A program made the translations under genes and the position numbers. 64,000 nucleotides of DNA, from assembly GCF_004114955.1 (NCBI RefSeq), contig NZ_CP030053.1:1674001-1738000 (forward strand), in the 5' to 3' direction. Source of the stretch: Bradyrhizobium guangzhouense. GTDB taxonomy: Bacteria; Pseudomonadota; Alphaproteobacteria; Rhizobiales; Xanthobacteraceae. This document shows, in pieces, positions 1-64,000 of the stretch. Below the pieces are notes generated by a model. It was not told the origin of the DNA, did not search any database, and worked only from the letters and a program-made list of their open reading frames with translations. Position 1 is the first letter of the stretch; each line of letters opens with the position of its first letter.

Positions 1-626
1 GAGAACGCATTGACGCCGGGCAGGGGATCGCCGAGCGCGCGGGCGAGGCCGTGCTTGCGGACTTCGGTGAGCATCTCGGCGACCTTGGCGCCTTTCACGG
101 CGCGCTTCGGATTGTAGCCGACGCCCTGGCGATCGAGCCCGCTTTCGAGCGCAGCGTTGATGGTCTTCTCGGGCAGAAACGCTGCAAAGGCGCGCCCCGT
201 GGCGGTCTCCAGCAGCGCCATCACCGAACCGGCACGCATCACGATGTGGACGGGCTGGCCCGGCTCCTCGAGCTGCACCACGGTCGGCCCGTGCGTGCCC
301 CACACCGCGAGCGAGACCGCGTGGCCGATCTGGCTTGCGAGCGCAGCGATCTTCGGCTGTGCGATGCGAACGCCGGAGAGGCGGCGCAGGCTGATCAGGC
401 CGAGCTCGAGCGCGAGCGCGCCGATCTCGTAGCGGCCGGTGGCCTCGTCCTGCTCGATCAGGCCGATGCGGGAAAAGCTGGCGAGATAAGGATGCGCCTT
501 GGCCGGCGCCATGCCGGCCTCGCGCGCGAGATCGCGCAGCATCATCGGCTCGCCTGATCTGGCGAGCGCGCGGAGCAATTCTCCGCCGACCTCGATCGAC
601 TGGATGCCGCGGCTTTCTTTCTTCAT
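1..626 (-). CDS. IclR-family transcriptional regulator (3' end cut by window edge)
   Basis: The first 208 residues are visible on the minus strand and the frame stays open to base 1, so the C-terminus is missing. The N-terminus has the IclR winged helix (about residues 6-70, with AREAGMAPAKAHPYL in the recognition-helix region, then a wing and a GRYEIG strand). It is followed by the start of the effector-binding domain (LAVWGTHGPTVVQLEEPG and AFLPEKT are typical). IclR proteins bind DNA as dimers and respond to small catabolic metabolites. The ATG at 626 overlaps the TGA of the upstream FAD dehydrogenase gene (ATGA) and has GGAGG six bases before it, so the genes are translationally coupled. 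It is the last visible gene of the binding protein-dehydrogenase-regulator unit and probably controls it; the effector is unknown. Confidence 0.85.
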   Translation of the reverse strand, partial: MKKESRGIQSIEVGGELLRALARSGEPMMLRDLAREAGMAPAKAHPYLASFSRIGLIEQDEATGRYEIGALALELGLISLRRLSGVRIAQPKIAALASQIGHAVSLAVWGTHGPTVVQLEEPGQPVHIVMRAGSVMALLETATGRAFAAFLPEKTINAALESGLDRQGVGYNPKRAVKGAKVAEMLTEVRKHGLARALGDPLPGVNAF

Positions 627-2368
627 GCGCCTCCGATGCGCCTGCGTTTTTGTTCGGCGCTGTCTGCAAGGTGTCGCCCGGCAATGTAGCCGAAGGTCAG
701 TGCCGGCCCAAGCGTGATGCCGGCGCCGGGATAATTGCCGCCCATGATGCTCGCCATGTCGTTGCCGGCGGCGTAGAGCCCGGGAATTACCCGCCCCTCG
801 GCGTCGAGCGCGCGCGCATTCTCGTCGGTGACGATGCCGGCATAGGTGCCGAGATCGCCAATGACCATCTTGATGGCGTAGAACGGGCCGTTCTCGATCG
901 GTGCGATGCAGGGGTTCGGGCCGTGCATGGCGTCGCCCTGGTAGCGGTTATAGGCTTTTGATCCTTTGCCGAAGGCGGCGTCCTGACCCAGCGGCGCGGT
1001 CGCGTTGAATTGCTTGACGGTTTCGGTGAACGCCTTGGCGTCGATGCCGGCCTTCGCCGCCAGCGCCTCCAGCGTATCGCCGCGCATGAGATAGCCGCTC
1101 GCAAGGTGATGGCCGAGCGGCATCGGGAACGGCGGCACGCAGCCAAGGCCGTATTTGCGCAACGTCTCGTGATCGCAGACGAGATAGGCGGCGATCTCCT
1201 CGCCGGGCTTTGCCGCCTTGACCATGGCCTGGACGAAGTCGTGATAGGAATTGCCTTCATTGGCAAAGCGCTTGCCGTCGCGCATCACCGCGATCACGCC
1301 GGGTTTGGCGCGATCGATGAAATGCGGCATCACGCCCTTCGAGCCGTCCTTGCGCGTCGTCAGCGATACCGGCACCCAGGCCGCCGCATTCGGCAGGCGG
1401 TCCTCGACATGTCCGCCGGCGCTCTCGGCAAGGCGCAGCCCGTCGCCGGTGTTGCCGGGGGGGCCGGGCGAATAATGCTCGTTGCCGGTCGGAGCATGCG
1501 GAAACATCTTTTTGCGCCGCGCGACATCATGCGGAAATCCGCCGCAGGCGAGCACGACGCCCTGCCTTGCACGAACGCGCACGTCGCGGCCTTCGCACGA
1601 GACGATCGCGCCGGTGACCGCACCATTCTCGACCGTCAGCTCGCGCACGGGCGAGGACAGCCACATCGGGATCTTCAAATCCCGCGCGGATTTCGCCAGA
1701 CGACCGGCGAGGGCGTTGCCATTGGTCAGCGTCATGCCGCGGCCGTAGCGCAGCACATCCATCAGATGCCGCGACAGGCGCTTGGCGACGTAGACCGCCG
1801 AGGTCAGCGACTTCGTTACCCGCATGAAATGGATGATCTCCTTGCCGCTGCCAAGCATCATGCCGAACACGGTGAGCTCGGGCAGGGGCATGCCGAGCGT
1901 CTTGATCTGATCGCCGAGCTCGCGGCCGTCGAACGGGCGCGTCACCATGGAGCGGCCGCCTTGCGCGCCGCCGGGCGCTTCGGCGTGATAATCCGGGAAG
2001 ACCAGCGGCATGTCGAAACGCAAGGACGTCTTGGTGGTGAAGAAATCGACCGCCTCGGGGCCTGCGCTGAGGAAGGCATCGACGCGCGCCGCGTCGAAAT
2101 TGTTGCCGGCCTCGTGCCGCAAATATGTGCGCGCCTGCTCCGGCGTCTCCACGATACCGTAGGCCTTGGCCAGCGACGTGCCTGGGATCCAGAGCCAGCC
2201 GCCCGAACGCGCCGTTGTGCCGCCAAAGCGCGGCTCCTTTTCGACGATCAGCACGTCGAGGCCGCGGTAGCGCGCGGTGATCGCCGCCGCCATGCCGGAG
2301 CAACCCGATCCGGCCACGAGCACATCGCACTCGTAGGTTTCGCTTGCGCTATGCTCGTTGCCGGTCAT
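623..2368 (-). CDS. FAD-dependent dehydrogenase, flavocytochrome c/3-ketosteroid dehydrogenase-like
   Basis: This 581-residue protein has an N-terminal dinucleotide fold (VLVAGSGCSGMAAAI at about residues 15-29, then LIVEKEPRFGGTTARSGG) and a C-terminal FAD-contacting segment (GLYAAGNDMASIMGGNYPG, then ITLGPALTFGYIAG). This places it in the FAD_binding_2 family with fumarate reductase flavoproteins and 3-ketosteroid delta-1-dehydrogenases. There is no signal peptide, so it is cytoplasmic. Members oxidise or reduce C-C bonds next to a carbonyl. The substrate cannot be read from the sequence; annotation as a ketosteroid dehydrogenase would be a guess. It lies 8 bp downstream of the ABC binding protein gene and overlaps the IclR start, so it probably acts on the compound that the transporter imports. 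Confidence 0.85.
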   Translation of the reverse strand: MTGNEHSASETYECDVLVAGSGCSGMAAAITARYRGLDVLIVEKEPRFGGTTARSGGWLWIPGTSLAKAYGIVETPEQARTYLRHEAGNNFDAARVDAFLSAGPEAVDFFTTKTSLRFDMPLVFPDYHAEAPGGAQGGRSMVTRPFDGRELGDQIKTLGMPLPELTVFGMMLGSGKEIIHFMRVTKSLTSAVYVAKRLSRHLMDVLRYGRGMTLTNGNALAGRLAKSARDLKIPMWLSSPVRELTVENGAVTGAIVSCEGRDVRVRARQGVVLACGGFPHDVARRKKMFPHAPTGNEHYSPGPPGNTGDGLRLAESAGGHVEDRLPNAAAWVPVSLTTRKDGSKGVMPHFIDRAKPGVIAVMRDGKRFANEGNSYHDFVQAMVKAAKPGEEIAAYLVCDHETLRKYGLGCVPPFPMPLGHHLASGYLMRGDTLEALAAKAGIDAKAFTETVKQFNATAPLGQDAAFGKGSKAYNRYQGDAMHGPNPCIAPIENGPFYAIKMVIGDLGTYAGIVTDENARALDAEGRVIPGLYAAGNDMASIMGGNYPGAGITLGPALTFGYIAGRHLADSAEQKRRRIGGA

Positions 2369-2376
2369 GTCTCACC

Positions 2377-3591
2377 TTACTTCTTCAAGAGCGGGCATTT
2401 GGACTCAGAGACCGGGCGGAAGGCGTCCTCGCCCTTCACGGTCTTGATGATGTCGAGATAATCCCAGGGCTCCTTGGACTGCTCGGGCGACTTCACCCTG
2501 GCCAGATACATGTCGCGGATGACGCGGCCGTCCTCGCGCAACTTGCCACCGTGGACGAAGGTATCCTCGATCGGCAGCTCGCGCATCTTGGCCATGACCT
2601 TGGCGGGATCGTCGGTGCCGGCCGCCTTGATCGCCTTCAGATAATGTAGCACCGAGCCGTAGACGCCGGTGTGGATCATGGTCGGCATCACGTTGGTGCG
2701 CGCAAAGAACTTTTTCGACCAGGCACGGGTCGCCTCGTCCATATTCCAGTACGACGCCGTGGTCATGTAAGTGCCCTGCGCGGCCTTCAGGCCGATCGCA
2801 TGCACGTCGGTGTCGAACATCAACAGGCCAACGAGCTTCTGGCCGCCCTGAACCAGGCCGAACTCGCCGGACTGCTTGATGGCGTTGTCGGTGTCCTGGC
2901 CGGCATTGGCGAAGGCGACGACGTCGGCCTTCGAGCTCTGCGCCTGCAGCGCAAAGGACGAAAAATCCGCGGTGTTGGTCGGATGCTTGACGCCGCCCAG
3001 GACCTTCCCGCCCATCTCGGTGATGAAGCGCGTGGCGTCCTTCTCGAGCTGCTGGCCGAAAGCGTAGTCGGCGGTGATGAAGTACCAGGATTTTCCGCCT
3101 TCCTTGATCACGGCGGAGGCCGTCACCTTCGACAGCGCATAGGTGTCGTAGGTGAAGTGCACGGTGTTGGGGCTGCACAGCTCGTCGGTCAGCGAGCTCG
3201 CGCCGGGGCCCGACAGCAGTGCGATCTTGTTGCGCTCGCGCACCATGTTGTGCACGGCGATGGCGATGCCGGAATTGGGAATGTCGGCGACCGCGTCGAC
3301 CTTGCCGTTGTCGAACCAGCCGCGCACGATATTGACGCCGACGTCGGTCTTCATCTGGTGGTCGGCGCTGATGATCTCGATCGGCTTGCCGAGCACGGTC
3401 GGCCCGAACTCCTCCACCGCCATCTTGGCGGCCTCGACCGAGCCCGGCCCTGAGTTGTCGCGACCCCAGCTCGACAGATCCGTCAGCACGCCGATCCGCA
3501 CCACGTCGTCGGAGATTTGCGCAGATGCGACTGTGGTCATGGCAGCCGAAATCGTGGCCGCGAGCATGGCGCAGGCCAATAGCCCTCTCAT
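2377..3591 (-). CDS. ABC transporter periplasmic substrate-binding protein, branched-chain amino acid type
   Basis: This 404-residue protein begins with a Sec signal peptide (charged MR, hydrophobic LLACAMLAATISAAM, cleavage near VASAQ). A type I periplasmic binding fold follows (DDVVRIGVLTDLSS, then the receptor family ligand-binding region). This is the LivK/Peripla_BP_6 family used by rhizobia to capture amino acids, aromatic acids, amides and similar compounds for LIV-type ABC importers. No permease or ATPase genes are adjacent in the window, so it is an orphan here or works with components elsewhere. It is the first gene of the unit with the FAD dehydrogenase and the IclR regulator. The ATG at 3591 has GAGGAAA just upstream. 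Confidence 0.88.
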   Translation of the reverse strand: MRGLLACAMLAATISAAMTTVASAQISDDVVRIGVLTDLSSWGRDNSGPGSVEAAKMAVEEFGPTVLGKPIEIISADHQMKTDVGVNIVRGWFDNGKVDAVADIPNSGIAIAVHNMVRERNKIALLSGPGASSLTDELCSPNTVHFTYDTYALSKVTASAVIKEGGKSWYFITADYAFGQQLEKDATRFITEMGGKVLGGVKHPTNTADFSSFALQAQSSKADVVAFANAGQDTDNAIKQSGEFGLVQGGQKLVGLLMFDTDVHAIGLKAAQGTYMTTASYWNMDEATRAWSKKFFARTNVMPTMIHTGVYGSVLHYLKAIKAAGTDDPAKVMAKMRELPIEDTFVHGGKLREDGRVIRDMYLARVKSPEQSKEPWDYLDIIKTVKGEDAFRPVSESKCPLLKK

Positions 3592-3645
3592 TGAAGTTTC
3601 CTCGCTCTTTGGGCCGCTTGGCGCGGCGGGTTGTTATGGCGGTAA

Positions 3646-3680
3646 GTTAGATATTAGCTAACAAATTTGTCAATGACAAA
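3646..3680 (-). promoter_or_regulatory. Promoter with palindromic operator ahead of the binding-protein operon
   Basis: On the minus strand a sigma70-like promoter is visible: -35 TTGTCA (3679-3674), a 17-bp spacer, and -10 TAATAT (3656-3651). The -35 box lies inside a perfect 15-bp palindrome, TTTGTCAATGACAAA (3666-3680). A second dyad, GTTAG-N7-CTAAC (3646-3662), covers the -10. The region is clearly more AT-rich than its surroundings. Two dyads on the core promoter suggest repression by a dimeric regulator. The IclR protein of the same operon is the obvious candidate, but this is inference; a GntR-type regulator would also fit the palindrome. Confidence 0.5.
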
Positions 3681-3743
3681 ACTCGGGAATGTGGCCGCCG
3701 GATGGTCGGTGAGGCGATCTACAGCGAAACCGCCCGCCACAGC

Positions 3744-3830
3744 CGTCATTGCGAGGAGCCCTTGCGACGAAGCAATCCAGACTGTCTCAGCGGAGACAAT
3801 CTGGATTGCTTCGCTACGCTCGCAATGACG
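3744..3830. repeat. Intergenic palindromic repeat, class 1 (CGTCATTGCGAG...)
   Basis: A near-perfect inverted repeat begins CGTCATTGCGAG and ends CTCGCAATGACG. Internal arms AAGCAATCCAGA and TCTGGATTGCTT flank a short GC-rich centre. It would form a long hairpin in RNA or DNA. Other copies are at 20770-20857, 24965-25051 and 62995-63069. It sits in the 354-bp gap between the divergent binding-protein and MFS genes. I see no ORF in the rest of that gap. Confidence 0.85.
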
Positions 3831-3945
3831 GGTGTGGGGAGCGGCGCTCAAAAAAGCTCGCACCGTTATCCTGTGAGAGACAACACCTCCACAGATTGCA
3901 ACCCTCATCACGATTAGCCATGATGCCCGCTGGAATAAGGGGCGG

Positions 3946-5253
3946 ATGGCAATGACGGCAGCAACGGGGCTCTCCGGCGAAACGGAGCGATCGACGACGG
4001 CGCATGTGGTGTGGGCGAGCGCGCTCGGCACTGCGATCGAGTGGTACGACTTCCTGATCTACGGCACGGCGGCCGCCCTCGTGTTCAACAAGCTGTTCTT
4101 CCCGAGCTTCGATCCCTTTGTCGGCACGCTCGCGGCATTCTCGACCTATGCGGTCGGCTTCGTGGCGCGGCCGATCGGCGGCGCGATCATCGGGCATTAC
4201 GGCGACCGGTTCGGTCGCAAGACAATGCTGGTCGCGACCATGATCGCGATGGGGCTCGGCACTTTCCTGATCGGCTGCCTGCCGACCTACGGCCAGATCG
4301 GCGTGTGGGCGCCGATCCTGCTGGTCATCCTGCGCTTTGTGCAGGGCATCGGGCTTGGCGGCGAATGGAGCGGCGCGGTGGTCATGGTGGCCGAGCACGC
4401 CGGCGTCAGGCGCGGGTTCTACGGCAGTCTGGTCCAGATCGGCTTCCCCGTCGGCGTTGCCGCCTCCACCGGCATCTTCGGGCTGATGACGCGACTGCCT
4501 GAAGCCGACTTCCTCAGCTGGGGCTGGCGCGTGCCGTTCTGGATCAGCATCGTGCTGGTCGGCATCGGCTTCATCGTGCGCTTGAGGCTCGCCGAGACGC
4601 CGCTCTTCAAGGAGGTGGTCGAGCGGAGGGAAGTTCTGGCGCAGCCGGTGTGGGAAGTGCTGCGCAGCGACTGGCGCAGCTTCCTGCTGGCGATCGGCAT
4701 CACGGTGTCGGAGGTCGGGCTCGCTTATCTCCTCACCGTGTTCGTCGTCGTCTATGCCACGGCCAAGCTCGGCGTCCCGCGCCAGGTGATCCTGAACGCG
4801 GTGGTCTACGCCGCGATCGTCGAATTCGCGACGTTGCCGCTCGCCGGCTGGCTCTCCGATCTATTCGGCCGCAAGGCGCTGTATCTTGCCGGCGGCGTGT
4901 TCACGGTGGCGCTCGCGTTTCCGCTGTTCTGGTTCCTCGACACCAGGGAGCCGGTGCTGATCACGCTGGCGCTCGTCGTCACCATGACGCTGACGCACGC
5001 GCTGCTGTTCGGACCGAAGGCTGCATTCATGCCGGAACTGTTCCGCACGAAGGTGCGCTACAGCGGCGCCTCGCTCGGGGCCAATGTCGCGGCCGCGCTC
5101 AGCGGTGGCTTCTCGCCGCTGATCGCGACCGCGCTGCTGGCCTGGGCCGGCACGTCCTGGCCGGTGTCGCTCTACATCATCGCGCTCTCGGTCATCACGA
5201 TCGTCGCCACCTTGATGGCGCCGGAGACGGCGCGCGACGGGCTGAAGTCCTGA
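3946..5253 (+). CDS. MFS transporter, metabolite:H+ symporter (MHS) family
   Basis: This 435-residue polytopic inner-membrane protein has about 12 hydrophobic segments. The N-terminus (GTAIEWYDFLIYGTAAALVF) and the loop GHYGDRFGRKTMLV, with its second-half equivalent LSDLFGRKALYLAGG, are the classic MHS signatures shared with ProP, KgtP and ShiA. Such proteins import small organic acids or osmolytes together with protons. The substrate cannot be assigned from sequence. The gene stands alone, with a strong intrinsic terminator 13 bp after its stop. ATG 3946 has AAGGGG upstream; ATG 3952 in frame is a possible alternative. Confidence 0.88.
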   Translation: MAMTAATGLSGETERSTTAHVVWASALGTAIEWYDFLIYGTAAALVFNKLFFPSFDPFVGTLAAFSTYAVGFVARPIGGAIIGHYGDRFGRKTMLVATMIAMGLGTFLIGCLPTYGQIGVWAPILLVILRFVQGIGLGGEWSGAVVMVAEHAGVRRGFYGSLVQIGFPVGVAASTGIFGLMTRLPEADFLSWGWRVPFWISIVLVGIGFIVRLRLAETPLFKEVVERREVLAQPVWEVLRSDWRSFLLAIGITVSEVGLAYLLTVFVVVYATAKLGVPRQVILNAVVYAAIVEFATLPLAGWLSDLFGRKALYLAGGVFTVALAFPLFWFLDTREPVLITLALVVTMTLTHALLFGPKAAFMPELFRTKVRYSGASLGANVAAALSGGFSPLIATALLAWAGTSWPVSLYIIALSVITIVATLMAPETARDGLKS

Positions 5254-5265
5254 GGCATCCCGGAG

Positions 5266-5291
5266 GGCCGGCGGGCGGCCAAAAATTTTTT
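5266..5291 (+). terminator. Rho-independent terminator of the MFS gene
   Basis: GC stem GGCCG (5266-5270) pairs with CGGCC (5276-5280) across a 5-base loop, followed by AAAAATTTTTT (5281-5291). It separates the transporter from the heat-shock block. The A-run before the T-run makes it usable in both directions. Confidence 0.75.
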
Positions 5292-5302
5292 GGGTCTCCC
5301 CC

Positions 5303-5329
5303 TTGAAACCCCCAGCCGTTTTTCTAATT
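5303..5329 (+). promoter_or_regulatory. Putative promoter of the ROSE-hsp20 transcript
   Basis: A -35-like TTGAAA (5303-5308) and a -10-like element in TTTCTAATTC (5321-5330) lie directly before the ROSE element, with a 15-16 bp spacer depending on the -10 chosen. In Bradyrhizobium, ROSE-controlled genes are normally transcribed from housekeeping-type promoters and regulated by RNA melting, which fits. The spacing is slightly short, so the exact boxes are uncertain. Confidence 0.4.
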
Positions 5330-5337
5330 CATTTTTC

Positions 5338-5465
5338 GCCGCGAGAGCGGTGTGCCGGGCGCCAGATCGGGCCCGGTGCGGGCGCTGGACCGGTCGTCGG
5401 ACCTGTCTGATACCCTGTCTTGCGCTCCTTCGTATCCATCTTGCTCTCAGGAGGACTTGGTTATG
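5338..5465 (+). promoter_or_regulatory. ROSE RNA thermometer in the hsp20 5' UTR
   Basis: The leader from GCCGCGAGAGCGG (5338-5350) to the hsp20 start follows the layout of the ROSE family as I remember it: a first small hairpin GCCGC...GCGG, a GC-rich stem (GCCGGGCGCC and its partner GGCGCTGG-like arms), then the diagnostic 3' hairpin. There TTGCT (just upstream) lies opposite the Shine-Dalgarno AGGAGG (5449-5454), with CCATC and CTTGG as outer arms. At low temperature this hairpin hides the ribosome-binding site; heat opens it. Gene context (hsp20 directly downstream) agrees. No folding program was run. Confidence 0.85.
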
Positions 5466-5924
5466 AGGACCAGTTTTGACTTCGCGCCCCTGTGGCGTTC
5501 CACCATCGGCTTCGATCACCTGGCCGACCTCGTCGACAGCACGCTGCGCCAGGCGACCGAGGACAACTATCCCCCCTACAATATCGAGCGGTCCGGCGAG
5601 GACCATTACCGGATCAGTCTTGCCGTGGCGGGGTTCGGCCCCAGCGACATCACGGTGACGGCGGAACAGAACGCGCTCACGATCGAGGGCAAGAAGCCCG
5701 AGACCGCCGCGCGCGAATATCTGTACCAGGGCATCGCCGCCAGGCCATTTCGGCGGGTGTTCAACCTCGCCGACTATGTCCAGGTGAAGCAGGCCTCGTT
5801 CCAGGACGGGCTGCTCATCATCGATCTCGTCCGCGAGGTTCCGGAAGCCATGAAGCCGCGACGGGTTCCGATCGCGGGTGGCACGCCTGCGGCATCGCAG
5901 ATCGAGCAGAAGAAGGCAGCCTGA
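5463..5924 (+). CDS. Small heat shock protein, Hsp20/alpha-crystallin family
   Basis: This 153-residue protein is an ATP-independent holdase that binds unfolding proteins in the cytoplasm. The alpha-crystallin domain covers about residues 35-130: it starts at YNIERSGEDHYRISLAVAGF and ends with the conserved A-x-x-x-x-G-L motif (ASFQDGLLIIDL). The C-terminal tail has a VPI motif (RRVPI), the IXI-like segment that docks into neighbouring subunits. It resembles the class A (IbpA-like) sHsps of Bradyrhizobium. ATG 5463 is chosen because AGGAGG lies 8 bases upstream and is the sequence masked by ROSE; an upstream in-frame ATG at 5352 lies inside the thermometer and is rejected. Confidence 0.95.
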   Translation: MRTSFDFAPLWRSTIGFDHLADLVDSTLRQATEDNYPPYNIERSGEDHYRISLAVAGFGPSDITVTAEQNALTIEGKKPETAAREYLYQGIAARPFRRVFNLADYVQVKQASFQDGLLIIDLVREVPEAMKPRRVPIAGGTPAASQIEQKKAA

Positions 5925-5940
5925 GAATTGGCCCAGGCCG

Positions 5941-5965
5941 GACGGCGGCGATTGCCGCCGCCGTC
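5941..5965 (+). other. GC-rich hairpin between hsp20 and the next gene
   Basis: GACGGCGGC (5941-5949) and GCCGCCGTC (5957-5965) form a perfect 9-bp stem with a 7-base loop. There is no T-run, so it is probably not an intrinsic terminator. It may stabilise the hsp20 mRNA end or reduce read-through into the next gene. Confidence 0.5.
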
Positions 5966-6016
5966 TCCCGTCAACAAACCCGTTCCCTTGAAAGGAGTAT
6001 GAGGGAGGCACCGTCG

Positions 6017-6352
6017 ATGACCAACGTGAATACAAATTCCGGCCATCTCAATCCGCTGTTTCATCCCGCAGCTCACTATGACTCACCTGCCGAGGTCCTG
6101 AATGCGCAGGATCTGTCCGCGCCGGAGAAGCGGATCATCTTGTCATCTTGGGCGTCGGACATGTATGCGGTCGAGTCCTGTCCTGCCTTGCGCGAAATCC
6201 CCGGCATGAGCCACACGGTCCGGCTTGCCGATATTCTGGCCGCGCTGCGCAAGCTCGACGGGGACAACGACAATGACGACCCGCCGCGCGGCGGCGGCGT
6301 ACCGATGCGACGGCGGCGGCCATGGGCCGCCGCAGAGGGGCAGAGTGCATGA
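6017..6352 (+). CDS. Conserved hypothetical protein downstream of hsp20
   Basis: A 111-residue protein of unknown function. A conserved-looking core (about residues 14-75: NPLFHPAAHYDSP, VLNAQDLSAPEKRIILSSWA) is followed by an acidic stretch (DGDNDNDD) and an arginine-rich tail (MRRRRPW). No signal peptide or membrane segment is seen, so it should be cytoplasmic. The central segment reads like a short helical domain preceded by an SAPEKR turn. ATG 6017 is chosen because GGGAGG lies 8 bases upstream; ATG 5999 in frame is one base from its GGAG and is less likely. Its position between hsp20 and a Deg protease suggests a stress role, which is inference. Confidence 0.7.
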   Translation: MTNVNTNSGHLNPLFHPAAHYDSPAEVLNAQDLSAPEKRIILSSWASDMYAVESCPALREIPGMSHTVRLADILAALRKLDGDNDNDDPPRGGGVPMRRRRPWAAAEGQSA

Positions 6353-6456
6353 TGCTAACGCAGACCGTGCTGGGGCTCGTGCTGCTCGGCCAGGCTGCTG
6401 CGGCCTGGACAATTCCGATTATAGCTCTGCAAGGCCACATCACCGCCGAGATCTGA
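6349..6456 (+). CDS. Small hydrophobic protein, 35 aa
   Basis: The ATG overlaps the stop of the preceding gene (ATGATG over TGA) and has GAGGGG eight bases upstream, which supports translation. The predicted peptide has one hydrophobic span (VLGLVLLGQAAAAW, then IPIIAL) and almost no charged residues, so it would be a single-pass membrane peptide. The function is unknown. It ends 44 bp before the periplasmic protease gene, in the same direction. Confidence 0.45.
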   Translation: MMLTQTVLGLVLLGQAAAAWTIPIIALQGHITAEI

Positions 6457-6500
6457 AGCCAGAGGTTTCCCATTCCCATCCGCAGGTGGCAGGTGTGACG

Positions 6501-7607
6501 ATGCGTGCTGTGCGTTTGTTCTTGCCGGCGATGCTGGTGCTGACGCTCACGGCGTCGCAGCCGGCTGCCGGCCAAATCCCCGACTTCAAGACCGGCGGCT
6601 CGGTGCCGACCCTGGCGCCGCTCGTGCGCCAGGTGACGCCCGCTGTGGTCAACATCTCCGTACACGGCCGCGTGCGGGAAGATAACCCGCTCTACCGCGA
6701 CCCGATGTTTCGCGAATTCTTCGACGTCCCCAGACAGATCGAGAAGGAGGTCAACGCGACCGGCTCCGGCGTGATCGTCGATGCCCAGCGCGGCTACGTC
6801 TTGACCAATAATCACGTGGTCGAAGGCACCTCCGCCGTCCAGATCACGACCAAGGATGGCCGGCAATTTTCCGCGAAGGTCGTCGGCCGTGACCCACCCA
6901 CCGATGTCGCGGTACTCCAGATACAGAACCCGACCGGGCTCAAGGCACTTCCCTTCGGCGACAGCGACGCGCTCGAAGTCGGCGACTTCGTGCTCGCGAT
7001 CGGAAATCCATTCGGGCTCGGCCAGACCGTGACATCGGGTCTTGTCAGCGCGCTGGGCCGGACCGGAATCGGCAAGCAGGGCTACGAGGATTTCATCCAG
7101 ACCGACGCCGCAATCAATCCAGGCAATTCCGGCGGGGCGCTGGTCAGCCTGCGCGGAGAACTCGTCGGCATCAACTCGGCGATCATCTCGCCTGCCGGCG
7201 GCAATGTCGGCATCGGCTTTGCCATTCCGGTCAACATGGCCCGCAAGGTGATGGAGCAGATCATCACCAACGGCCGCGTCGAGCGAGGCCGTATCGGCAT
7301 CTCGTTGAACGACCTGCGCCCGTCGGCCAGCAAGGGATTGATTCACGGCGCCGTCATTGCCGAGGTAGCCGCGGATTCGCCCGCGGAACGGGCAGGCTTG
7401 CGCAGGGGGGATGTGGTCACCGGAGCCGACGACCGCCCGATTCGCACCGCCGCCCAGCTCCGCAATACGATCGGCCTTGCCCGCGTTGGCGAGGATGTGA
7501 GGCTCTCGATCTCGCGGAACGGCGTTCCGCTCGCCGTGAGCGTCAGGGTCGCGCCTGCGAGTGACTCAAGCAGCGCCCTCGCAGCGCCCGATCGCCTCGT
7601 TCGTTGA
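6501..7607 (+). CDS. Periplasmic HtrA/Deg-family serine protease with one PDZ domain
   Basis: This 368-residue protein degrades or refolds damaged envelope proteins. An N-terminal signal peptide (residues 1-24, cleavage near PAAGQ) precedes a trypsin-like domain with the full triad: His105 in TNNHVVEG, Asp135 in PTDVAVLQI, Ser210 in NPGNSGGAL. A single PDZ domain follows (about residues 255-345; GAVIAEVAADSPAERAGLRRGDVV). One PDZ and a short length make it closer to DegS or short DegQ forms than to two-PDZ DegP. No anchor other than the signal peptide is visible, so it is probably soluble. ATG 6501 gives a proper signal peptide; a longer frame opening at 6225 has no such signal. It follows hsp20 and two small genes, which suggests a joint heat/envelope-stress response. 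Confidence 0.9.
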   Translation: MRAVRLFLPAMLVLTLTASQPAAGQIPDFKTGGSVPTLAPLVRQVTPAVVNISVHGRVREDNPLYRDPMFREFFDVPRQIEKEVNATGSGVIVDAQRGYVLTNNHVVEGTSAVQITTKDGRQFSAKVVGRDPPTDVAVLQIQNPTGLKALPFGDSDALEVGDFVLAIGNPFGLGQTVTSGLVSALGRTGIGKQGYEDFIQTDAAINPGNSGGALVSLRGELVGINSAIISPAGGNVGIGFAIPVNMARKVMEQIITNGRVERGRIGISLNDLRPSASKGLIHGAVIAEVAADSPAERAGLRRGDVVTGADDRPIRTAAQLRNTIGLARVGEDVRLSISRNGVPLAVSVRVAPASDSSSALAAPDRLVR

Positions 7608-7667
7608 ACGGATCGCAGGGCTTGCCCCGAAGCATCGGCGGCGGTTCCCCTGCGGGGATGTTGCGGT

Positions 7668-7843
7668 TCACGCTGCGCGATGGTCCTGCTCACCTCGCAA
7701 GTCTCTGATCAGTCGTAGCTCGCGCTCAATCCGCTCGCGATAGAGCTCGCGCTCTTGCTGGTTTTCGCGTTTGCCAGAAGCAGCTCGTAATGGCCGATGA
7801 CCTTTTCGCTGCCGCGAATGAGCAGCTCTCGTTGGCTGGTCAT
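7668..7843 (-). pseudogene. Small gene apparently split by a frameshift
   Basis: The ATG at 7843 overlaps the stop of the upstream gene (ATGA) and reads MTSQRELLIRGSEKVIGHY..., a plausible helical protein. After about residue 30 the frame becomes low-complexity Ser/Ala and ends at 7709. From the same point another frame continues with a convincing charged helix (ERELYRERIERELRLIRDL) and stops at 7668. Joining the two frames near base 7755 gives a coherent protein of about 57 residues. Either a single-base frameshift has inactivated the gene, or the assembly has an indel. If neither is true, the CDS is 7709-7843 (44 residues). Function unknown. Confidence 0.5.
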
Positions 7844-8058
7844 GGCATTGCTCCCCTCGCATCGACCGGCACCGGGACCGCCGAGAAAGACACGGGGAAG
7901 CTTGCTGCGGTCAGGCTTTCAAGCGACGACCTTTCTTCCGAGAGACGTCTCTCGATGAACTGGCGTTCGAGCTCCGACAGCCTGGTCTTCAGAAGGCGCC
8001 GGTAGCGGAGGATGTTGTTACGGTGTGCGCGAAAGCGGGCCAAATTCTCATCGAGCAT
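7840..8058 (-). CDS. Small conserved helical protein, 72 aa
   Basis: The predicted protein is rich in Arg and Leu and strongly helical (MLDENLARFRAHRNNIL, LLKTRLSELERQFIERRLS), with heptad-like spacing that suggests a short coiled coil; the tail is Pro/Val-rich. No family was recognised. ATG 8058 has GGAGAGACGACG upstream. The stop overlaps the start of the next gene (7843), so both form a two-gene unit. It resembles the small cytoplasmic stress proteins often found in Bradyrhizobium, but no function can be claimed. The long upstream frame of the same phase to 8754 is spurious. Confidence 0.6.
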   Translation of the reverse strand: MLDENLARFRAHRNNILRYRRLLKTRLSELERQFIERRLSEERSSLESLTAASFPVSFSAVPVPVDARGAMP

Positions 8059-8363
8059 CGTCGTCTCTCCAGACGGTCGCGTTGATCCTTTGATTTTTGA
8101 GGGTGAGAAACAGCGTTCTCGCCGCAAAAATATGCAGCGCCAATTGCGTGTCAAGAGACTTGCGAGATGCCCGGTGGCGTGGAGCGTTCCGAAACGTTTG
8201 CGCGCAAGAAGGTCTGGGCATTGGTCGGGACTTGGAATGTGGTTTGCGGGCGGAGCCCCTGAATTGCCCGAGTTCCATCGATGATTGCCCCGTCCCGGAC
8301 CACGAACAAACCCGCTGCGGCCATATTTGGGTAGGAGTGATCTCGCGAGAGGGAGACGCTCGG
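8059..8363. other. Divergent intergenic region, 305 bp, no gene seen
   Basis: The region separates the minus-strand 72-aa gene from the plus-strand exported protein. It must hold both promoters. The stretch 8075-8150 is relatively AT-rich (TTTGATTTTTGAGG, AAAAATATG). I could not identify a convincing sigma70 or EcfG-type promoter pair, and I see no ORF with coding character. Confidence 0.4.
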
Positions 8364-8774
8364 ATGAACAAAGCTTCGATGATTGCCATCCTGCTGCTGG
8401 CTGGTGTGCCGGCAAGCGTCGCCGCGCAGGAGCGCGCAGGCTCCGCGGCGCTCGGAGCCGTGTCCGGCGCGGTCGTGCTGGGCCCGGTCGGTGCCGTTGC
8501 AGGCGCGGTGATCGGCTATACCGCCGGTCCTTCCATCGCCAGGTCATGGAGCGTGGGAGGTTCGCGCGCCGCAAGACACCGGAAGCCGCCGCATCGCGAG
8601 GTGTACGGCGCTCCTGCCACCCGTGCCCGCACGCGCGAGGCGATGGAGGCCAACGGTCAGATGAGAGCGGCCGGCAAGCCGCCGGTCCAAGCCGCTCCCG
8701 TGGTGCAACCGGCCGAAGTTGCGCCTGCAGCGCCGGTGGCAACCACGACGCCACCGGTTCAGGGATTCGACTGA
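8364..8774 (+). CDS. Exported glycine-zipper protein
   Basis: This 136-residue protein begins with a signal peptide (MNKASMIAILLLAGVPASVAAQ). A Gly/Ala/Val-rich hydrophobic segment follows (residues about 28-55, ALGAVSGAVVLGPVGAVAG) with a G-x-x-x-G pattern like the glycine-zipper outer-membrane families. The second half is basic and then Ala/Pro/Val-rich and probably disordered. It is likely associated with the outer membrane or periplasm. ATG 8364 lies 11 bases after GGGAGA and is the only start that gives a signal peptide. The gene is monocistronic. Function unknown. Confidence 0.7.
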   Translation: MNKASMIAILLLAGVPASVAAQERAGSAALGAVSGAVVLGPVGAVAGAVIGYTAGPSIARSWSVGGSRAARHRKPPHREVYGAPATRARTREAMEANGQMRAAGKPPVQAAPVVQPAEVAPAAPVATTTPPVQGFD

Positions 8775-8785
8775 AACGCCCCTCT

Positions 8786-9637
8786 CTAGCTCTGGCCGAG
8801 AATCTTCTTCGCGGCGCGAAGATGCGGCTTGTCGATCATCTGTCCGTCGAGCCGCAGCGTGCCGGCGTTCGGATTGCTCGCGAACGCGGCGATGACCTTC
8901 TCCGCCCAGGTCCGCTCGGCCTCCGTCGGCGCGAACGCCGCATTGACGATGTCGACATGCTTGGGATGGATCAGCGCTTTTGCCGAGAACCCGTCGCGCC
9001 GCGCCGCGCGCGTCTCCTGCTCGAGGCCCGCGAGATTGTCGATGTCGGTATAGACGGTGTCGATCGGCGCCACGTCCGCCGCGGCCGCCGCCATCAGGCA
9101 GAGATCGCGCGCGAGGCGATAGGGGCTGTGGAACACGCCGCCCGACGCTTTCTCGGTCGCGCCGAGCGAAGCCGAGAGATCCTCCGCGCCCCACATCAAG
9201 CCGGCAAGGCGAGGCGAGCAGCCCTTGTAGCTGCCGAGCCCGAAGATCGAGCTTGCGGTTTCCGTCGCGACACAGACGATGCGGGTTGCGCCTGGTGTGA
9301 TGCCGGATGCAGCTTCCAGCGCTTCGAGCCAGGTCGCGACCTGCCGCACGTCGTCGCCGCCCTGCGATTTCGGCAGCACGATGCCGTCGGGCTTGCCTGA
9401 GATCACCGCAGCGAGATCCGTCAGCGTCATGCCGGTGTCGAGCGAGTTGACGCGGACATAGAGCTGGTGTGGGCCGGGACGGCTCTTGAGCATCGCAAGC
9501 GTCAATCCGCGCGCCTCCGGCTTCTTGTCGGTGACGACGGAGTCTTCGAGGTCGATGATCAACGCGTCGGCTTGGCCTTCGCTGGCCTTCTCGAATTTGC
9601 GCGGGGAATCGCCCGGCACGAACAGCATCGAACGCAT
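8786..9637 (-). CDS. HpcH/HpaI aldolase/citrate lyase family protein (CitE-like)
   Basis: This 283-residue TIM-barrel protein matches the CitE-like group (citrate lyase beta subunit, malyl-CoA/citramalyl-CoA lyases). The N-terminus RSMLFVPGDSPRKFEKA, the metal/substrate segment ALIIDLEDSV, the arginine strand LYVRVNSLDTG, the metal-binding GLMWGAEDLSASLG and the late GFSAKALIHPKHVDIVN are all present and in order. The enzyme probably cleaves or forms a C-C bond in a beta-hydroxyacyl-CoA with Mg2+. Without citrate lyase alpha and gamma subunits nearby, a stand-alone acyl-CoA lyase is more likely than citrate lyase. ATG 9637 is chosen because the family starts at this point; the frame is open much further upstream but without family residues. 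Confidence 0.85.
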   Translation of the reverse strand: MRSMLFVPGDSPRKFEKASEGQADALIIDLEDSVVTDKKPEARGLTLAMLKSRPGPHQLYVRVNSLDTGMTLTDLAAVISGKPDGIVLPKSQGGDDVRQVATWLEALEAASGITPGATRIVCVATETASSIFGLGSYKGCSPRLAGLMWGAEDLSASLGATEKASGGVFHSPYRLARDLCLMAAAAADVAPIDTVYTDIDNLAGLEQETRAARRDGFSAKALIHPKHVDIVNAAFAPTEAERTWAEKVIAAFASNPNAGTLRLDGQMIDKPHLRAAKKILGQS

Positions 9638-9887
9638 CAGACCGGCCTCTCGTGCATCATCGCGGTTTCCCTTCCTGCGAAATAACGGCGCGCGCAGCTT
9701 CGCGCCGCATGACGCCATGCATGTTAGACACAGTTGATGGACAAATTCACGTATCTGGATGCGGTTTTTCGAGCTAAACAACGAAAAGCAGAGGGCATGC
9801 CGGGCGCGGCAAGCGGCCGTGGCCTTTACGCGGGGAACGCGATCGGGAGAAGGCGCAATCGCGGCTCCCAGCAAGGAGATCAAGGCC

Positions 9888-11054
9888 ATGGATTTCGCGC
9901 TCACCGATCAGCAGGAAGCCATTCGCGACGCCATCGCCAAGATCTGCGAAGGCTTTCCCGACGCCTATTGGCTGAAGAAGGACCACGACGGCGGCTTCCC
10001 GCACGACTTCCACAAGGCGCTGGCCGACGCCGGCTGGCTCGGCATCTGCGTGCCTGAAGAATATGGCGGCTCGGGCCTCGGCATCACCGAAGCTGCGATC
10101 ATGATGCGCACGATTGCCGAGTCGGGTGCCGGCATGTCCGGCGCCTCCGCAGTGCATATCAACGTGTTCGGCCTCAATCCCGTCGTCGTGTTCGGCACCG
10201 AGGAGCAGCGCAAGCGCATGCTGCCGCCGATGGTCGAGGGCCGCGAGAAGGCGTGCTTCGCCGTCACCGAGCCCAACACCGGGCTCAATACCACCCAGCT
10301 CAAGACCCGGGCCGTCGCCAAGAACGACCGCTACATCGTCAACGGCCAGAAGGTGTGGATCTCGACCGCGCAGGTCGCGCACAAGATCTTGCTGCTGGCG
10401 CGCACCACGCCGCTGGAGGAGGTGCGCTCGCCCACCCACGGCCTCAGCCTGTTCTACACCGATTTCGATCGCAACAAGATCAAGGTCCATGAGATCGAGA
10501 AGATGGGCCGCAAGATCGTCGATTCCAACGAGCTGTTCTTCGAGGATTTCGAGATCCCGATGCAGGACCGTATCGGCGAGGAGGGCAAGGGGTTTCAGTA
10601 CATCCTCGAAGGCATGAACCCCGAACGCATCCTGATCGCGGCGGAAGCCGTCGGCCTCGGCAAGCTCGCGCTGTCGCGCGCGACCGAATACGCCAAGACG
10701 CGTGTCGTGTTCAATCGCCCGATCGGCAAGAATCAAGGCATCCAGCATCCGCTCGCGGTGAACTGGATCGAGCTCGAGGCGGCCTGGCTGATGGTGATGC
10801 AGGCGGCCTGGCAATACGACAAGGGCTTGCCCTGCGGCGCTGGCGCCAACGCGGCAAAATATTTCGCAGGCGAAGCCGGATACCATGCCTGCGAGCAGGC
10901 GGTGATGACCCATGGCGGCTTCGGCTATGCCAAGGAGTTTCACGTCGAGCGTTATTTGCGGGAAGTCCTGATCCCGCGTATCGCGCCGGTCAGCCCGCAG
11001 CTCGCGCTGAGCTTCATCGCGGAAAAGGTGCTGGGGCTCGCCAAATCGTACTAA
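9888..11054 (+). CDS. Acyl-CoA dehydrogenase
   Basis: This 388-residue flavoenzyme introduces a 2,3-double bond into an acyl-CoA and passes electrons to ETF. The domain order is standard: N-terminal helical part (MDFALTDQQEAIRDAI), middle beta-domain with the FAD/substrate motif CFAVTEPNTGLNT and KVWISTAQVAHKIL, and a C-terminal helical domain with the QAVMTHGGFGYAKE signature before the substrate-binding tail. The substrate chain cannot be predicted. ATG 9888 has AAGGAG 9 bases upstream; longer in-frame starts from 9759 have no family similarity. It is convergent with the acyl-CoA ligase gene (11 bp apart) and near the CitE-like lyase, so the three may share a pathway. Confidence 0.93.
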   Translation: MDFALTDQQEAIRDAIAKICEGFPDAYWLKKDHDGGFPHDFHKALADAGWLGICVPEEYGGSGLGITEAAIMMRTIAESGAGMSGASAVHINVFGLNPVVVFGTEEQRKRMLPPMVEGREKACFAVTEPNTGLNTTQLKTRAVAKNDRYIVNGQKVWISTAQVAHKILLLARTTPLEEVRSPTHGLSLFYTDFDRNKIKVHEIEKMGRKIVDSNELFFEDFEIPMQDRIGEEGKGFQYILEGMNPERILIAAEAVGLGKLALSRATEYAKTRVVFNRPIGKNQGIQHPLAVNWIELEAAWLMVMQAAWQYDKGLPCGAGANAAKYFAGEAGYHACEQAVMTHGGFGYAKEFHVERYLREVLIPRIAPVSPQLALSFIAEKVLGLAKSY

Positions 11055-11065
11055 GGCGCCAGGCG

Positions 11066-12634
11066 CTAGCTCGGTTCGGCCGCGATCCGCTCCATCGCGA
11101 TCGCGCGGAGTTTTGCGCGCTGGATCTTGACCCCATTGGCGCTGTCGGTGACCGGGAAGGCGTCCACGACGTAGATCCGCGCCGGAACCTTGTAGCCGGC
11201 AAGCCGCTCGCGCAGGTGCGCCGTCAGTTCTTCCTGCTCCGGCAAAATGCCGGCAGGAATGACGAAAGCGACGCATCGCGCCTGGCCCTTGAGATCGATC
11301 GCGACGACCTGCGCATCGGCAACGCCGGCGCAGGACTTGAGCTCGTCCTCGATCTCGCCGGGCGCGACCAGGAAGCCGCCGAGCCGCATGGCATCGCCTG
11401 CGCGGGTCTCGTAGACGAAGGCGCCGCCGCGCAGGCGACCGATGTCGCCGGTGCGGAAGAAGCCGTCCGCGGTGAACGCATCGCGCGTCGCCTGCGGATT
11501 GTTGAAATAGCCGAGGAAGCGCGACGGCGCGCTGATCTCGATCTCGCCGGACACGCCGGGAGCTGCAAGCTCGCCGGTCTCGGTGTCGCGCACGCGGACT
11601 TTCGCGTCTGGTGACATCGGCCAGCCGCCGCCCTCGATGCGGTCGGCGAAGACGTCGCTGGCGCGGCCGATCGAGAACAGCGCCTGCACCTCGCTCGATC
11701 CGTACAGGCCGAACAGCGGCAGGCCGCGTGCCTCGGCTTCCGCGGCCAGCTCGCGCCAGCCGGGCTGGAACGCCGCGAAGCCGCAGACTTCCAGATGCGG
11801 GAACGGCGCGTCGGTCAGCGCGAGGATGCGGCGGAACATCTCGTCGGAGCCGAAGGTGTGGGTGATGTTGTGCTCGCCAAGGATCTTCAGCGCCGGCGCC
11901 GCCTCGAAGGCGTCGAGCACGTGGACGGTGGCGCCGGCCGCGATGAAGCCGAGCAGGCTCGTCATGCCGAAGGTGCCGCAGAACGGCAGCATCGCCAGCA
12001 GCGCATGACGCTGCGGAGAAAGCTGGAGCGCCTGGGCGACGGAGCTGGCGTGGGTCGCAAGCGTCCGCTGCGAATGCGCGACCAGCTTTGGCCCTTTGGT
12101 CGTGCCCGATGTGGTGTAGAGCAGCACGGGCAGATCGACGTCGTCCTGCGTTGGAGTCGGAGGATAATTCTTGGCGAACGCATCGAAGCGCACGCAGGGC
12201 CATTGTGCGGGGATCGCACCCGCGCCGACCACCGCGAGCTCCTGCAGCGCGGGGACATCGTCCCCAGCGATATCGGCGAGAATGGCGGCGAAATCGATCG
12301 CGCGGAACGCCGCCTCGACCACCAGGAGTTTTGCACCTGATAGCCTGAGGAGATGCGAGATCTCCGCGCTGCGATAGCGCGTATTGACGGCGGCGACGAT
12401 CGCACCGAGCCGGGCCGCCGCAAACAGCAGCGCGATCCATTCGACGCGATTGACCAGCCAGACCGCCACGACGTCGCCCTTGCCGATACCCTGCGCGGCA
12501 AGCCAGGCCGTGGTCTGTTCGACCTTCGCCAAGAATTCCCCGCGCGAGACGGGCGTGCCGTCAAACACGAAGGCGGGATCGGCTGATGTCTCCGATCCGA
12601 TCAGCGATTGCAGTGAAGCATCGTCGGCATGCAT
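11066..12634 (-). CDS. AMP-dependent acyl-CoA synthetase/ligase
   Basis: This 522-residue ANL-family enzyme activates a carboxylic acid with ATP to an acyl-adenylate and then a CoA thioester. The motifs are in order: phosphate loop LLYTTSGTTKGPKL (about residues 165-178), adenine motif YGSSEVQALFS (about 310), hinge region FFRTGDIGRL (about 395), and the C-terminal catalytic-lysine region NGVKIQRAKLR (about 505). The substrate is unknown. The frame is open from a TTG at 12661, but the ATG at 12634 (MHADD) is the better start. It is convergent with the acyl-CoA dehydrogenase, so the two genes are not co-transcribed but plausibly serve one acid-degradation route. Confidence 0.88.
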   Translation of the reverse strand: MHADDASLQSLIGSETSADPAFVFDGTPVSRGEFLAKVEQTTAWLAAQGIGKGDVVAVWLVNRVEWIALLFAAARLGAIVAAVNTRYRSAEISHLLRLSGAKLLVVEAAFRAIDFAAILADIAGDDVPALQELAVVGAGAIPAQWPCVRFDAFAKNYPPTPTQDDVDLPVLLYTTSGTTKGPKLVAHSQRTLATHASSVAQALQLSPQRHALLAMLPFCGTFGMTSLLGFIAAGATVHVLDAFEAAPALKILGEHNITHTFGSDEMFRRILALTDAPFPHLEVCGFAAFQPGWRELAAEAEARGLPLFGLYGSSEVQALFSIGRASDVFADRIEGGGWPMSPDAKVRVRDTETGELAAPGVSGEIEISAPSRFLGYFNNPQATRDAFTADGFFRTGDIGRLRGGAFVYETRAGDAMRLGGFLVAPGEIEDELKSCAGVADAQVVAIDLKGQARCVAFVIPAGILPEQEELTAHLRERLAGYKVPARIYVVDAFPVTDSANGVKIQRAKLRAIAMERIAAEPS

Positions 12635-12667
12635 GGCAACCGGAGTAACCCGATCGCGCAAACCTGT

Positions 12668-13303
12668 CTACTTGGTGCCGAACATCCGGTCGCCGGCATC
12701 GCCGAGACCGGGCACGATGTAGCCGTGGTCGTTGAGCCGCTCGTCGATCGCGGCGGTCCAGATCGGCACGTCGGGATGCTCGCTCTCGAACTGCGCGATG
12801 CCCTCGGGGGCCGCCAGCAGGCACACGAAGCGGATGTCGCGGGCGCCGCGATCCTTGAGCAGGGAAGCGCCGGCGCAGGCCGAGTTGCCGGTCGCCAGCA
12901 TCGGGTCCATCAGGATCACGGTACGGTCCGACAGGTCCTGCGGCGCCTTGAAGTAATATTCCACGGCCTGCAAGGTTTCAGGGTCGCGGTAGAGCCCGAT
13001 ATGGGCGATGCGTGCCGACGGCATCAGCGCCAGCATGCCGTCGAGAAAGCCGACGCCGGCGCGCAGGATCGGCGCCAGCGTGAGCTTCTTGCCGGCGATT
13101 TTCGGCGCCTGCATCGGGGCGATCGGCGTCTCGATGTCGACCAGCTCCAGCGGCAGGTCGCGCGTCACTTCGTAGCCGAGCAGCATCCCGATCTCGTTCA
13201 GGATCTCGCGAAAGCTCTTGGTCGAGCGGTCCTTCTCCCGCATCAGGGAAAGCTTGTGCTGGACCAGGGGGTGGGCGACGACGTTGACGCTTGATGTGCT
13301 CAT
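12668..13303 (-). CDS. upp: Uracil phosphoribosyltransferase
   Basis: This 211-residue enzyme converts uracil and PRPP to UMP (pyrimidine salvage). It matches UPRTase over its full length: the N-terminal [21 protein letters not shown] region, [16 protein letters not shown], the PRPP loop [17 protein letters not shown], and the C-terminal uracil-binding segment [17 protein letters not shown]. The size is typical of bacterial Upp (about 208-212). The stop lies 33 bp before the ligase start in the same direction, so read-through is possible, but no functional link is evident. Confidence 0.96.
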
Positions 13304-13472
13304 GCGACCGATCTAACACGGTTCCGCGAAGCGGCGCCAGATCGGCCGGGGCGTTTTCCGCAAGGGGCGAAACGGCCTGGCGGACGCTGCGGCCATCGTA
13401 TGGCCCGTTGCTTGCCTGATGGGCAGCCATGGTCAAGTCGCGCTCGATCATGGCGCGGAGACGTCGGCGGAG

Positions 13473-13598
13473 CTAGACGCCGAGGCCGCGCGCGGCGAGC
13501 GTGATCACGACCGTCAGGACCGCGCCCCAGACCAGGCTCAGCACCATGGTCAGGATGGTCGTGGCCGCGTGCTCGAGAGGTCCCCTAGAGAGCGGCAT
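13473..13598 (-). CDS. Small single-pass membrane protein, 41 aa
   Basis: The ATG at 13598 lies inside the last codons of the upstream gene (14-bp overlap) and the reading frame ends with TAG at 13475-13473. The peptide has one clear transmembrane span (TILTMVLSLVWGAVLTVVITLAA) and a positively charged end. No Shine-Dalgarno is obvious, so translation would depend on coupling to the 113-aa gene. Function unknown. It is the last gene of a three-gene unit starting at 14166. Confidence 0.45.
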   Translation of the reverse strand: MPLSRGPLEHAATTILTMVLSLVWGAVLTVVITLAARGLGV

Positions 13599-13926
13599 GC
13601 GAACGGCCCAGCAACCGCGCCGCCAGCACAATCAGCGGATTGCCGCGATTGTCGATGTCGAGCTCGAAGGTCTCGACGGGAAACACCAGTGCGCATCGCG
13701 CGGGCGCGCTCTGACGGCGGGCGAAATCGACCGCGGAGCTCTTGAACAGGAACAGTCCGCCGATGCGTCCGCGCGCCTCTCGCGCGACCCAGAGGCCGAT
13801 GGCGTTGCGGCCGATGAAGAAGGCCGGAATGGCGGCGCTGACGATGTCGGGGTCCAACGGCCTGAGCTCTGCCGCCGACACCTGCTGCGGCTGGCGATGA
13901 GCAGCTTGAAGAGCAATCGCGGCCAT
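13585..13926 (-). CDS. Conserved small protein with an FIG[KR]N-type domain (paralogue of the 15237-15485 product)
   Basis: A protein of 113 residues. Its core (FFIGRNAIGLWVAREA, then RIGGLFLFKSSAVDFA and PVETFEL) aligns clearly with the 82-aa protein encoded at 15237-15485 (VFIGKNRRGQWIAQEQ, LYGGLFVSRAEAIKYA, PREIELE). This is a compact beta-rich domain in which an exposed FIG-N-G-W strand is followed by a GGLF turn. No known family was recognised. ATG 13926 is preferred because GAGGAGG lies 5 bases upstream; an in-frame ATG at 13968 lacks a ribosome-binding site. The gene lies between two small membrane-protein genes and overlaps the downstream one. Confidence 0.65.
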   Translation of the reverse strand: MAAIALQAAHRQPQQVSAAELRPLDPDIVSAAIPAFFIGRNAIGLWVAREARGRIGGLFLFKSSAVDFARRQSAPARCALVFPVETFELDIDNRGNPLIVLAARLLGRSHAAL

Positions 13927-13974
13927 GGCGGCCTCCTCACACATCTGCAGGTCATCAATGGTCTCCATCGCCGG

Positions 13975-14166
13975 TCAGGCGTGGAGGTGCCAGACATAGA
14001 CGGCGGTTTTCAGCGCGATGAGTGCAGCGAGGACGCCGCCCATCATGAGCACGGCCAGCGCGCGCAGTGCGGCGCGCTTGAGCTGGGTCTTGCGTTCCCT
14101 GGAGATCAGTGCCGGGCGCCCGGCCCAGCCAGAGGGTCGTTCAAAGCCCTGAGTCAGCATCGACAT
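13975..14166 (-). CDS. Small membrane protein, 63 aa
   Basis: The N-terminal half is polar and basic (RERKTQLKRAALRA). It is followed by one transmembrane helix (LAVLMMGGVLAALIALKTAVYVW) and a short HLHA tail. The positive-inside rule places the N-terminus in the cytoplasm. No family recognised. ATG 14166 has AAGGA about 10 bases upstream. It is the first gene of the three-gene small-protein unit; a 17-bp dyad shared with neighbouring units lies about 110 bp upstream at 14269-14285. Confidence 0.6.
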   Translation of the reverse strand: MSMLTQGFERPSGWAGRPALISRERKTQLKRAALRALAVLMMGGVLAALIALKTAVYVWHLHA

Positions 14167-14268
14167 GTCGGAAGTCCTTGTCCGTGGAGCGACGCGACCG
14201 TCGCCCCAACCCGTCTCTCATGATGCGCATTGCAGCATAGGAATGCGAGGCGGGCGGCGGTGCAGTCA

Positions 14269-14285
14269 TATAGGAGCGGCATAAA
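14269..14285. promoter_or_regulatory. Copy A of a 17-bp dyad motif
   Basis: TATAGGAGCGGCATAAA. It matches TATAGGAATCTCATAAA (16197-16213) at 12 of 17 positions, including both outer arms TATAGG and CATAAA. It lies 103-119 bp upstream of the 63-aa gene start and between that gene and the stop of the DapA-like gene. It is a likely protein-binding site; the regulator is unknown. Confidence 0.45.
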
Positions 14286-14293
14286 CGCACCTC

Positions 14294-15211
14294 TCAAGCG
14301 CCGATGCCGTCGATCAGCTCTTCATCGGCGATCGCGACGAAGGCTCTGATGACCTCGGCCTGAGCTGCGTCATCCAGCGGCACGATCGGCAGCCTGGTTG
14401 CCGGCGACATCAGGCCCAGCGTGCTCAGCGCGTATTTGAGCGCCGCCGGGCTCTCCTTGCTGAGGCACGCGATCAGCGGAACGAGGCGCTTGTACAGGTA
14501 GCGCGCCGTTTGCAAACGGCCCTGCCTGATTTGCGAGAAGATCGTGCGGCAGAGATCCGGCGCAACGTTGCAAACGTCCGAGATCGCGCCGTCGCCGCCT
14601 GCTGCGATATGGCCGAAGGCGGTGGCGTCGTCGCCGGACAGCAGCCGAAAGCCCGCCGGCAGCAAACGGGCGAGGCGCATCGGCCGGGTGACATCGCCGC
14701 TGCCGTCGCGCAAGCCCACGAACTGGCGGGATTCGACCAGCCGCAGCAGCGTCTCGTCGGCGAGCGGGCGCAGCGTGCGGGAGGGAGTGTCGTGCAGGAT
14801 CACGGGCAGGCCTGTCGAGGCGGCAATCGTGCGAAAATGCGCGAGCATGCCTTCCTGCATCGGCTTGCTGTAGGCGGGCACGACCGACATGATGGCGTCG
14901 GCACCGGCGGCCTCCGCACGACGCGCGAGTTCGACGGCGCTGGTGGTCGCATTCGACATCGCGCCCGCGATGACGCGCACGCGACCGCGGGCGACGTCGA
15001 CCGCGGCGCGAATGACGAGCTCCTGCTCGGCCGGCGAGAGCGTCGGCGCTTCGCCCGCCGTTTCGCAGACCACGATTGCTGGAACACCGGCTGCGATCTG
15101 GCGCTCGCACTGCGCGGCGAGCGCCTTCAGATCGATTCCATCCGATGCATCGAACGGTGTCGGCAGATCCGGGATGAAGCCTGTGAACCGGGCTGAGGGA
15201 GGGATGAACAT
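14294..15211 (-). CDS. DapA/DHDPS-family protein with substituted catalytic residues
   Basis: A 305-residue class I aldolase-type TIM barrel of the dihydrodipicolinate synthase/N-acetylneuraminate lyase family. Family landmarks are present: CETAGEAPTLS (for GTTGE-PTLS), VVPAYSKP (Tyr114, equivalent to E. coli DapA Tyr107) and TPSRT (Arg145, equivalent to Arg138). However, the Schiff-base lysine (E. coli Lys161) is Arg168 in VGLRDGSGD and the catalytic tyrosine (Tyr133) is His140 in VILHDTPSRT; Thr45 is Ala52. The codons (CGC, CAC) are unambiguous and the spacing is identical to E. coli (28 residues), so the alignment is secure. Canonical aldol chemistry through an imine is therefore unlikely. 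It starts 25 bp after the 82-aa gene and is probably co-transcribed with it. ATG 15211 has AGGACG upstream. Confidence 0.85.
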   Translation of the reverse strand: MFIPPSARFTGFIPDLPTPFDASDGIDLKALAAQCERQIAAGVPAIVVCETAGEAPTLSPAEQELVIRAAVDVARGRVRVIAGAMSNATTSAVELARRAEAAGADAIMSVVPAYSKPMQEGMLAHFRTIAASTGLPVILHDTPSRTLRPLADETLLRLVESRQFVGLRDGSGDVTRPMRLARLLPAGFRLLSGDDATAFGHIAAGGDGAISDVCNVAPDLCRTIFSQIRQGRLQTARYLYKRLVPLIACLSKESPAALKYALSTLGLMSPATRLPIVPLDDAAQAEVIRAFVAIADEELIDGIGA

Positions 15212-15236
15212 GATCGTCCTGCCTGAAGGCGCCTGC

Positions 15237-15485
15237 TCAGGCGGCGCGCTGCGAGGCACCGGGGTTTTTGCCCATCTCGAGCTCGATCTCGCGCGGCAGC
15301 TCGACGATGGTCTCGGGGTGCTGCCCGTTCTCGAACAGGGCGTATTTGATGGCCTCTGCGCGGCTGACGAAGAGGCCGCCATAGAGGCCGTTCTGCTCTT
15401 GCGCGATCCATTGGCCGCGACGGTTCTTGCCGATGAAGACAATGCTGGAGAGCGAGCTGCACGAAGGAGGTTCGACGAATTTCAC
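15237..15485 (-). CDS. Conserved small protein with an FIG[KR]N-type domain
   Basis: An 82-residue cytoplasmic protein of unknown function. Its core (VFIGKNRRGQWIAQEQ, GGLFVSRAEAIKYALF, PREIELEMG) is paralogous to the 113-aa product of 13585-13926. The start is a GTG at 15485 with AAGGAA 10 bases upstream. It is the first gene of a unit with the DapA-like gene. A copy of the 17-bp dyad lies about 110 bp upstream (15594-15610). The pattern of alternating hydrophobic residues suggests a small beta-sheet domain that may bind a ligand or partner. Confidence 0.65.
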   Translation of the reverse strand: MKFVEPPSCSSLSSIVFIGKNRRGQWIAQEQNGLYGGLFVSRAEAIKYALFENGQHPETIVELPREIELEMGKNPGASQRAA

Positions 15486-15593
15486 GGAGGTATTCCTTCC
15501 GATTGACGGGCGCAGCGGAATCTCGTCCCGCTGGTCACCCGATCAATATCTGTCTCAGTGGATAGGATTTCGAGAGAGAGCGCGCGGCGATCT

Positions 15594-15610
15594 CATAGGA
15601 ACGCCATAGG
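15594..15610. promoter_or_regulatory. Copy B of the 17-bp dyad motif
   Basis: CATAGGAACGCCATAGG. It is the most divergent copy but keeps ATAGGA at one side and CATA at the other with the same spacing. It lies 109-125 bp upstream of the GTG start of the 82-aa gene. Confidence 0.35.
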
Positions 15611-15636
15611 CCTTCGCACGGAGGCCTGGCGCTCGG

Positions 15637-16104
15637 TCAGTTGAAATTCTCGCAAGATGCCGGCTCGAAGAGCGGATCGGGGGCAGGACGCACGTTGGGC
15701 ACGCTTGGCCGCGGCGCTTCCACGGCGAGTATCTGCACCTCGACAAAAGCCGACATCAGCGCGATCGCGAGGTCGCCGTGACATCCCTCGACCGCCGCAT
15801 CGAGCCAATCGGGCAGCTCGCGTTCACGCGACAGCGCACAGTGCCATTCGCCTTCGTCATAGGCGATGCGGCGGACGTGCCATAGCGGCAGCTCCAGCTC
15901 CATCAATGCCAGGGCGGCATCGGTCCACGCCTCGGCGTCGATCAGGCGCATGATTCGAGCGGTGCGCTCGGACAGTCCGAGCGAAGGAAGGCGGCGGCAG
16001 GCCTTGTCGATGATCTCGAGCATCAACGACCGCGTCATGCCTTGCGTGTTGCGCAGGCGGTCGCCGAGGGAAGGCGGGTCGTAATGACGGAAAGCGACGG
16101 TCAT
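15637..16104 (-). CDS. Conserved hypothetical protein, 155 aa
   Basis: A soluble, mostly helical protein. Two helical blocks are visible (residues 20-72: RSLMLEIIDKACRRLPSLGL, ARIMRLIDAEAWTDAALALM; and 75-128 with WHVRRIAYDEGEWHCALSRE and DWLDAAVEGCHGDLAIALMS), then a proline-rich tail. No family recognised. No signal or membrane segment. ATG 16104 has AGGAGG 6 bases upstream, a strong ribosome-binding site. A copy of the 17-bp dyad lies about 100 bp upstream. The gene is the first of the run of small minus-strand genes from here to 13473. Confidence 0.7.
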   Translation of the reverse strand: MTVAFRHYDPPSLGDRLRNTQGMTRSLMLEIIDKACRRLPSLGLSERTARIMRLIDAEAWTDAALALMELELPLWHVRRIAYDEGEWHCALSRERELPDWLDAAVEGCHGDLAIALMSAFVEVQILAVEAPRPSVPNVRPAPDPLFEPASCENFN

Positions 16105-16196
16105 GCAGCCTCCTGGAAGTGGCGTCGGTCAGTCGGCCGGCCTCTTCAGGATGGCGGGATGCGCATTGGAAAACGAGATGGGACGGGGGCGGGAGA

Positions 16197-16213
16197 TATA
16201 GGAATCTCATAAA
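16197..16213. promoter_or_regulatory. Copy C of the 17-bp dyad motif
   Basis: TATAGGAATCTCATAAA. It lies 93-109 bp upstream of the 155-aa gene. The exact reverse complement occurs at 16436-16452. Confidence 0.5.
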
Positions 16214-16256
16214 GACGGGCGCAGTGCGTGAGGGACGCGGCCCTGCCGGCGAACGC

Positions 16257-16393
16257 CGCTGTCATCCCCGCGAACGCGGGGATCCATAACCACAGGGAGA
16301 TGTCGCGGAGCCAAATCGGTAACCGCGAGTCATCGCCAAACTTCTCCCTGTGGCTATGGGTCCCGGGCCAGCGCTTGCCCGGGACGACAGCGG
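16257..16393. repeat. Intergenic palindromic repeat, class 2 (CGCTGTCATCCCCGC...)
   Basis: An inverted-repeat element starts CGCTGTCATCCC and ends GGGACGACAGCG, with inner arms CCATAACCACAGGGAG and CTCCCTGTGGCTATGG. It would form a long hairpin. The element fills most of the space between dyad copies C and D, upstream of the kdp genes. Such mobile-looking palindromes are common in Bradyrhizobium intergenic DNA. No ORF is seen here. Confidence 0.75.
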
Positions 16394-16435
16394 AGGTTGC
16401 CTCACGAGCCGCGCCCAACCGCGTTCGCCGCCGCC

Positions 16436-16452
16436 TTTATGAGATTCCTATA
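16436..16452. promoter_or_regulatory. Copy D of the 17-bp dyad motif
   Basis: TTTATGAGATTCCTATA, an exact inverted copy of 16197-16213, oriented toward the kdp region about 165 bp upstream of its first small ORF. It could be the kdp-side operator, or (with copy C) the terminal inverted repeats of a small inserted element. Confidence 0.45.
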
Positions 16453-16617
16453 ACTTCGCCATAGCCCTCGTCTCGAAAACCTATGCCCGTGGTGGCACTT
16501 CAGCACGGTCAAAAGTCCCGGCGGCGCGCGAATTCAACTGCTTTTGATCTAGCGCAAATCGCCCGACCAAACCTGCGGAAGAGTTGCGCCACGATTGCGC
16601 GCAACGAGGAGCATCCC

Positions 16618-16701
16618 ATGATGGACATTCTCATGCTGGCGCTGGGCTTCGGCTTCTTTGCCCTTGCGATCGGCTACACCTACGCCTGCGAACGGCTGTG
16701 A
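16618..16701 (+). CDS. Small membrane peptide at the head of the kdp operon
   Basis: A 27-residue peptide, MMDILMLALGFGFFALAIGY plus a short YACERL end, made almost entirely of one transmembrane helix. GAGGAG lies 6 bases before the ATG, a strong ribosome-binding site. Similar tiny ORFs before kdpF are known in other bacteria and are thought to be part of or to assist the Kdp complex. It is 11 bp upstream of kdpF. Confidence 0.65.
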   Translation: MMDILMLALGFGFFALAIGYTYACERL

Positions 16702-16712
16702 CGGAGCGGATC

Positions 16713-16802
16713 ATGATCTTCGATTATGCGCTCGCCGGTGCCGTCTCGTTCGGCCTCCTGATCTACCTCACTTATGCGCTGCTGCGGCCGGAACGGTTCT
16801 GA
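16713..16802 (+). CDS. kdpF: K+-transporting ATPase subunit KdpF
   Basis: A 29-residue single-span membrane peptide whose sequence (YALAGAVSFGLLIYLTYALL and RPERF at the end) matches the KdpF family, which ends typically in L-x-x-P-E-x-F. KdpF stabilises the KdpABC complex in the inner membrane. The ATG 16713 is preceded by ACGGAG about 5 bases upstream. The gene lies between the 27-aa peptide and a 42-aa ORF, all in one direction. Confidence 0.85.
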   Translation: MIFDYALAGAVSFGLLIYLTYALLRPERF

Positions 16803-16805
16803 GCC

Positions 16806-16934
16806 GTGCTGCTGCTTGTCGAATTGCTGCTGGCGGACGCCGCGCTGGTCGGCTGCCTGCTTGTGGTGTTCCTGCCGCTGTTGCGGGCAAAAAGTCCGAA
16901 GGATTGCACCAAGCCTGAAGGGTTGATTCCATGA
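16806..16934 (+). CDS. Putative small membrane protein between kdpF and kdpA, 42 aa
   Basis: A GTG-started frame begins 3 bp after the kdpF stop and ends by overlapping the kdpA start (ATGA). It encodes one hydrophobic span ([19 protein letters not shown]) with a basic, Cys-containing tail. The tight spacing on both sides argues for translation by coupling, but there is no clear Shine-Dalgarno. It is not a known Kdp subunit. It might only carry ribosomes from kdpF to kdpA. Confidence 0.45.
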
Positions 16935-18634
16935 CTGTGATCGGTTGGCTCCAGATCATTCTTTTCTGCGCCATCATCGTCGCGCTGACAAAGCCGCTCG
17001 GCTGGTACATGACGCGCGTGTTCAATGGCGAGAAGACATTCCTCTCGCCGGTACTGCGTCCGATCGAGGCCGGCATCTACTGGATCTCGGGCGTCGACGA
17101 GAAGCGCGAGCAGCACTGGCTGACCTACACGGTCGCCATGCTGCTGTTCCATGTCGGCGGCTTCCTCATCATCTACGGTGTGATGCGGCTCCAGGCCGTG
17201 CTGCCTTTCAATCCGGCAGGTCAAACAGCGGTCGCCGAAGATCTGTCCTTCAACACCGCGATCTCCTTCATCACCAACACCAACTGGCAGAACTACGGCG
17301 GCGAGAGCACGATCTCCTATCTCGTGCAGATGCTTGGCCTGACGCATCAGAACTTCCTGTCGGCGGCAACGGGCATTGCGCTAGCGGTCGCCTTGATCCG
17401 CGGCTTCTCGCGCGCCTCGATGCGCACCGTTGGAAATTTTTGGGTCGACGTCACGCGCTGCACACTCTATGTGCTGCTGCCGATCTGCATTGTCTACACG
17501 CTGTTCCTGGTCTGGCAGGGCATGCCGCAGACGCTCGGCGACTATGTCGATGCGACGACGCTCGAGGGCGCCAAGCAGACCATCGCGGTCGGGCCGGTGG
17601 CCTCTCAGGTCGCGATCAAGATGCTGGGCACAAACGGCGGCGGCTTCTTCAACGCCAATGCCGCGCATCCGTTCGAGAACCCGACCGCGCTGTCGAACTT
17701 CGTGCAGATGCTGTCGATCTTCGCGTTGGGTGCCGCGCTGACCAACGTGTTCGGCCGCATGGTCGGCAACCAGCGCCAGGGCTGGGCGATCCTCGCCGTG
17801 ATGGGCTTGCTGTTCGTCGCCGGCGTGGCCGTCACCTACTGGGCGGAAGCCAGCGGCACCTCGATGCTGCAGGCGCTGGGTCTGACCGGCGGCAACATGG
17901 AAGGCAAGGAGGTCCGCTTCGGCATCGTCGCGTCCTCGTTGTTCGCCGTGATCACGACGGCCGCCTCCTGCGGAGCGGTCAATGCCATGCACGACAGTTT
18001 TACCGCGCTCGGTGGCATGATCCCGCTGATCAACATCGAGCTCGGCGAAATCATCGTCGGCGGTGTCGGCGCCGGTATGTACGGCATGCTGCTGTTTGTC
18101 ATTCTGGCGATCTTCGTCGCCGGCCTGATGGTCGGCCGCACCCCAGAATATGTCGGCAAGAAGATCGAGGCGCGCGAGGTCAAGATGGCGATGCTCGCGA
18201 TCCTGGTGCTGCCGCTGATGATCCTGGGCTGGACCGCCGTTGGCGTGGTCTATCCGGCGGCGGTCGCCTCCATGGCGAATGCCGGCCCGCACGGCTTCAC
18301 CGAGGTGCTCTACGCCTATACGTCGGGGACCGGCAACAACGGCTCGGCCTTTGCGGGCCTGAGCGGCAATACCTTCTTCTACAACCTCACGCTCGCCTCC
18401 GCGATGTTCGTCGGCCGCTTCTTCATGATCGTTCCGGCGATGGCGATCGCAGGCTCGCTCGCCGCCAAGAAGTCGATCCCGCCTTCGGCGGGCACGTTCC
18501 CGACCACGGGCGGGCTGTTCGTCGGCCTCGTCGTCGGCGTGATCCTGATCATGGGCGGCCTGACCTTCTTCCCGGCCCTCGCGCTCGGCCCGATCGTCGA
18601 GCATCTCGCGATGAACGCCGGCAACCTCTTCTAA
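16931..18634 (+). CDS. kdpA: K+-transporting ATPase, potassium-binding subunit KdpA
   Basis: This 567-residue inner-membrane protein is the channel-like subunit of the high-affinity K+ pump KdpFABC. It has about ten transmembrane segments and the four filter-type pore loops of the family: [12 protein letters not shown] (about residue 115), [19 protein letters not shown] (about 235), the [17 protein letters not shown] region (about 350) and [18 protein letters not shown] (about 465). The glycines and threonines expected in the K+ filter are present. Length is normal (about 560). The start overlaps the preceding small ORF. kdpB follows after 17 bp. Confidence 0.96.
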
Positions 18635-18651
18635 TTTCTGGAGTGACCTCC

Positions 18652-20766
18652 ATGGACGCCATGAAACTGCAAAAACGCGCATCGGTCTCGGCGATGCTCG
18701 ACCCCAAGATCGTCCTGCCCGCGATCCGCGCGTCGTTCACCAAGCTCGATCCACGACTGATGGTCAAGAATCCCGTGATGTTCGTGGTCGAGATCGTCGC
18801 CGCGCTCACCACGGTGATCTTCCTGCGCGACCTTGTCACGTCAGGTGCGAATCTCGGCTTCACCTTCCAGATCATCCTCTGGCTCTGGTTCACGGTGCTG
18901 TTCGCCAACTTCGCAGAAGCTGTCGCGGAGGGGCGCGGCAAGGCCCAGGCGGATTCGCTGCGCAAGACCCGCACCGAAAGCCAAGCCAAGCTCCTGAATG
19001 GGGCAGGCCACGACTTCAAGCTTGTGCCGGGCACGAGCCTCAAGGTCGGTGACATCGTGCTGGTCGAGGCCGGCGATACCATCCCGTCCGACGGCGAGGT
19101 GATCGAGGGCGTTGCCTCCGTCAACGAGGCCGCCATCACCGGCGAATCCGCTCCCGTGATCCGCGAGTCCGGCGGCGACCGCTCGGCGGTCACCGGCGGC
19201 ACGCAGGTGCTGTCCGACTGGATCCGCGTCCGCATCACGGCCGCGCAGGGCTCGACCTTCATCGACCGCATGATCAAGCTGGTCGAAGGCGCCGAGCGCG
19301 CCAAGACGCCGAACGAGATCGCGCTCAACATCCTGCTCGCCGGCCTCACCATCATCTTCGTGTTCGCCACCGTCACCATTCCGAGCTACGCCGCCTATGC
19401 CGGCGGCTCGATCTCGGTGATCGTGCTGGTCGCGCTGTTCGTGACGCTGATTCCGACCACGATCGGTGCGCTGCTGTCGGCCATCGGCATCGCCGGCATG
19501 GACCGCCTGGTCCGCTTCAACGTGCTGGCGATGTCGGGTCGCGCGGTCGAGGCGGCCGGTGACGTCGACACGCTGCTGCTCGACAAGACCGGCACCATTA
19601 CGCTGGGCAACCGCCAGGCGACGGCGTTCCGCCCCGTTCGCGGCGTCACCGAGCAGGAGCTGGCGGACGCCGCCCAACTCGCCTCGCTCGCCGACGAGAC
19701 CCCCGAAGGCCGCTCCATCGTCGTGCTGGCGAAGGAAAAATACGGCATCCGCGGCCGCGACATGGCCGAGCTCGGCGCCACCTTCATCCCGTTCACGGCG
19801 CAGACCCGCATGAGCGGCGTCGATGCCGGCGGCTCGTCGGTGCGCAAGGGCGCCGTCGATGCCATGCTGAACTACGTGGGCGGTGGTGCGTCGCTGGCCG
19901 TCGCCTCCGGCAATACGGCCCGCGCCATTCAGCCGGCCGCGCTCTCCGACACCGGCCGCGAAGTCCAGACCATCGCGGACGATATCTCCAAGGCGGGCGG
20001 CACGCCGCTCGCGGTCGCCAAGGACGGTCGGTTGCTCGGCGTCATCCAGCTCAAGGACATCGTCAAGGGCGGCATCCGCGAGCGCTTTGCCGAGCTGCGC
20101 CGCATGGGCATCCGCACCGTCATGATCACCGGCGACAACCCGATGACCGCAGCCGCGATCGCGGCGGAGGCCGGTGTCGACGACTTCCTGGCGCAGGCGA
20201 CGCCCGAGGACAAGCTCAAGCTGATCCGCGACGAGCAGGCCAAGGGCAAGCTGGTCGCCATGTGCGGCGACGGCACCAACGACGCGCCGGCGCTGGCGCA
20301 GGCCGATGTCGGTGTCGCCATGAACACCGGCACCCAGGCCGCCCGCGAAGCCGGCAACATGGTCGACCTCGATTCCAACCCGACCAAGCTGATCGAGGTG
20401 GTCGAGATCGGCAAGCAGCTCTTGATGACGCGCGGCGCGCTGACGACCTTCTCGATCGCCAATGACGTCGCGAAATATTTTGCGATCATCCCGGCGATGT
20501 TCCTGGCGTTCTACCCGCAGCTCAACGTGCTGAACGTCATGAACCTGTCGAGCCCGCAGAGCGCGATCCTGTCGGCGATCATCTTCAATGCGCTCGTCAT
20601 CATCGGCCTGATCCCGCTGGCGCTGAAAGGCGTTGCCTATCGCGCCGTCGGCGCCGGCGCGCTGCTTCGGCGTAACCTCTTGATCTACGGCCTCGGCGGC
20701 ATCGTCATTCCCTTCATCGGCATCAAGGCGATCGACCTCGTCGTCGTCGCCTTGCACCTGGCTTGA
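18652..20766 (+). CDS. kdpB: K+-transporting ATPase, catalytic subunit KdpB
   Basis: This 704-residue P-type ATPase subunit hydrolyses ATP to drive K+ import through KdpA. The motifs are complete and ordered: actuator TGESAPV (about residue 165), phosphorylation site [10 protein letters not shown] (Asp311), nucleotide-binding [14 protein letters not shown] (about 400), [14 protein letters not shown] (about 495), and hinge [18 protein letters not shown] (about 540). The first about 20 residues extend beyond the E. coli protein. ATG 18652 has TCTGGAG upstream. A palindromic repeat lies between this gene and kdpC, unlike the compact operon of enterics. Confidence 0.97.
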
Positions 20767-20769
20767 GTT

Positions 20770-20857
20770 CGTCATTGCGAGCGAAGCGAAGCAATCCAGA
20801 AATGTCTCCGCGGTTGACAGCCTGGATTGCTTCGTCGCTTCGCTCCTCGCAATGACG
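20770..20857. repeat. Intergenic palindromic repeat, class 1, inside the kdp operon
   Basis: The same element as at 3744-3830 (CGTCATTGCGAG...CTCGCAATGACG with AAGCAATCCAGA-type arms). It fills nearly the whole 111-bp gap between kdpB and kdpC, so the kdp mRNA would carry a large hairpin there. Confidence 0.85.
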
Positions 20858-20877
20858 AGAGAAATTGGAGAAAACAC

Positions 20878-21483
20878 ATGCTCAGAGAAATCCGCCCTGC
20901 CATCGTCCTGTTGCTGGTGCTCACCGCCATCACGGGCCTGGCCTATCCGCTCGCCATGACCGGCATCGCCGGCGCGATCTTCCCCGCCAAGGCGCAAGGC
21001 AGCCTGATCGAGAAGGACGGCAAGGTGGTCGGCTCCGCCCTGATCGGGCAGGAGTTCAAGGACGACAAATATTTCCACGGCCGCCCCTCGGCGACGCTGG
21101 CGCCGGATCCGAACGATTCGACCAAGACGGTGTCCGCGCCCTACAACGCCGCCAATTCCGGCGGCTCCAATCTCGGCCCGACCAGCAAGGCGCTGGCCGA
21201 CCGGCTGAAGGAGGATGTGGACAAGCTCAGGAGCGAGAACCCGAAGGCCCCCGTTCCGGTCGATCTGGTCACGACCTCGGCGAGCGGTCTCGACCCCGAC
21301 ATTTCGCCTGAGGCCGCGCAATTCCAGGTGCCGCGCGTCGCCAAGGTGCGGAATATGCCGGAGGATGCACTGAAGGCGCTCGTCGCCGCCAACACCGAGG
21401 GCCGCCTGCTCGGCCTGCTCGGCGAACCCAGGGTTAACGTTCTGGCGCTGAATCTCGCGTTGGATCGTGCGTCCGCGAAGTAG
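20878..21483 (+). CDS. kdpC: K+-transporting ATPase subunit KdpC
   Basis: A 201-residue protein with one N-terminal transmembrane helix ([20 protein letters not shown]) and a periplasmic domain. Family landmarks are [43 protein letters not shown] and the C-terminal [17 protein letters not shown]. KdpC is the accessory subunit that stabilises KdpFABC and raises its nucleotide affinity. ATG 20878 follows GGAG in GAAATTGGAG; the frame is open upstream only through the repeat. A gap of 39 bp leads to kdpD. Confidence 0.96.
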
Positions 21484-21522
21484 CGTCTAGGCCGGGAATA
21501 TCAGGATGATTATATTGGCCTG

Positions 21523-24246
21523 ATGGTTCAGCAACGCCGCGATCCCGAACAACGTCCATCGCCCGAGGCGCTGCTGGAAGCCGCGCGCCGGGAAGAAAGC
21601 GCCAGCGGCAAGCTCAAGATCTTCGTCGGCGCCGCCCCCGGCGTCGGCAAGACCTACGAGATGCTGCAGAGCGCCCATGCCAGGCGCAAGGCCGGTATCG
21701 ATGTCGTGGTCGGTTTCGTCGAAACCCATGGCCGCGCCGAGACCGAGGCGCTGGTGCGGGGACTGGAGGTCGTCCCGCGCAAGCTGCTCGATTACCGCGG
21801 GCAGGTCGTCGAGGAGATGGACCTCGACGCCGTGATCGCGCGGCGGCCGAAGATCGCGCTGGTCGACGAGCTCGCCCACACCAACGCCGCCGGCAGCCGC
21901 CATCCGAAGCGCTATCTCGACGTCGAGGAGCTGCTGTCCCACGGCATCGACGTCTATACCGCCGTCAACATCCAGCACATCGAGAGCCTCAACGACGTCG
22001 TCGCCCAGATCACCCATGTCCGGGTGCGCGAGACCGTGCCGGATTCGATCTTCGATCGCGCCGATGCGATCGAGCTGATCGACCTCACGCCCGACGACCT
22101 GATCCAGCGCCTGCGCGAAGGCAAGGTCTACGTCCCCAAGCAGGCCGAACGGGCGCTGGAGCATTACTTCTCGCCCGGCAATCTCACCGCGCTGCGCGAA
22201 CTGGCGCTGCGGCGCACGGCCGAGCGGGTCGACGAGCAACTGCTCAATCACATGCAGGCGAACGCCATCGCCGGGCCCTGGGCCGCGGGCGAGCGCATCC
22301 TGGTTTGCGTCAGCGAGGATCCGCGCGCGGCCAGCCTGGTGCGCTACACCAAGCGGCTCGCCGACCGGCTCCATGCGCCGTTCACCGCGATCTCGATCGA
22401 GACGCGGCGCTCGCTCCAGCTTTCGGACCAGGAGCGCGACCGGCTGGCCGACACGCTGCGGCTTGCCGAATCGCTCGGCGGCGAGGCGCTGACCATTCCG
22501 GCCGTCGGCCGGCGTATCGCCGACGACGTCATCAACTTCGCGCAAGGCAACAACGTCACCCAGATCGTGATCGGCAAGTCGACCCGCTCGCGCTGGTTCG
22601 AGATGACGCGAGGCTCGGTCGTGCATGACCTGGTGCGGCGCGCCGGCAATATCAGCGTTCACGTCATTCCCGGCGACGAGCTGCCCGACGAGCCGGTGCC
22701 GAAGACGGCGGTGCAGACCGCAGCGCGGTCCGAGCCGTTCGATCCGCTGCCCTATCTGAAATCGCTCGGCGTCGTGCTGGTCGGACTCGGCGCCGCAGAG
22801 CTGCTGCAGCCGCGATTCGGCATCGAGAACGTGGACCTCGTGCTGCTCACCGCGGTGGTCGCGGTCGCGGTGCGCTACGGCCTGTGGCCGTCGCTGCTTG
22901 CCAGCATCGCGGCCTCGCTCGCCTATAATTTTTTCTTCCTGCCGCCGGTCTACACCTTCACCATCACCGATCCGACCAACGTCGCCGCGTTTTTCTTCTT
23001 CATGCTGATCGCGATCCTGGTCTCGAACGTCGCCGCGCGCGTGCGCACGCAGGCCGATACCGCGATCAGCCGCATCAGGACGACCGAGCAGCTCTATGCG
23101 TTCAGCCGCAAGCTGGCCGGCACCGCCACGCTCGACGACGTGCTGTGGGCCTCGGCCTATCAGATCGCGCTGATGCTGAAGGTCCGCGTGGTGCTGCTGC
23201 TGCCGGAGGACGGGCTTTTGACGGTGAAGTCGGGCTATCCGCCGGAGGACCAGCTCGACCAGGCCGACCTCGCCGCCGCCAACTGGGCCTGGAGCAACGA
23301 CCGCTCTGCGGGCCGGGGTTCGGATACGCTGCCGGGCGCCAAGCGGTTGTTCCTGCCGATGCGCACCGGGCGCGGGCCGATCGGCGTGATCGGCATCGAC
23401 AATGACCGCACCGGCCCGCTGCTGACGCCGGACCAGCGCCGGCTGCTGGATGCGCTGGTCGATCAGGGCGCGCTCGCGATCGAGCGTGTTCTGCTGGTCG
23501 AGGACATGGACCGCGTCAAGCGCACGGTCGAGTCCGAGCGCTTGCGCTCGGCGCTGTTGACCTCGATCTCGCACGATCTGAAGACGCCGCTCGCCTCCGT
23601 GCTCGGCGCCGCCTCGACCATACGCGATCTCGCCGGCGCGCTGTCCGACACCGAGAAGCGCGATCTGCTCGCGACCGTGATCGACGAGTCCGAGCGGCTC
23701 AACCGCTTCATTGCCAACCTGCTCGACATGACCAAGCTGGAATCCGGCGCGATCGTGCCCAACACGGCGCTGCACGACCTCGGCGAGATCGTCGGCAGCG
23801 CGCTGCGGCGCGCCTCGAAAATCCTCACCTCGCACAAGGTCGAGCTGGTGCTATCGGCCGACCTGCCGATGCTCGAGCTCGACGCCGTTCTGTTCGAGCA
23901 GGTGCTGTTCAACCTGCTCGACAACGCCGCGAAATATTCATCGCCCGAGACCACGATCGCGATCAGGAGCCGGCGCGAGCGTGACCATGTGGTGCTCGAA
24001 GTCGCTGACGAGGGGGACGGCATTCCGCCCGACGAGCTCGAGAGCGTGTTCGACAAGTTCTATCGCGTGCAGAAGGGCGATCATGTCCGCCCCGGCACCG
24101 GGCTCGGGCTCGCCATCTCCCGCGGCTTCGTCGAGGCGATGCGCGGCACGATCACGGCCGCCAACCGCAGTGACCGGCGCGGCGCCGTTTTGACCATCCG
24201 TCTGCCGGTTCCGGCACAGACCAAAGCATTGGATACCGCCGCATGA
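21523..24246 (+). CDS. kdpD: Osmosensitive K+ channel sensor histidine kinase KdpD
   Basis: This 907-residue membrane sensor phosphorylates KdpE and responds to low K+ and osmotic stress. The order of domains is canonical: the N-terminal KdpD domain with Walker A GAAPGVGKT (residues 36-44) and LVDELAHTNAAGSRH, a universal-stress-type domain (about 250-375), four close transmembrane helices (about 410-510, including YGLWPSLLASIAASLAYNFF), a GAF domain (about 525-650), HisKA with His684 in SISHDLKTPLASV, and the ATPase with N (FNLLDNAAKYS), G1 (VADEGDGIPPDE) and G2 (GTGLGLAIS) boxes. The full length equals the E. coli type (894). It overlaps kdpE by 4 bp. Confidence 0.96.
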   Translation: MVQQRRDPEQRPSPEALLEAARREESASGKLKIFVGAAPGVGKTYEMLQSAHARRKAGIDVVVGFVETHGRAETEALVRGLEVVPRKLLDYRGQVVEEMDLDAVIARRPKIALVDELAHTNAAGSRHPKRYLDVEELLSHGIDVYTAVNIQHIESLNDVVAQITHVRVRETVPDSIFDRADAIELIDLTPDDLIQRLREGKVYVPKQAERALEHYFSPGNLTALRELALRRTAERVDEQLLNHMQANAIAGPWAAGERILVCVSEDPRAASLVRYTKRLADRLHAPFTAISIETRRSLQLSDQERDRLADTLRLAESLGGEALTIPAVGRRIADDVINFAQGNNVTQIVIGKSTRSRWFEMTRGSVVHDLVRRAGNISVHVIPGDELPDEPVPKTAVQTAARSEPFDPLPYLKSLGVVLVGLGAAELLQPRFGIENVDLVLLTAVVAVAVRYGLWPSLLASIAASLAYNFFFLPPVYTFTITDPTNVAAFFFFMLIAILVSNVAARVRTQADTAISRIRTTEQLYAFSRKLAGTATLDDVLWASAYQIALMLKVRVVLLLPEDGLLTVKSGYPPEDQLDQADLAAANWAWSNDRSAGRGSDTLPGAKRLFLPMRTGRGPIGVIGIDNDRTGPLLTPDQRRLLDALVDQGALAIERVLLVEDMDRVKRTVESERLRSALLTSISHDLKTPLASVLGAASTIRDLAGALSDTEKRDLLATVIDESERLNRFIANLLDMTKLESGAIVPNTALHDLGEIVGSALRRASKILTSHKVELVLSADLPMLELDAVLFEQVLFNLLDNAAKYSSPETTIAIRSRRERDHVVLEVADEGDGIPPDELESVFDKFYRVQKGDHVRPGTGLGLAISRGFVEAMRGTITAANRSDRRGAVLTIRLPVPAQTKALDTAA

Positions 24247-24932
24247 GTGCCGCCCCGATCAAGGTCCTGGTGATCGACGACGAGCCGCCGATCCGCAAAT
24301 TGCTGCGGATGGGGTTATCGACACAAGGCTACGAGATCCTGGAAGCGTCGAACGGCAAGGTCGCGCTGGAGAAGCTCGGCGAAGGGCCGGCGCTGATCAT
24401 TCTCGATCTCGGCCTGCCCGATATCCAGGGCCATGAGCTCTTGCGCACCATTCGCGCCCGCAATGAAGCCGTGCCGATCGTGGTGCTGTCGAGCCGCGGC
24501 GACGAGGCCGGCAAAGTGCAGGCGCTCGATCTCGGCGCCGATGATTATCTGACCAAGCCGTTCGGCATGGACGAGCTGCTGGCGCGCCTGCGCGCCGCGC
24601 TGCGGCACCAGTTGCAGGTGCAGGGCGAGCGTCCGGTGTTCCGTACCGGCGATCTCTCGGTCGATCTGGTGCGCCGCATCGTCAAGCTCGGCGAGCGCGA
24701 GATCAAGCTGTCGCCGAAGGAATATGATCTCCTGCGCGTGCTGGTCCAGCACGCCGGCAAGGTGCTGACCCACAGATTCCTGCTCAAGGAGCTCTGGGAC
24801 GAGCTGACCGACGCACAATATCTGCGCGTCTATGTCCGCCAGCTCCGCCAGAAGATCGAAGCCGATCCGGAGCGCCCGCAATATGTGCTGACCGAGACGG
24901 GGATCGGGTACCGGCTGAAGGCGGGGGATTGA
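24243..24932 (+). CDS. kdpE: KdpE response regulator (OmpR family)
   Basis: This 229-residue transcription factor activates kdp expression when phosphorylated by KdpD. The receiver domain has the acidic pair Asp12-Asp13, the phosphoacceptor Asp55 in IILDLGLPD, the switch serine in VVLSSRG, and the lysine in DDYLTKPFG. The C-terminal winged helix (about 130-226) carries the KLSPKEYDLLRVLVQHAGKV and YVRQLRQKIE motifs typical of OmpR/PhoB proteins. The start overlaps the kdpD stop (ATGA), so levels of kinase and regulator are coupled. It ends before a palindromic repeat that separates it from convergent ku. Confidence 0.96.
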   Translation: MSAAPIKVLVIDDEPPIRKLLRMGLSTQGYEILEASNGKVALEKLGEGPALIILDLGLPDIQGHELLRTIRARNEAVPIVVLSSRGDEAGKVQALDLGADDYLTKPFGMDELLARLRAALRHQLQVQGERPVFRTGDLSVDLVRRIVKLGEREIKLSPKEYDLLRVLVQHAGKVLTHRFLLKELWDELTDAQYLRVYVRQLRQKIEADPERPQYVLTETGIGYRLKAGD

Positions 24933-24964
24933 CGGTCCCGTGGGACGCGATCCTGCCTCCACAC

Positions 24965-25051
24965 CGTCATTGCGAGCGCAGCGAAGCAATCCAGAGTCCC
25001 TCCGCGGAGGCAGTCTGGATTGCTTCGTCGCAAGGGCTCCTCGCAATGACG
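24965..25051. repeat. Intergenic palindromic repeat, class 1, between kdpE and ku
   Basis: Same family as 3744-3830: CGTCATTGCGAGCGCAGCG at the left end and CTCCTCGCAATGACG at the right end, with AAGCAATCCAGA/TCTGGATTGCTT arms. It lies between two convergent genes and may act as a two-way transcription end. Confidence 0.85.
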
Positions 25052-25062
25052 CCGGTGTAAAA

Positions 25063-25947
25063 TTATCCCGCCTTCCTCTCCCGTGCCGTCGACCGATGTG
25101 CCTTCTTCGCGGTCCGCTGCCGCCCGGTCGCCCGCCGCGCATGCGACTTGGCCGCCGTCTTCTTCCCGCCGCGCCCCTTCAAACTCTGCTTCAGCGCATC
25201 CATCAGGCTGACAACGTTGCTCGGCCGTTCCTGCGGCTCCGGCAGCTCGATCTTCTTGCCGCTCGCCTTGCGCTTCACCAGCGCCTTCAGGGCGGTCTCG
25301 TACTCGTCCTTGAATTTGCTCGGATCGAAATGCGCTGCCTTGGTATGCAGGATGTGGCCGGCGAGCTCGACCATGTCTTTCGTGATCTTCGGGCTCTTGA
25401 TGTCGTCGAAGAATTCGTCTTCGTCGCGCAGCTCGTAGGCGAAGCGCAGCGTGGTGCCGAGCAAGCCCTTGCCGAGCGGCTCGATCGCGATGATGTGCTC
25501 GCGGTTGGTGAGCACGATCTTGGCGAGCGCGACGCGGTCTTGGTCCTTCATGGCGTCGCGGATCACGGCAAAGGCGTCGATCGCGGCCTTGCCTTCGGGC
25601 GCGATGTAATAGGGGTGGTTGAGATAGCGCTGGTCGATCTCCGCGCTCGGCACGAAGCTTTCGATGTCGATGGTGTGGTTGCTCTCGATCTGGACGGCCT
25701 CGAGCTCCTCCGGCTCGATCTCGACATATTTGCCCTTGCGCAGCTCATAGCCGCGGCCTTTCTGGTCGCTCTCGACGACGTCGCCGGTTTCGGCATCCAC
25801 CATCTGCTGCTTGAGCCGGTTGCCGGTCTCGCGGTTGATCATGTGAAATCGCGTCTTCTCGGCCGCCGTGGTCGCCGGGTAAAGCACGACCGGACAACTG
25901 ACCAGCGACAGTTTCAACGTTCCCTTCCAATAGGCGCGCGGGGCCAT
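25063..25947 (-). CDS. ku: Ku protein, non-homologous end joining
   Basis: This 294-residue DNA-end-binding protein forms a homodimeric ring on double-strand breaks and recruits LigD. The prokaryotic Ku core runs from MAPRAYWKGTLKLSLVSCPV to about residue 250 (RFHMINRETGNRLKQQMVD, YIAPEGKAAIDAFAVIRDAM, RFAYELRDEDEF, ELAGHILHTKAAHFDPSKF), followed by a lysine/arginine-rich tail (residues 255-294) of the kind that helps threading on DNA. ATG 25947 is chosen because the family starts at this point; it has GGAG 7 bases upstream. It is divergent from ligD, with the shared 106-bp region containing overlapping candidate EcfG promoters. Confidence 0.95.
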   Translation of the reverse strand: MAPRAYWKGTLKLSLVSCPVVLYPATTAAEKTRFHMINRETGNRLKQQMVDAETGDVVESDQKGRGYELRKGKYVEIEPEELEAVQIESNHTIDIESFVPSAEIDQRYLNHPYYIAPEGKAAIDAFAVIRDAMKDQDRVALAKIVLTNREHIIAIEPLGKGLLGTTLRFAYELRDEDEFFDDIKSPKITKDMVELAGHILHTKAAHFDPSKFKDEYETALKALVKRKASGKKIELPEPQERPSNVVSLMDALKQSLKGRGGKKTAAKSHARRATGRQRTAKKAHRSTARERKAG

Positions 25948-25976
25948 TCCATTCTCCAGTGATTTCAAGGCGTTTT

Positions 25977-26009
25977 GGAACCCCAACCACTCCATCGGGT
26001 TTTGGTTCC
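25977..26009. promoter_or_regulatory. Overlapping divergent EcfG-type promoters for ku and ligD
   Basis: On the plus strand GGAAC (25977-25981), 17 bp, then GTT (25999-26001); on the minus strand GGAAC (26009-26005), 17 bp, then GTT (25987-25985). Both fit the general-stress sigma factor (EcfG/RpoE2) pattern GGAAC-N18/19-TT. The two promoters interlock in a 33-bp near-dyad. Expected starts are near 26010 for ligD and 25976 for ku, giving leaders of about 40 and 30 bases. Confidence 0.65.
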
Positions 26010-26053
26010 GGGTGGGACTTTCGCCGTGATAGGCTTCAACGCGATTAGAGGAT

Positions 26054-28717
26054 GTGGGACCGGTCGTGCTGCAAAAACTCTCCACCTATCGAAAGAAGCG
26101 TGACTTCGAAAAGACGCCTGAACCGTCGGGCAAGACCGCGGTGGCGCCATCGAAGCAGCGCCGCTTCGTGATCCAGAAGCATGATGCGACCCGTCTGCAT
26201 TACGATCTCCGCCTCGAATTCGACGGCGTGTTCAAGTCCTGGGCGGTGACCAAAGGACCCTCGCTCAATCCGCATGACAAGCGGCTGGCGGTGGAGGTCG
26301 AGGACCATCCGCTCGACTATGGCGATTTCGAAGGAACGATCCCCGAGGGACAATATGGCGGCGGCACGGTGATGTTGTGGGACCGCGGCACCTGGGAGTC
26401 CGATGATCCCGAAGCCGGCTTCAAAAAGGGCGACCTCAAATTCACCCTGCATGGTGACAAGTTGCATGGCAGCTGGGTGCTGGTGCGCATGCGTAACCGC
26501 GGCGGCGAGAAGCGCACCAACTGGCTGCTGATCAAGCATCGCGACGACTATGCCAGCGAGGACGAGGATATTTTGGCGGAGGACAAGTCCGTGGCCTCGG
26601 GCCGCGCGATGGAACAGATCGCAGGCGGCAAGGGGCGCGCGCCAAGACCGTTCATGCTGGCAAAAGGTAAGGGCAAGGCCGATGCGGTCTGGCAATCCAA
26701 CCGTGCCGAGGAGACCAAGGGGCGCACGGTCAAGCCGGCGCCTCGCACGGCGCTGAAGGCCGGCAAAACGTCGAAGAAGAAGGCGATGACCGCGACGACG
26801 GCCAAGACCGTCTCGGAGATGCCTGATTTCGTGGAGCCGCAGCTCTGCACCCCGGTGGAGCGGCCGCCCGCGTCGGATGGCTGGTGCCACGAGATCAAGT
26901 TCGACGGCTACCGGGTCCAGCTGCGCGTCGAGGACGGCGAGGCGACGCTGAAGACGCGCAAGGGTCTCGACTGGACCGACAAGTTCGGATCGATCGCAAA
27001 GCAGGCAGGTGAATTGCCGGACGCGTTGATCGACGGCGAGATCGTCGCGCTCGACCACAACGGCGCGCCGGACTTTTCCTCGCTGCAGGCCGCTCTGTCG
27101 GACGGCAAGACCGAAGAGCTGATCTTCTACGCCTTCGACCTGCTGTTCGCCGAAGGCCTCGACTATCGCCGTCTGCCGCTCGGCGAGCGCAAGCAACGCC
27201 TCAAGAAATTGCTGGAGGCGCGCAGGAAGAAGACGAGCCAGATCCGCTATGTCGAGCATTTCGAGAGCGGCGGCGAGGCGGTGCTGCAATCGGCCTGCAA
27301 GCTCGAGCTCGAAGGCGTGGTGTCGAAGAAGCTGGACGCGCCCTACCGTTCGGGCCGCACCGAGAGCTGGACCAAGGCGAAATGCCGCGCCGGCCACGAG
27401 GTCGTCATCGGCGGCTACAAGACCACCAATGGAAAATTCCGCTCCCTGATGGCGGGTGTGCATCGGGACGATCATCTCGCCTTCGTCGGAATCGTCGGGA
27501 CCGGATTTGGTGCCGACAAGGTCAAACGCATCATGCCGTCGCTGAAGGCCATGGAAGCCAAGGAAAGTCCTTTCGGCGGCAAGAATGCACCGAAGAAGAC
27601 CCGCGACGTGCACTGGCTGAAGCCCGAGCTCGTCGCCGAGATCGAGTTCGCCGGATTTACAGCCGATGGCAACATCCGCCAGGCTGCGTTCAAGGGACTG
27701 CGGCAGGACAAGCCGGCCGAGGAGGTCGAGGCGGAAACGCCCGTGGATACCAAGCTCGCGCAGCCTTCCACCAGGAGGCGCGCGCCGGCGCAACCGGCGA
27801 AAGCGAAGGGCACTGCCGAGGTCATGGGTGTCGTCATCTCGAAGCCCGAGAAGGAGCTGTGGCCTGACGGCGGCGATGGTGAGGGCGTGACGAAGCTCGA
27901 TCTCGCGCGCTATTTCGAGGCCGTCGGCGCCTGGATGATCGAACATCTTAAGGGCCGTCCCTGCTCGATCCTTCGCGCACCCGACGGCATCGCCGGCGAG
28001 AAGTTCTTCCAGCGCCATGCGATGCAGGGCACGTCGAACCTGCTCGAGCTCGCAAAGGTCTCCGGCGATCGCAAGCCGTATTTGCAGATCGATCGCGTCG
28101 AAGGCCTCGCGGCGGTCGCACAGATCGGCGGCGTCGAGCTGCATCCCTGGAATTGCGCGCCCGACGCCTACGATACTCCGGGCCGTCTGGTGTTCGATCT
28201 CGATCCGGCGCCGGATGTGAAGTTCGCCGCTGTCGTCGAAGCGGCGAAAGAGATGCGGCAGCGGCTCGCCGATGTCGGCATGGAGAGCTTCTGCAAGACC
28301 ACCGGCGGCAAGGGCCTCCACGTGGTGGTGCCGCTGCTTCACGGCGCGCGCGACAAGGTGAGTTGGAAAGAGGCCAAAGCCTTCGCGCAAGGCGTCTGCC
28401 AGTGGATGGCCGATGAGGATCCCGAGCGCTACCTGCTCAACATGTCCAAGAAGCTGCGCAACGGGAAAATCTTTCTGGACTATCTGCGCAACGATCGTCT
28501 GTCGACCGCGGTGGCGCCGCTGTCACCCCGTGCGCGTGATGGCGCGACCGTGTCGATGCCGGTCACCTGGGCGCAGGTGAAGGGCGATCTCGATCCGAAA
28601 AAATATACGGTGCGGACTGTGCCCGGCCTGCTGGCGCGATCGAAGGCCTGGGATGGCTATGACGATGCGGCCACGTCGATCAAGGCGGCCATCAAGACAT
28701 TGGCGACGAAGAAGTAG
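26054..28717 (+). CDS. ligD: Multifunctional DNA ligase/polymerase LigD
   Basis: An 887-residue end-joining enzyme. Domain order is phosphoesterase-ligase-polymerase, as in Pseudomonas: the 3'-phosphoesterase (about 20-190; [32 protein letters not shown]), an ATP-dependent ligase with adenylated Lys282 in [13 protein letters not shown] (about 250-570; also [10 protein letters not shown] and [14 protein letters not shown]), and an archaeo-eukaryotic primase-type polymerase (about 600-880; metal-binding Asp715/Asp717 in VFDLDPAPD). With Ku it trims, fills and seals double-strand breaks. The start is a GTG (26054, AGAGG just upstream; 26066 GTG is an alternative). The stop codon lies in the first bases of a palindromic repeat. 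Confidence 0.96.
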
Positions 28718-28853
28718 GGTGGGTTAGGCAAGCGGATGCGCAACGCGCATCTGCTTGGCGTAACCCACCGCTTCTGTATCCGCGGAGATCAAAGAGGTGG
28801 GTTACGCCGCGCGGTTTGCGCTTCGCGCAATCCGCGGGGCTAACCCACCCTAC
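28714..28853. repeat. Intergenic palindromic repeat, class 3 (GTAGGGTGGGTTAG...)
   Basis: The element starts GTAGGGTGGGTTAGGC and ends GCTAACCCACCCTAC, with internal GGTGGGTTACGC/GCGTAACCCACC copies, forming nested hairpins. The ligD stop TAG (28715-28717) is part of the repeat's outer arm. It lies between convergent ligD and the DUF3309 gene. Confidence 0.8.
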
Positions 28854-28862
28854 AAAGTTGCG

Positions 28863-29027
28863 CTAGATCCGGCCCATCAGCAGCAGGATCAGCAGAATGA
28901 CGATGACGAGCCCGAGGCCGCCGCCGCCGTAATAGCCGGTGCCGTAGAACGGGCCGCCGCCGATGCCGCTGAAGCCGCCGAGCAGCGCGATAACCAGGAT
29001 GATCAGAATGATCGTACCGATAGACAT
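28863..29027 (-). CDS. Small two-span membrane protein, DUF3309-like
   Basis: This 54-residue protein has two hydrophobic segments (SIGTIILIILVIALLGG and LGLVIVILLILLLMGRI) separated by a Gly/Tyr-rich loop (GGGPFYGTGYYGGG). This is the layout of the DUF3309 family, small membrane proteins that are often stress-induced. ATG 29027 has GGAGGAGATTCGC upstream, an excellent ribosome-binding site. A candidate EcfG-type promoter lies 63-87 bp upstream. The function is not known. Confidence 0.75.
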   Translation of the reverse strand: MSIGTIILIILVIALLGGFSGIGGGPFYGTGYYGGGGLGLVIVILLILLLMGRI

Positions 29028-29089
29028 GCGAATCTCCTCCAGCCCTTTGATGAAAGGGTCGTTGCAACCTGTCCCGTTGTGCGGGGGGC

Positions 29090-29114
29090 AACTTGCCGCG
29101 GGTTTTAAAGTTCC
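29090..29114 (-). promoter_or_regulatory. Candidate EcfG-type promoter of the DUF3309 gene
   Basis: On the minus strand, GGAAC (29114-29110), 17 bp, GTT (29092-29090). The same pattern is used at ku/ligD. The expected start is near 29082, giving a leader of about 55 bases before ATG 29027. Confidence 0.5.
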
Positions 29115-29209
29115 GGATTTGAAACAGGGCGACAGCTTCAACTTGCATGGAACCTTTGCGCTCCCATCGGGCATGACTATGTGAGGATCAGTCACCGCAG
29201 GGCAGGGCC

Positions 29210-29527
29210 ATGTCAGCACCGCTTGTCGTCTCCATTCCGCATCGCCTCGGGCGCGAGGAGGCCGTGCGCCGGCTCAAGACCGGGCTCGGCCGCGCCGCCG
29301 CCAGCATTCCCGTCATGCAGGTCGAGGAGGAGCGCTGGAGCGGCGACAGCATGGCCTTCCGCATTCGCGCGCTGGGGCAGATCGCGAGCGGACAGGTCGA
29401 CGTCGCCGACGACCACGTCAAGGTTCAGGTGGTGCTGCCGTGGCTGCTGCAGCGCTTTGCCGAGATGGCGCAGGCGACCATCCGCAAGCGCGGACAATTG
29501 CTGCTGACAAAGGATGAAGGCAAGTGA
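29210..29527 (+). CDS. Polyhydroxyalkanoic acid system family protein
   Basis: A 105-residue protein that matches the PHA_gran_rgn family (about 90 residues in the usual form): VVSIPHRLGREEAVRRLKTG at the start, WSGDSMAFRIRALGQIASG in the middle and VKVQVVLPWLLQRFA at the end. Members occur near PHA or polyester genes and have a swapped beta-sheet fold; a granule or regulatory role has been proposed but not proved. GGCAGGG lies upstream of ATG 29210. The stop is 3 bp from the convergent treY stop, so the two transcripts overlap at their ends. No phaC or phaP gene is visible nearby. Confidence 0.75.
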   Translation: MSAPLVVSIPHRLGREEAVRRLKTGLGRAAASIPVMQVEEERWSGDSMAFRIRALGQIASGQVDVADDHVKVQVVLPWLLQRFAEMAQATIRKRGQLLLTKDEGK

Positions 29528-29530
29528 GCG

Positions 29531-32314
<2,784 letters not shown>

Positions 32315-32315
32315 A

Positions 32316-34070
32316 TCAACCTCCGAGATGCCAAACCACCGACCAGGGCGGAAGTCGGTCGCCGGCCGCGCCGCCCCAGATCGGCGTGCCTGCATCGTTG
32401 CTGGAATGCACGATATCCTTGTCCGACAGATTGGCCGTGAGCCGCAGCGTCGTGCCGTCGCCCATGCGCCAATGCGCGGTGAGAAGGCCGTTGTCGTCAG
32501 CCTCGGCATCGCCGAACCGCGCGCCCTTCAGGTGCGGCATGATCTTCTTGCGGCGAACCGCGAGGAGATCGCGCACCAGCGAAAGCCGCGCCTCCTGCTC
32601 GGGCGTGCGGCCGGTCCAGTCCAGCACGGCCGATTGCGGCGTCGCCGGGTCGAGCGGATCGGGCACCTCGTCGCCGTATCTCGCGTAGGCCCAGGCATAT
32701 TCCCGCTTGCGCCCGTTGCGCACGGCATCGGCCAGCCCGCCCTGGAAGTCGCAGAAGAACGGGAAGGGCATCTTCGATCCCCACTCTTCGCCCTGAAACA
32801 GCATCGGCACCATCGGTGCGAGCAGCGTCACCGCGAGCGCGGCCTCGATCTGCCGCGGCGAGGCCAGGCTTTCGAGCCGTTCGCCAAGCGGGCGATTGCC
32901 GATCTGGTCGTGGTTCTGCAGGAAATTGACGAAGGTCGCCGGCGGCAGCTCACGGCTCGGCTCGCCGCGCGGCTTCTTGCCCCAGAATTCCGAGATCTCG
33001 CCCTGGTAGACGAAGCCCGACGCCAGTGATCGCGCGAGGTCCATGCGCGGGGTCTGGTAGTCGGCATAATAGCCGTTGAGCTCCTCGGTCAGCATCACGT
33101 GCCAGACGTGGTGATAATCGTCGTTCCACTGCGCGCGATATTTGCCGTTCGGCGGCTCCTGCGCGGCGTCGAGCAGGCTGGCGCGGTTGTCGCCATTCTC
33201 CAGCACCAGATGAATGTGCCGTCCGGTGGCCTTGGCGAGCTCACCGGTGGCGGCGCTGAGGTCGTGCAGCATCGACTGCTCGCCGGGAATCGCCAGGATG
33301 TGGTTGGCGGCGTCCAACCTCAAGCCATCGAAGCGATAGTCGGTCAGCCAGGACAACGCGTTCTCGACCGCAAAGGCCCGCACTTGCGGCACGCGATAGT
33401 CGATCGCGCTGCCCCAGGGCGTGTGCGCGTCTGTGAAGAAGCCTGGCGCGTAGCGGCCGAGGTAGTTTCCTTCGGGGCCGAAGTGATTGTAGACGACGTC
33501 GAGGAAGACCATCAGCCCGCGCAGATGCGCTTCGTCGATCAACGTCTTCAGCTCTTCCGGACGGCCATAGGCGCTATCGGGCGCATACCACAGCACGCCG
33601 TCATAGCCCCAGCCGCGGAGGCCAGCGAAATCGGCCAGTGGCATGAGCTCGAGCGCGGTGATTCCAGTCGCGACGAGATGATCGAGCTTGTCGGTCATGG
33701 CGCGGTAAGTGCCATCGTGCGTGAAGGTGCCGACATGGGTCTCGATCAACACAGTCTCTTCCCAGGGACGGCCACGCCAATCCTTCGCGCGCCATGCAAA
33801 GGCGTCGTGATCGATCACCTCGCTGGGGCCGAACACATCCTCGGGCTGAAACGCCGAGGCCGGATCCGGCACGTCGATCTCGTCGTCGATCCTGAACTTG
33901 TATCGGCTGCCGCGGGTGAGGCCGGCGATCTCGGCGACATACCAGCCATCCTGCCGGCGCTGCATCGCGTGCCGGGTTTCGAGCAGCAGGTCAACGCGAC
34001 GCGCGCCGGGCGCCCACAGTCGGAACGACACGCCGTCCTTGGTCGGCTTCGCCCCGAAGGATGGCCTCAT
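32316..34070 (-). CDS. treZ: Malto-oligosyltrehalose trehalohydrolase
   Basis: This 584-residue GH13 enzyme releases free trehalose from TreY products. An N-terminal E-set domain (SFRLWAPGARRVDLLL) precedes the catalytic barrel with YDGVLWYAPDSAYGRPEEL, DVVYNHFGPEGNYLG, the nucleophile Asp in GLRLDAANHIL, Glu in LVLENGDNRASL and Asp in FLQNHDQIGNR, then LFQGEEWGS. All three catalytic carboxylates are present. The start overlaps the glgX stop by 4 bp and the stop is 1 bp from treY, so the genes are translationally coupled. Confidence 0.95.
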   Translation of the reverse strand: MRPSFGAKPTKDGVSFRLWAPGARRVDLLLETRHAMQRRQDGWYVAEIAGLTRGSRYKFRIDDEIDVPDPASAFQPEDVFGPSEVIDHDAFAWRAKDWRGRPWEETVLIETHVGTFTHDGTYRAMTDKLDHLVATGITALELMPLADFAGLRGWGYDGVLWYAPDSAYGRPEELKTLIDEAHLRGLMVFLDVVYNHFGPEGNYLGRYAPGFFTDAHTPWGSAIDYRVPQVRAFAVENALSWLTDYRFDGLRLDAANHILAIPGEQSMLHDLSAATGELAKATGRHIHLVLENGDNRASLLDAAQEPPNGKYRAQWNDDYHHVWHVMLTEELNGYYADYQTPRMDLARSLASGFVYQGEISEFWGKKPRGEPSRELPPATFVNFLQNHDQIGNRPLGERLESLASPRQIEAALAVTLLAPMVPMLFQGEEWGSKMPFPFFCDFQGGLADAVRNGRKREYAWAYARYGDEVPDPLDPATPQSAVLDWTGRTPEQEARLSLVRDLLAVRRKKIMPHLKGARFGDAEADDNGLLTAHWRMGDGTTLRLTANLSDKDIVHSSNDAGTPIWGGAAGDRLPPWSVVWHLGG

Positions 34071-36145
34071 AGCGCCCCCGCGAAGGCGAGCACGGAGCGC
34101 GGCGGCGCCTTGCTGTCGCTTCCGGCCAGGAAATCAACGCTGTTCAGTTTGGCATCCGTCGTGTTCAGGATCTGCTGCCAGCTCTTGTATTCGGGCATTT
34201 TGGGCAATTTGAATGCGATCTCTTCGGGGGCGGCGTTCAATACGATAAAGATCGCCGCGCTGCCCGGTTCCATCGGTCCCATCACATAAGAGAGGAACCG
34301 GCCGTCCGGGAATGTCCAGTCGCTCTCCGTCATCTCGTTGCCTTCGGGCGTCAGCCACAGCGCGCCGTAGGAGATGCCGTCCTTGGGGCGGCCGTCGAGC
34401 CAGCGATGGCTGCGCAGCTGCGAGAACTTTTGCCTGATGTCGGCGAGGTCGGCGACGAAATCGACCATGTCGTCGCCGTCCTTGCCGAGATTGTCCCAAG
34501 AGACCCAGCCCACTTCATTGTCCTGGCAATAGGCGTTGTTGTTGCCCGCTTGCGAATTTCCGACCTCGTCGCCGGCGAGGATCAAGGGAATGCCCTGCGC
34601 CAGCATCAGGCAGGCCAGCACGTTCTTGCGAAGCTGGCGGCGGAGAGCGAGGATCTTGGGATCATCGGTCGGGCCCTCGACACCGCAATTGTTGCTGTGG
34701 TTGTCGTTGGAGCCGTCGCGATTGTCCTCGCCATTGGCCTCGTTGTGCTTCTCGTTGTAGCTGAAGAGATCGGCCAGCGTGAAACCGTCGTGCACGGTGA
34801 TGTGGTTGATGCTGGCGCGCGGCCGGCGCCCATCGTGATTGAACAGGTCGGACGACGCCGTCATGCGGCTGGAGATATCGCCGATCAGGCTGCCTTCGCC
34901 GCTCCAATAGCGGCGCATGGCGCTGCGATAGCGGTCGTTCCATTCCGACCATTGCGAAGGGAACGCGCCGACCTGGTAGCCGCCAAGTCCGAGATCCCAG
35001 GGTTCGGCGACCAGCTTGACGGTGGCAAGCACCGGATCCTGCCGGATCGCGGTGAGGAACGAGATGCCGCGATCGAAGCCGTTGGGGCCGCGCGCGAGCG
35101 TCGTGGCGAGGTCGAAGCGGAAGCCGTCGACATGGCAGACCTCGACCCAATAGCGCAGGCTATCCATCACCATCTGCAGCACGCGCGGATGGGTGAGGTT
35201 CACCGAGGAGCCGCAGCCGGTGAAATCGTCGTAATAGCGCGGGTTCTCGCGGTTCAGCCAGTAATAGGAGGCGTTGTCGATGCCGCGATAGCACAGCGTC
35301 GGGCCGAGGTGATTGCCTTCGGCGGTGTGGTTGTAGACGACGTCCAACATCACCTCGATGCCGGCATCGTGCAGGCGCGCCACCGTGGTGCGGAAGGAAT
35401 CCAGCGCATTGTCCTGGGCGTAGCGCTGCTCCGGCGCGAAAAAGGACAGCGTATTGTAGCCCCAATAATTGGCGAGCTTCTTCTCGACCAGCACGCGGTC
35501 GTCGACGAAGCTGTGGATCGGCAGCAGCTCGATCGTGGTGACGCCGAGCTTCTTCAAATGCTCGATCATCGCCGGCGATGACAGCCCACCATAGGTGCCG
35601 CGCAAATTCGGCGGCACGTCGTCGCGCTTCTGGGTCAGGCCCTTGACGTGGGCCTCGTAGATGATGGTGTCTTCCCAGGGGATGTTGGGCCTTATCTCGC
35701 GCCGGCCCCAGTTGAAGGTCTCATCGACCACGACGGCCTTGGGCATGCCGCGCGCATTGTCGCGCCGGTCGAACGACAAATCCTCGCGGGCCGAGCCGGT
35801 GCGATAGGCGAAATGCGCGTCACTCCAGACCAGTCGCCCGGCAAGGCGCTTGGCATAGGGGTCGAGCAACAGCTTGTTGGCGTTGAAGCGATGGCCGTGC
35901 TCGGGCTCGTAGGGGCCATGCACGCGATAGCCGTAGAGCTGGCCCGGCGAGACGTCGTTGAGATAGCCATGCCAGACGTCCTCGGTACGTTCCGGCAGCT
36001 CGATGCGCTCGAGCTCGCGCCGGCCCTGGCTGTCGAACAGGCACAGCTCGATCCTCTCGGCATGGGCCGAGAACAGCGCGAAGTTGGTGCCGCGTCCGTC
36101 CCAGCTTGCACCGAGGCGCGCGGGCGATCCAGCAGTCAGGCGCAT
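34067..36145 (-). CDS. glgX: Glycogen debranching enzyme GlgX
   Basis: This 692-residue GH13 isoamylase-type enzyme hydrolyses alpha-1,6 branches of glycogen to give linear maltodextrins. An N-terminal carbohydrate-binding E-set (GTNFALFSAHAERIELCLFD) is followed by the barrel with VWHGYLNDVSPGQLYGYRVH, DVVYNHTAEGNHLGPTLCYR, Asp in GFRFDLATTLAR, Glu in LVAEPWDLGLGGYQVG and the catalytic VHDGFTL, then ILAGDEVGNSQAGNNNAYCQ. It supplies linear chains to TreY encoded downstream. It is 3 bp after glgB and overlaps treZ, inside the trehalose/glycogen operon. Confidence 0.96.
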   Translation of the reverse strand: MRLTAGSPARLGASWDGRGTNFALFSAHAERIELCLFDSQGRRELERIELPERTEDVWHGYLNDVSPGQLYGYRVHGPYEPEHGHRFNANKLLLDPYAKRLAGRLVWSDAHFAYRTGSAREDLSFDRRDNARGMPKAVVVDETFNWGRREIRPNIPWEDTIIYEAHVKGLTQKRDDVPPNLRGTYGGLSSPAMIEHLKKLGVTTIELLPIHSFVDDRVLVEKKLANYWGYNTLSFFAPEQRYAQDNALDSFRTTVARLHDAGIEVMLDVVYNHTAEGNHLGPTLCYRGIDNASYYWLNRENPRYYDDFTGCGSSVNLTHPRVLQMVMDSLRYWVEVCHVDGFRFDLATTLARGPNGFDRGISFLTAIRQDPVLATVKLVAEPWDLGLGGYQVGAFPSQWSEWNDRYRSAMRRYWSGEGSLIGDISSRMTASSDLFNHDGRRPRASINHITVHDGFTLADLFSYNEKHNEANGEDNRDGSNDNHSNNCGVEGPTDDPKILALRRQLRKNVLACLMLAQGIPLILAGDEVGNSQAGNNNAYCQDNEVGWVSWDNLGKDGDDMVDFVADLADIRQKFSQLRSHRWLDGRPKDGISYGALWLTPEGNEMTESDWTFPDGRFLSYVMGPMEPGSAAIFIVLNAAPEEIAFKLPKMPEYKSWQQILNTTDAKLNSVDFLAGSDSKAPPRSVLAFAGAL

Positions 36146-36148
36146 CGG

Positions 36149-38296
36149 TCAGCTTTCCGGAACGAGGAAGATCGCGGCGAGCGGTGGAACGGTGAGGCAG
36201 AGCTCGGGCGACTTGCCGGCAACGGTTTGCACCTCGCCGATGTTCCCGACATTGGTGCCGCCATAATGGGCGGAGTCGGAATTGAACACCTCTTTCCACT
36301 TGCCTTCGAAGGGCACGGGGACGCGGTAGTTGCGATAGACGTTGGGCGAGAAGTTGATGACCACGAGACATCGTGCGTGCTCGTCAAAGCCCTTGCGCAG
36401 CCAGGCGAACACGTTGCGGTTGGCATCGTCAGTGATCAGCCATTCGAAGCCGGCCTGGTCGCAGTCCATCTGGTGCAGCGCCGGCACCGCGCGATAGAGC
36501 CGGTTGAGGTCGCGGACCAGCGCCTGGACGCCCTGGTGATATCGGTATTCGAGCAGGTGCCAGTCGAGCGACTGGTCGTGATTCCATTCGCGGCTCTGCG
36601 CGATCTCACCGCCCATGAACAGCAGCTTCTTGCCGGGATGGCCGAACATGAAGCTGTAATAGGCGCGCAAGTTCGCAAAGCGCTGCCATTCGTCGCCGGG
36701 CATGCGGCCGAAGATCGAGCGCTTGCCGTGCACGACCTCGTCATGCGACAGCGGCAGGATGAAGTTTTCAGAGAATGCGTAGTGCAGGCCGAACAGGATC
36801 TCGCCGTGGTGATATTTGCGGTGGATCGGATCCTTGCTGATGTAGTTCAGCGTGTCGTGCATCCACCCCATGTTCCACTTGTAGCCGAAGCCGAGCCCGC
36901 CGAATTCGACCGGGCGCGAGACCTGCGGCCACGCGGTGGATTCCTCGGCGGCCGTGGTCGCCTGCGGGAAGCGTGCAAACAGCTCGGTGTTGAAGCGACG
37001 CAGGAAGTTGATCGCCTCGATGTTCTCGCGGCCGCCATACTGGTTCGGAATCCAGGCGCCGGGCGGACGGCTGTAATCGAGATACAGCATGGAGGCGACC
37101 GCATCGACGCGCAGGCCGTCGATGGCGTAGCGCTCCAGCCAGAACAGCGCGTTCGACACCAGGAAGTTCGTCACTTCGGTGCGGCCGTAATTGTAGATCA
37201 GCGTGCCCCAGTCGAGATGACGGCCCTGCAGCGGATTGGCGTGCTCGTACAGCGCCGTGCCGTCGAAGCTGCCGAGCCCGTGCGGATCATCAGGGAAATG
37301 CCCGGGCACCCAGTCGAGCAGCACGCCGATGCCTTCGCGATGGCAGGCATCGATCAGCGCGGCAAAATCCTCAGGCCCGCCGAAACGGCTGGTCGGCGCA
37401 TAGAGGCCGGTCGGCTGGTAGCCCCAGGAGCCGTCGAACGGATGCTCGCTCACGGGCAGGAATTCGAGGTGGGTAAAGCCCATGTCGCGGGCATAGGCCG
37501 GCAGCTGCTCGGCGAGCTCGCGATAGGTCAGCCATTCATTGCCGCTCTTGCGCCGCCACGAGCCGAGATGGACCTCGTAGATCGACATCGGCGCCGACAG
37601 CGCGTTGATGCCGTCGGGCGCCGGCCGCGGCCGCGGCAGATGCGCCTCGTCGAACACGATCGACGCCGTCTTCGGCCGCACCTCGCTGGCAAACGCCATG
37701 GGATCGGATTTCAGCGGCAGCAGATGGCCATGCGGTCCGATGATCTCGAACTTGTAATGATCGCCGGATCTGGCATGCGGAATGAACAATTCCCAATAGC
37801 CGGCGCCGCGAACCCGCATCGGGTGACGCCGCCCATCCCAGAAATTGAAATCGCCGACCACGGAGACGCGCCGCGCGTTCGGCGCGAGCACCACGAAGCC
37901 GATGCCCTCGATGCCCTCCAGCCGCATCGGATGCGCGCCGAGCTTGTCGTAGAGCCGCTGATGCGTGCCTTCGCCGAGCAGATAGAGGTCGAAATCGGTC
38001 AGGATCGGCGGAAAGCGATAGGCGTCCTCGAACTCGACGACGCTGTCGCCGAATTTGGCGCGAAGCTGGTAGTGCTTGGAGCCGTTGGGCAGGGCGCCGA
38101 TGAACAGGCCTGACGCGTGGACGCGGTCGAGCGGCGCGACCTCGCCATGCTCACCGACCGCCTCGACGTTGGAGGCCTCGGGCAGGAAGGCCCGCACCAC
38201 GCTCTTGCCACCCTCGGGATGCATCCCGAGATAGTGGAAGGGGTCGGAGTGGCGGCCCTCGATGATGGCGTAGGCTTCGGCTGGCAGTTTAGGCAT
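36149..38296 (-). CDS. glgB: 1,4-alpha-glucan branching enzyme GlgB
   Basis: This 715-residue GH13 enzyme creates alpha-1,6 branches in glycogen. Two N-terminal E-set domains ([33 protein letters not shown]) precede the barrel with [20 protein letters not shown], the nucleophile in [18 protein letters not shown], Glu in AAEESTAWP and Asp in [12 protein letters not shown]. Length is normal. ATG 38296 overlaps the treS stop by 8 bp (ATGCCTAA); a GTG six codons earlier is possible but less likely. In the GlgE-type pathway GlgB branches the linear chain made by GlgE; in this operon the GlgE homologue is altered (see there). Confidence 0.96.
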
Positions 38297-41200
38297 GGGC
38301 TTCGCTCCCGGCACTGGACAGAATGCGAAGCAGGCCGGTCAGCGGCGCATGGAGCCCCTCGGGCCGGTGGGACAGCTCGTACTCTACCTCGTCGAACGCT
38401 AGATCAAGCAGGAAAAACCTTAACATGCTTTCCGCGCAATGTGCATCTTCCGGCCAGAGCCGCCGGTCGGTCATGGCCTCACGATAGGCGGACAGGAAGG
38501 TCGCGGTGGCGCGCCCGCGCCATTCGCCGAGCGCGGCCGCGAGCCGGCCGTGTTCGTCACTGCCGCCCGACAGCGCTCGGCCTAGCGCGGCGTTAACCGA
38601 AAGATCAATCGAGCGGACCAGGCCCGCAACATCGCGCGCGGCAGGCAGCTTGCGCCGCTTGTCGGCCAGTGTGAGGTGCGGATCGCCGTCGAAATCGATG
38701 ATGAAGATGTCGTCCTTCACGATCAGAGTTTGCCCGAGGCGGAAGTCGCCATGATGACGGATGTTCAACCCGCCAATGTCGGATGGCAAGAGCGCATCGA
38801 TGTGATCCGGCACGGTCGCACGCATCGCGGCCAGCTGGTCGACCAGCGGCTGGTCGCCTTCGCGCAGGCCGTCCCTGATGTCGGCCAGCCGGTCGAAGAC
38901 CCGCTCGGCCCGTCCCTTGAGGTCAGTCGTCCAACGCTTGACGTCCGCCTTGCCGATCGGTTGAGGGGCAAGGTCGGTGGATTTCGCGGCGGCGAGCGCC
39001 ATGTGCAGCTCGGCGAGCCGACGGCCGATCTGCGTCACGAAGTGCAAATAGGGCCCCTGCTCCTGGGTCTCCCGGTGCGTCTCGTCCGGCGGCAGCACGC
39101 GCTGCTCGTCGACATAGCGGTCGAGGTAGCCGGTGGTGACGGCCCAACCGTCACCCTGGTTCTCGACATAGGCATGCAGCACGCCGACCGCGCTGCGGCT
39201 GGCGCCCTCGACCAGCTCGACGCTGCCGAGCAGCGCCGGCGTATTGGGAAAGCGAGCGACCTCGGTGAGATAATTGCCGATTTCGATCTCCGGGTTGGTG
39301 CCGCTTTCGAGCCGGCGATAGATTTTGGCAACATATTGGTTGTCGACCAGCGCCGTGCTGTTCGACTGCTCGACCGCACGAATGCGCGCGGGCTCCTTCA
39401 CGGTGTAATCCGCGAACCGGCTTGTCGGCTTGAACTCGAGCCGCAGATTGTTCTCGTCCACCACGAGGTTCTGCGACAAGCCGCGCAGGAACAGCCCGAT
39501 AAAGATCTGGTCGGTGGCAACGTCGAGCAGCGTGCCTTCGCGTGCGCCCTGGCGCACGGCGGCGAGCGCCCTCGGATTGAAGCGCTCGCGGTCGAAACGA
39601 ACCCATTCGATCTGCATCGGCAGCACATAGCGTGTCGTGACGTCGTCATGCGCCGTCTCGAAAAACGCGATCCACGGCCTGTTGTCGCCGATGTCGCTGA
39701 ACGGCACTGCCGACGTCAGCGCAGCCTCGATGTGCTTGGGATTGTGCTCGGGATACCAGCGCGTCCGCGACAGGAATCCCGGCAGCACGTCGCGTTCGAA
39801 CACGCCGCGCTCGCGGGCGAGCGACACCCAGTTCGAATTGACAGGGACCACCAGCGTCTCGAATTCCGGCACCGCGCGCGGCACCACCGGCTCGGACTTG
39901 TCGCGCTCCTGAAGCTGGAACCAGTAGAAGCCGTAGGGCCCCAGCGTGATCATGTAGGGCAATTCGCCGATCGCTGGAAAACGCGTGCGGCCGAGCATCT
40001 CCTGCGGGATGCGATCCTTCCAGGGCGACAGGTCGAGCTCGGTTGCCTGCGCCGCGCGCGACAGATTGGCGACGCAGAGGATGACTTCGTCGCGATATTG
40101 CCGGACATAGGCGAGCACGGCGCGGTTGGCAGGGCGGATGAAGGTCATGGTGCCGCGGCCGAACGCGAGCGTCGACTTGCGCACCGAGATCAGCCGCTTG
40201 GTGGCATTCAGCAGCGAGGACAGGCTGCGCGACTGCGCCTCCACATTGACGGATTCGTAGCCGTAGACGGGATCCATGATCAGCGGCGCGTAGAGGCGGG
40301 CCGGATCGGCGCGGGAGAAGCCGCCATTGCGGTCCGGGCTCCATTGCATCGGTGTGCGTACGCCGTTGCGGTCGCCGAGATAGATATTGTCGCCCATGCC
40401 GATCTCGTCGCCGTAATAGATGATCGGCGTGCCGGGAAACGACAGCAGCAGCGAGTTCATCAGCTCGATCTTGCGCCGGTCGTTGTCCATCAGCGGCGCG
40501 AGACGCCTGCGGATGCCGACATTGATGCGGGCGCGGGGATCGTTGGCATAGGTGGTCCAGAGATAGTCACGTTCGACGTCGGTGACCATCTCCAGCGTCA
40601 GCTCGTCATGGTTGCGCAGGAACAGCGCCCACTGGCAGCTCGCCGGGATATCGGGCGTCTGGCGCAGGATGTCGGTGATCGGGAAACGGTCTTCCTGCGC
40701 GATCGCCATGTAGATGCGCGGCATCAGCGGGAAGTGGTAGGCCATGTGGCACTCGTCGCCACGGCCGAAATATTCCTGCACGTCTTCAGGCCATTGATTG
40801 GCCTCGGCCAGCAAGAGCTTTCCCTTGGAATAGGCATCGAGTTCCTGGCGCAGGCGCTTGATGATCGCATGCGTCTCCGGGAGGTTCTCGTTCGAAGTGC
40901 CCTCGCGCTCGCAGAGATAGGGAATGGCGTCCAGGCGGAAGCCGTCGACACCGGCGTCCAGCCAGCGCTTCATCACCTGGATGATGGCGCTGACGACGCG
41001 CGGATTGTCGAAATTGAGGTCCGGCTGATGCGAGAAGAAGCGATGCCAGTAGAACGCGCCGGCCTCGGGATCCCAGGTCCAGTTCGACTTCTCGGTGTCG
41101 GTGAAGATGATCCGCGTGCCCTGGTATTTCTGGTCGGTGTCGCTCCAGACATACCAGTCGCGCGCGCTGGAGCCGGCATGGCTGCGGCGCGCACGCTTGA

Positions 41201-41582
41201 ACCAATTGTGCTGGTCGGAGGTGTGGTTGACGACGAGCTCGGTGATGACGCGCAGGCCGCGCTTCTGCGCTTCCTGGATGAAGCGCTTGAAGTCCTTCAT
41301 CGTGCCGAAATCGGGATTGACCGAACCATAATCGGCGATGTCGTAACCGTCGTCGCGGCCGGGCGAGGGGTAGAACGGCAGCAGCCACAGCGCGGTGACG
41401 CCGAGATCCTGCAGATAAGGCAGCTTCTCGGTCAGCCCGGCAAAATCGCCGATACCGTCATTGTTGCTGTCGGCAAAGGCCTTGACGTGGAGCTGGTAGA
41501 TGATCGCGTCCTTGTACCAGAGCTCATCCGCGATCGCGGCAGCCTCGGCCTTCTTGGTGTCGACGGAAGACAGAACATTCAT
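38289..41582 (-). CDS. treS: Trehalose synthase-maltokinase fusion (TreS-Mak)
   Basis: This 1097-residue two-domain protein starts with a GH13 TreS part (about 1-560), which isomerises maltose and trehalose: [20 protein letters not shown], the nucleophile Asp218 in [11 protein letters not shown], Glu in [12 protein letters not shown] and Asp in [11 protein letters not shown]. The C-terminal part (about 590-1097) is a maltokinase-like domain ([43 protein letters not shown]), which makes maltose 1-phosphate from maltose and ATP. Such fusions channel trehalose to maltose 1-phosphate, the substrate of GlgE. It lies 10 bp after the GlgE-like gene and overlaps glgB. ATG 41582 is a clear start. Confidence 0.95.
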
Positions 41583-41592
41583 GGCGTGATCC

Positions 41593-43539
41593 TTACGCCA
41601 GGCAACGGAAGACCAGGGCCGGATCGCGGTCGGGATCGATACGCAATTTGATCCCGCCCCATTCGATGCGGGACTGTTCGCCTGTCACGAGATTTTCGAT
41701 TGTGCTGACGGGGCGGCGCTCGCCGCCGACGTCGATGGTGAGGTCGCCGAGCGGCAACCAGATCTCGCGCACATGGCGCGAGAGGGCGATGGCCGCGACA
41801 ACGATGTTGGCCGGCTCGGTCACCTCCTTGACGAAGGCGATGGTCTCGCCGTCCTCGATGCCGAGGAAGCGCAGATGGATGGTCTGCTGCAGCGCCGGAT
41901 TGTCGTTGCGGATGCGGTTGAGTGCGGTGATGTAAGGCTTGATGTTGCCTGATTTATCCCAGTCGCGCTGGCGGATCTGGTATTTCTCGGACTCCTGATA
42001 TTCCTCACGGCCGGGCACGGCCTCGTGCTCGAGCAGCTCGAAGCCGCTATAGAGACCGTAACTCCCCGACAGCGTTGCCGCCAACGCGACACGCGACTTG
42101 AACATCCAGGCCTCGCCGCTCTGGAGATGATAGGGCAGCAGATCAGGCGTGTTGACGAACAGGTTTGCCCGATAGAAGTCCCGCTCCGGATAGCGCGAGA
42201 GCTCGCCGAGATATTGCTCCAGCTCCCACTTCGCCGTGCGCCAGGGGAAATAGCTGAAGGATTGTGCGAAGCCGAGCTTGGCGAGACCCTTCATCAGCTT
42301 CGGCCGCGCGAAGGTCTTCGAGAACAGGATCACCTCGGGATGTCGCTGCCTGATCTCGTGGATCAGCCATTCCCAGAACGGCAGCGGTGCGGTGTCGTGA
42401 TTGTCGATCGCGAAGATGGTGACGCCATGGTCGATCCAGAACAGCATGGCGTCGCGAAACGCATTCCAAAGCCCGACGCGGTCGACCGAGGCGAAATCGG
42501 GGATGACGATATCAGAATAGGGCCCGTCCGCCGTCCGTACCGACCGGTCGGGACGCCATTTGAACCATTCCGGATGCTGCGTCAGCCAGGGATGATCCGG
42601 CGAGCATTGCACGGCGAAATCGAGCGCGATCTCGAGGCCGTATTCGAGGCAGGTCGCGACCAGCGCGCGAAAATCCTCGATGGTGCCGAGCTCGGGATGC
42701 AGCGCATCGTGCCCGCCCTCGGCCGCGCCGATCGCGTAGGGCGACCCGGGCTCGCCGTCGGTTGCGACAGGCGCATTGTTGCGGCCCTTGCGGCTGGTGC
42801 GACCGATCGGGTGGATCGGCGTGAAGTACAGGACGTCGAAGCCCATCGCGGCGATGTCGGGCACGCGCGCGATGCAGTCGCGGAGCGTGCCGTGCCGGCC
42901 GGCAACCGCGCTCTGGCTGCGTGGCATCATCTGATACCAGGTGCTGAAGCGCGCCCGGTCGCGGTCGATGACAAGCGGGAAGTTCGGCGAGCGGGTGAGG
43001 TCCGGCCGGGCCTGGCTCTCGGCCATGGCCTCGCCGAGGTCAGTTGCGAGCAGCGAGGTGACGTCGCCGTTCTGGAGATAGTCCTCGCATTGCCTGACGA
43101 TCACGGCCGCGGCGTCCTGCCCTGCGCCATGCGCCTTGGTCAAGAGGCCAGCGCCTTCGATCGCATCGAGCGTGACGTCGCCGCCCTTGCGCTGCTTGCG
43201 TTCGACCCCGTGGCGCCAGGTGGCGAATTCGTCGGTCCAGGCTTCGATGGCATAGACGTACTGACCTGCTTCGGTCGGCGTGAACGCGCCGGACCAGCGG
43301 TCATCGCCATGATGGACCATCGGCTCACGCCGCCATTCGCGGTCCTGCTCGCCACGCCAGATCAGCGCGGCGCTGATGGCGGCATCGCCGTCGCGATAAA
43401 TGTCGGCCCACACCTCGACCCGATCGCCCGCGATCCGCTTCACGGCGAAGCGGCCGCCATCGATCAACGGATAGATATCTGCAATGAGGAAAGCGCTGCC
43501 GGCAGCGGCACTCTCGACAGTTTGAATTGTCTTGTTCAC
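41593..43539 (-). CDS. glgE: GlgE-family maltosyltransferase homologue with altered active site
   Basis: A 648-residue protein with GlgE domain order: N-terminal ibeta-sandwich DUF3416 ([20 protein letters not shown]), barrel ([20 protein letters not shown]), and C-terminal parts ([43 protein letters not shown]). Canonical GlgE transfers maltose from maltose 1-phosphate to glucan chains. Here the nucleophile is kept (Asp379 in [10 protein letters not shown], for FRVDNPHTKP), but the acid/base Glu is Lys408 (LFSKTFARP, for LAEAFTRP), and the phosphate-binding region ENPPKKYQDIYP reads [11 protein letters not shown]. Activity is therefore doubtful. The start is uncertain: GTG 43539 is chosen because it lies after the candidate promoter; ATG 43638 would be upstream of its transcription start. 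Confidence 0.75.
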
Positions 43540-43610
43540 GGTGATGCCATTGACAAGAAAGCAGGAGCCCGTTTCCCTTGTCGGGAACCTACGCTTGGTA
43601 CCACTATAGA

Positions 43611-43665
43611 AAGCCGCTTGTGTGTCATTGGTTCCCATGGGAACGGCAGGTGCGGTTTGGGAGTT
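43611..43665. promoter_or_regulatory. Back-to-back candidate EcfG-type promoters (glgE operon and malQ)
   Basis: The perfect palindrome GTTCCCATGGGAAC (43631-43644) supplies a GGAAC box on each strand. On the plus strand, GGAAC (43640-43644), 18 bp, GTT (43663-43665) would drive malQ with a leader of about 70 bases. On the minus strand, GGAAC (43635-43631), 17 bp, CTTT (43613-43610 approximately) would drive the glgE operon. The plus-strand version fits the consensus; the minus one has a mismatch in CGTT. Confidence 0.45.
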
Positions 43666-43743
43666 ACCCCTGACTAACCTCTTCCGCGACCTCGTTAAAA
43701 TCCATGCCCCCGGCCAAACAATGGCCTGCAAGCTGCGTGCCGA

Positions 43744-45705
43744 ATGGATCTTTTAGCTCAAGCCCAGATCAAGGGCGTTCAGTCTGAATTCGTGGATGCC
43801 CTCGGCAAGCTGCGGGTCACCGCGCCGGAGGCGCTGAAATCCATCCTCGATGCCCTGCCTGCGAAGCGGGTTTATCGCTTCGTCAGCGGTCCGGTGGTGG
43901 TACGCGCACTGGGCAATCCGCGCACCGAGCTCGCTTCGGTCGGCACGGCGCCGCTGCAATGGAAAGTCACCAGCAACGGCGATTTGATCGGGCAGGGCGA
44001 GACGCGTGAGCCCGTGATCGCCTGGCCCGCTGGCCTGCCGCTTGGCTATCACCGGCTGACGCTGACCGATGCCGCGGGCGCGACCGAAGAGGTGCCGATG
44101 ATCGTGGCACCCGAGCGCGCCTTCGGCGGTGAGTTTGACCGTGGTTGGCTGCTGGCCGTGCAACTCTACAGCGTCCGCTCGGACCGCAACTGGGGCATCG
44201 GCGATTTCACCGACCTCGCCGGCCTTGTCAGGCTCGCCAAGCAACTCGGCGCTGACGGCGTCGGGCTCAATCCGCTGCATATCCTGTTCGACGATCATCC
44301 GGCCGATTGCAGCCCCTATTCGCCGAACAGCCGGCTGTTTCTCAATCCGCTTTATATCGACGTCGAGGCCATTCCCGAATATTCGGCAGACCTCATTCCG
44401 GACGCCGCCAAGACCGCCGCGCGGCTGCGCCAGGGCGATCGTGTCCCTTATGCCGATATGGCGGCGCTGAAGTGGCTGGGCCTGCGCGCCGCCTTCGACA
44501 GTTTCGTGAAGTCAGCGAGCGGTGTCCGCCGCAACCAGTTCGACGCCTTTCGCGCCGAGCGGGCGCCGCTGTTGTCGCGCTTCGCCTGTTTCGAGGTGCT
44601 GCGCCATCGTTTCAACGTGCCGTGGTGGGAATGGCCGGCGGAATGGCAGCAGCCGGACGATGCCAAATGCGCTGAAATGCGCAACGGACCCGACAAGCAC
44701 AAGGTCGAGTTCGTCGAATTCGTGCAGTGGACGGCGGATAGCCAGTTGCGCGCCGCCAAGGAGCTCTCCGCCGAGCTCGGCATGCGCGTCGGGCTCTATC
44801 TCGACGTCGCCGTCGGCGTGCAGTCCAACGGCTTCGACGCCTGGAACGAGCAGACGTCGATCTCCCGCCACCTTGCGGTCGGTGCGCCGCCTGATGTCCT
44901 CAATACGGTCGGCCAGGATTGGGGACTCGCCGGCTTCAACGCGGGCGGCCTGGAGGCGCAGTCCTTCGTGCCTTTCGCGAACATGCTGGCCGCTTCGATG
45001 CGGCATGCCGGCGCCATCAGGCTGGATCACGTGCTCGGCCTGAAGCGGCTTTACCTGGTGCCGCGCGGCTTCAAGCCCGACAACGGCGCCTATGTGCAGA
45101 TGCCGCTCGAGGCGCTGCTGGCGGCGGTCGTGTGCGAGAGCGTCACCCATAAATGCATCGTGATCGGCGAGGACCTCGGCACCGTGCCCGAAGGCTTCCG
45201 CGAGACCATGCAGGATTTCGGCATCTGGTCCTATCTCGTCATGATGTTCGAGCGCGACGATGCCGGTCATTTCCGCAACGTCGACCACTACCGGCCGAAC
45301 GCGCTGGTGACGCTGAACACCCATGATCTCTGCACCTATGCGGGCTGGCGCTCGTTCAGCGACCTCAGGATGAAGCTGTCGCTCGGGCTCGATCCCGGCG
45401 AGAACGAGCAGGCGCGCTGGGATGCGCTCGGCGCGCTCGATCAGATCCTGCGCCAGAACGGCATCAGCGCCAACGATCTCTACTCGGTGCTCGGCTTCCT
45501 GTCGCGTACGCCGTCGCGGCTGCTCGCCGTTTCGATGGAGGACCTGCTCGGCGTGATCGACCAACCCAACATTCCCGGCACGATCGACGAGCATCCGAAC
45601 TGGCGGCAGCGGCTTCCCGTCGCGCTCGATCAGATCGCCGCCAAGGTCGATCTCGCCGCTTTGAAGGCCGCGACACGGGAACGTTCGCTCATCGGCGGGC
45701 GTTGA
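43744..45705 (+). CDS. malQ: 4-alpha-glucanotransferase (amylomaltase)
   Basis: This 653-residue GH77 enzyme transfers segments between maltodextrins and releases glucose. The family residues are present: VQLYSVRSDRNWGIGDFTDL, Asp nucleophile in GAIRLDHVLGLKRLYLVPRG, acid/base Glu in IGEDLGTVPEGFRE, and Asp in LNTHDLCTYAGW. An N-terminal extension of about 120 residues with a beta-sandwich character is typical for MalQ of this length. It recycles the glucan remnants of the divergent glgE-treY operon. The downstream GH15 gene starts 29 bp later in the same direction. Confidence 0.95.
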   Translation: MDLLAQAQIKGVQSEFVDALGKLRVTAPEALKSILDALPAKRVYRFVSGPVVVRALGNPRTELASVGTAPLQWKVTSNGDLIGQGETREPVIAWPAGLPLGYHRLTLTDAAGATEEVPMIVAPERAFGGEFDRGWLLAVQLYSVRSDRNWGIGDFTDLAGLVRLAKQLGADGVGLNPLHILFDDHPADCSPYSPNSRLFLNPLYIDVEAIPEYSADLIPDAAKTAARLRQGDRVPYADMAALKWLGLRAAFDSFVKSASGVRRNQFDAFRAERAPLLSRFACFEVLRHRFNVPWWEWPAEWQQPDDAKCAEMRNGPDKHKVEFVEFVQWTADSQLRAAKELSAELGMRVGLYLDVAVGVQSNGFDAWNEQTSISRHLAVGAPPDVLNTVGQDWGLAGFNAGGLEAQSFVPFANMLAASMRHAGAIRLDHVLGLKRLYLVPRGFKPDNGAYVQMPLEALLAAVVCESVTHKCIVIGEDLGTVPEGFRETMQDFGIWSYLVMMFERDDAGHFRNVDHYRPNALVTLNTHDLCTYAGWRSFSDLRMKLSLGLDPGENEQARWDALGALDQILRQNGISANDLYSVLGFLSRTPSRLLAVSMEDLLGVIDQPNIPGTIDEHPNWRQRLPVALDQIAAKVDLAALKAATRERSLIGGR

Positions 45706-45734
45706 TGTCAAGGGTTTCCTAGGCTCGCAAGACA

Positions 45735-47537
45735 TTGTCTCAGAGGATCGAGGACTATGCGCTGATCGGCGACTGCGAGACCGCGGCGCTGGTCGGGCGC
45801 AACGGCTCGATCGATTGGCTGTGCTGGCCGGCCTTCGATTCCGACGCCTGCTTTGCCGCGATCCTCGGCACGCCCGAGAACGGCCGCTGGCTGATCGCGC
45901 CGAGCGAGGACGTCACAAGCGTCTCGCGCCGCTATCTCGGCGACACCCTGATCCTCGAAACGCGCTTCGAGACCGAGGGCGGCACCGTCGCGCTGGTCGA
46001 CTTCATGCCGCCGCGCGGCAAGGCCTCCGACATCGTGCGGCTGGTGCGCGGCGTCAATGGCACGGTGAAGATGCGGATGGAGCTCATCATTCGCTTCGGC
46101 TTCGGCACCAATATTCCCTGGGTGAGGCGGATCGACCATTCGCTGCTGGCGGTCGCCGGCCAGGACATGACGGTGCTGCGCTCGCCGATCGAGACGCGCG
46201 GCGAGGATCTGACCACGATCGCGGAATTCGAGATCAAGGCAGGCGAGACGGTGCCGTTCGTGCTGACCTACGGTCCCTCGCATCTCGATCCGCCGGAGCG
46301 GATCGACCCCGATGTCGCGCTCCAGGAGACCGAAAAATTCTGGAAGGAGTGGTCAAGCCGTTCGACGCATGATGGCGAGTATCGCGATCTCGTCATGCGC
46401 TCGCTGATCACGCTGAAGGCGCTGACATTCGGCCCGACTGGCGGCATCGTCGCCGCGCCGACCACCTCGCTGCCGGAAAAGCTCGGTGGTAGCAGGAACT
46501 GGGACTACCGCTTCTGCTGGCTCCGCGATGCCACCTTCACGCTGCTGGCGCTGATGAATTCGGGCTACACCGACGAAGCCCTGGCCTGGCACAATTGGCT
46601 GCTGCGTGCTGCCGCCGGCGCGCCCGCCAACATGCAGATCATGTACGGCATCTGGGGCCAGCGGCGGCTCTTGGAATGGGAGGCAAGCTGGCTCGACGGC
46701 TATGAGGGCGCGAAGCCGGTGCGCATCGGCAATGCCGCGCACGCGCAGCTCCAGCTTGACGTCTACGGCGAACTGATCGATGCCTTCCATCAGGCACGCA
46801 TGGCCAAGCTCCAGCTCGACGATGAGGCGACCTGGGCGCTGGAATGCGCGGTGCTGAATCATCTCGCCGAAGTCTGGGATCATCCCGACCACGGCATCTG
46901 GGAGCGGCGCGGCCAGCCGAGGCACTACGTTTTCTCCAAGGTGATGACCTGGGTCGCCTTCGACCGCGCCATCAAGAGCGCGGAGACCTTCGGCTTCAAG
47001 GCGCCGCTGCTGCATTGGCGCGCTTTGCGCGAGGCGATCCATCGCGACGTCTGCAACAGGGGCTTCGACGCTGAAGAGAACGCTTTCGTCGAATCCTACG
47101 GCTCAAAAATGCTCGATGCGAGCGTGCTGCTGCTGCCGGGTGTCGGCTTCCTGCCGGCGCACGATTCGCGCATCCGCGGCACCATCGCAGCCGTCGAGAA
47201 GCGCATGATGCGCGACGGTTTCGTGCTGCGGCACGATCCGCGCGAGGTCTCCGAGGAGACCCAACCGATCGAGGGCGCGTTCCTGGCCTGCACCTTGTGG
47301 CTGGCCGACGCCCACGTGCTGGCCGGCGACCTCGATCGGGCGCAGGCGCTGTTCGATCGCATCGCGGGCCTTGCGAACGATGTCGGACTGCTCGCCGAAG
47401 AATACGATCCCGTCGCACGCCGCCAGGCCGGCAATTTCCCGCAGGCGCTGACGCATATCGCGCTGATCAACACCGCGCATAATCTCTCGGCGGCCAGGCA
47501 CGCCAGCGAGAAGCCGGCGATGCAGCGGTCGAAGTGA
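45735..47537 (+). CDS. Glycoside hydrolase family 15 protein (glucoamylase/trehalase-like)
   Basis: A 600-residue protein with an N-terminal trehalase-like super-sandwich domain (IEDYALIGDCETAALVGRNG, SIDWLCWPAFDSDACFAAI) and an (alpha/alpha)6 barrel. The GH15 signature NWDYRFCWLRDATFTLLAL and the late catalytic region LLAEEYDPVARRQAGNFPQA (with the second Glu) are present. Enzymes of this subfamily hydrolyse glucans or, in some bacteria, trehalose. The substrate is not certain here; the trehalose/maltodextrin neighbourhood fits both. The start appears to be a TTG at 45735 (SQRIEDYALIG fits the family N-terminus), with only a weak ribosome-binding site, so it may rely on read-through from malQ. 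Confidence 0.88.
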   Translation: MSQRIEDYALIGDCETAALVGRNGSIDWLCWPAFDSDACFAAILGTPENGRWLIAPSEDVTSVSRRYLGDTLILETRFETEGGTVALVDFMPPRGKASDIVRLVRGVNGTVKMRMELIIRFGFGTNIPWVRRIDHSLLAVAGQDMTVLRSPIETRGEDLTTIAEFEIKAGETVPFVLTYGPSHLDPPERIDPDVALQETEKFWKEWSSRSTHDGEYRDLVMRSLITLKALTFGPTGGIVAAPTTSLPEKLGGSRNWDYRFCWLRDATFTLLALMNSGYTDEALAWHNWLLRAAAGAPANMQIMYGIWGQRRLLEWEASWLDGYEGAKPVRIGNAAHAQLQLDVYGELIDAFHQARMAKLQLDDEATWALECAVLNHLAEVWDHPDHGIWERRGQPRHYVFSKVMTWVAFDRAIKSAETFGFKAPLLHWRALREAIHRDVCNRGFDAEENAFVESYGSKMLDASVLLLPGVGFLPAHDSRIRGTIAAVEKRMMRDGFVLRHDPREVSEETQPIEGAFLACTLWLADAHVLAGDLDRAQALFDRIAGLANDVGLLAEEYDPVARRQAGNFPQALTHIALINTAHNLSAARHASEKPAMQRSK

Positions 47538-47570
47538 GGGACTTTGGATCAGTACCGAAGTGGAAGTGCG

Positions 47571-47699
47571 CTCCCTCCCCCGCTTGCGGGGGAGGGCTGG
47601 GGAGAGGGTGTCTCAGCTGGGCGAGAACCCCCCAGAGGAGAAAACCCTCACCCGCCGCTACGCGGCGACCTCTCCCGCAAGCCAAGCGGGAGAGGTGGG
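47571..47699. repeat. Intergenic palindromic repeat, class 4 (CTCCCTCCCC...)
   Basis: An element starting CTCCCTCCCCCGCTTGCGGG and ending with AAGCGGGAGAGG, with inner CCCTCACCCGCCGCTACGCG. A second copy is at 61294-61418. It lies between the convergent GH15 and HAD genes and probably ends both transcripts. Confidence 0.8.
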
Positions 47700-47717
47700 A
47701 CCGGCCGATAGTCCGTC

Positions 47718-48530
47718 TCAGCCCACACCATTCCGCTTCAAAATCATCTCCATCGCCTCGGCAAACCCGTCCTGCTCGTTGCTCGCGGTGACGTTGGTGG
47801 CCTGGTCCTTGACGTTCTCGGTGGCGTTGCCCATGGCGATCGAGGTGCCGCTGACGCGGAACATGGCGAGGTCGTTCTGCATGTCGCCGATGGTGGCGAC
47901 CGCATCCAGGGAGATGCCGAGCCGCTTGGCCATGGCTTGCACGAATGTGCCCTTGTTGAAGCCGGGCGGGGTGATGTCGAGATAATAGGTCTGGGAGCGC
48001 ACGGCAGTGGCCTCGCTGCCGAGCGCCTGTTGCATCGCCTTCTCGCAAGCTTCGAGCCCTGCAGCATCGGCGCTGGCGCCGACGATCTTGCAGGCGCTGG
48101 CCAGATATGGCGCAAAGTCCGTCACGATGCTGGGATCGGAGCGGATCGTGTGCTGCTCATGCGCGACGTATTTGCCGTGGGGGTTATCGATCAGCCATTT
48201 GTCGGTGGTGAACAGCCAGATGTCGGCGCCGAATTCGCGGAGGATCTGCAAGCTGCGCTCGGCCGCATCCTTCGGGATCAGATGCTGCTCGACCGGGTTC
48301 ATCTCGGGATCGACGATCGAGGAGCCGTTGAACGGGCCGACCGGCAGCCACAGCGCCAGCGGCTCGATCAGGAAGCGCATGCCGATCGCGGGCCGGCTGG
48401 AGGTGATGGTGAAGCCGATGCCGGCCTGGTGCAGCCGCTGCACTGCGCTCCGCGCGCGGTCCGTCAGCGTCTTGTCCTTGGTGAGCAGCGTGCCGTCGAC
48501 GTCGGAAACGATCAGTGAGATTTTCGTCAT
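47718..48530 (-). CDS. Cof-type HAD-superfamily phosphatase
   Basis: This 270-residue HAD hydrolase has motif I DVDGTLLTKD with both Asp residues, motif II Ser/Thr (TITSSRP), a Lys in the FNKGTFVQAMAKRLG segment, and motif IV GDMQNDLAMF. The C2-type cap (about 85-195) places it in the Cof/YbiV group, which hydrolyses sugar phosphates and similar compounds. The substrate is unknown. It is the last gene of the tal-pgi to gntK run (9 bp after gntK), so an intermediate of sugar-phosphate metabolism is plausible. Confidence 0.88.
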   Translation of the reverse strand: MTKISLIVSDVDGTLLTKDKTLTDRARSAVQRLHQAGIGFTITSSRPAIGMRFLIEPLALWLPVGPFNGSSIVDPEMNPVEQHLIPKDAAERSLQILREFGADIWLFTTDKWLIDNPHGKYVAHEQHTIRSDPSIVTDFAPYLASACKIVGASADAAGLEACEKAMQQALGSEATAVRSQTYYLDITPPGFNKGTFVQAMAKRLGISLDAVATIGDMQNDLAMFRVSGTSIAMGNATENVKDQATNVTASNEQDGFAEAMEMILKRNGVG

Positions 48531-48539
48531 GGCTGCGCC

Positions 48540-49085
48540 CTAGATTTCCTTGGCCCTGCTTTTCCCGCCGTCGATTTTCAGCTGCCGCACGATGCCGTCG
48601 ACGATCGCTTCGACCGATTCGTCGATCGACGCCGTGATGACGTGCTCGCTCGCTTCGGGCGGCTCCAGCGTGTTGAACTGGCTGGTGAGTAGTCCGGGCG
48701 GCATGAAATGGCCCTTGCGGTGCGCGAGGCGATCGGCGATCAGCTCCTGTGTGCCCTTGAGGAACACGAAGCGGACGTCGTCGCGACCGCGCAGCAGCAC
48801 CTCGCGATAGGTATGCTTGAGCGCCGAACAGGCGATGATGATTTTCTCACCCCTGCTGCAGGCGCGCGCGATTTCGTCGGCGATGGCGTTGAGCCACGGC
48901 CAGCGGTCCTCGTCGGTGAGGGGATGGCCGGCCCGCATCTTCTCGACGTTGCTCTTGGGGTGGAAGCTGTCGCCGTCCTCGAACCGCCAGCCCAGGCGGT
49001 CGCCGAGCGCGGCTGCAATCGTGCTCTTGCCCGAACCCGACACGCCCATCACGATCAATGCACAAGGTGCTTTAGTGCCCGCCAC
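48540..49085 (-). CDS. gntK: Gluconokinase
   Basis: This 181-residue kinase phosphorylates gluconate to 6-phosphogluconate, feeding it to Gnd encoded nearby. The P-loop is LIVMGVSGSGKSTIAAALG and substrate/lid residues are in FEDGDSFHPKSNVEKM, GHPLTDEDRWPWL, CSALKHTYREVLL and GHFMPPGLLTSQF, all typical of the GntK family. The start is GTG 49085, with GGAGG 6 bases upstream and overlapping the pgl stop by 14 bp; longer frames run into pgl and lack family similarity. No gluconate permease is seen nearby. Confidence 0.93.
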   Translation of the reverse strand: MAGTKAPCALIVMGVSGSGKSTIAAALGDRLGWRFEDGDSFHPKSNVEKMRAGHPLTDEDRWPWLNAIADEIARACSRGEKIIIACSALKHTYREVLLRGRDDVRFVFLKGTQELIADRLAHRKGHFMPPGLLTSQFNTLEPPEASEHVITASIDESVEAIVDGIVRQLKIDGGKSRAKEI

Positions 49086-49824
49086 GAATCCCCTCCGGAA
49101 GCGCGGCCCTGTCGACCAGCCAGACGGTCTCACCATGCGAGCGCGCGCGTAACGCCGGCAGAGTCTCGCCATTGAGCAGGCGCGTCAAGATCGGCTGCTT
49201 GTCATGCCCCGCAATCTCGAACAGCATCTCATGGCACGAGGCCAGCGTGGGAAGCGTCAGCGAGACCCGCGGCACGAAGGGCGCGACGTTGGCCTTGGGC
49301 ACGCCGACGACCCAGCGCACGGTTTCCTCGATACCGGGATAGCCGGGAAACAGCGAGGCGGTGTGGCCGTCGGGGCCTGCGCCCATCAGCACGAGGTCGA
49401 ACAGCGCTCGTGCCGGATCGAGGCTTTCAGATCCGTAGAAGGCCTGCAATTCGTGTGCATACGCCGCAGCGCTCTCATCCGGATTTTCAACCAGGGTCGG
49501 AATTGGATGGATATGACCGGATGGCGCATTGCGATCGAGGAAGGTCGCGCGGGCGACGGCCATGTTGTTGAGCGGATCGCTCTCGCCCACGAAGCGCTCA
49601 TCGCCGATGAACCAGTGCACGCGGTCCCACGGAACCTTGCCGCGCCAGCTCGCGCTGCCGAGCAGCTGATACAGCTTCTTCGGGCTCGACCCGCCGGTCA
49701 GGCAAATCGCGATGCGGCCGGGATTGGCTGCGATCCGGGCCATCACCCGCTCGGCTGCGGCTTGTGCGAGGGCTTCGGCATCAAGCGCGACGATCAGCTT
49801 CGGCTCTGCGGCTGGCGCCATCAT
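49072..49824 (-). CDS. pgl: 6-phosphogluconolactonase
   Basis: This 250-residue enzyme hydrolyses 6-phosphogluconolactone in the oxidative pentose phosphate pathway. It shows the NagB/Pgl fold residues: ICLTGGSSPKKLYQLL, VHWFIGDERFVGESDPLNN, FDLVLMGAGPDGHTASLFPG, RVSLTLPTL. The ATG 49824 overlaps the zwf stop (ATGA), and its own stop lies within the gntK start region, so translation is coupled through zwf-pgl-gntK. Confidence 0.95.
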   Translation of the reverse strand: MMAPAAEPKLIVALDAEALAQAAAERVMARIAANPGRIAICLTGGSSPKKLYQLLGSASWRGKVPWDRVHWFIGDERFVGESDPLNNMAVARATFLDRNAPSGHIHPIPTLVENPDESAAAYAHELQAFYGSESLDPARALFDLVLMGAGPDGHTASLFPGYPGIEETVRWVVGVPKANVAPFVPRVSLTLPTLASCHEMLFEIAGHDKQPILTRLLNGETLPALRARSHGETVWLVDRAALPEGIRGGH

Positions 49825-51332
49825 GAAAACTTCCGCCAGCTGCGGCCCTCGCGCCGCAGCAGCTCGTCCGCGCAGGCCGGGCCGTCGCTGCCGGCTTCGT
49901 AGGTCTCGATGCCGTTGTCGCCCGCGGTCTTCCAGGCGTCGAGGAACGGCTGCACGGCCGCCCAGCCGGCCTCGATGCCGTCGGCGCGCTGGAACAGGAT
50001 GTTGTCGCCGATCATGCAGTCGTAGATCAGCGTCTCGTATCCGGTGGAGGGATCGGCGCGGAAATAGTCGCCGTATTTGAATTTCATCTCGACGCCGTCG
50101 ATGGTGATGCTCGGCCCCGGGATTTTTGCGTTGAACTGAAGCTCGATGGTTTCGGTCGGCGCGATGCCGATGGTGAGGAAGTTTTGCGAGAGCCGGTCGA
50201 CCGTCGTGCCTGAAAACATCGACAGCGGCGCCTGCTTGAACTTGATCGCGACCTCGGTGCGCTTGTGGCCCAGCGCCTTGCCCGTGCGCAGGTAGAACGG
50301 CACGCCGGCCCAGCGCCAATTGTCGATCATCAGCTTCAGCGCGACGAAGGTCTCGGTGGAGCTATCAGGCCTGACGTCCTCGGTCTTGCGATAATCGGGG
50401 ATCTCGTCGTCGCCGATGCGGCCGGCGAGATATTGCGCGCGCACCGAGTTTCTCAAGGCTTCCTCGTGGTTCGGCTGCTGGATCGAGGTGAGCACCTCGG
50501 CCTTTTCCGAGCGCACCGAATGCGCGTCGAAGCGCGCCGGCGGCTCCATCGCGACCAGCGACATCAGCTGGAACAGATGGTTCGGCACCATGTCGCGCAG
50601 CGCGCCGGTGGCATCATAGAAGCCGCCGCGATGGCCGACGCCGAGCTTCTCCTCCACCGTGATCTGGATGTGGTCGATGTGGTTGCGATTCCAGATCGGC
50701 TCGAACATGCCGTTGGCAAAGCGCAGCACCAGGATGTTCTGCACCGTTTCCTTGCCGAGATAATGATCGATCCGGTAGATCTGGTGCTCGTCCATGATCT
50801 TCAGGAGCTCGGCGTTCAGCGCCTTGGCCGAGGCGAGGTCGGTGCCGAACGGCTTCTCGATCACGAGGCGCCGCCAGGCGCCATTCTCCTTCATCATGCC
50901 GGTGCGGCCGAGCTCGCGCGCGGTCGGCGCGAAGGCTGCGGGCGGGGTTGCCAGATAGAACAGGCGGTTGCCGCCGGTGTCCTGCGCGCATTCCAGCGAA
51001 TCCAGATGCTGGCGCAGGCGGTCGAAGGAGGGCGGGTCCTTTGCATCGGCTTCGACGAAGGTCACGCATTCCAGCAGCCTCGTGGCGATGTCGTCGTCCA
51101 CGGGCCGCGTCGCGAATTGCTTGAGGCCCTTCAGCAGGCTGTCACGCAGCTCGTCATCGGACTGGCCTTTGCGGGCCACGCCGACGACGCAGAATTTCTC
51201 CGGCAGCAGGTGTTCGGCGGCGAGATTGTAGAGCGACGGCATCACCAGGCGATGGGTGAGGTCGCCGGTGACACCAAAGATGACGAAGGCGCAGTTTTCC
51301 GGCTTGCGCTTTGGTTGCGGGTCTTTTGTCAC
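49821..51332 (-). CDS. zwf: Glucose-6-phosphate 1-dehydrogenase
   Basis: A 503-residue enzyme that oxidises glucose 6-phosphate to the lactone and makes NADPH. The coenzyme fold (CAFVIFGVTGDLTHRLVMPS) is followed by the active-site signature YRIDHYLGKETVQNILVLRF (with the conserved His-Tyr-Leu-Gly-Lys-Glu), RLVIEKPFGTDLASAK, and IEPIWNRNHIDHIQITVEE-like segments (FEPIWNRNHIDHI). Length is standard. It is 30 bp after gnd and overlaps pgl. It produces the NADPH for reductive stress defence in this operon. Confidence 0.97.
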   Translation of the reverse strand: MTKDPQPKRKPENCAFVIFGVTGDLTHRLVMPSLYNLAAEHLLPEKFCVVGVARKGQSDDELRDSLLKGLKQFATRPVDDDIATRLLECVTFVEADAKDPPSFDRLRQHLDSLECAQDTGGNRLFYLATPPAAFAPTARELGRTGMMKENGAWRRLVIEKPFGTDLASAKALNAELLKIMDEHQIYRIDHYLGKETVQNILVLRFANGMFEPIWNRNHIDHIQITVEEKLGVGHRGGFYDATGALRDMVPNHLFQLMSLVAMEPPARFDAHSVRSEKAEVLTSIQQPNHEEALRNSVRAQYLAGRIGDDEIPDYRKTEDVRPDSSTETFVALKLMIDNWRWAGVPFYLRTGKALGHKRTEVAIKFKQAPLSMFSGTTVDRLSQNFLTIGIAPTETIELQFNAKIPGPSITIDGVEMKFKYGDYFRADPSTGYETLIYDCMIGDNILFQRADGIEAGWAAVQPFLDAWKTAGDNGIETYEAGSDGPACADELLRREGRSWRKFS

Positions 51333-51362
51333 GAACGTGGGGCCTTCGCTTGATGGAGTTTC

Positions 51363-52361
51363 TTATTTCGGCTTCGAAGCGGCCGGCTGCTTCGGCTCCT
51401 TGTGGCCGCCGAATCCCGCACGCATCGCGGAGAGAATTTTTTCGGCGAAGGTGTGTTCCCGTCGGGAACGGAAACGTGTGTAGAGGGCCGCGGTCAGGAC
51501 TTCGGCCGGCACGGCCTCGTCGATCGCCGCATTCACGGTCCAGCGTCCCTCGCCGGAATCCTCCACGAAGCCGGAATATTCGGCCAGTTGCGGGCTGTCG
51601 GCGAGCGCCGTCGAGGTGAGGTCGAGCAGCCAGGACGGAATCACGCTGCCGCGGCGCCAGACCTCGGCGATGTCGGCGAGGTCGAAATCGTAGCGATGAT
51701 CGGCCGGCAGCGCGTCGATGTTGGCGTTCTTGAGGATGTCGAATCCTTCGGCATAGGCCTGCATCAGGCCATATTCGATGCCGTTGTGGATCATCTTGAC
51801 GAAATGGCCGGCGCCGACGGGGCCCGCATGGATGTAGCCCTGCTCGATGCGGGGGTCTCGGCCCTCGCGTCCCTCGGTGCGCGGGATGTCACCGGCGCCG
51901 GGCGCGAGCGCTGCGAAGATCGGATCGAGCCGCTCGACGACCTCCTTCTCGCCGCCGATCATCATGCAATAGCCGCGGTCGAGGCCCCAGACGCCGCCCG
52001 AGGTGCCGACGTCGACATAGTGGATGCCGCGCGCCTTCAGCGCCTTGCCACGGCGAACGTCGTCCTGCCAGAAGGTGTTGCCGCCGTCGATGACGACGTC
52101 GCCTTCCTGCATCACGCCCGCGATCGTCTCGATGGTCGCTTCCGTGATGCGGCCGGCCGGCAGCATCACCCAGGCCGTGCGCGGCCGCTCCAGCTTCGCG
52201 ATGAATGCTTCCAGCGTCGCCGAACCCACCGCGCCGTCTGCGGCAAGGCCGGCGACGGCCTTGGCGTCCTTGTCATAGACCACGGTCGAATGTCCGTGGC
52301 GCATCAGGCGGCGAACGATGTTGCCGCCCATCCGGCCGAGGCCGATCATGCCGAGTTGCAT
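51363..52361 (-). CDS. gnd: 6-phosphogluconate dehydrogenase, decarboxylating (short YqeC-like type)
   Basis: This 332-residue enzyme oxidatively decarboxylates 6-phosphogluconate to ribulose 5-phosphate. The N-terminal Rossmann fold ([20 protein letters not shown]) and substrate motifs [20 protein letters not shown] and [20 protein letters not shown] are present. It is the short form (about 330 residues, not the 470-residue E. coli type), which in several bacteria prefers NAD+. Downstream of the tal-pgi gene by 12 bp. ATG 52361 has AAATATC and no strong ribosome-binding site, so some coupling is possible. Confidence 0.93.
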
Positions 52362-52373
52362 CGAGATATTTCC

Positions 52374-55223
52374 TTAGTTCAGCGCGTCGTTGAGCGCAGC
52401 GTTGAGCGCCGCAAGACCTTTCTTGAGCGGCCCCTTCAGGTGCACCCGGAGCGCGCGCCGGCCGCGCTCGGTGAGCACGTCGAAATCGCCACGCGCTTGC
52501 GCCGCCTTGATCACGCCGAAGCTGGCCTTCTGGCCCGGCACCGGAAGATCCTTGGCGTCGTCGGCGGTGATCTGCAGGAACACGCCGCTGTCCGGTCCAC
52601 CCTTGTAGGCCTGTCCTGTGGAGTGCAGGAAGCGCGGGCCGAACTCGGCGGCGGTCGCCAGATGCCGCTTCTCGAGCACGGCGGTCCGCATCTCCTGCAG
52701 CGCCTCGATGTTGGCCTTGTCGCGCGCGATATAGCCGAGCAGGGCAAAGTAGTCGCCGCGCCGCGAGCGGGTGATATGAGCCCTGAGCCAGGAGGTGAGG
52801 TCGCCGTTGGCGCCCATCGTGCGCAGCGCGGCGGCGTTGTGGTCGTCGGTGTAGAGATCGAACTCCTTGGTGCTCACGACCGGCTGTTCGGCCGGCAGCG
52901 CGCCGGTCTTCTCGAACGCCGATGTCAGCTCGCGGGTCTTGATCTTGGCCGCTTCCACGTCCGGCTGGTCGAATGGATTGATGCCGAGGATCGCGCCCGC
53001 CACCGCCGTTGCCATCTCGAAGCGGAAGAACTCCTGGCCGAGATGGTCGATCGACTTCATGACGATGCGCGCGACGGGATGGCCGGCGGCTTCGATCCCG
53101 GCGAGCGCGGAGTCGTGGGCGGCATCCGTTTCGCCCTCGGTGCGGATGTCGATGAAGAAGCGGTCGTTGCCGTATGCCGCGGACGGGCTCAGCGGCTCGC
53201 CGGCGATCGGGATCAGGCCCTTGCCTTCCTTGCCGGTCGATTCCGCGATCAACTGCTCGGCCCAGGCGCCGAAATCGGCGATTTTCTTCGACGCCAGGAT
53301 CGTCACCTTGTCGCGGCCTTCGAGGCCGGCAAGGCCCATGGCGAGACCGAGCTGCACGCCCGGGTTCTCGGCTGGCGGCACGTCCGGTCCGCAGGAGCGG
53401 GCCATCGCCAGCGCATGCTTGAGGAAGGTCCTGACGTCGATGCCGGCCGTGGCCGCCGGCACCAGGCCGAACGGCGACAGCACCGAATAGCGGCCGCCGA
53501 TCGACGGCTCGCCATGGAAAATGCGGGCGTAGTTCAGCTTCTTGGCCGCCTTCTCCAGCGAGGAGCCGGGGTCGGTCACTGCGATGAAGCGGAAGCCGGT
53601 CTTGGCCTTCGGGCCGAGTGCCTGTGCGACGCGCTCGTGGAAATAATCCTTCATCGCGTTCGGCTCGGTGGTGCCGCCTGACTTGCTCGACACGATGAAC
53701 ACCGTGTTGGCGATGTCGATCTTGGCCTCCATCGCCCGCACCTCGGCCGGATCGGTGGAGTCGAGCACATGGAGCTTCGGAAAGCCCGCCTTCCGCGCAA
53801 AGGTCTCGGCCAGCACCTCCGGGCCCAGGCTCGATCCGCCCATGCCGAGCACGACGGCGTCGGAGAATTTCTGGCCCTTCACGCGGCTCGCATAGTCCTC
53901 ATAATCGGCGACGTCGGCCTTGGCCGCGCTGTCGAGCCAGCCGAGCCATTTGTCCTCGTCCGTCCCGGTCCAGACCGACTTGTCGCGCTGCCACAGCCTG
54001 CGGATTTTGGCCGATGCGCGCCATTCCTCGGTGCTCTTGGCCACGGCCTTGCCAAGGCCGTCGCCGAGCGAGAGGAGCTGGCGGTCAAGCGCCGGCCCGA
54101 GCACGGTCGCGCGCTTTTGGGCGACCGCGCCGTAGAGCTTGTCGGCGGCGTCGGCAAATTGCTTGACGCCGTCCTTGACCAGTTCCTCGGTGATGGCGTC
54201 GAGCGAGACGCCGGAGCGCTCCAGCTCGTCCAGCACGCGATAGGCGTCCTCGACATTCTCCTCCAGGCTGTCGCGCGGCTTGCCATGGTCGCGGAACGCA
54301 TCGAGCGTTGCCGGCGGCACGGTGTTGATGGTGTCGGGGCCGATCAGCTCCTCGGCATAGAGCACGTCGCTGTAATCCTTGTTCTTGGTGCCGGTGGAGG
54401 CCCACAGCATGCGCTGCGGCTTGGCGCCCTTGGCGGCAAGCTTCTCCCAGCGCGCGCCTGCGAACAGGCGCTTGTAGTCCTGATAGGCGACCTTGGCATT
54501 GGCGATCGCGACCTTGCCCTTCAGCGCGGCGAGGCGCTCCTTCTCGGAGGGGTCGTTGGCCCGGGCGATCTTCTCGTCGAGCTGCTTGTCGACCACGCTG
54601 TCGATGCGGCTGACGAAGAAGCTGGCCACGCTCGCGACATGGGAGGGATCGCCGCCGCCGGCGACGTATTTTTCGAGACCGGCAAGATAGGCCTCGGCGA
54701 CCTGGAGATAGACGGCCTTGGAGAACAGCAGCGTGATGTTGATGCTGATGCCGTCGCCGATCAGCGTTCGAATTGCCGGCAGGCCCTCCGCCGTCGCCGG
54801 CACCTTCACCATCAGGTTCTTGCGATTGACGTCCTTCCAGAGCCGCCTAGCCTCGGCGACCGTGCCTGACGTGTCCATCGCGAGATAGGGCGAGACCTCG
54901 AGGCTGACATAGCCGTCGCCGCCCTTGAGGCGGTCATAGACCGGGCGCAGCACGTCGGCGGCGTTCTGGATGTCTTCGACCGCGACGGCCTCGAACAGGT
55001 CGGCCACGGTCCGGTCGCCGCGCTTCAGCGCCTTGCCGATCGGGGCGTCGTATTCGTCCGAGCTGCCGATCGCCTTCTCGAAAATCGAGGGATTGGAGGT
55101 GACGCCCTTGACGCCGTCGGTGTCGATCAGCCGCTTCAGGTCGCCCTTGGCGATGAAGCCGCGGGCCAGGAAGTCCAGCCAGACGGCTTGTCCGTGCTTT
55201 TCCAGTTCTTTGACGGGATTCAT
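52374..55223 (-). CDS. tal-pgi: Bifunctional transaldolase/glucose-6-phosphate isomerase
   Basis: A 949-residue fusion. The N-terminal transaldolase (about 1-370) has SNPSIFEKAI, YVSLEVSPYLAMDT and the Schiff-base lysine in KNLMVKVPATAEG. The C-terminal phosphoglucose isomerase (about 400-949) has VVLGMGGSSLGPEVLAET, FIVSSKSGGTTEPNA, GGRYSVLSPFG and QEFFRFEMATAVAG. The fusion joins non-oxidative pentose recycling with fructose 6-phosphate/glucose 6-phosphate conversion, so carbon can cycle back to Zwf. It is the first gene of the operon tal-pgi, gnd, zwf, pgl, gntK, HAD. No clear promoter was found upstream on the minus strand. Confidence 0.95.
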   Translation of the reverse strand: MNPVKELEKHGQAVWLDFLARGFIAKGDLKRLIDTDGVKGVTSNPSIFEKAIGSSDEYDAPIGKALKRGDRTVADLFEAVAVEDIQNAADVLRPVYDRLKGGDGYVSLEVSPYLAMDTSGTVAEARRLWKDVNRKNLMVKVPATAEGLPAIRTLIGDGISINITLLFSKAVYLQVAEAYLAGLEKYVAGGGDPSHVASVASFFVSRIDSVVDKQLDEKIARANDPSEKERLAALKGKVAIANAKVAYQDYKRLFAGARWEKLAAKGAKPQRMLWASTGTKNKDYSDVLYAEELIGPDTINTVPPATLDAFRDHGKPRDSLEENVEDAYRVLDELERSGVSLDAITEELVKDGVKQFADAADKLYGAVAQKRATVLGPALDRQLLSLGDGLGKAVAKSTEEWRASAKIRRLWQRDKSVWTGTDEDKWLGWLDSAAKADVADYEDYASRVKGQKFSDAVVLGMGGSSLGPEVLAETFARKAGFPKLHVLDSTDPAEVRAMEAKIDIANTVFIVSSKSGGTTEPNAMKDYFHERVAQALGPKAKTGFRFIAVTDPGSSLEKAAKKLNYARIFHGEPSIGGRYSVLSPFGLVPAATAGIDVRTFLKHALAMARSCGPDVPPAENPGVQLGLAMGLAGLEGRDKVTILASKKIADFGAWAEQLIAESTGKEGKGLIPIAGEPLSPSAAYGNDRFFIDIRTEGETDAAHDSALAGIEAAGHPVARIVMKSIDHLGQEFFRFEMATAVAGAILGINPFDQPDVEAAKIKTRELTSAFEKTGALPAEQPVVSTKEFDLYTDDHNAAALRTMGANGDLTSWLRAHITRSRRGDYFALLGYIARDKANIEALQEMRTAVLEKRHLATAAEFGPRFLHSTGQAYKGGPDSGVFLQITADDAKDLPVPGQKASFGVIKAAQARGDFDVLTERGRRALRVHLKGPLKKGLAALNAALNDALN

Positions 55224-55311
55224 GGTGCTTATTTATCTCCAAGCCTACGGGCGGAGGGGGTATCCGCGCCGGTCGTGACGCGCTATCCTCTAGCTAACAT
55301 GCTCCCGGGAG

Positions 55312-55336
55312 GGAACCAATCAAGGGAATGGGCGTC
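55312..55336 (+). promoter_or_regulatory. Near-consensus EcfG-type promoter on the plus strand
   Basis: GGAAC (55312-55316), a 16-bp spacer, and CGTC (55333-55336, consensus CGTT). A transcript would start near 55345. It points at an intrinsic-terminator-like hairpin (55410-55437) and further at the membrane protein gene at 55515. Confidence 0.35.
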
Positions 55337-55409
55337 ATATTCATAGGCTAACTCCGTCGCGGTCATGACGATCCAGGCGGTTATCGTGGTTTTGCGTAAT
55401 AAATAATTT

Positions 55410-55437
55410 GGCCGGCATGGGTCGGCCGAGGTTTTTT
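55410..55437 (+). terminator. Terminator-like hairpin without an annotated upstream gene
   Basis: Stem GGCCG (55410-55414) and CGGCC (55423-55427), an 8-base loop, then GAGG and TTTTTT (55432-55437). It is about 95 bases after the putative EcfG start at 55345. The rest of the 291-bp region between tal-pgi and the 55515 gene contains no credible ORF. Confidence 0.45.
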
Positions 55438-55514
55438 GTTGAGGTCGATCATTCGCGTCGCGAAGTGTTGCCAGGAGGAATGGTCCGCCTGATCGACATG
55501 GGGCTCGGTCGCGA

Positions 55515-56177
55515 ATGGCCATGCTGGGGGAAAGCATGCATACTCGTCCTGATGGTATTGCCGTCGCCGATAACAGGCCATCCGTGACGCCGGCGGCGTG
55601 CATCGATGCCTTTCACGATCTTGAAATCGGCCCATGCGTCACGCGCCTGCGGCTGCTGGTCGCGGCGGGGTTCGCGGTGACGTTGTTCAGTGCAAGCCTT
55701 GCCTTCGACTGGTGGGGTGAGATCGCTCCCTATGACACGACGATAGGCTATCTCGGCGTCGCGCTGTTCGGTCCGGTCACCGCCTGGCTGATCTGGATGC
55801 TGCCGACCGAGCGCGGCCCTGTCGTGATCGTCACCCTGTTCGGCATCCGCGACTTGCGGATCGGCAACGAATTTCTGCTCTGGGAGTCCATTGCGGACGT
55901 TTCGGCTGAACAAATCCGCGGGCGCAAGGTGATCGTGCTGACGCCGACGCCGGCCTTGCAGCAACAGCTCTCCTGCATCCGTGCTGCCACGCGCAGCGCG
56001 CAGAATGAACGGATCGTCATCCGCCCGGAGGGGTTGGCGACCGATTTTGACACATTGCTGCGCGCTTGCAGGGATTGTCATGCTGCAGCCAACCCGGCCG
56101 CCGCCAGCAACCAGGCCACCGCATTGCAGCAGGAAGATGAACACGGCACCCACGGGATCGCCCTGCAAGCGTCATAA
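55515..56177 (+). CDS. Membrane protein of unknown function with a PH-like/STM3941-type domain
   Basis: A 220-residue protein with two transmembrane helices near residues 44-64 (LRLLVAAGFAVTLFSASLAF) and 74-95 (TIGYLGVALFGPVTAWLIWM). A cytoplasmic beta-rich region follows (VVIVTLFGIRDLRIGNEFL, LWESIADVSAEQIRGRKVIV) that resembles bacterial PH-type modules attached to membrane hairpins. The C-terminal 35 residues are Ala/Gln-rich. No catalytic motif seen. Start ATG 55515 (MAMLGES) or 55521; ribosome-binding sites for both are weak. It lies between the pentose phosphate operon and prkA and belongs to neither. Confidence 0.65.
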   Translation: MAMLGESMHTRPDGIAVADNRPSVTPAACIDAFHDLEIGPCVTRLRLLVAAGFAVTLFSASLAFDWWGEIAPYDTTIGYLGVALFGPVTAWLIWMLPTERGPVVIVTLFGIRDLRIGNEFLLWESIADVSAEQIRGRKVIVLTPTPALQQQLSCIRAATRSAQNERIVIRPEGLATDFDTLLRACRDCHAAANPAAASNQATALQQEDEHGTHGIALQAS

Positions 56178-56415
56178 GTTTGCCGCTCGCAAATCGTCAT
56201 GTTGCAGTGCCGGAGGGGCGCGCCCCGGTATCGCCCGGATGTGGCGAGCCAGTGACAATTTCTGGAAATACGCCAAGATGGATAGAGATTCGCACAAATT
56301 ACAGGCAAGTGCCTGTTCGTAATTCAGCGAGTGCCTACCTTGTGCGTTGCGTCGTGTCGGCACCCGGGTGTCCAATGATCGTCATGTGCTCACGCTGATT
56401 CGAGAAGCGGCCTGA

Positions 56416-56441
56416 GGAACGGTCTAGTAACTGCTTTCGTT
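56416..56441 (+). promoter_or_regulatory. Consensus EcfG/RpoE2-type promoter of prkA
   Basis: GGAAC (56416-56420), a 17-bp spacer and CGTT (56438-56441), a full match to the general-stress sigma-factor consensus of alphaproteobacteria. The expected transcription start is near 56450, with a leader of about 25 bases. The rest of the 298-bp gap from 56178 contains no ORF that looks coding. Confidence 0.75.
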
Positions 56442-56475
56442 TCAGCTTGTAGCGGAACTCACGCGGAGAGGGATC

Positions 56476-58419
56476 ATGTACAACGATTCTCTATTCAACG
56501 CTTTCGCTCGGTCGTTCGAGGCGAGAAGCCAGCACGACATGTCGATGGCGGAATATCTGGAATCGTGTCGAAGCGATCCCATGAAATACGCGAACGCGGC
56601 CGAACGACTACTTGCAGCGATCGGTGAACCCCAGACGATTGACACGGCCAAGGACCCACGCCTTGGCCGTATTTTTTTGAACCGCACGATCCGAACCTAT
56701 CCGGCCTTCGCCGGCTTCTATGGCATGGAAGAAACCATCGAGCGCATCGTCGGCTTCTTCCGGCACGCGGCGCAAGGTCTCGAAGAGCGTAAGCAGATCC
56801 TCTACCTGCTCGGTCCGGTCGGCGGCGGCAAATCCTCGCTTGCCGAGCGGCTGAAGTCGCTGATGGAAGTGCATCCGATCTACGTCCTCAAGGCCGGTGA
56901 TGAGCTTTCACCCGTGTTCGAGAGCCCGCTCAGCCTGTTCGATCCCGATCAGCTCGGGCCGATGCTGGAAGAGAAATACGGCATTCCGCGCCGGCGTCTC
57001 ACCGGTCTGATGAGCCCATGGTGCTACAAGCGCCTCGAGGCCTTCGGCGGCGACATTTCCCAGTTCAGGGTCGCGAAAATCCAGCCGTCGCGGCTGCGCC
57101 AGATCGCGATCGCCAAGACCGAGCCCGGTGACGAGAACAACCAGGACATCTCCTCGCTGGTCGGCAAGGTCGATATCCGCAAGCTCGAGACCTACGCGCA
57201 GAACGATCCCGACGCCTACAGCTATTCCGGCGGCCTCAACCGCGCCAACCAGGGCGTGCTCGAATTCGTCGAAATGTTCAAGGCGCCGATCAAGATGCTG
57301 CATCCGTTGCTGACCGCAACGCAGGAAGGCAATTACATCGGCACCGAGAACATCGGCGCGATCCCGTTCACCGGCGTCATCCTCGCGCACTCCAACGAGG
57401 CGGAGTGGGCGAGCTTCAAGTCGAACAAGAACAACGAAGCCTTCATCGACCGCATCTGCGTCATCAAGGTGCCCTATTGCCTGCGGGTCACCGAGGAGCA
57501 GAAGATCTACGAGAAGCTGATCCAGGGCTCCGAGCTCGCGGCCGCACCCTGCGCACCGTCGACCCTGGAGACGCTGGCGCGGTTCTCGGTGATGTCGCGC
57601 CTGCGCAAGCACGAGAACTCGACGCTGTTCGGCAAGATGCGGGTCTATGACGGTGAGAGCCTGAAGGAATCCGATCCGAAGGCGCGCAGCGTCCAGGAAT
57701 ATCGCGACGCTGCCGGCGTCGACGAAGGCATGGACGGCGTCTCCACCCGTTTCGCCTTCAAGATCCTGGCCGCGACCTTCAACCACGATCCGCAGGAGGT
57801 CGCCGCCGATGCCGTGCACCTGATGTACGCGCTGGAGCAGTCGATCCGCCGCGAGCAGCTGCCCGAGGAAGTCGAGAAGCGCTATCTCGAGTTCATCAAG
57901 GCCGACCTCGCGCCGCGCTACGCCGAGTTCATCGGCAACGAAATCCAGAAGGCCTATCTGGAATCGTACTCGGATTACGGCCAGAACCTGTTCGACCGCT
58001 ACGTCGATTACGCCGATGCCTGGATCGAAGATCAGGACTTCAAGGACCCCGACACCGGCCAGCTGCTTGATCGCGAGCTTTTGAACCAGGAATTGACGAA
58101 AATCGAGAAGCCGGCGGGCATTGCCAACCCCAAGGACTTCCGGAACGAGGTCGTCAAATTCTCGTTACGCTCCCGGGCCCAGAACGGCGGCAAGAATCCG
58201 ACCTGGACCTCCTATGAGAAGATTCGCGATGTGATCGAAAAGCGGATATTCTCTCAGGTCGAGGACCTGCTTCCGGTCATCTCGTTCGGTTCGAAGAAGG
58301 ATGGCGAGACGGAGAAGAAGCACGGCGAGTTCGTGGCACGCATGGTGGAGCGCGGCTACACCGAGCGTCAGGTTCGCCGACTGGTCGAATGGTACATGCG
58401 CGTGAAGCAAGCCGGTTGA
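56476..58419 (+). CDS. prkA: PrkA family serine protein kinase
   Basis: This 647-residue protein has an N-terminal AAA+ ATPase part with Walker A LLGPVGGGKSSLAERL (about residue 115) and Walker B/sensor region (IPFTGVILAHSNEAEW), and a C-terminal PrkA domain (about 400-640, ending in RQVRRLVEWYMRVKQAG). Such proteins (YeaG in E. coli) phosphorylate proteins at Ser/Thr during nutrient and stationary-phase stress, though some work points to AAA+-protease activity. ATG 56476 has GGAGAGGG upstream. It is the first gene of the prkA-yeaH-spoVR operon and has a consensus stress promoter. Confidence 0.95.
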   Translation: MYNDSLFNAFARSFEARSQHDMSMAEYLESCRSDPMKYANAAERLLAAIGEPQTIDTAKDPRLGRIFLNRTIRTYPAFAGFYGMEETIERIVGFFRHAAQGLEERKQILYLLGPVGGGKSSLAERLKSLMEVHPIYVLKAGDELSPVFESPLSLFDPDQLGPMLEEKYGIPRRRLTGLMSPWCYKRLEAFGGDISQFRVAKIQPSRLRQIAIAKTEPGDENNQDISSLVGKVDIRKLETYAQNDPDAYSYSGGLNRANQGVLEFVEMFKAPIKMLHPLLTATQEGNYIGTENIGAIPFTGVILAHSNEAEWASFKSNKNNEAFIDRICVIKVPYCLRVTEEQKIYEKLIQGSELAAAPCAPSTLETLARFSVMSRLRKHENSTLFGKMRVYDGESLKESDPKARSVQEYRDAAGVDEGMDGVSTRFAFKILAATFNHDPQEVAADAVHLMYALEQSIRREQLPEEVEKRYLEFIKADLAPRYAEFIGNEIQKAYLESYSDYGQNLFDRYVDYADAWIEDQDFKDPDTGQLLDRELLNQELTKIEKPAGIANPKDFRNEVVKFSLRSRAQNGGKNPTWTSYEKIRDVIEKRIFSQVEDLLPVISFGSKKDGETEKKHGEFVARMVERGYTERQVRRLVEWYMRVKQAG

Positions 58420-58432
58420 GGCGGATGAGAAA

Positions 58433-59716
58433 GTGGCCATTCACATTATTGACAGGCGCCTGAATCCAGGCGGCAAGAGTCTTGAGAACCGCCAGCGGTT
58501 CTTGCGTCGGGCCAAATCCCTGGTGCAGGGCGCCGTCAAGAAGACCTCGCAGGAACGCGACATCAAGGACGTCCTGGAGGGTGGAGAGGTCACAATCCCG
58601 CTCGATGGCATGCACGAGCCGCGTTTCCGCCGTGAAGGCGGGACGCGCGACATGGTGCTGCCGGGCAACAAGAAGTTCATCGAGGGCGACTATCTGCAGC
58701 GCCAGGGCCAGGGCAGCGCCAAGGATTCCGGTCCCGGTGAAGGCGATAGCGAAGACGCCTTCCGCTTCGTGCTCAGCCGCGACGAGTTCGTCGATCTGTT
58801 TCTCGACGATCTCGAGCTGCCTGACCTCGCCAAGCGCAAGATCGCGCAAACCGAGAGCGAAGGCATCCAACGCGCCGGCTACACCACCTCGGGCTCGCCC
58901 GCCAACATCTCGGTCAGCCGCACCGTGAAGCTGGCGCTCGCCCGCCGCATCGCGCTCAAGCGCCCGCGCAAGGACGAGGTCGAGGAGCTGGAAGCCGCGA
59001 TCGAGGCCTGCACCGACGAGGACGAGCGCGCCGAGCTCGTCGCCCGGCTGGAAAAGCTGAAGGCGAAGACCAAGCGCATTCCCTTCATCGATCCGCTCGA
59101 CATCCGCTACCGCCGCTACGAGAAGGTGCCGCGGCCGGTCGCGCAAGCCGTGATGTTCTGCCTGATGGACGTCTCGGGCTCGATGTCCGAGCACATGAAG
59201 GATCTGGCAAAGCGCTTCTACATGCTGCTCTACGTGTTCCTGAAGCGCCGCTACAAGCACGTCGAGATCGTCTTCATCCGCCACACCGATCGCGCCGAGG
59301 AGGTCGACGAGCAGACCTTCTTCTATGGCCCGGCCTCCGGCGGCACGCTGGTCTCCAGCGCGCTGCAGGCGATGCACGAGATCGTACGCGAGCGCTTCAG
59401 CCCGGCGGACTGGAACATCTATGCCGCGCAAGCCTCCGACGGCGACAACTCCTATTCCGACGGTGAACTCACCGGCCTGCTGCTGACCGAGAAGATCCTG
59501 CCGGTCTGCCAGTTCTTTGCCTATCTCGAGGTCGGGGAATCCGGCGGCAGCGCCTTCGATCTCTCCGATTCCTCGCTCTGGACCCTCTATGAGCGCCTGC
59601 GCAACTCTGGCGCACCGCTCTCGATGCGCAAGGTTTCCGAGCGCAGCGAGATCTTCCCGGTGTTCCACGATCTGTTCCAGCGCCGCGAAACTGCCCAGGA
59701 GAAAGCCGCTCCATGA
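58433..59716 (+). CDS. YeaH/YhbH family protein (DUF444, VWA-like)
   Basis: A 427-residue protein that is the usual partner of PrkA. It starts IIDRRLNPGGKSLENRQRFL and has a charged N-terminal half. The C-terminal half is von Willebrand factor A-like with a MIDAS motif D-x-S-x-S in FCLMDVSGSMSEH (about residue 245), and the later RHTDRAEEVDEQTFFYGPAS and GGTLVSSALQAM segments. It may bind Mg2+ and mediate protein contacts. Start codon GTG 58433, 13 bp after prkA; GGATGAGAAA lies upstream. The stop overlaps the spoVR start by 4 bp. Confidence 0.93.
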   Translation: MAIHIIDRRLNPGGKSLENRQRFLRRAKSLVQGAVKKTSQERDIKDVLEGGEVTIPLDGMHEPRFRREGGTRDMVLPGNKKFIEGDYLQRQGQGSAKDSGPGEGDSEDAFRFVLSRDEFVDLFLDDLELPDLAKRKIAQTESEGIQRAGYTTSGSPANISVSRTVKLALARRIALKRPRKDEVEELEAAIEACTDEDERAELVARLEKLKAKTKRIPFIDPLDIRYRRYEKVPRPVAQAVMFCLMDVSGSMSEHMKDLAKRFYMLLYVFLKRRYKHVEIVFIRHTDRAEEVDEQTFFYGPASGGTLVSSALQAMHEIVRERFSPADWNIYAAQASDGDNSYSDGELTGLLLTEKILPVCQFFAYLEVGESGGSAFDLSDSSLWTLYERLRNSGAPLSMRKVSERSEIFPVFHDLFQRRETAQEKAAP

Positions 59717-61251
59717 CGGAACGCTTGTTCGAAGGCGCCGATTGGGATTTCCACACCTTGCAGCGCATCACCGATGCCTGCGAGGAGGTGGCGCTGAAGG
59801 ATCTCGGGCTCGACGTCTATCCGAACCAGATCGAGGTCATCACCGCCGAGCAGATGCTGGACGCCTATTCGTCGGTCGGCATGCCGCTGTTCTACAAGCA
59901 CTGGTCGTTCGGCAAGCACTTCGCCTATCACGAGGCGTCGTACCGCAAGGGCCTGATGGGCCTTGCCTATGAGATCGTGATCAATTCCTCGCCCTGCATC
60001 TCCTACCTGATGGAGGAGAACACGGCGACGATGCAGACGCTGGTGATCGCGCACGCCGCCTTCGGCCACAACCACTTCTTCAAGAACAATTACCTGTTCA
60101 AGCAGTGGACCGATGCGGAAGGGATTCTCGACTATCTGGATTTCGCCAAGAACTACGTCATGCAGTGCGAGGAGCGCTACGGCCGCATCGAGGTCGAGCG
60201 CACGCTGGACGCGGCGCATGCGCTGATGTCGCACGGCATCGACCGCTATCCCGGCAAGAAGCAGCTCGATCTGCGCGAGGAAGAGAAGCGGGCAGGGCGC
60301 CGTCGCCAGCACGAGGAGGAAGTCTTCAACGACCTCTGGCGCACCGTGCCCAAGGGCGCTTCGAAGGCCCGGACCGCGATCTCGCTCGAACGGCGCCGCA
60401 AGCTGCTCGGCCTGCCGCAGGAGAACCTGCTCTATTTCCTGGAGAAGAGCGCGCCGCGGCTGGCGCCGTGGCAGCGCGAGCTGTTGCGCATCGTCCGCCA
60501 CATCGCGCAATATTTCTATCCGCAGAGCCAGACCAAGGTGATGAACGAGGGGACGGCGACCTACGTCCACTATCGCATCATGACCAAGCTGCATCAGCAG
60601 GGCCGTATCTCCGACGGCAACTTCCTCGAATTCCTGGGTTCGCACACCAATGTGGTGTTCCAGCCCGAATTCGACGATCCGCGCTACTCGGGCTTCAATC
60701 CTTACGCGCTCGGCTTCGCCGTGATGCAGGATATCGAGCGCATCGTCACCAATCCGGAAGACGAAGACCGCGAGTGGTTCCCCGACATCGCCGGCAAGGG
60801 CGACGTCATGGGCGTGCTGCGCGACGTCTGGGCCAATTACCGCGACGAAAGCTTCATCGGCCAGTTCTTGAGCCCGAAGCTGATGCGGCACTTCCGCATG
60901 TTCCATCTGCACGACGATCCCGAGGAGCGCGCCGGCATCCGGGTCGACGCCATCCACGACGAACGCGGTTTCCGCCGCGTTCGCCGCGAGCTGGCGCGCC
61001 AGCACGATGTCGGCTTCATCGATGCCAATATCGAGGTGGTCGATGTCGATCTGTCCGGCGACCGCCGGCTGATCCTGCATCACCGCGTCATCAAGGGCTC
61101 GCAGCTCAACGAGACCGACGCCAAGCGCGTGCTGCAGCACCTCGCCGATCTCTGGACCTACGGCGTCGCGCTGATCGAGGTCGATGCCAACGACAAGGTG
61201 CTGCGCGAATATGTCGTCAGCCCGCGTCCGATCGCGGCGGCGGTGGCCTGA
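59713..61251 (+). CDS. SpoVR family protein
   Basis: A 512-residue protein matching the SpoVR/YcgB family over its length (HWSFGKHFAYHEASYRKGLM, YEIVINSSPCISYLMEENTA, GHNHFFKNNYLFKQW, and NEGTATYVHYRIMTKLHQQG). SpoVR is needed for spore cortex in Bacillus, but in non-sporulating bacteria it belongs to a stress and stationary-phase operon with PrkA and YeaH; its activity is not known. The HH/HNHFF and EG-TY motifs resemble metal-binding residues. The ATG overlaps the stop of the previous gene, so the three genes are translationally coupled. Confidence 0.95.
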   Translation: MTERLFEGADWDFHTLQRITDACEEVALKDLGLDVYPNQIEVITAEQMLDAYSSVGMPLFYKHWSFGKHFAYHEASYRKGLMGLAYEIVINSSPCISYLMEENTATMQTLVIAHAAFGHNHFFKNNYLFKQWTDAEGILDYLDFAKNYVMQCEERYGRIEVERTLDAAHALMSHGIDRYPGKKQLDLREEEKRAGRRRQHEEEVFNDLWRTVPKGASKARTAISLERRRKLLGLPQENLLYFLEKSAPRLAPWQRELLRIVRHIAQYFYPQSQTKVMNEGTATYVHYRIMTKLHQQGRISDGNFLEFLGSHTNVVFQPEFDDPRYSGFNPYALGFAVMQDIERIVTNPEDEDREWFPDIAGKGDVMGVLRDVWANYRDESFIGQFLSPKLMRHFRMFHLHDDPEERAGIRVDAIHDERGFRRVRRELARQHDVGFIDANIEVVDVDLSGDRRLILHHRVIKGSQLNETDAKRVLQHLADLWTYGVALIEVDANDKVLREYVVSPRPIAAAVA

Positions 61252-61293
61252 GGCGTCTTTCACTGTGATATGAGACTTGCGCACCGGAGGCGG

Positions 61294-61418
61294 TGCGCTC
61301 CCTCCCGCGCCTGCGGGGGAGGGTTGGGGAGAGGGTTTCTCCACGGTGAGACTCCCCCAGAGGTGAGAACCCTCACCCGGCGCTACGCGCCGACCTCTCC
61401 CGCAAGCGGGAGAGGTTT
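61294..61418. repeat. Intergenic palindromic repeat, class 4
   Basis: Second copy of the element at 47571-47699: CGCTCCCTCCCGCGCC at the left end and GCAAGCGGGAGAGG at the right end, with CCCTCACCCGGCGCTACGCG inside. It lies between the convergent spoVR and DUF1801 genes. Confidence 0.8.
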
Positions 61419-61471
61419 CAGAGCCCGCGGCGGCCAATGTGCTCAACGTAAGCTATGGTGATCTAAGTCGA

Positions 61472-61906
61472 TCACTTCTTGGCGGGCTTCTTCGCCTTCG
61501 CCGCGTTCAGCTCCACGGCCGCGCGGATCAGCGCCTTCAACGCCTTCTCGTTGAGCTTCGCGCCCTCGCCAATATCGATTGCGCGACGCACATTGCCGTC
61601 GAGGCTGGAATTGAACAGGCCGGCCGGGTCGTCCAGTGCCGCACCCCTGGCAAAGGTCAGCTTCACGATCGCCTTGTAGGTCTCGCCCGTGCAGATGATG
61701 CCGTCGTGCTCCCACACGGGAACGCCGCGCCATTTCCATTCCTCGACCACGTCAGGATCGGCCTCCTTGATCAACGCGCGGATCCGCTTCAGCATCTCGC
61801 CGCGCCAGTCGCCAAGCTCCTTGATCCGGCCGTCGATCAGCTTTGACGGCGACGGCTCTCCCGCGTCCTTCGCGCTGCTCTTCTTTGCGGTCACGGCCTT
61901 CTTCAT
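61472..61906 (-). CDS. DUF1801 domain-containing protein
   Basis: A 144-residue cytoplasmic protein with a YdhG-like DUF1801 fold (about 25-130: LIDGRIKELGDWRGEMLKRI, EADPDVVEEWKWRGVPVWEH, AIVKLTFARGAALDDP). The C-terminus is lysine/alanine-rich. Members have an iron-chaperone-like (frataxin-like) fold in some structures, but no proved role. ATG 61906 begins MKKAVTAKKSS and overlaps the stop of the upstream small membrane protein (ATGA), so the two are coupled. Confidence 0.82.
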   Translation of the reverse strand: MKKAVTAKKSSAKDAGEPSPSKLIDGRIKELGDWRGEMLKRIRALIKEADPDVVEEWKWRGVPVWEHDGIICTGETYKAIVKLTFARGAALDDPAGLFNSSLDGNVRRAIDIGEGAKLNEKALKALIRAAVELNAAKAKKPAKK

Positions 61907-62115
61907 GAGCGCGCCTCGCTGCGGCCGCCGAGATAGGGCCGTGCGAACAGATAGAGCCCGGTCGCGAGCAGCGGGATCAAGGGCACGAACGCCATCAGGC
62001 CGATCCACGTCGCCTGAATCTGCATGATCAGTGCAACGATGTTGGCGACCACGGCAAGCGTGAAGGCAAGTGACAGCCAGCGATGGATCTGCCTGATCCA
62101 CATGTTCGAGTTCAT
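61903..62115 (-). CDS. Small two-helix membrane protein, 70 aa
   Basis: Two transmembrane segments are visible (LSLAFTLAVVANIVALIMQI and IGLMAFVPLIPLLATGLYLF), joined by a short QATW loop. The RQIHRWLSL start resembles small membrane proteins found next to DUF1801 or SRPBCC genes. ATG 62115 has CAGGAG 6 bases upstream. It is followed directly by the DUF1801 gene. Function unknown. Confidence 0.7.
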   Translation of the reverse strand: MNSNMWIRQIHRWLSLAFTLAVVANIVALIMQIQATWIGLMAFVPLIPLLATGLYLFARPYLGGRSEARS

Positions 62116-62158
62116 TTCAATCTCCTGTGGGACTATTGGGAATGGACGCGTGGCCGGG

Positions 62159-62590
62159 CTATTCGGCCCGGGCCAGCAGCTCGTCCAGCTTGGTGAAGAA
62201 CTGCTTCCAGCCGGCATGCGCGCCGCCATAGGCCTGCTTCTGGCTGGGGCGGAAGCCCGCCTGCTCGACGCGCAGATGCGTGCCTGATCCTTGCGCCGTG
62301 AGCGTGAACGTCACCACGCTTCGGAGGTCGTAGGCCGCGTCCTCATGGGTGAAATTCCAGGTGTAGGCGAGCGAGCGCTGCGGCTCGATGGCGAGCACCT
62401 CGCAGTCCAGCACACCGCCCCATTCGCCGCGCAGGTTGAAACGGTGGCCGACTTCGGGCTTGAAGTCGTTCTTCATCAGCCATTCCTCGATCAGATGCGG
62501 CTGCGTCAGCGCGCGCCACAGCCGCTCAGGCGGATAGGCGAACTCGCGCTCGATGATCATGGAACGTGTTTCGGTCGCGGCCTCAGTCAT
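62159..62590 (-). CDS. SRPBCC/AHSA1-type protein
   Basis: A 143-residue START-like (Aha1/SRPBCC) protein: IEREFAYPPERLWRALTQPH at the start, EEWLMKNDFKPEVGHRFNLR, GGVLDCEVLAIEPQRSLAYT, and HAGWKQFFTKLDELL at the end. The fold has a hydrophobic ligand cavity and in other bacteria binds lipid-like or aromatic ligands. Its ATG overlaps the stop of the ArsR gene (ATGA), a frequent ArsR-SRPBCC pairing in actinobacteria and rhizobia. The ligand is unknown. Confidence 0.88.
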   Translation of the reverse strand: MTEAATETRSMIIEREFAYPPERLWRALTQPHLIEEWLMKNDFKPEVGHRFNLRGEWGGVLDCEVLAIEPQRSLAYTWNFTHEDAAYDLRSVVTFTLTAQGSGTHLRVEQAGFRPSQKQAYGGAHAGWKQFFTKLDELLARAE

Positions 62591-62910
62591 TGGTCCATCC
62601 TCTTCAGGAGATCGTCGAGCGCATCGAGCCGGTTTTGCCAGAAGCCGGCCATCTGGCTGGTCCAGTCGATCAGCGGATTGAGCGCGCCCGGCCGCGCGCT
62701 GTAATGGGTCTGGCGCCCCTCGTGGCGGTCGCGCACCAGGCCCGCCTGCTTCAGGGCGCCGAGATGCTTCGAGACCGCCGGCTGGGAAACGCCCGCCAGC
62801 ACCGTCAGTGCCCCGACCGTCTGCTCCCCCTCGCGGCACAGCCGCTCGAAAATCGCCCGCCGGGTCGGGTCGGCCAACGTCCGGAACAGAAGGTCGGGGG
62901 TGGCAGACAT
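62587..62910 (-). CDS. ArsR-family transcriptional repressor
   Basis: A 107-residue winged-helix protein: LLFRTLADPTRRAIFERLCR, the recognition region VGALTVLAGVSQPAVSKHLG, and the wing LVRDRHEGRQTHYSARPGAL. The metal-binding cysteines (ELCVCDL) of ArsR/SmtB are absent, so it is not a metal sensor of that type; it fits the group that partners with SRPBCC proteins. A double dyad operator sits 6-52 bp upstream of its ATG, so it probably represses its own operon. Confidence 0.9.
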   Translation of the reverse strand: MSATPDLLFRTLADPTRRAIFERLCREGEQTVGALTVLAGVSQPAVSKHLGALKQAGLVRDRHEGRQTHYSARPGALNPLIDWTSQMAGFWQNRLDALDDLLKRMDQ

Positions 62911-62915
62911 AGGAA

Positions 62916-62962
62916 ATCCATAACCGTGAAGTTATGGATTAACTCATAACCGTAGGGTTATG
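62916..62962. promoter_or_regulatory. Double dyad operator of the ArsR-SRPBCC operon
   Basis: Dyad 1 is perfect: ATCCATAAC (62916-62924), 6 bp, GTTATGGAT (62931-62939). Dyad 2 is CATAACC (62945-62951), 4 bp, GGTTATG (62956-62962). Both share the half-site CATAAC/GTTATG. They cover the leader and probable promoter immediately upstream of the arsR start, as expected for an autorepressor. Confidence 0.75.
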
Positions 62963-62994
62963 GGTAAGTCAAGTACCTCTCCGCCGTCATTGCG

Positions 62995-63069
62995 AGCGTA
63001 GCGAAGCAATCCAGGATCCCTGCACGGGCAACCTGGATTGCTTCGTCGCAAGAGCTCCTCGCAATGACG
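62995..63069. repeat. Intergenic palindromic repeat, class 1 (shorter copy)
   Basis: CGTCATTGCGAGCGTAGCG at the left and CTCCTCGCAATGACG at the right with AAGCAATCCAGG/CCTGGATTGCTT arms; a shorter version of the element at 3744-3830. It lies between the arsR promoter and the end of the DsrE gene. Confidence 0.85.
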
Positions 63070-63086
63070 GAATAGACAGCGGGGCC

Positions 63087-63551
63087 TCACGGCCGCAAAT
63101 ACAGATACCCCTGCGACTGCAGCTCGGCCAAACGCACCACGCCGCCTTTCTCCGCACTCACGAATCCCGGCAGCAGATCCGCCAGCGTGATGTTCTGCGC
63201 CTTCATGGTGTTGCCGCAGGCAGCGAGCTCGACGCCGTCCTTTGCGAAATTGCTGATCCGCCCGCTGACGTCAGGGTTGGCCTGCGCCTGATGGAACGCC
63301 TTCAGCGCCGGCCCGTGGATCACGAGCGCGAGGGTGACATGGTCGGGGCCGCCGACGCCGTCGATGTGGTTCTGGATGTTGCCGAGCACGAAATTGACCT
63401 TGTCGGCGTCGGCCAGGTGATAGACCACCTTCAGCTTGTCCGACTTTGCAGCTTCAGTCGCGGCCTTTTCAGTTCCAGCCTTGGCGCGCGAGGCGGCAAG
63501 GGCCGCGCCCAGCGCCGAGACGGTGCTCCACAAGATGTTCCGGCGGTTCAT
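63087..63551 (-). CDS. Exported DsrE/DsrF-like protein
   Basis: A 154-residue protein. The N-terminus NRRNILWSTVSALGAALAAS is a signal peptide with a twin arginine, possibly Tat. The mature part is DsrE/TusD-like (KLKVVYHLADADKVNFVLGN, VTLALVIHGPALKAF, VELAACGNTMKAQNITLADL, with one Cys in the ACGNTM motif). Periplasmic DsrE proteins may act in sulfur or redox handling; the single Cys fits that but gives no proof. ATG 63551 is chosen (GGGAG 6 bases upstream); ATG 63557 is too close to it. It follows the partial gene at the edge by 29 bp. Confidence 0.8.
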   Translation of the reverse strand: MNRRNILWSTVSALGAALAASRAKAGTEKAATEAAKSDKLKVVYHLADADKVNFVLGNIQNHIDGVGGPDHVTLALVIHGPALKAFHQAQANPDVSGRISNFAKDGVELAACGNTMKAQNITLADLLPGFVSAEKGGVVRLAELQSQGYLYLRP

Positions 63552-63580
63552 GATCATCTCCCGATTTTGCCGGAGACATA

Positions 63581-64000
63581 TCACTTGTGGCGGAGCGCGG
63601 CGAGTTCCTTGCGATCGGTCGCGAGCGCCGCGCACTCGCTGGTGTCGGTCCGGTCGAGGCGGAAGATGCCATCGTCGCTACCCGCGACCAGCGTTCGGTC
63701 TTCATCTTCAGTCGGCTGGTTGTGCAGCCAGATCCTGACGCTCTCCAGCCGCACGATGGCTGATTTGTCGTCCTTCGACAGCGCGATACCGATGCCGCCG
63801 CCCTCGCAATCGACGCCGCAGCCGAGCCTGATCTCATCGGCTTTCTTGGTGAGCACCGTGTGGTGACAGGAGCCGCTGGAGTCGAAATCGCCGCTGCGGT
63901 GGCGATAGCGGAAGCCGATCCGGAACGAGTTGTGCAGCTGCTTGTCCTCGCTGTCGCTCTCCGCGGAGACCAGCAGCTTCATGGAGGCCACCTTCTGCTT
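63581..64000 (-). CDS. Hypothetical protein, 5' end beyond window
   Basis: The reading frame is open to the right edge (KQKVASMKLLVSAESDSE visible at the start), so the N-terminus is probably outside the window; 139 codons are seen. The visible part is beta-rich and polar, with two Cys-containing segments (SGSCHHTVLTKKADEIRLGC, GVDCEGGGIGIAL) that may form disulfides, suggesting an exported or periplasmic protein. No family recognised. It is just upstream of the DsrE-like gene in the same direction and is probably in an operon with it. Confidence 0.6.
   Translation of the reverse strand, partial: KQKVASMKLLVSAESDSEDKQLHNSFRIGFRYRHRSGDFDSSGSCHHTVLTKKADEIRLGCGVDCEGGGIGIALSKDDKSAIVRLESVRIWLHNQPTEDEDRTLVAGSDDGIFRLDRTDTSECAALATDRKELAALRHK

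Follow-up and report, generated by a model that had tools for sequence, protein, structure and literature searches.

What is a GlgE protein kept for once it has lost the glutamate that serves as acid/base in its active site? As an enzyme, GlgE has been studied and serves as a target for tuberculosis drugs, and its loss can be toxic to organisms that make maltose 1-phosphate. The question is raised by a glgE homologue of Bradyrhizobium guangzhouense in a stretch of DNA of 64,000 nucleotides, which is called the window here. The gene (41593..43539, minus strand) has a GTG start, encodes 648 amino acids and matches PF11896 with 175.7 bits; its product, a predicted pseudoenzyme, is of a type that we call class A. 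An earlier note on this DNA had offered three readings: an enzyme with a new specificity, a regulatory pseudoenzyme of glycogen synthesis, or a gene in decay.

Active site and fold of the window protein

Comparison with characterised GlgE bore out the proposed homology over the whole length. The window protein aligns with S. coelicolor GlgE1 at 472 bits over residues 17-644, that is from end to end, and contains the GlgE N/S domain. A confident AlphaFold model, the deeper one that replaced a first model with a pLDDT of 66.4, has the GlgE fold and is closer to GlgE structures than to other GH13 proteins among the matches listed.

The roles of individual GlgE residues are taken from two structural papers (PMC4526890, PMC5076824). 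Asp394 is the nucleophile and Glu423 the acid/base; Arg392, Gln324 and Asp480 are located at subsite -1, where Arg392 touches O2 of the sugar; Asn395, Lys355, Asn352 and Tyr357 contact the phosphate. The -2 subsite is formed by Lys264, Asn268, Ser279, Ala282, Asp359, Lys534 and Tyr535, Ser279 itself being engineered (V279S) in that structure, and the acceptor is contacted by His397 (+1), Trp448 (+3) and Arg449 (+4).

In the window protein, the nucleophile is present as Asp379, and both Glu423 and Arg392 are absent, their positions being occupied by Lys408 (codon AAG, 42316..42318, minus strand) and Ala377. The distance between nucleophile and acid/base position is 29 residues, as the earlier note had counted. 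The altered FRVDNPHTKP block that it had reported was found as [10 protein letters not shown] (42385..42414, minus strand); this block contains the nucleophile position and differs from the canonical one by Arg392 to Ala377, Pro396 to His381, His397 to Asp382 and Lys399 to Ala384. The altered phosphate block was also confirmed. This lid or former phosphate loop, [14 protein letters not shown] (42493..42534, minus strand), is three residues shorter, with Asn352 changed to Gly, Lys355 deleted, and Tyr357 and Asp359 kept. Tyr341 and Asn380 alone are left of the four phosphate ligands. The losses in catalytic, phosphate and +1 positions comprise Glu423, Arg392, Lys355, Asn352 and His397. Retained are Asp394, Asn395, Tyr357, Gln324, Asp480, the complete -2 maltose subsite (K251, N255, S266, A269, D343, K519 and Y520) and the glucan acceptor contacts Trp448 and Arg449. 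Lys519-Tyr520, the equivalents of Lys534/Tyr535 (PMC4526890), are encoded at 41980..41985, and Trp433-Arg434, those of Trp448/Arg449 (PMC5076824), at 42238..42243, all on the minus strand.

The earlier note had proposed a search for a second, canonical glgE. None was found in the genome, where the sole other match was a weak GH13 hit of 20.9 bits and the window copy is the only GlgE found.

Distribution and conservation of class A

At a threshold of E <= 1e-20, 77 of 98 Bradyrhizobium genomes gave a GlgE match, each in single copy; the G077 and G082 matches are each split in two. Class A occurs in 51 genomes, canonical GlgE (class B) in 14 and a third type (class C) in nine; one further copy looks degenerate and two are canonical and off-locus. 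Of the 51, seven were placed in class A by 84-85% identity to the query rather than by reading the active site directly, the class A sequences that were read being at least 75% and all others at most 72% identical to it. In 21 of the 98 genomes there was no GlgE match, and 15 of these 21 also lacked a GlgC match. Canonical GlgE with some 60% identity to the query is encoded in L136 and L137 (G052, G054) and in L184 and L185. The L136 and L137 genes occupy another locus, where the neighbour is a distant TreS-like gene (39% identity) and the usual operon is absent.

The three classes share a syntenic locus, gh15-malQ / glgE-treS-mak-glgB-glgX-treZ-treY, with some genes missing from some stretches and the class A gene order based on 11 loci. 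In the window, glgB (branching enzyme, 36149..38314), glgX (debranching enzyme, 34067..36145), treZ (32316..34070) and treY (29531..32509) are located on the minus strand. On the plus strand, malQ (43744..45705) is divergent from glgE and is followed downstream by a GH15 trehalase-like gene (45735..47537).

The unusual residues are a fixed property of the class. Among 96 distinct class A proteins, the acid/base position is Lys in all 96, in agreement with the Lys408 pointed out by the earlier note, and Asp382 and His381 are likewise found in 96 of 96, Ala377 in 95 and the nucleophile Asp in 94. The retained contacts are conserved to a similar degree: K264, A282, D359, K534, Y535, Y357, N395, D480 and W448 in all 96 proteins, Q324 in 95, R449 and S279 in 91 each and N268 in 87. 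A larger set of 217 class A rows shows the nucleophile Asp in 213; the other four have lost it (Ala twice, Val and Gly once each). These four represent three or four separate lineages, and all of them keep Lys, His and Asp382. Across 123 class A loci, some of which are the same genome twice, the Lys408 codon is AAG in 116 and AAA in seven, and there is synonymous turnover with no amino-acid change at Lys, His or Asp382. All these loci have full-length frames of 646-654 residues, a length filter having dropped one split copy, L135. Of 186 sites that are invariant in classes B and C and common to S. coelicolor, 144 are kept in class A. The alignments with characterised GlgE and with Bradyrhizobium homologues, which had been suggested along with the three readings, thus upheld the altered residues. 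Misalignment or sequencing error as their cause is ruled out by the structure model and the 96 distinct relatives.

In L135 (G077, class A), the glgE match is split in two and includes one TGA, and treS is found as two overlapping fragments; either real breakage or an assembly error in a single genome may be the cause.

Among the loci read in family, order and phylum surveys, no class A protein was found outside Bradyrhizobium. The family and order surveys, with 89 loci read, yielded four class A (all Bradyrhizobium) and 85 canonical proteins (two of them Bradyrhizobium). In the phylum survey, 50 loci read from 62 matching genomes comprised seven class A (all Bradyrhizobium, the window's own included) and 43 canonical proteins. 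These counts cover part of the genomes with a match, and some loci repeat the same genome. Among plasmid records, 184 had a relative, all less than 60% identical.

Origin and selection

In a tree with 23 class A rows, from which the active-site columns had been removed, class A is one clade (SH-aLRT 100) whose sister is the canonical GlgE L111 from a groundwater MAG. Class C is a separate clade (SH-aLRT 100), and the degenerate L138 stands beside it on a long branch. Since classes A and C are separate clades, the active site has been altered at least twice within Bradyrhizobium. A single stem branch explains the class A residues. Recent transfer is ruled out by synteny and tree.

Class C GlgE differs from canonical GlgE in the phosphate loop, where KKY is replaced by QRW or QHW, and has intact catalytic residues in the nine genomes. 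These are L126-L134 (G042, G076, G044, G004, G068, G003, G010, G049 and G069), all nine with Asn352 changed to His, Lys355 to Gln and Tyr357 to Trp, and with Asp394, Glu423, Arg392, His397 and the -2 site intact. Their maltokinase has DFD for DFE, as in class A, and Gly for the next Glu of DFEGEP. Class C GlgE may be an active transferase that uses a donor other than maltose 1-phosphate and arose independently of class A.

L138 (G082) provides a comparison of what decay looks like. Its GlgE carries Trp448 to Ser, Arg449 to Cys, Lys355 to Glu, Tyr357 to Cys and His397 to Gln, its maltokinase motifs are altered (HGDFHLGE, no IDF), and the genome carries GlgC.

Class A glgE is under purifying selection. 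Pairwise NG86 estimates of omega, which are crude and derive from non-independent pairs, were 0.154 for glgE in class A genomes, 0.138 for gh15, 0.132 for treS, 0.114 for malQ, 0.076 for glgX and 0.073 for glgB, so that glgE has the highest value of the six locus genes and lies at the upper end of its neighbours' range. The corresponding glgE values are 0.122 in class B and 0.155 in class C. Within class A glgE, constraint is tighter on the catalytic halves (0.110 and 0.131) than on the N/S domain (0.209) and the C domain (0.198). Constraint on the second catalytic half has eased, not vanished, as its omega is 0.131 in class A versus 0.077 in class B.

The maltokinase next to glgE

A TreS-maltokinase in the same operon had been expected to provide the GlgE substrate. 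The partner is indeed adjacent: a treS-mak fusion of 1097 amino acids (38289..41582, minus strand) begins with an ATG 10 bases past the glgE stop. That it makes the substrate is probably wrong, as three maltose contacts are lost in 84 of 84 distinct class A maltokinases. M. tuberculosis Mak is described to contact its sugar through Trp222, Asp322, His324, Glu430, Tyr433 and Trp441, with Tyr370 and Arg438 for the second glucose (PMC6520443). In the Mak domain of the window (38292..39872, minus strand), Arg948 (38739..38741) takes the place of the catalytic-loop His that binds the sugar (His324), Leu994 (38601..38603) replaces Tyr370, which contacts the second glucose of maltose, and Gly1076 (38355..38357) replaces Trp441 of the sugar site, all on the minus strand and, like all Mak contacts here, mapped by eye from alignments. 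The His324 position is Arg in 84 of 84 class A proteins and His in every class B (15) and class C (9) protein. At the Tyr370 position, the 84 class A proteins have Leu (69), Val (10), Ala (3), Gly (1) or Ile (1), and at the Trp441 position Gly (82) or Ala (2); Tyr and Trp are found there in all 15 class B and all nine class C proteins, in which these three Mak positions and the four named next are intact throughout. The other contacts in class A are Asp322 and Arg438 in 84 each, Tyr433 in 80 and, for Glu430, Glu in 65 and Asp in 19.

The catalytic Asp of the HGD motif and the Mg-binding Asp are present in all 84 class A Mak domains, the latter motif reading DFD, not DFE. All three classes have intact TreS catalytic motifs. 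In class A, the Mak C-lobe has an omega of 0.273 and is the least constrained part measured; TreS has 0.050. From these sequence features, class A maltokinase activity is likely lost. With the maltose site gone, maltose 1-phosphate is probably no longer a product of the operon. A donor that is probably unmade would also explain how the class A clade escapes the toxicity reported on GlgE loss in M. tuberculosis (PMC4526890).

A genome-wide search found no other Mak in the B. guangzhouense genome. Outside the window, a second TreS-like gene (G000:C1:7115793-7119240, L262-L264) scores 583.9 bits, below the family cut-off, and faces another GH13 gene; the same search placed no maltokinase there.

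The motif GGAAC-N15-19-CGTT, which we take to be an EcfG-like promoter, is absent from the malQ-glgE gap. It has six matches in the window (29608-58166), compared with a shuffle mean of 1.96 and at least six matches in 4 of 100 shuffles. In B. diazoefficiens, the general stress regulator is reported to control treS (blr6767), and a mutant in this gene contains more trehalose and less maltose according to an earlier paper cited there (PMC8092242). Production of free maltose by TreS would lead one to expect this phenotype. Class A includes one protein under the name B. diazoefficiens (P0086), and the copy of the strain studied may be of this class.

Probable takeover by GlgC-GlgA

glgC and glgA are adjacent in the B. 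guangzhouense genome. GlgC was matched in every one of the 51 class A genomes (counting G055, where the match consists solely of two fragments that fall below the cut-off), in all nine class C genomes and in the one degenerate case. Of the remaining genomes, two of the 14 in class B, one of the two off-locus and six of the 21 GlgE-less ones had a match. GlgA matches in 97 of 98 Bradyrhizobium genomes, nearly all class B included, and does not separate the classes. The 5.8-Mb genome of L111, the canonical sister of class A, gave no GlgC match, an absence that is soft because the genome is a MAG. In a phylogeny-aware test, the GlgC association comes down to two independent pairs and is not significant (sign test, p 0.5). 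Glycogen in class A genomes is likely made by GlgC-GlgA, and the GlgC pattern fits a hand-over to that route, resting on two independent events.

Outside Bradyrhizobium, 19 genomes of the family have both a GlgE match and GlgC, and the GlgE read in 16 of the 19 is canonical throughout. GlgC as a sufficient sole cause is unsupported, as canonical GlgE coexists with it in these relatives.

Function of class A GlgE

We consider it reasonably probable that class A GlgE is a pseudoenzyme which has been kept as a non-catalytic maltose- or maltodextrin-binding protein after glycogen synthesis moved to GlgC-GlgA. Of the three readings in the earlier note, the pseudoenzyme is the best supported, given a catalytic loss that is fixed in the lineage and purifying selection on the gene. 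Judged by its residues, class A has very likely lost maltosyltransferase activity. The conversion would have taken place on one Bradyrhizobium stem branch, on which the acid/base Glu became Lys, the -1 Arg became Ala, the +1 His became Asp and two of four phosphate ligands were lost. The fused maltokinase would have lost its maltose site on the same stem, the maltose 1-phosphate route being dropped as a unit with TreS intact, and GlgC-GlgA would have taken over glycogen synthesis.

Class A GlgE would then have been retained for sugar binding, in line with the persistence of the -2 subsite, Gln324, Asn395, Asp480 and Trp448/Arg449. An E423A variant of GlgE was reported with malto-octaose bound across subsites -2 to +6 (PMC5076824). 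As class A keeps the -2 subsite and Trp448/Arg449, we infer that it may hold maltose or glucan ends without transfer; by analogy with the variant, ligand binding is plausible. Free maltose from TreS is a plausible ligand, as the treS mutant data suggest. The most likely role would be that of a scaffold or sensor for TreS, GlgB, GlgX, TreZ, TreY and MalQ, and any role toward these operon partners is speculative. We speculate that the bound state might tether the operon enzymes to glycogen or that maltose might be sensed.

Several observations speak against this reading. The nucleophile Asp in 213 of 217 rows is more than a role without chemistry needs, although it is perhaps structural. Phosphate is a good leaving group, and a weak turnover of maltose 1-phosphate independent of the acid/base is conceivable. 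The loss of the +1 contact His397 may weaken glucan binding, class A glgE is the least constrained of the six locus genes and looser than class B in its second catalytic half, and the link to GlgC consists of two independent events, with canonical GlgE and GlgC side by side in the 16 family genomes read.

Among the alternatives, a new GH13 chemistry survives best and is nevertheless unlikely. Here Asp379 would still be the nucleophile, His381, Asp382 and Lys408 would form a new acid/base set, and another maltosyl donor would be used. The fixation of these three residues in 96 of 96 proteins and of Asp379 in 94 argues for it, as do the retention of the -2 and most -1 residues and the strong purifying selection. 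However, the replacement of Asp379 in 4 of 217 rows in which Lys, His and Asp382 stay weakens any new specificity, and Arg392 with its contact to O2 of the -1 sugar is gone. Moreover, we know of no GH13 enzyme with Lys as acid/base. The more specific proposal that Lys408-His381-Asp382 replaces the Glu acid/base on a phosphate-free maltosyl donor, which would arise because TreS now yields free maltose, is more doubtful still.

We regard it as improbable, too, that class A GlgE is a purely structural subunit, inert and without a ligand, that serves only the folding, stability or localisation of TreS-Mak or GlgB. The preserved gene order of the locus and the 10-base spacing to treS in the window are consistent with such a role, and pathway complexes are known, as mycobacterial TreS and Mak form one (PMC4306142). 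Against it, the catalytic (beta/alpha)8 halves are under tighter constraint than the N/S and C domains, and the sugar contacts persist.

Gene decay after GlgC-GlgA had made GlgE redundant could draw on the co-occurrence of GlgC, the degenerating L138 in the genus and the fragmented glgE and treS of L135, but it is largely contradicted by an omega of about 0.15 (0.11-0.21 by domain), full-length frames of 646-654 residues and changes that are fixed, not scattered, in 96 distinct proteins, so that it was rejected as highly improbable. Equally remote is a maltose 1-phosphate maltosyltransferase still working at a reduced rate: the nucleophile and the -2 subsite are kept and phosphate needs little acid help, yet mutation of Glu423 is reported to abolish activity (PMC5076824, citing earlier work), Arg392, Asn352 and Lys355 are lost as well, and the kinase that should make the donor has no maltose site.

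Relation to known systems and implications

Class A GlgE resembles the GlgE of EC 2.4.99.16 (GH13_3; S. coelicolor GlgE1, M. tuberculosis GlgE) in full-length homology, N/S domain, fold, nucleophile position, -2 subsite, Trp448/Arg449 and gene order with treS-mak and glgB, and differs from it by Glu to Lys, Arg392 to Ala, His397 to Asp, the deletion of Lys355 and Asn352 to Gly. With the E423A variant of S. coelicolor GlgE1, it shares the removal of the acid/base Glu; the malto-octaose binding across -2 to +6 is that of the laboratory variant (PMC5076824). In contrast to the latter, class A is natural and carries the further fixed changes R392A, P396H and H397D and a shorter lid. The class A Mak domain recalls the actinobacterial glucosamine kinase, a Mak paralogue that also has DFD for DFE and a replaced Tyr370 and is reported not to phosphorylate maltose (PMC6520443). 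However, that kinase keeps the sugar-binding His and Trp and has its own GlcN signature, whereas the class A Mak has Arg and Gly (or Ala) at these positions. P. aeruginosa PAO1 likewise has a treS/pep2 fusion clustered with glgE and glgB, plus a GlgA route (PMC8084333). In that bacterium both GlgE and Pep2 are active, and maltose 1-phosphate rises almost eight-fold when glgE is deleted (PMC8084333). Pseudoenzymes are a known kind of protein; searches of the open-licence PMC literature found no paper that describes GlgE as one.

In class A, GlgE and probably its kinase have been disarmed together and in place, and both proteins have been kept, a natural experiment in dismantling a pathway with a toxic intermediate. 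The selected changes may reveal parts of GlgE that do more than catalysis. Class A proteins are named 'alpha-1,4-glucan:maltose-1-phosphate maltosyltransferase' or 'starch synthase (maltosyl-transferring)' in public sources, and many such 'maltosyltransferase' and 'starch synthase' genes of Bradyrhizobium are probably misnamed. Thus, models that include a GlgE route to glycogen in these bacteria are likely wrong. In much of Bradyrhizobium, a genus of soil and root nodules, what databases list as an enzyme is most likely a non-catalytic sugar-binding protein.
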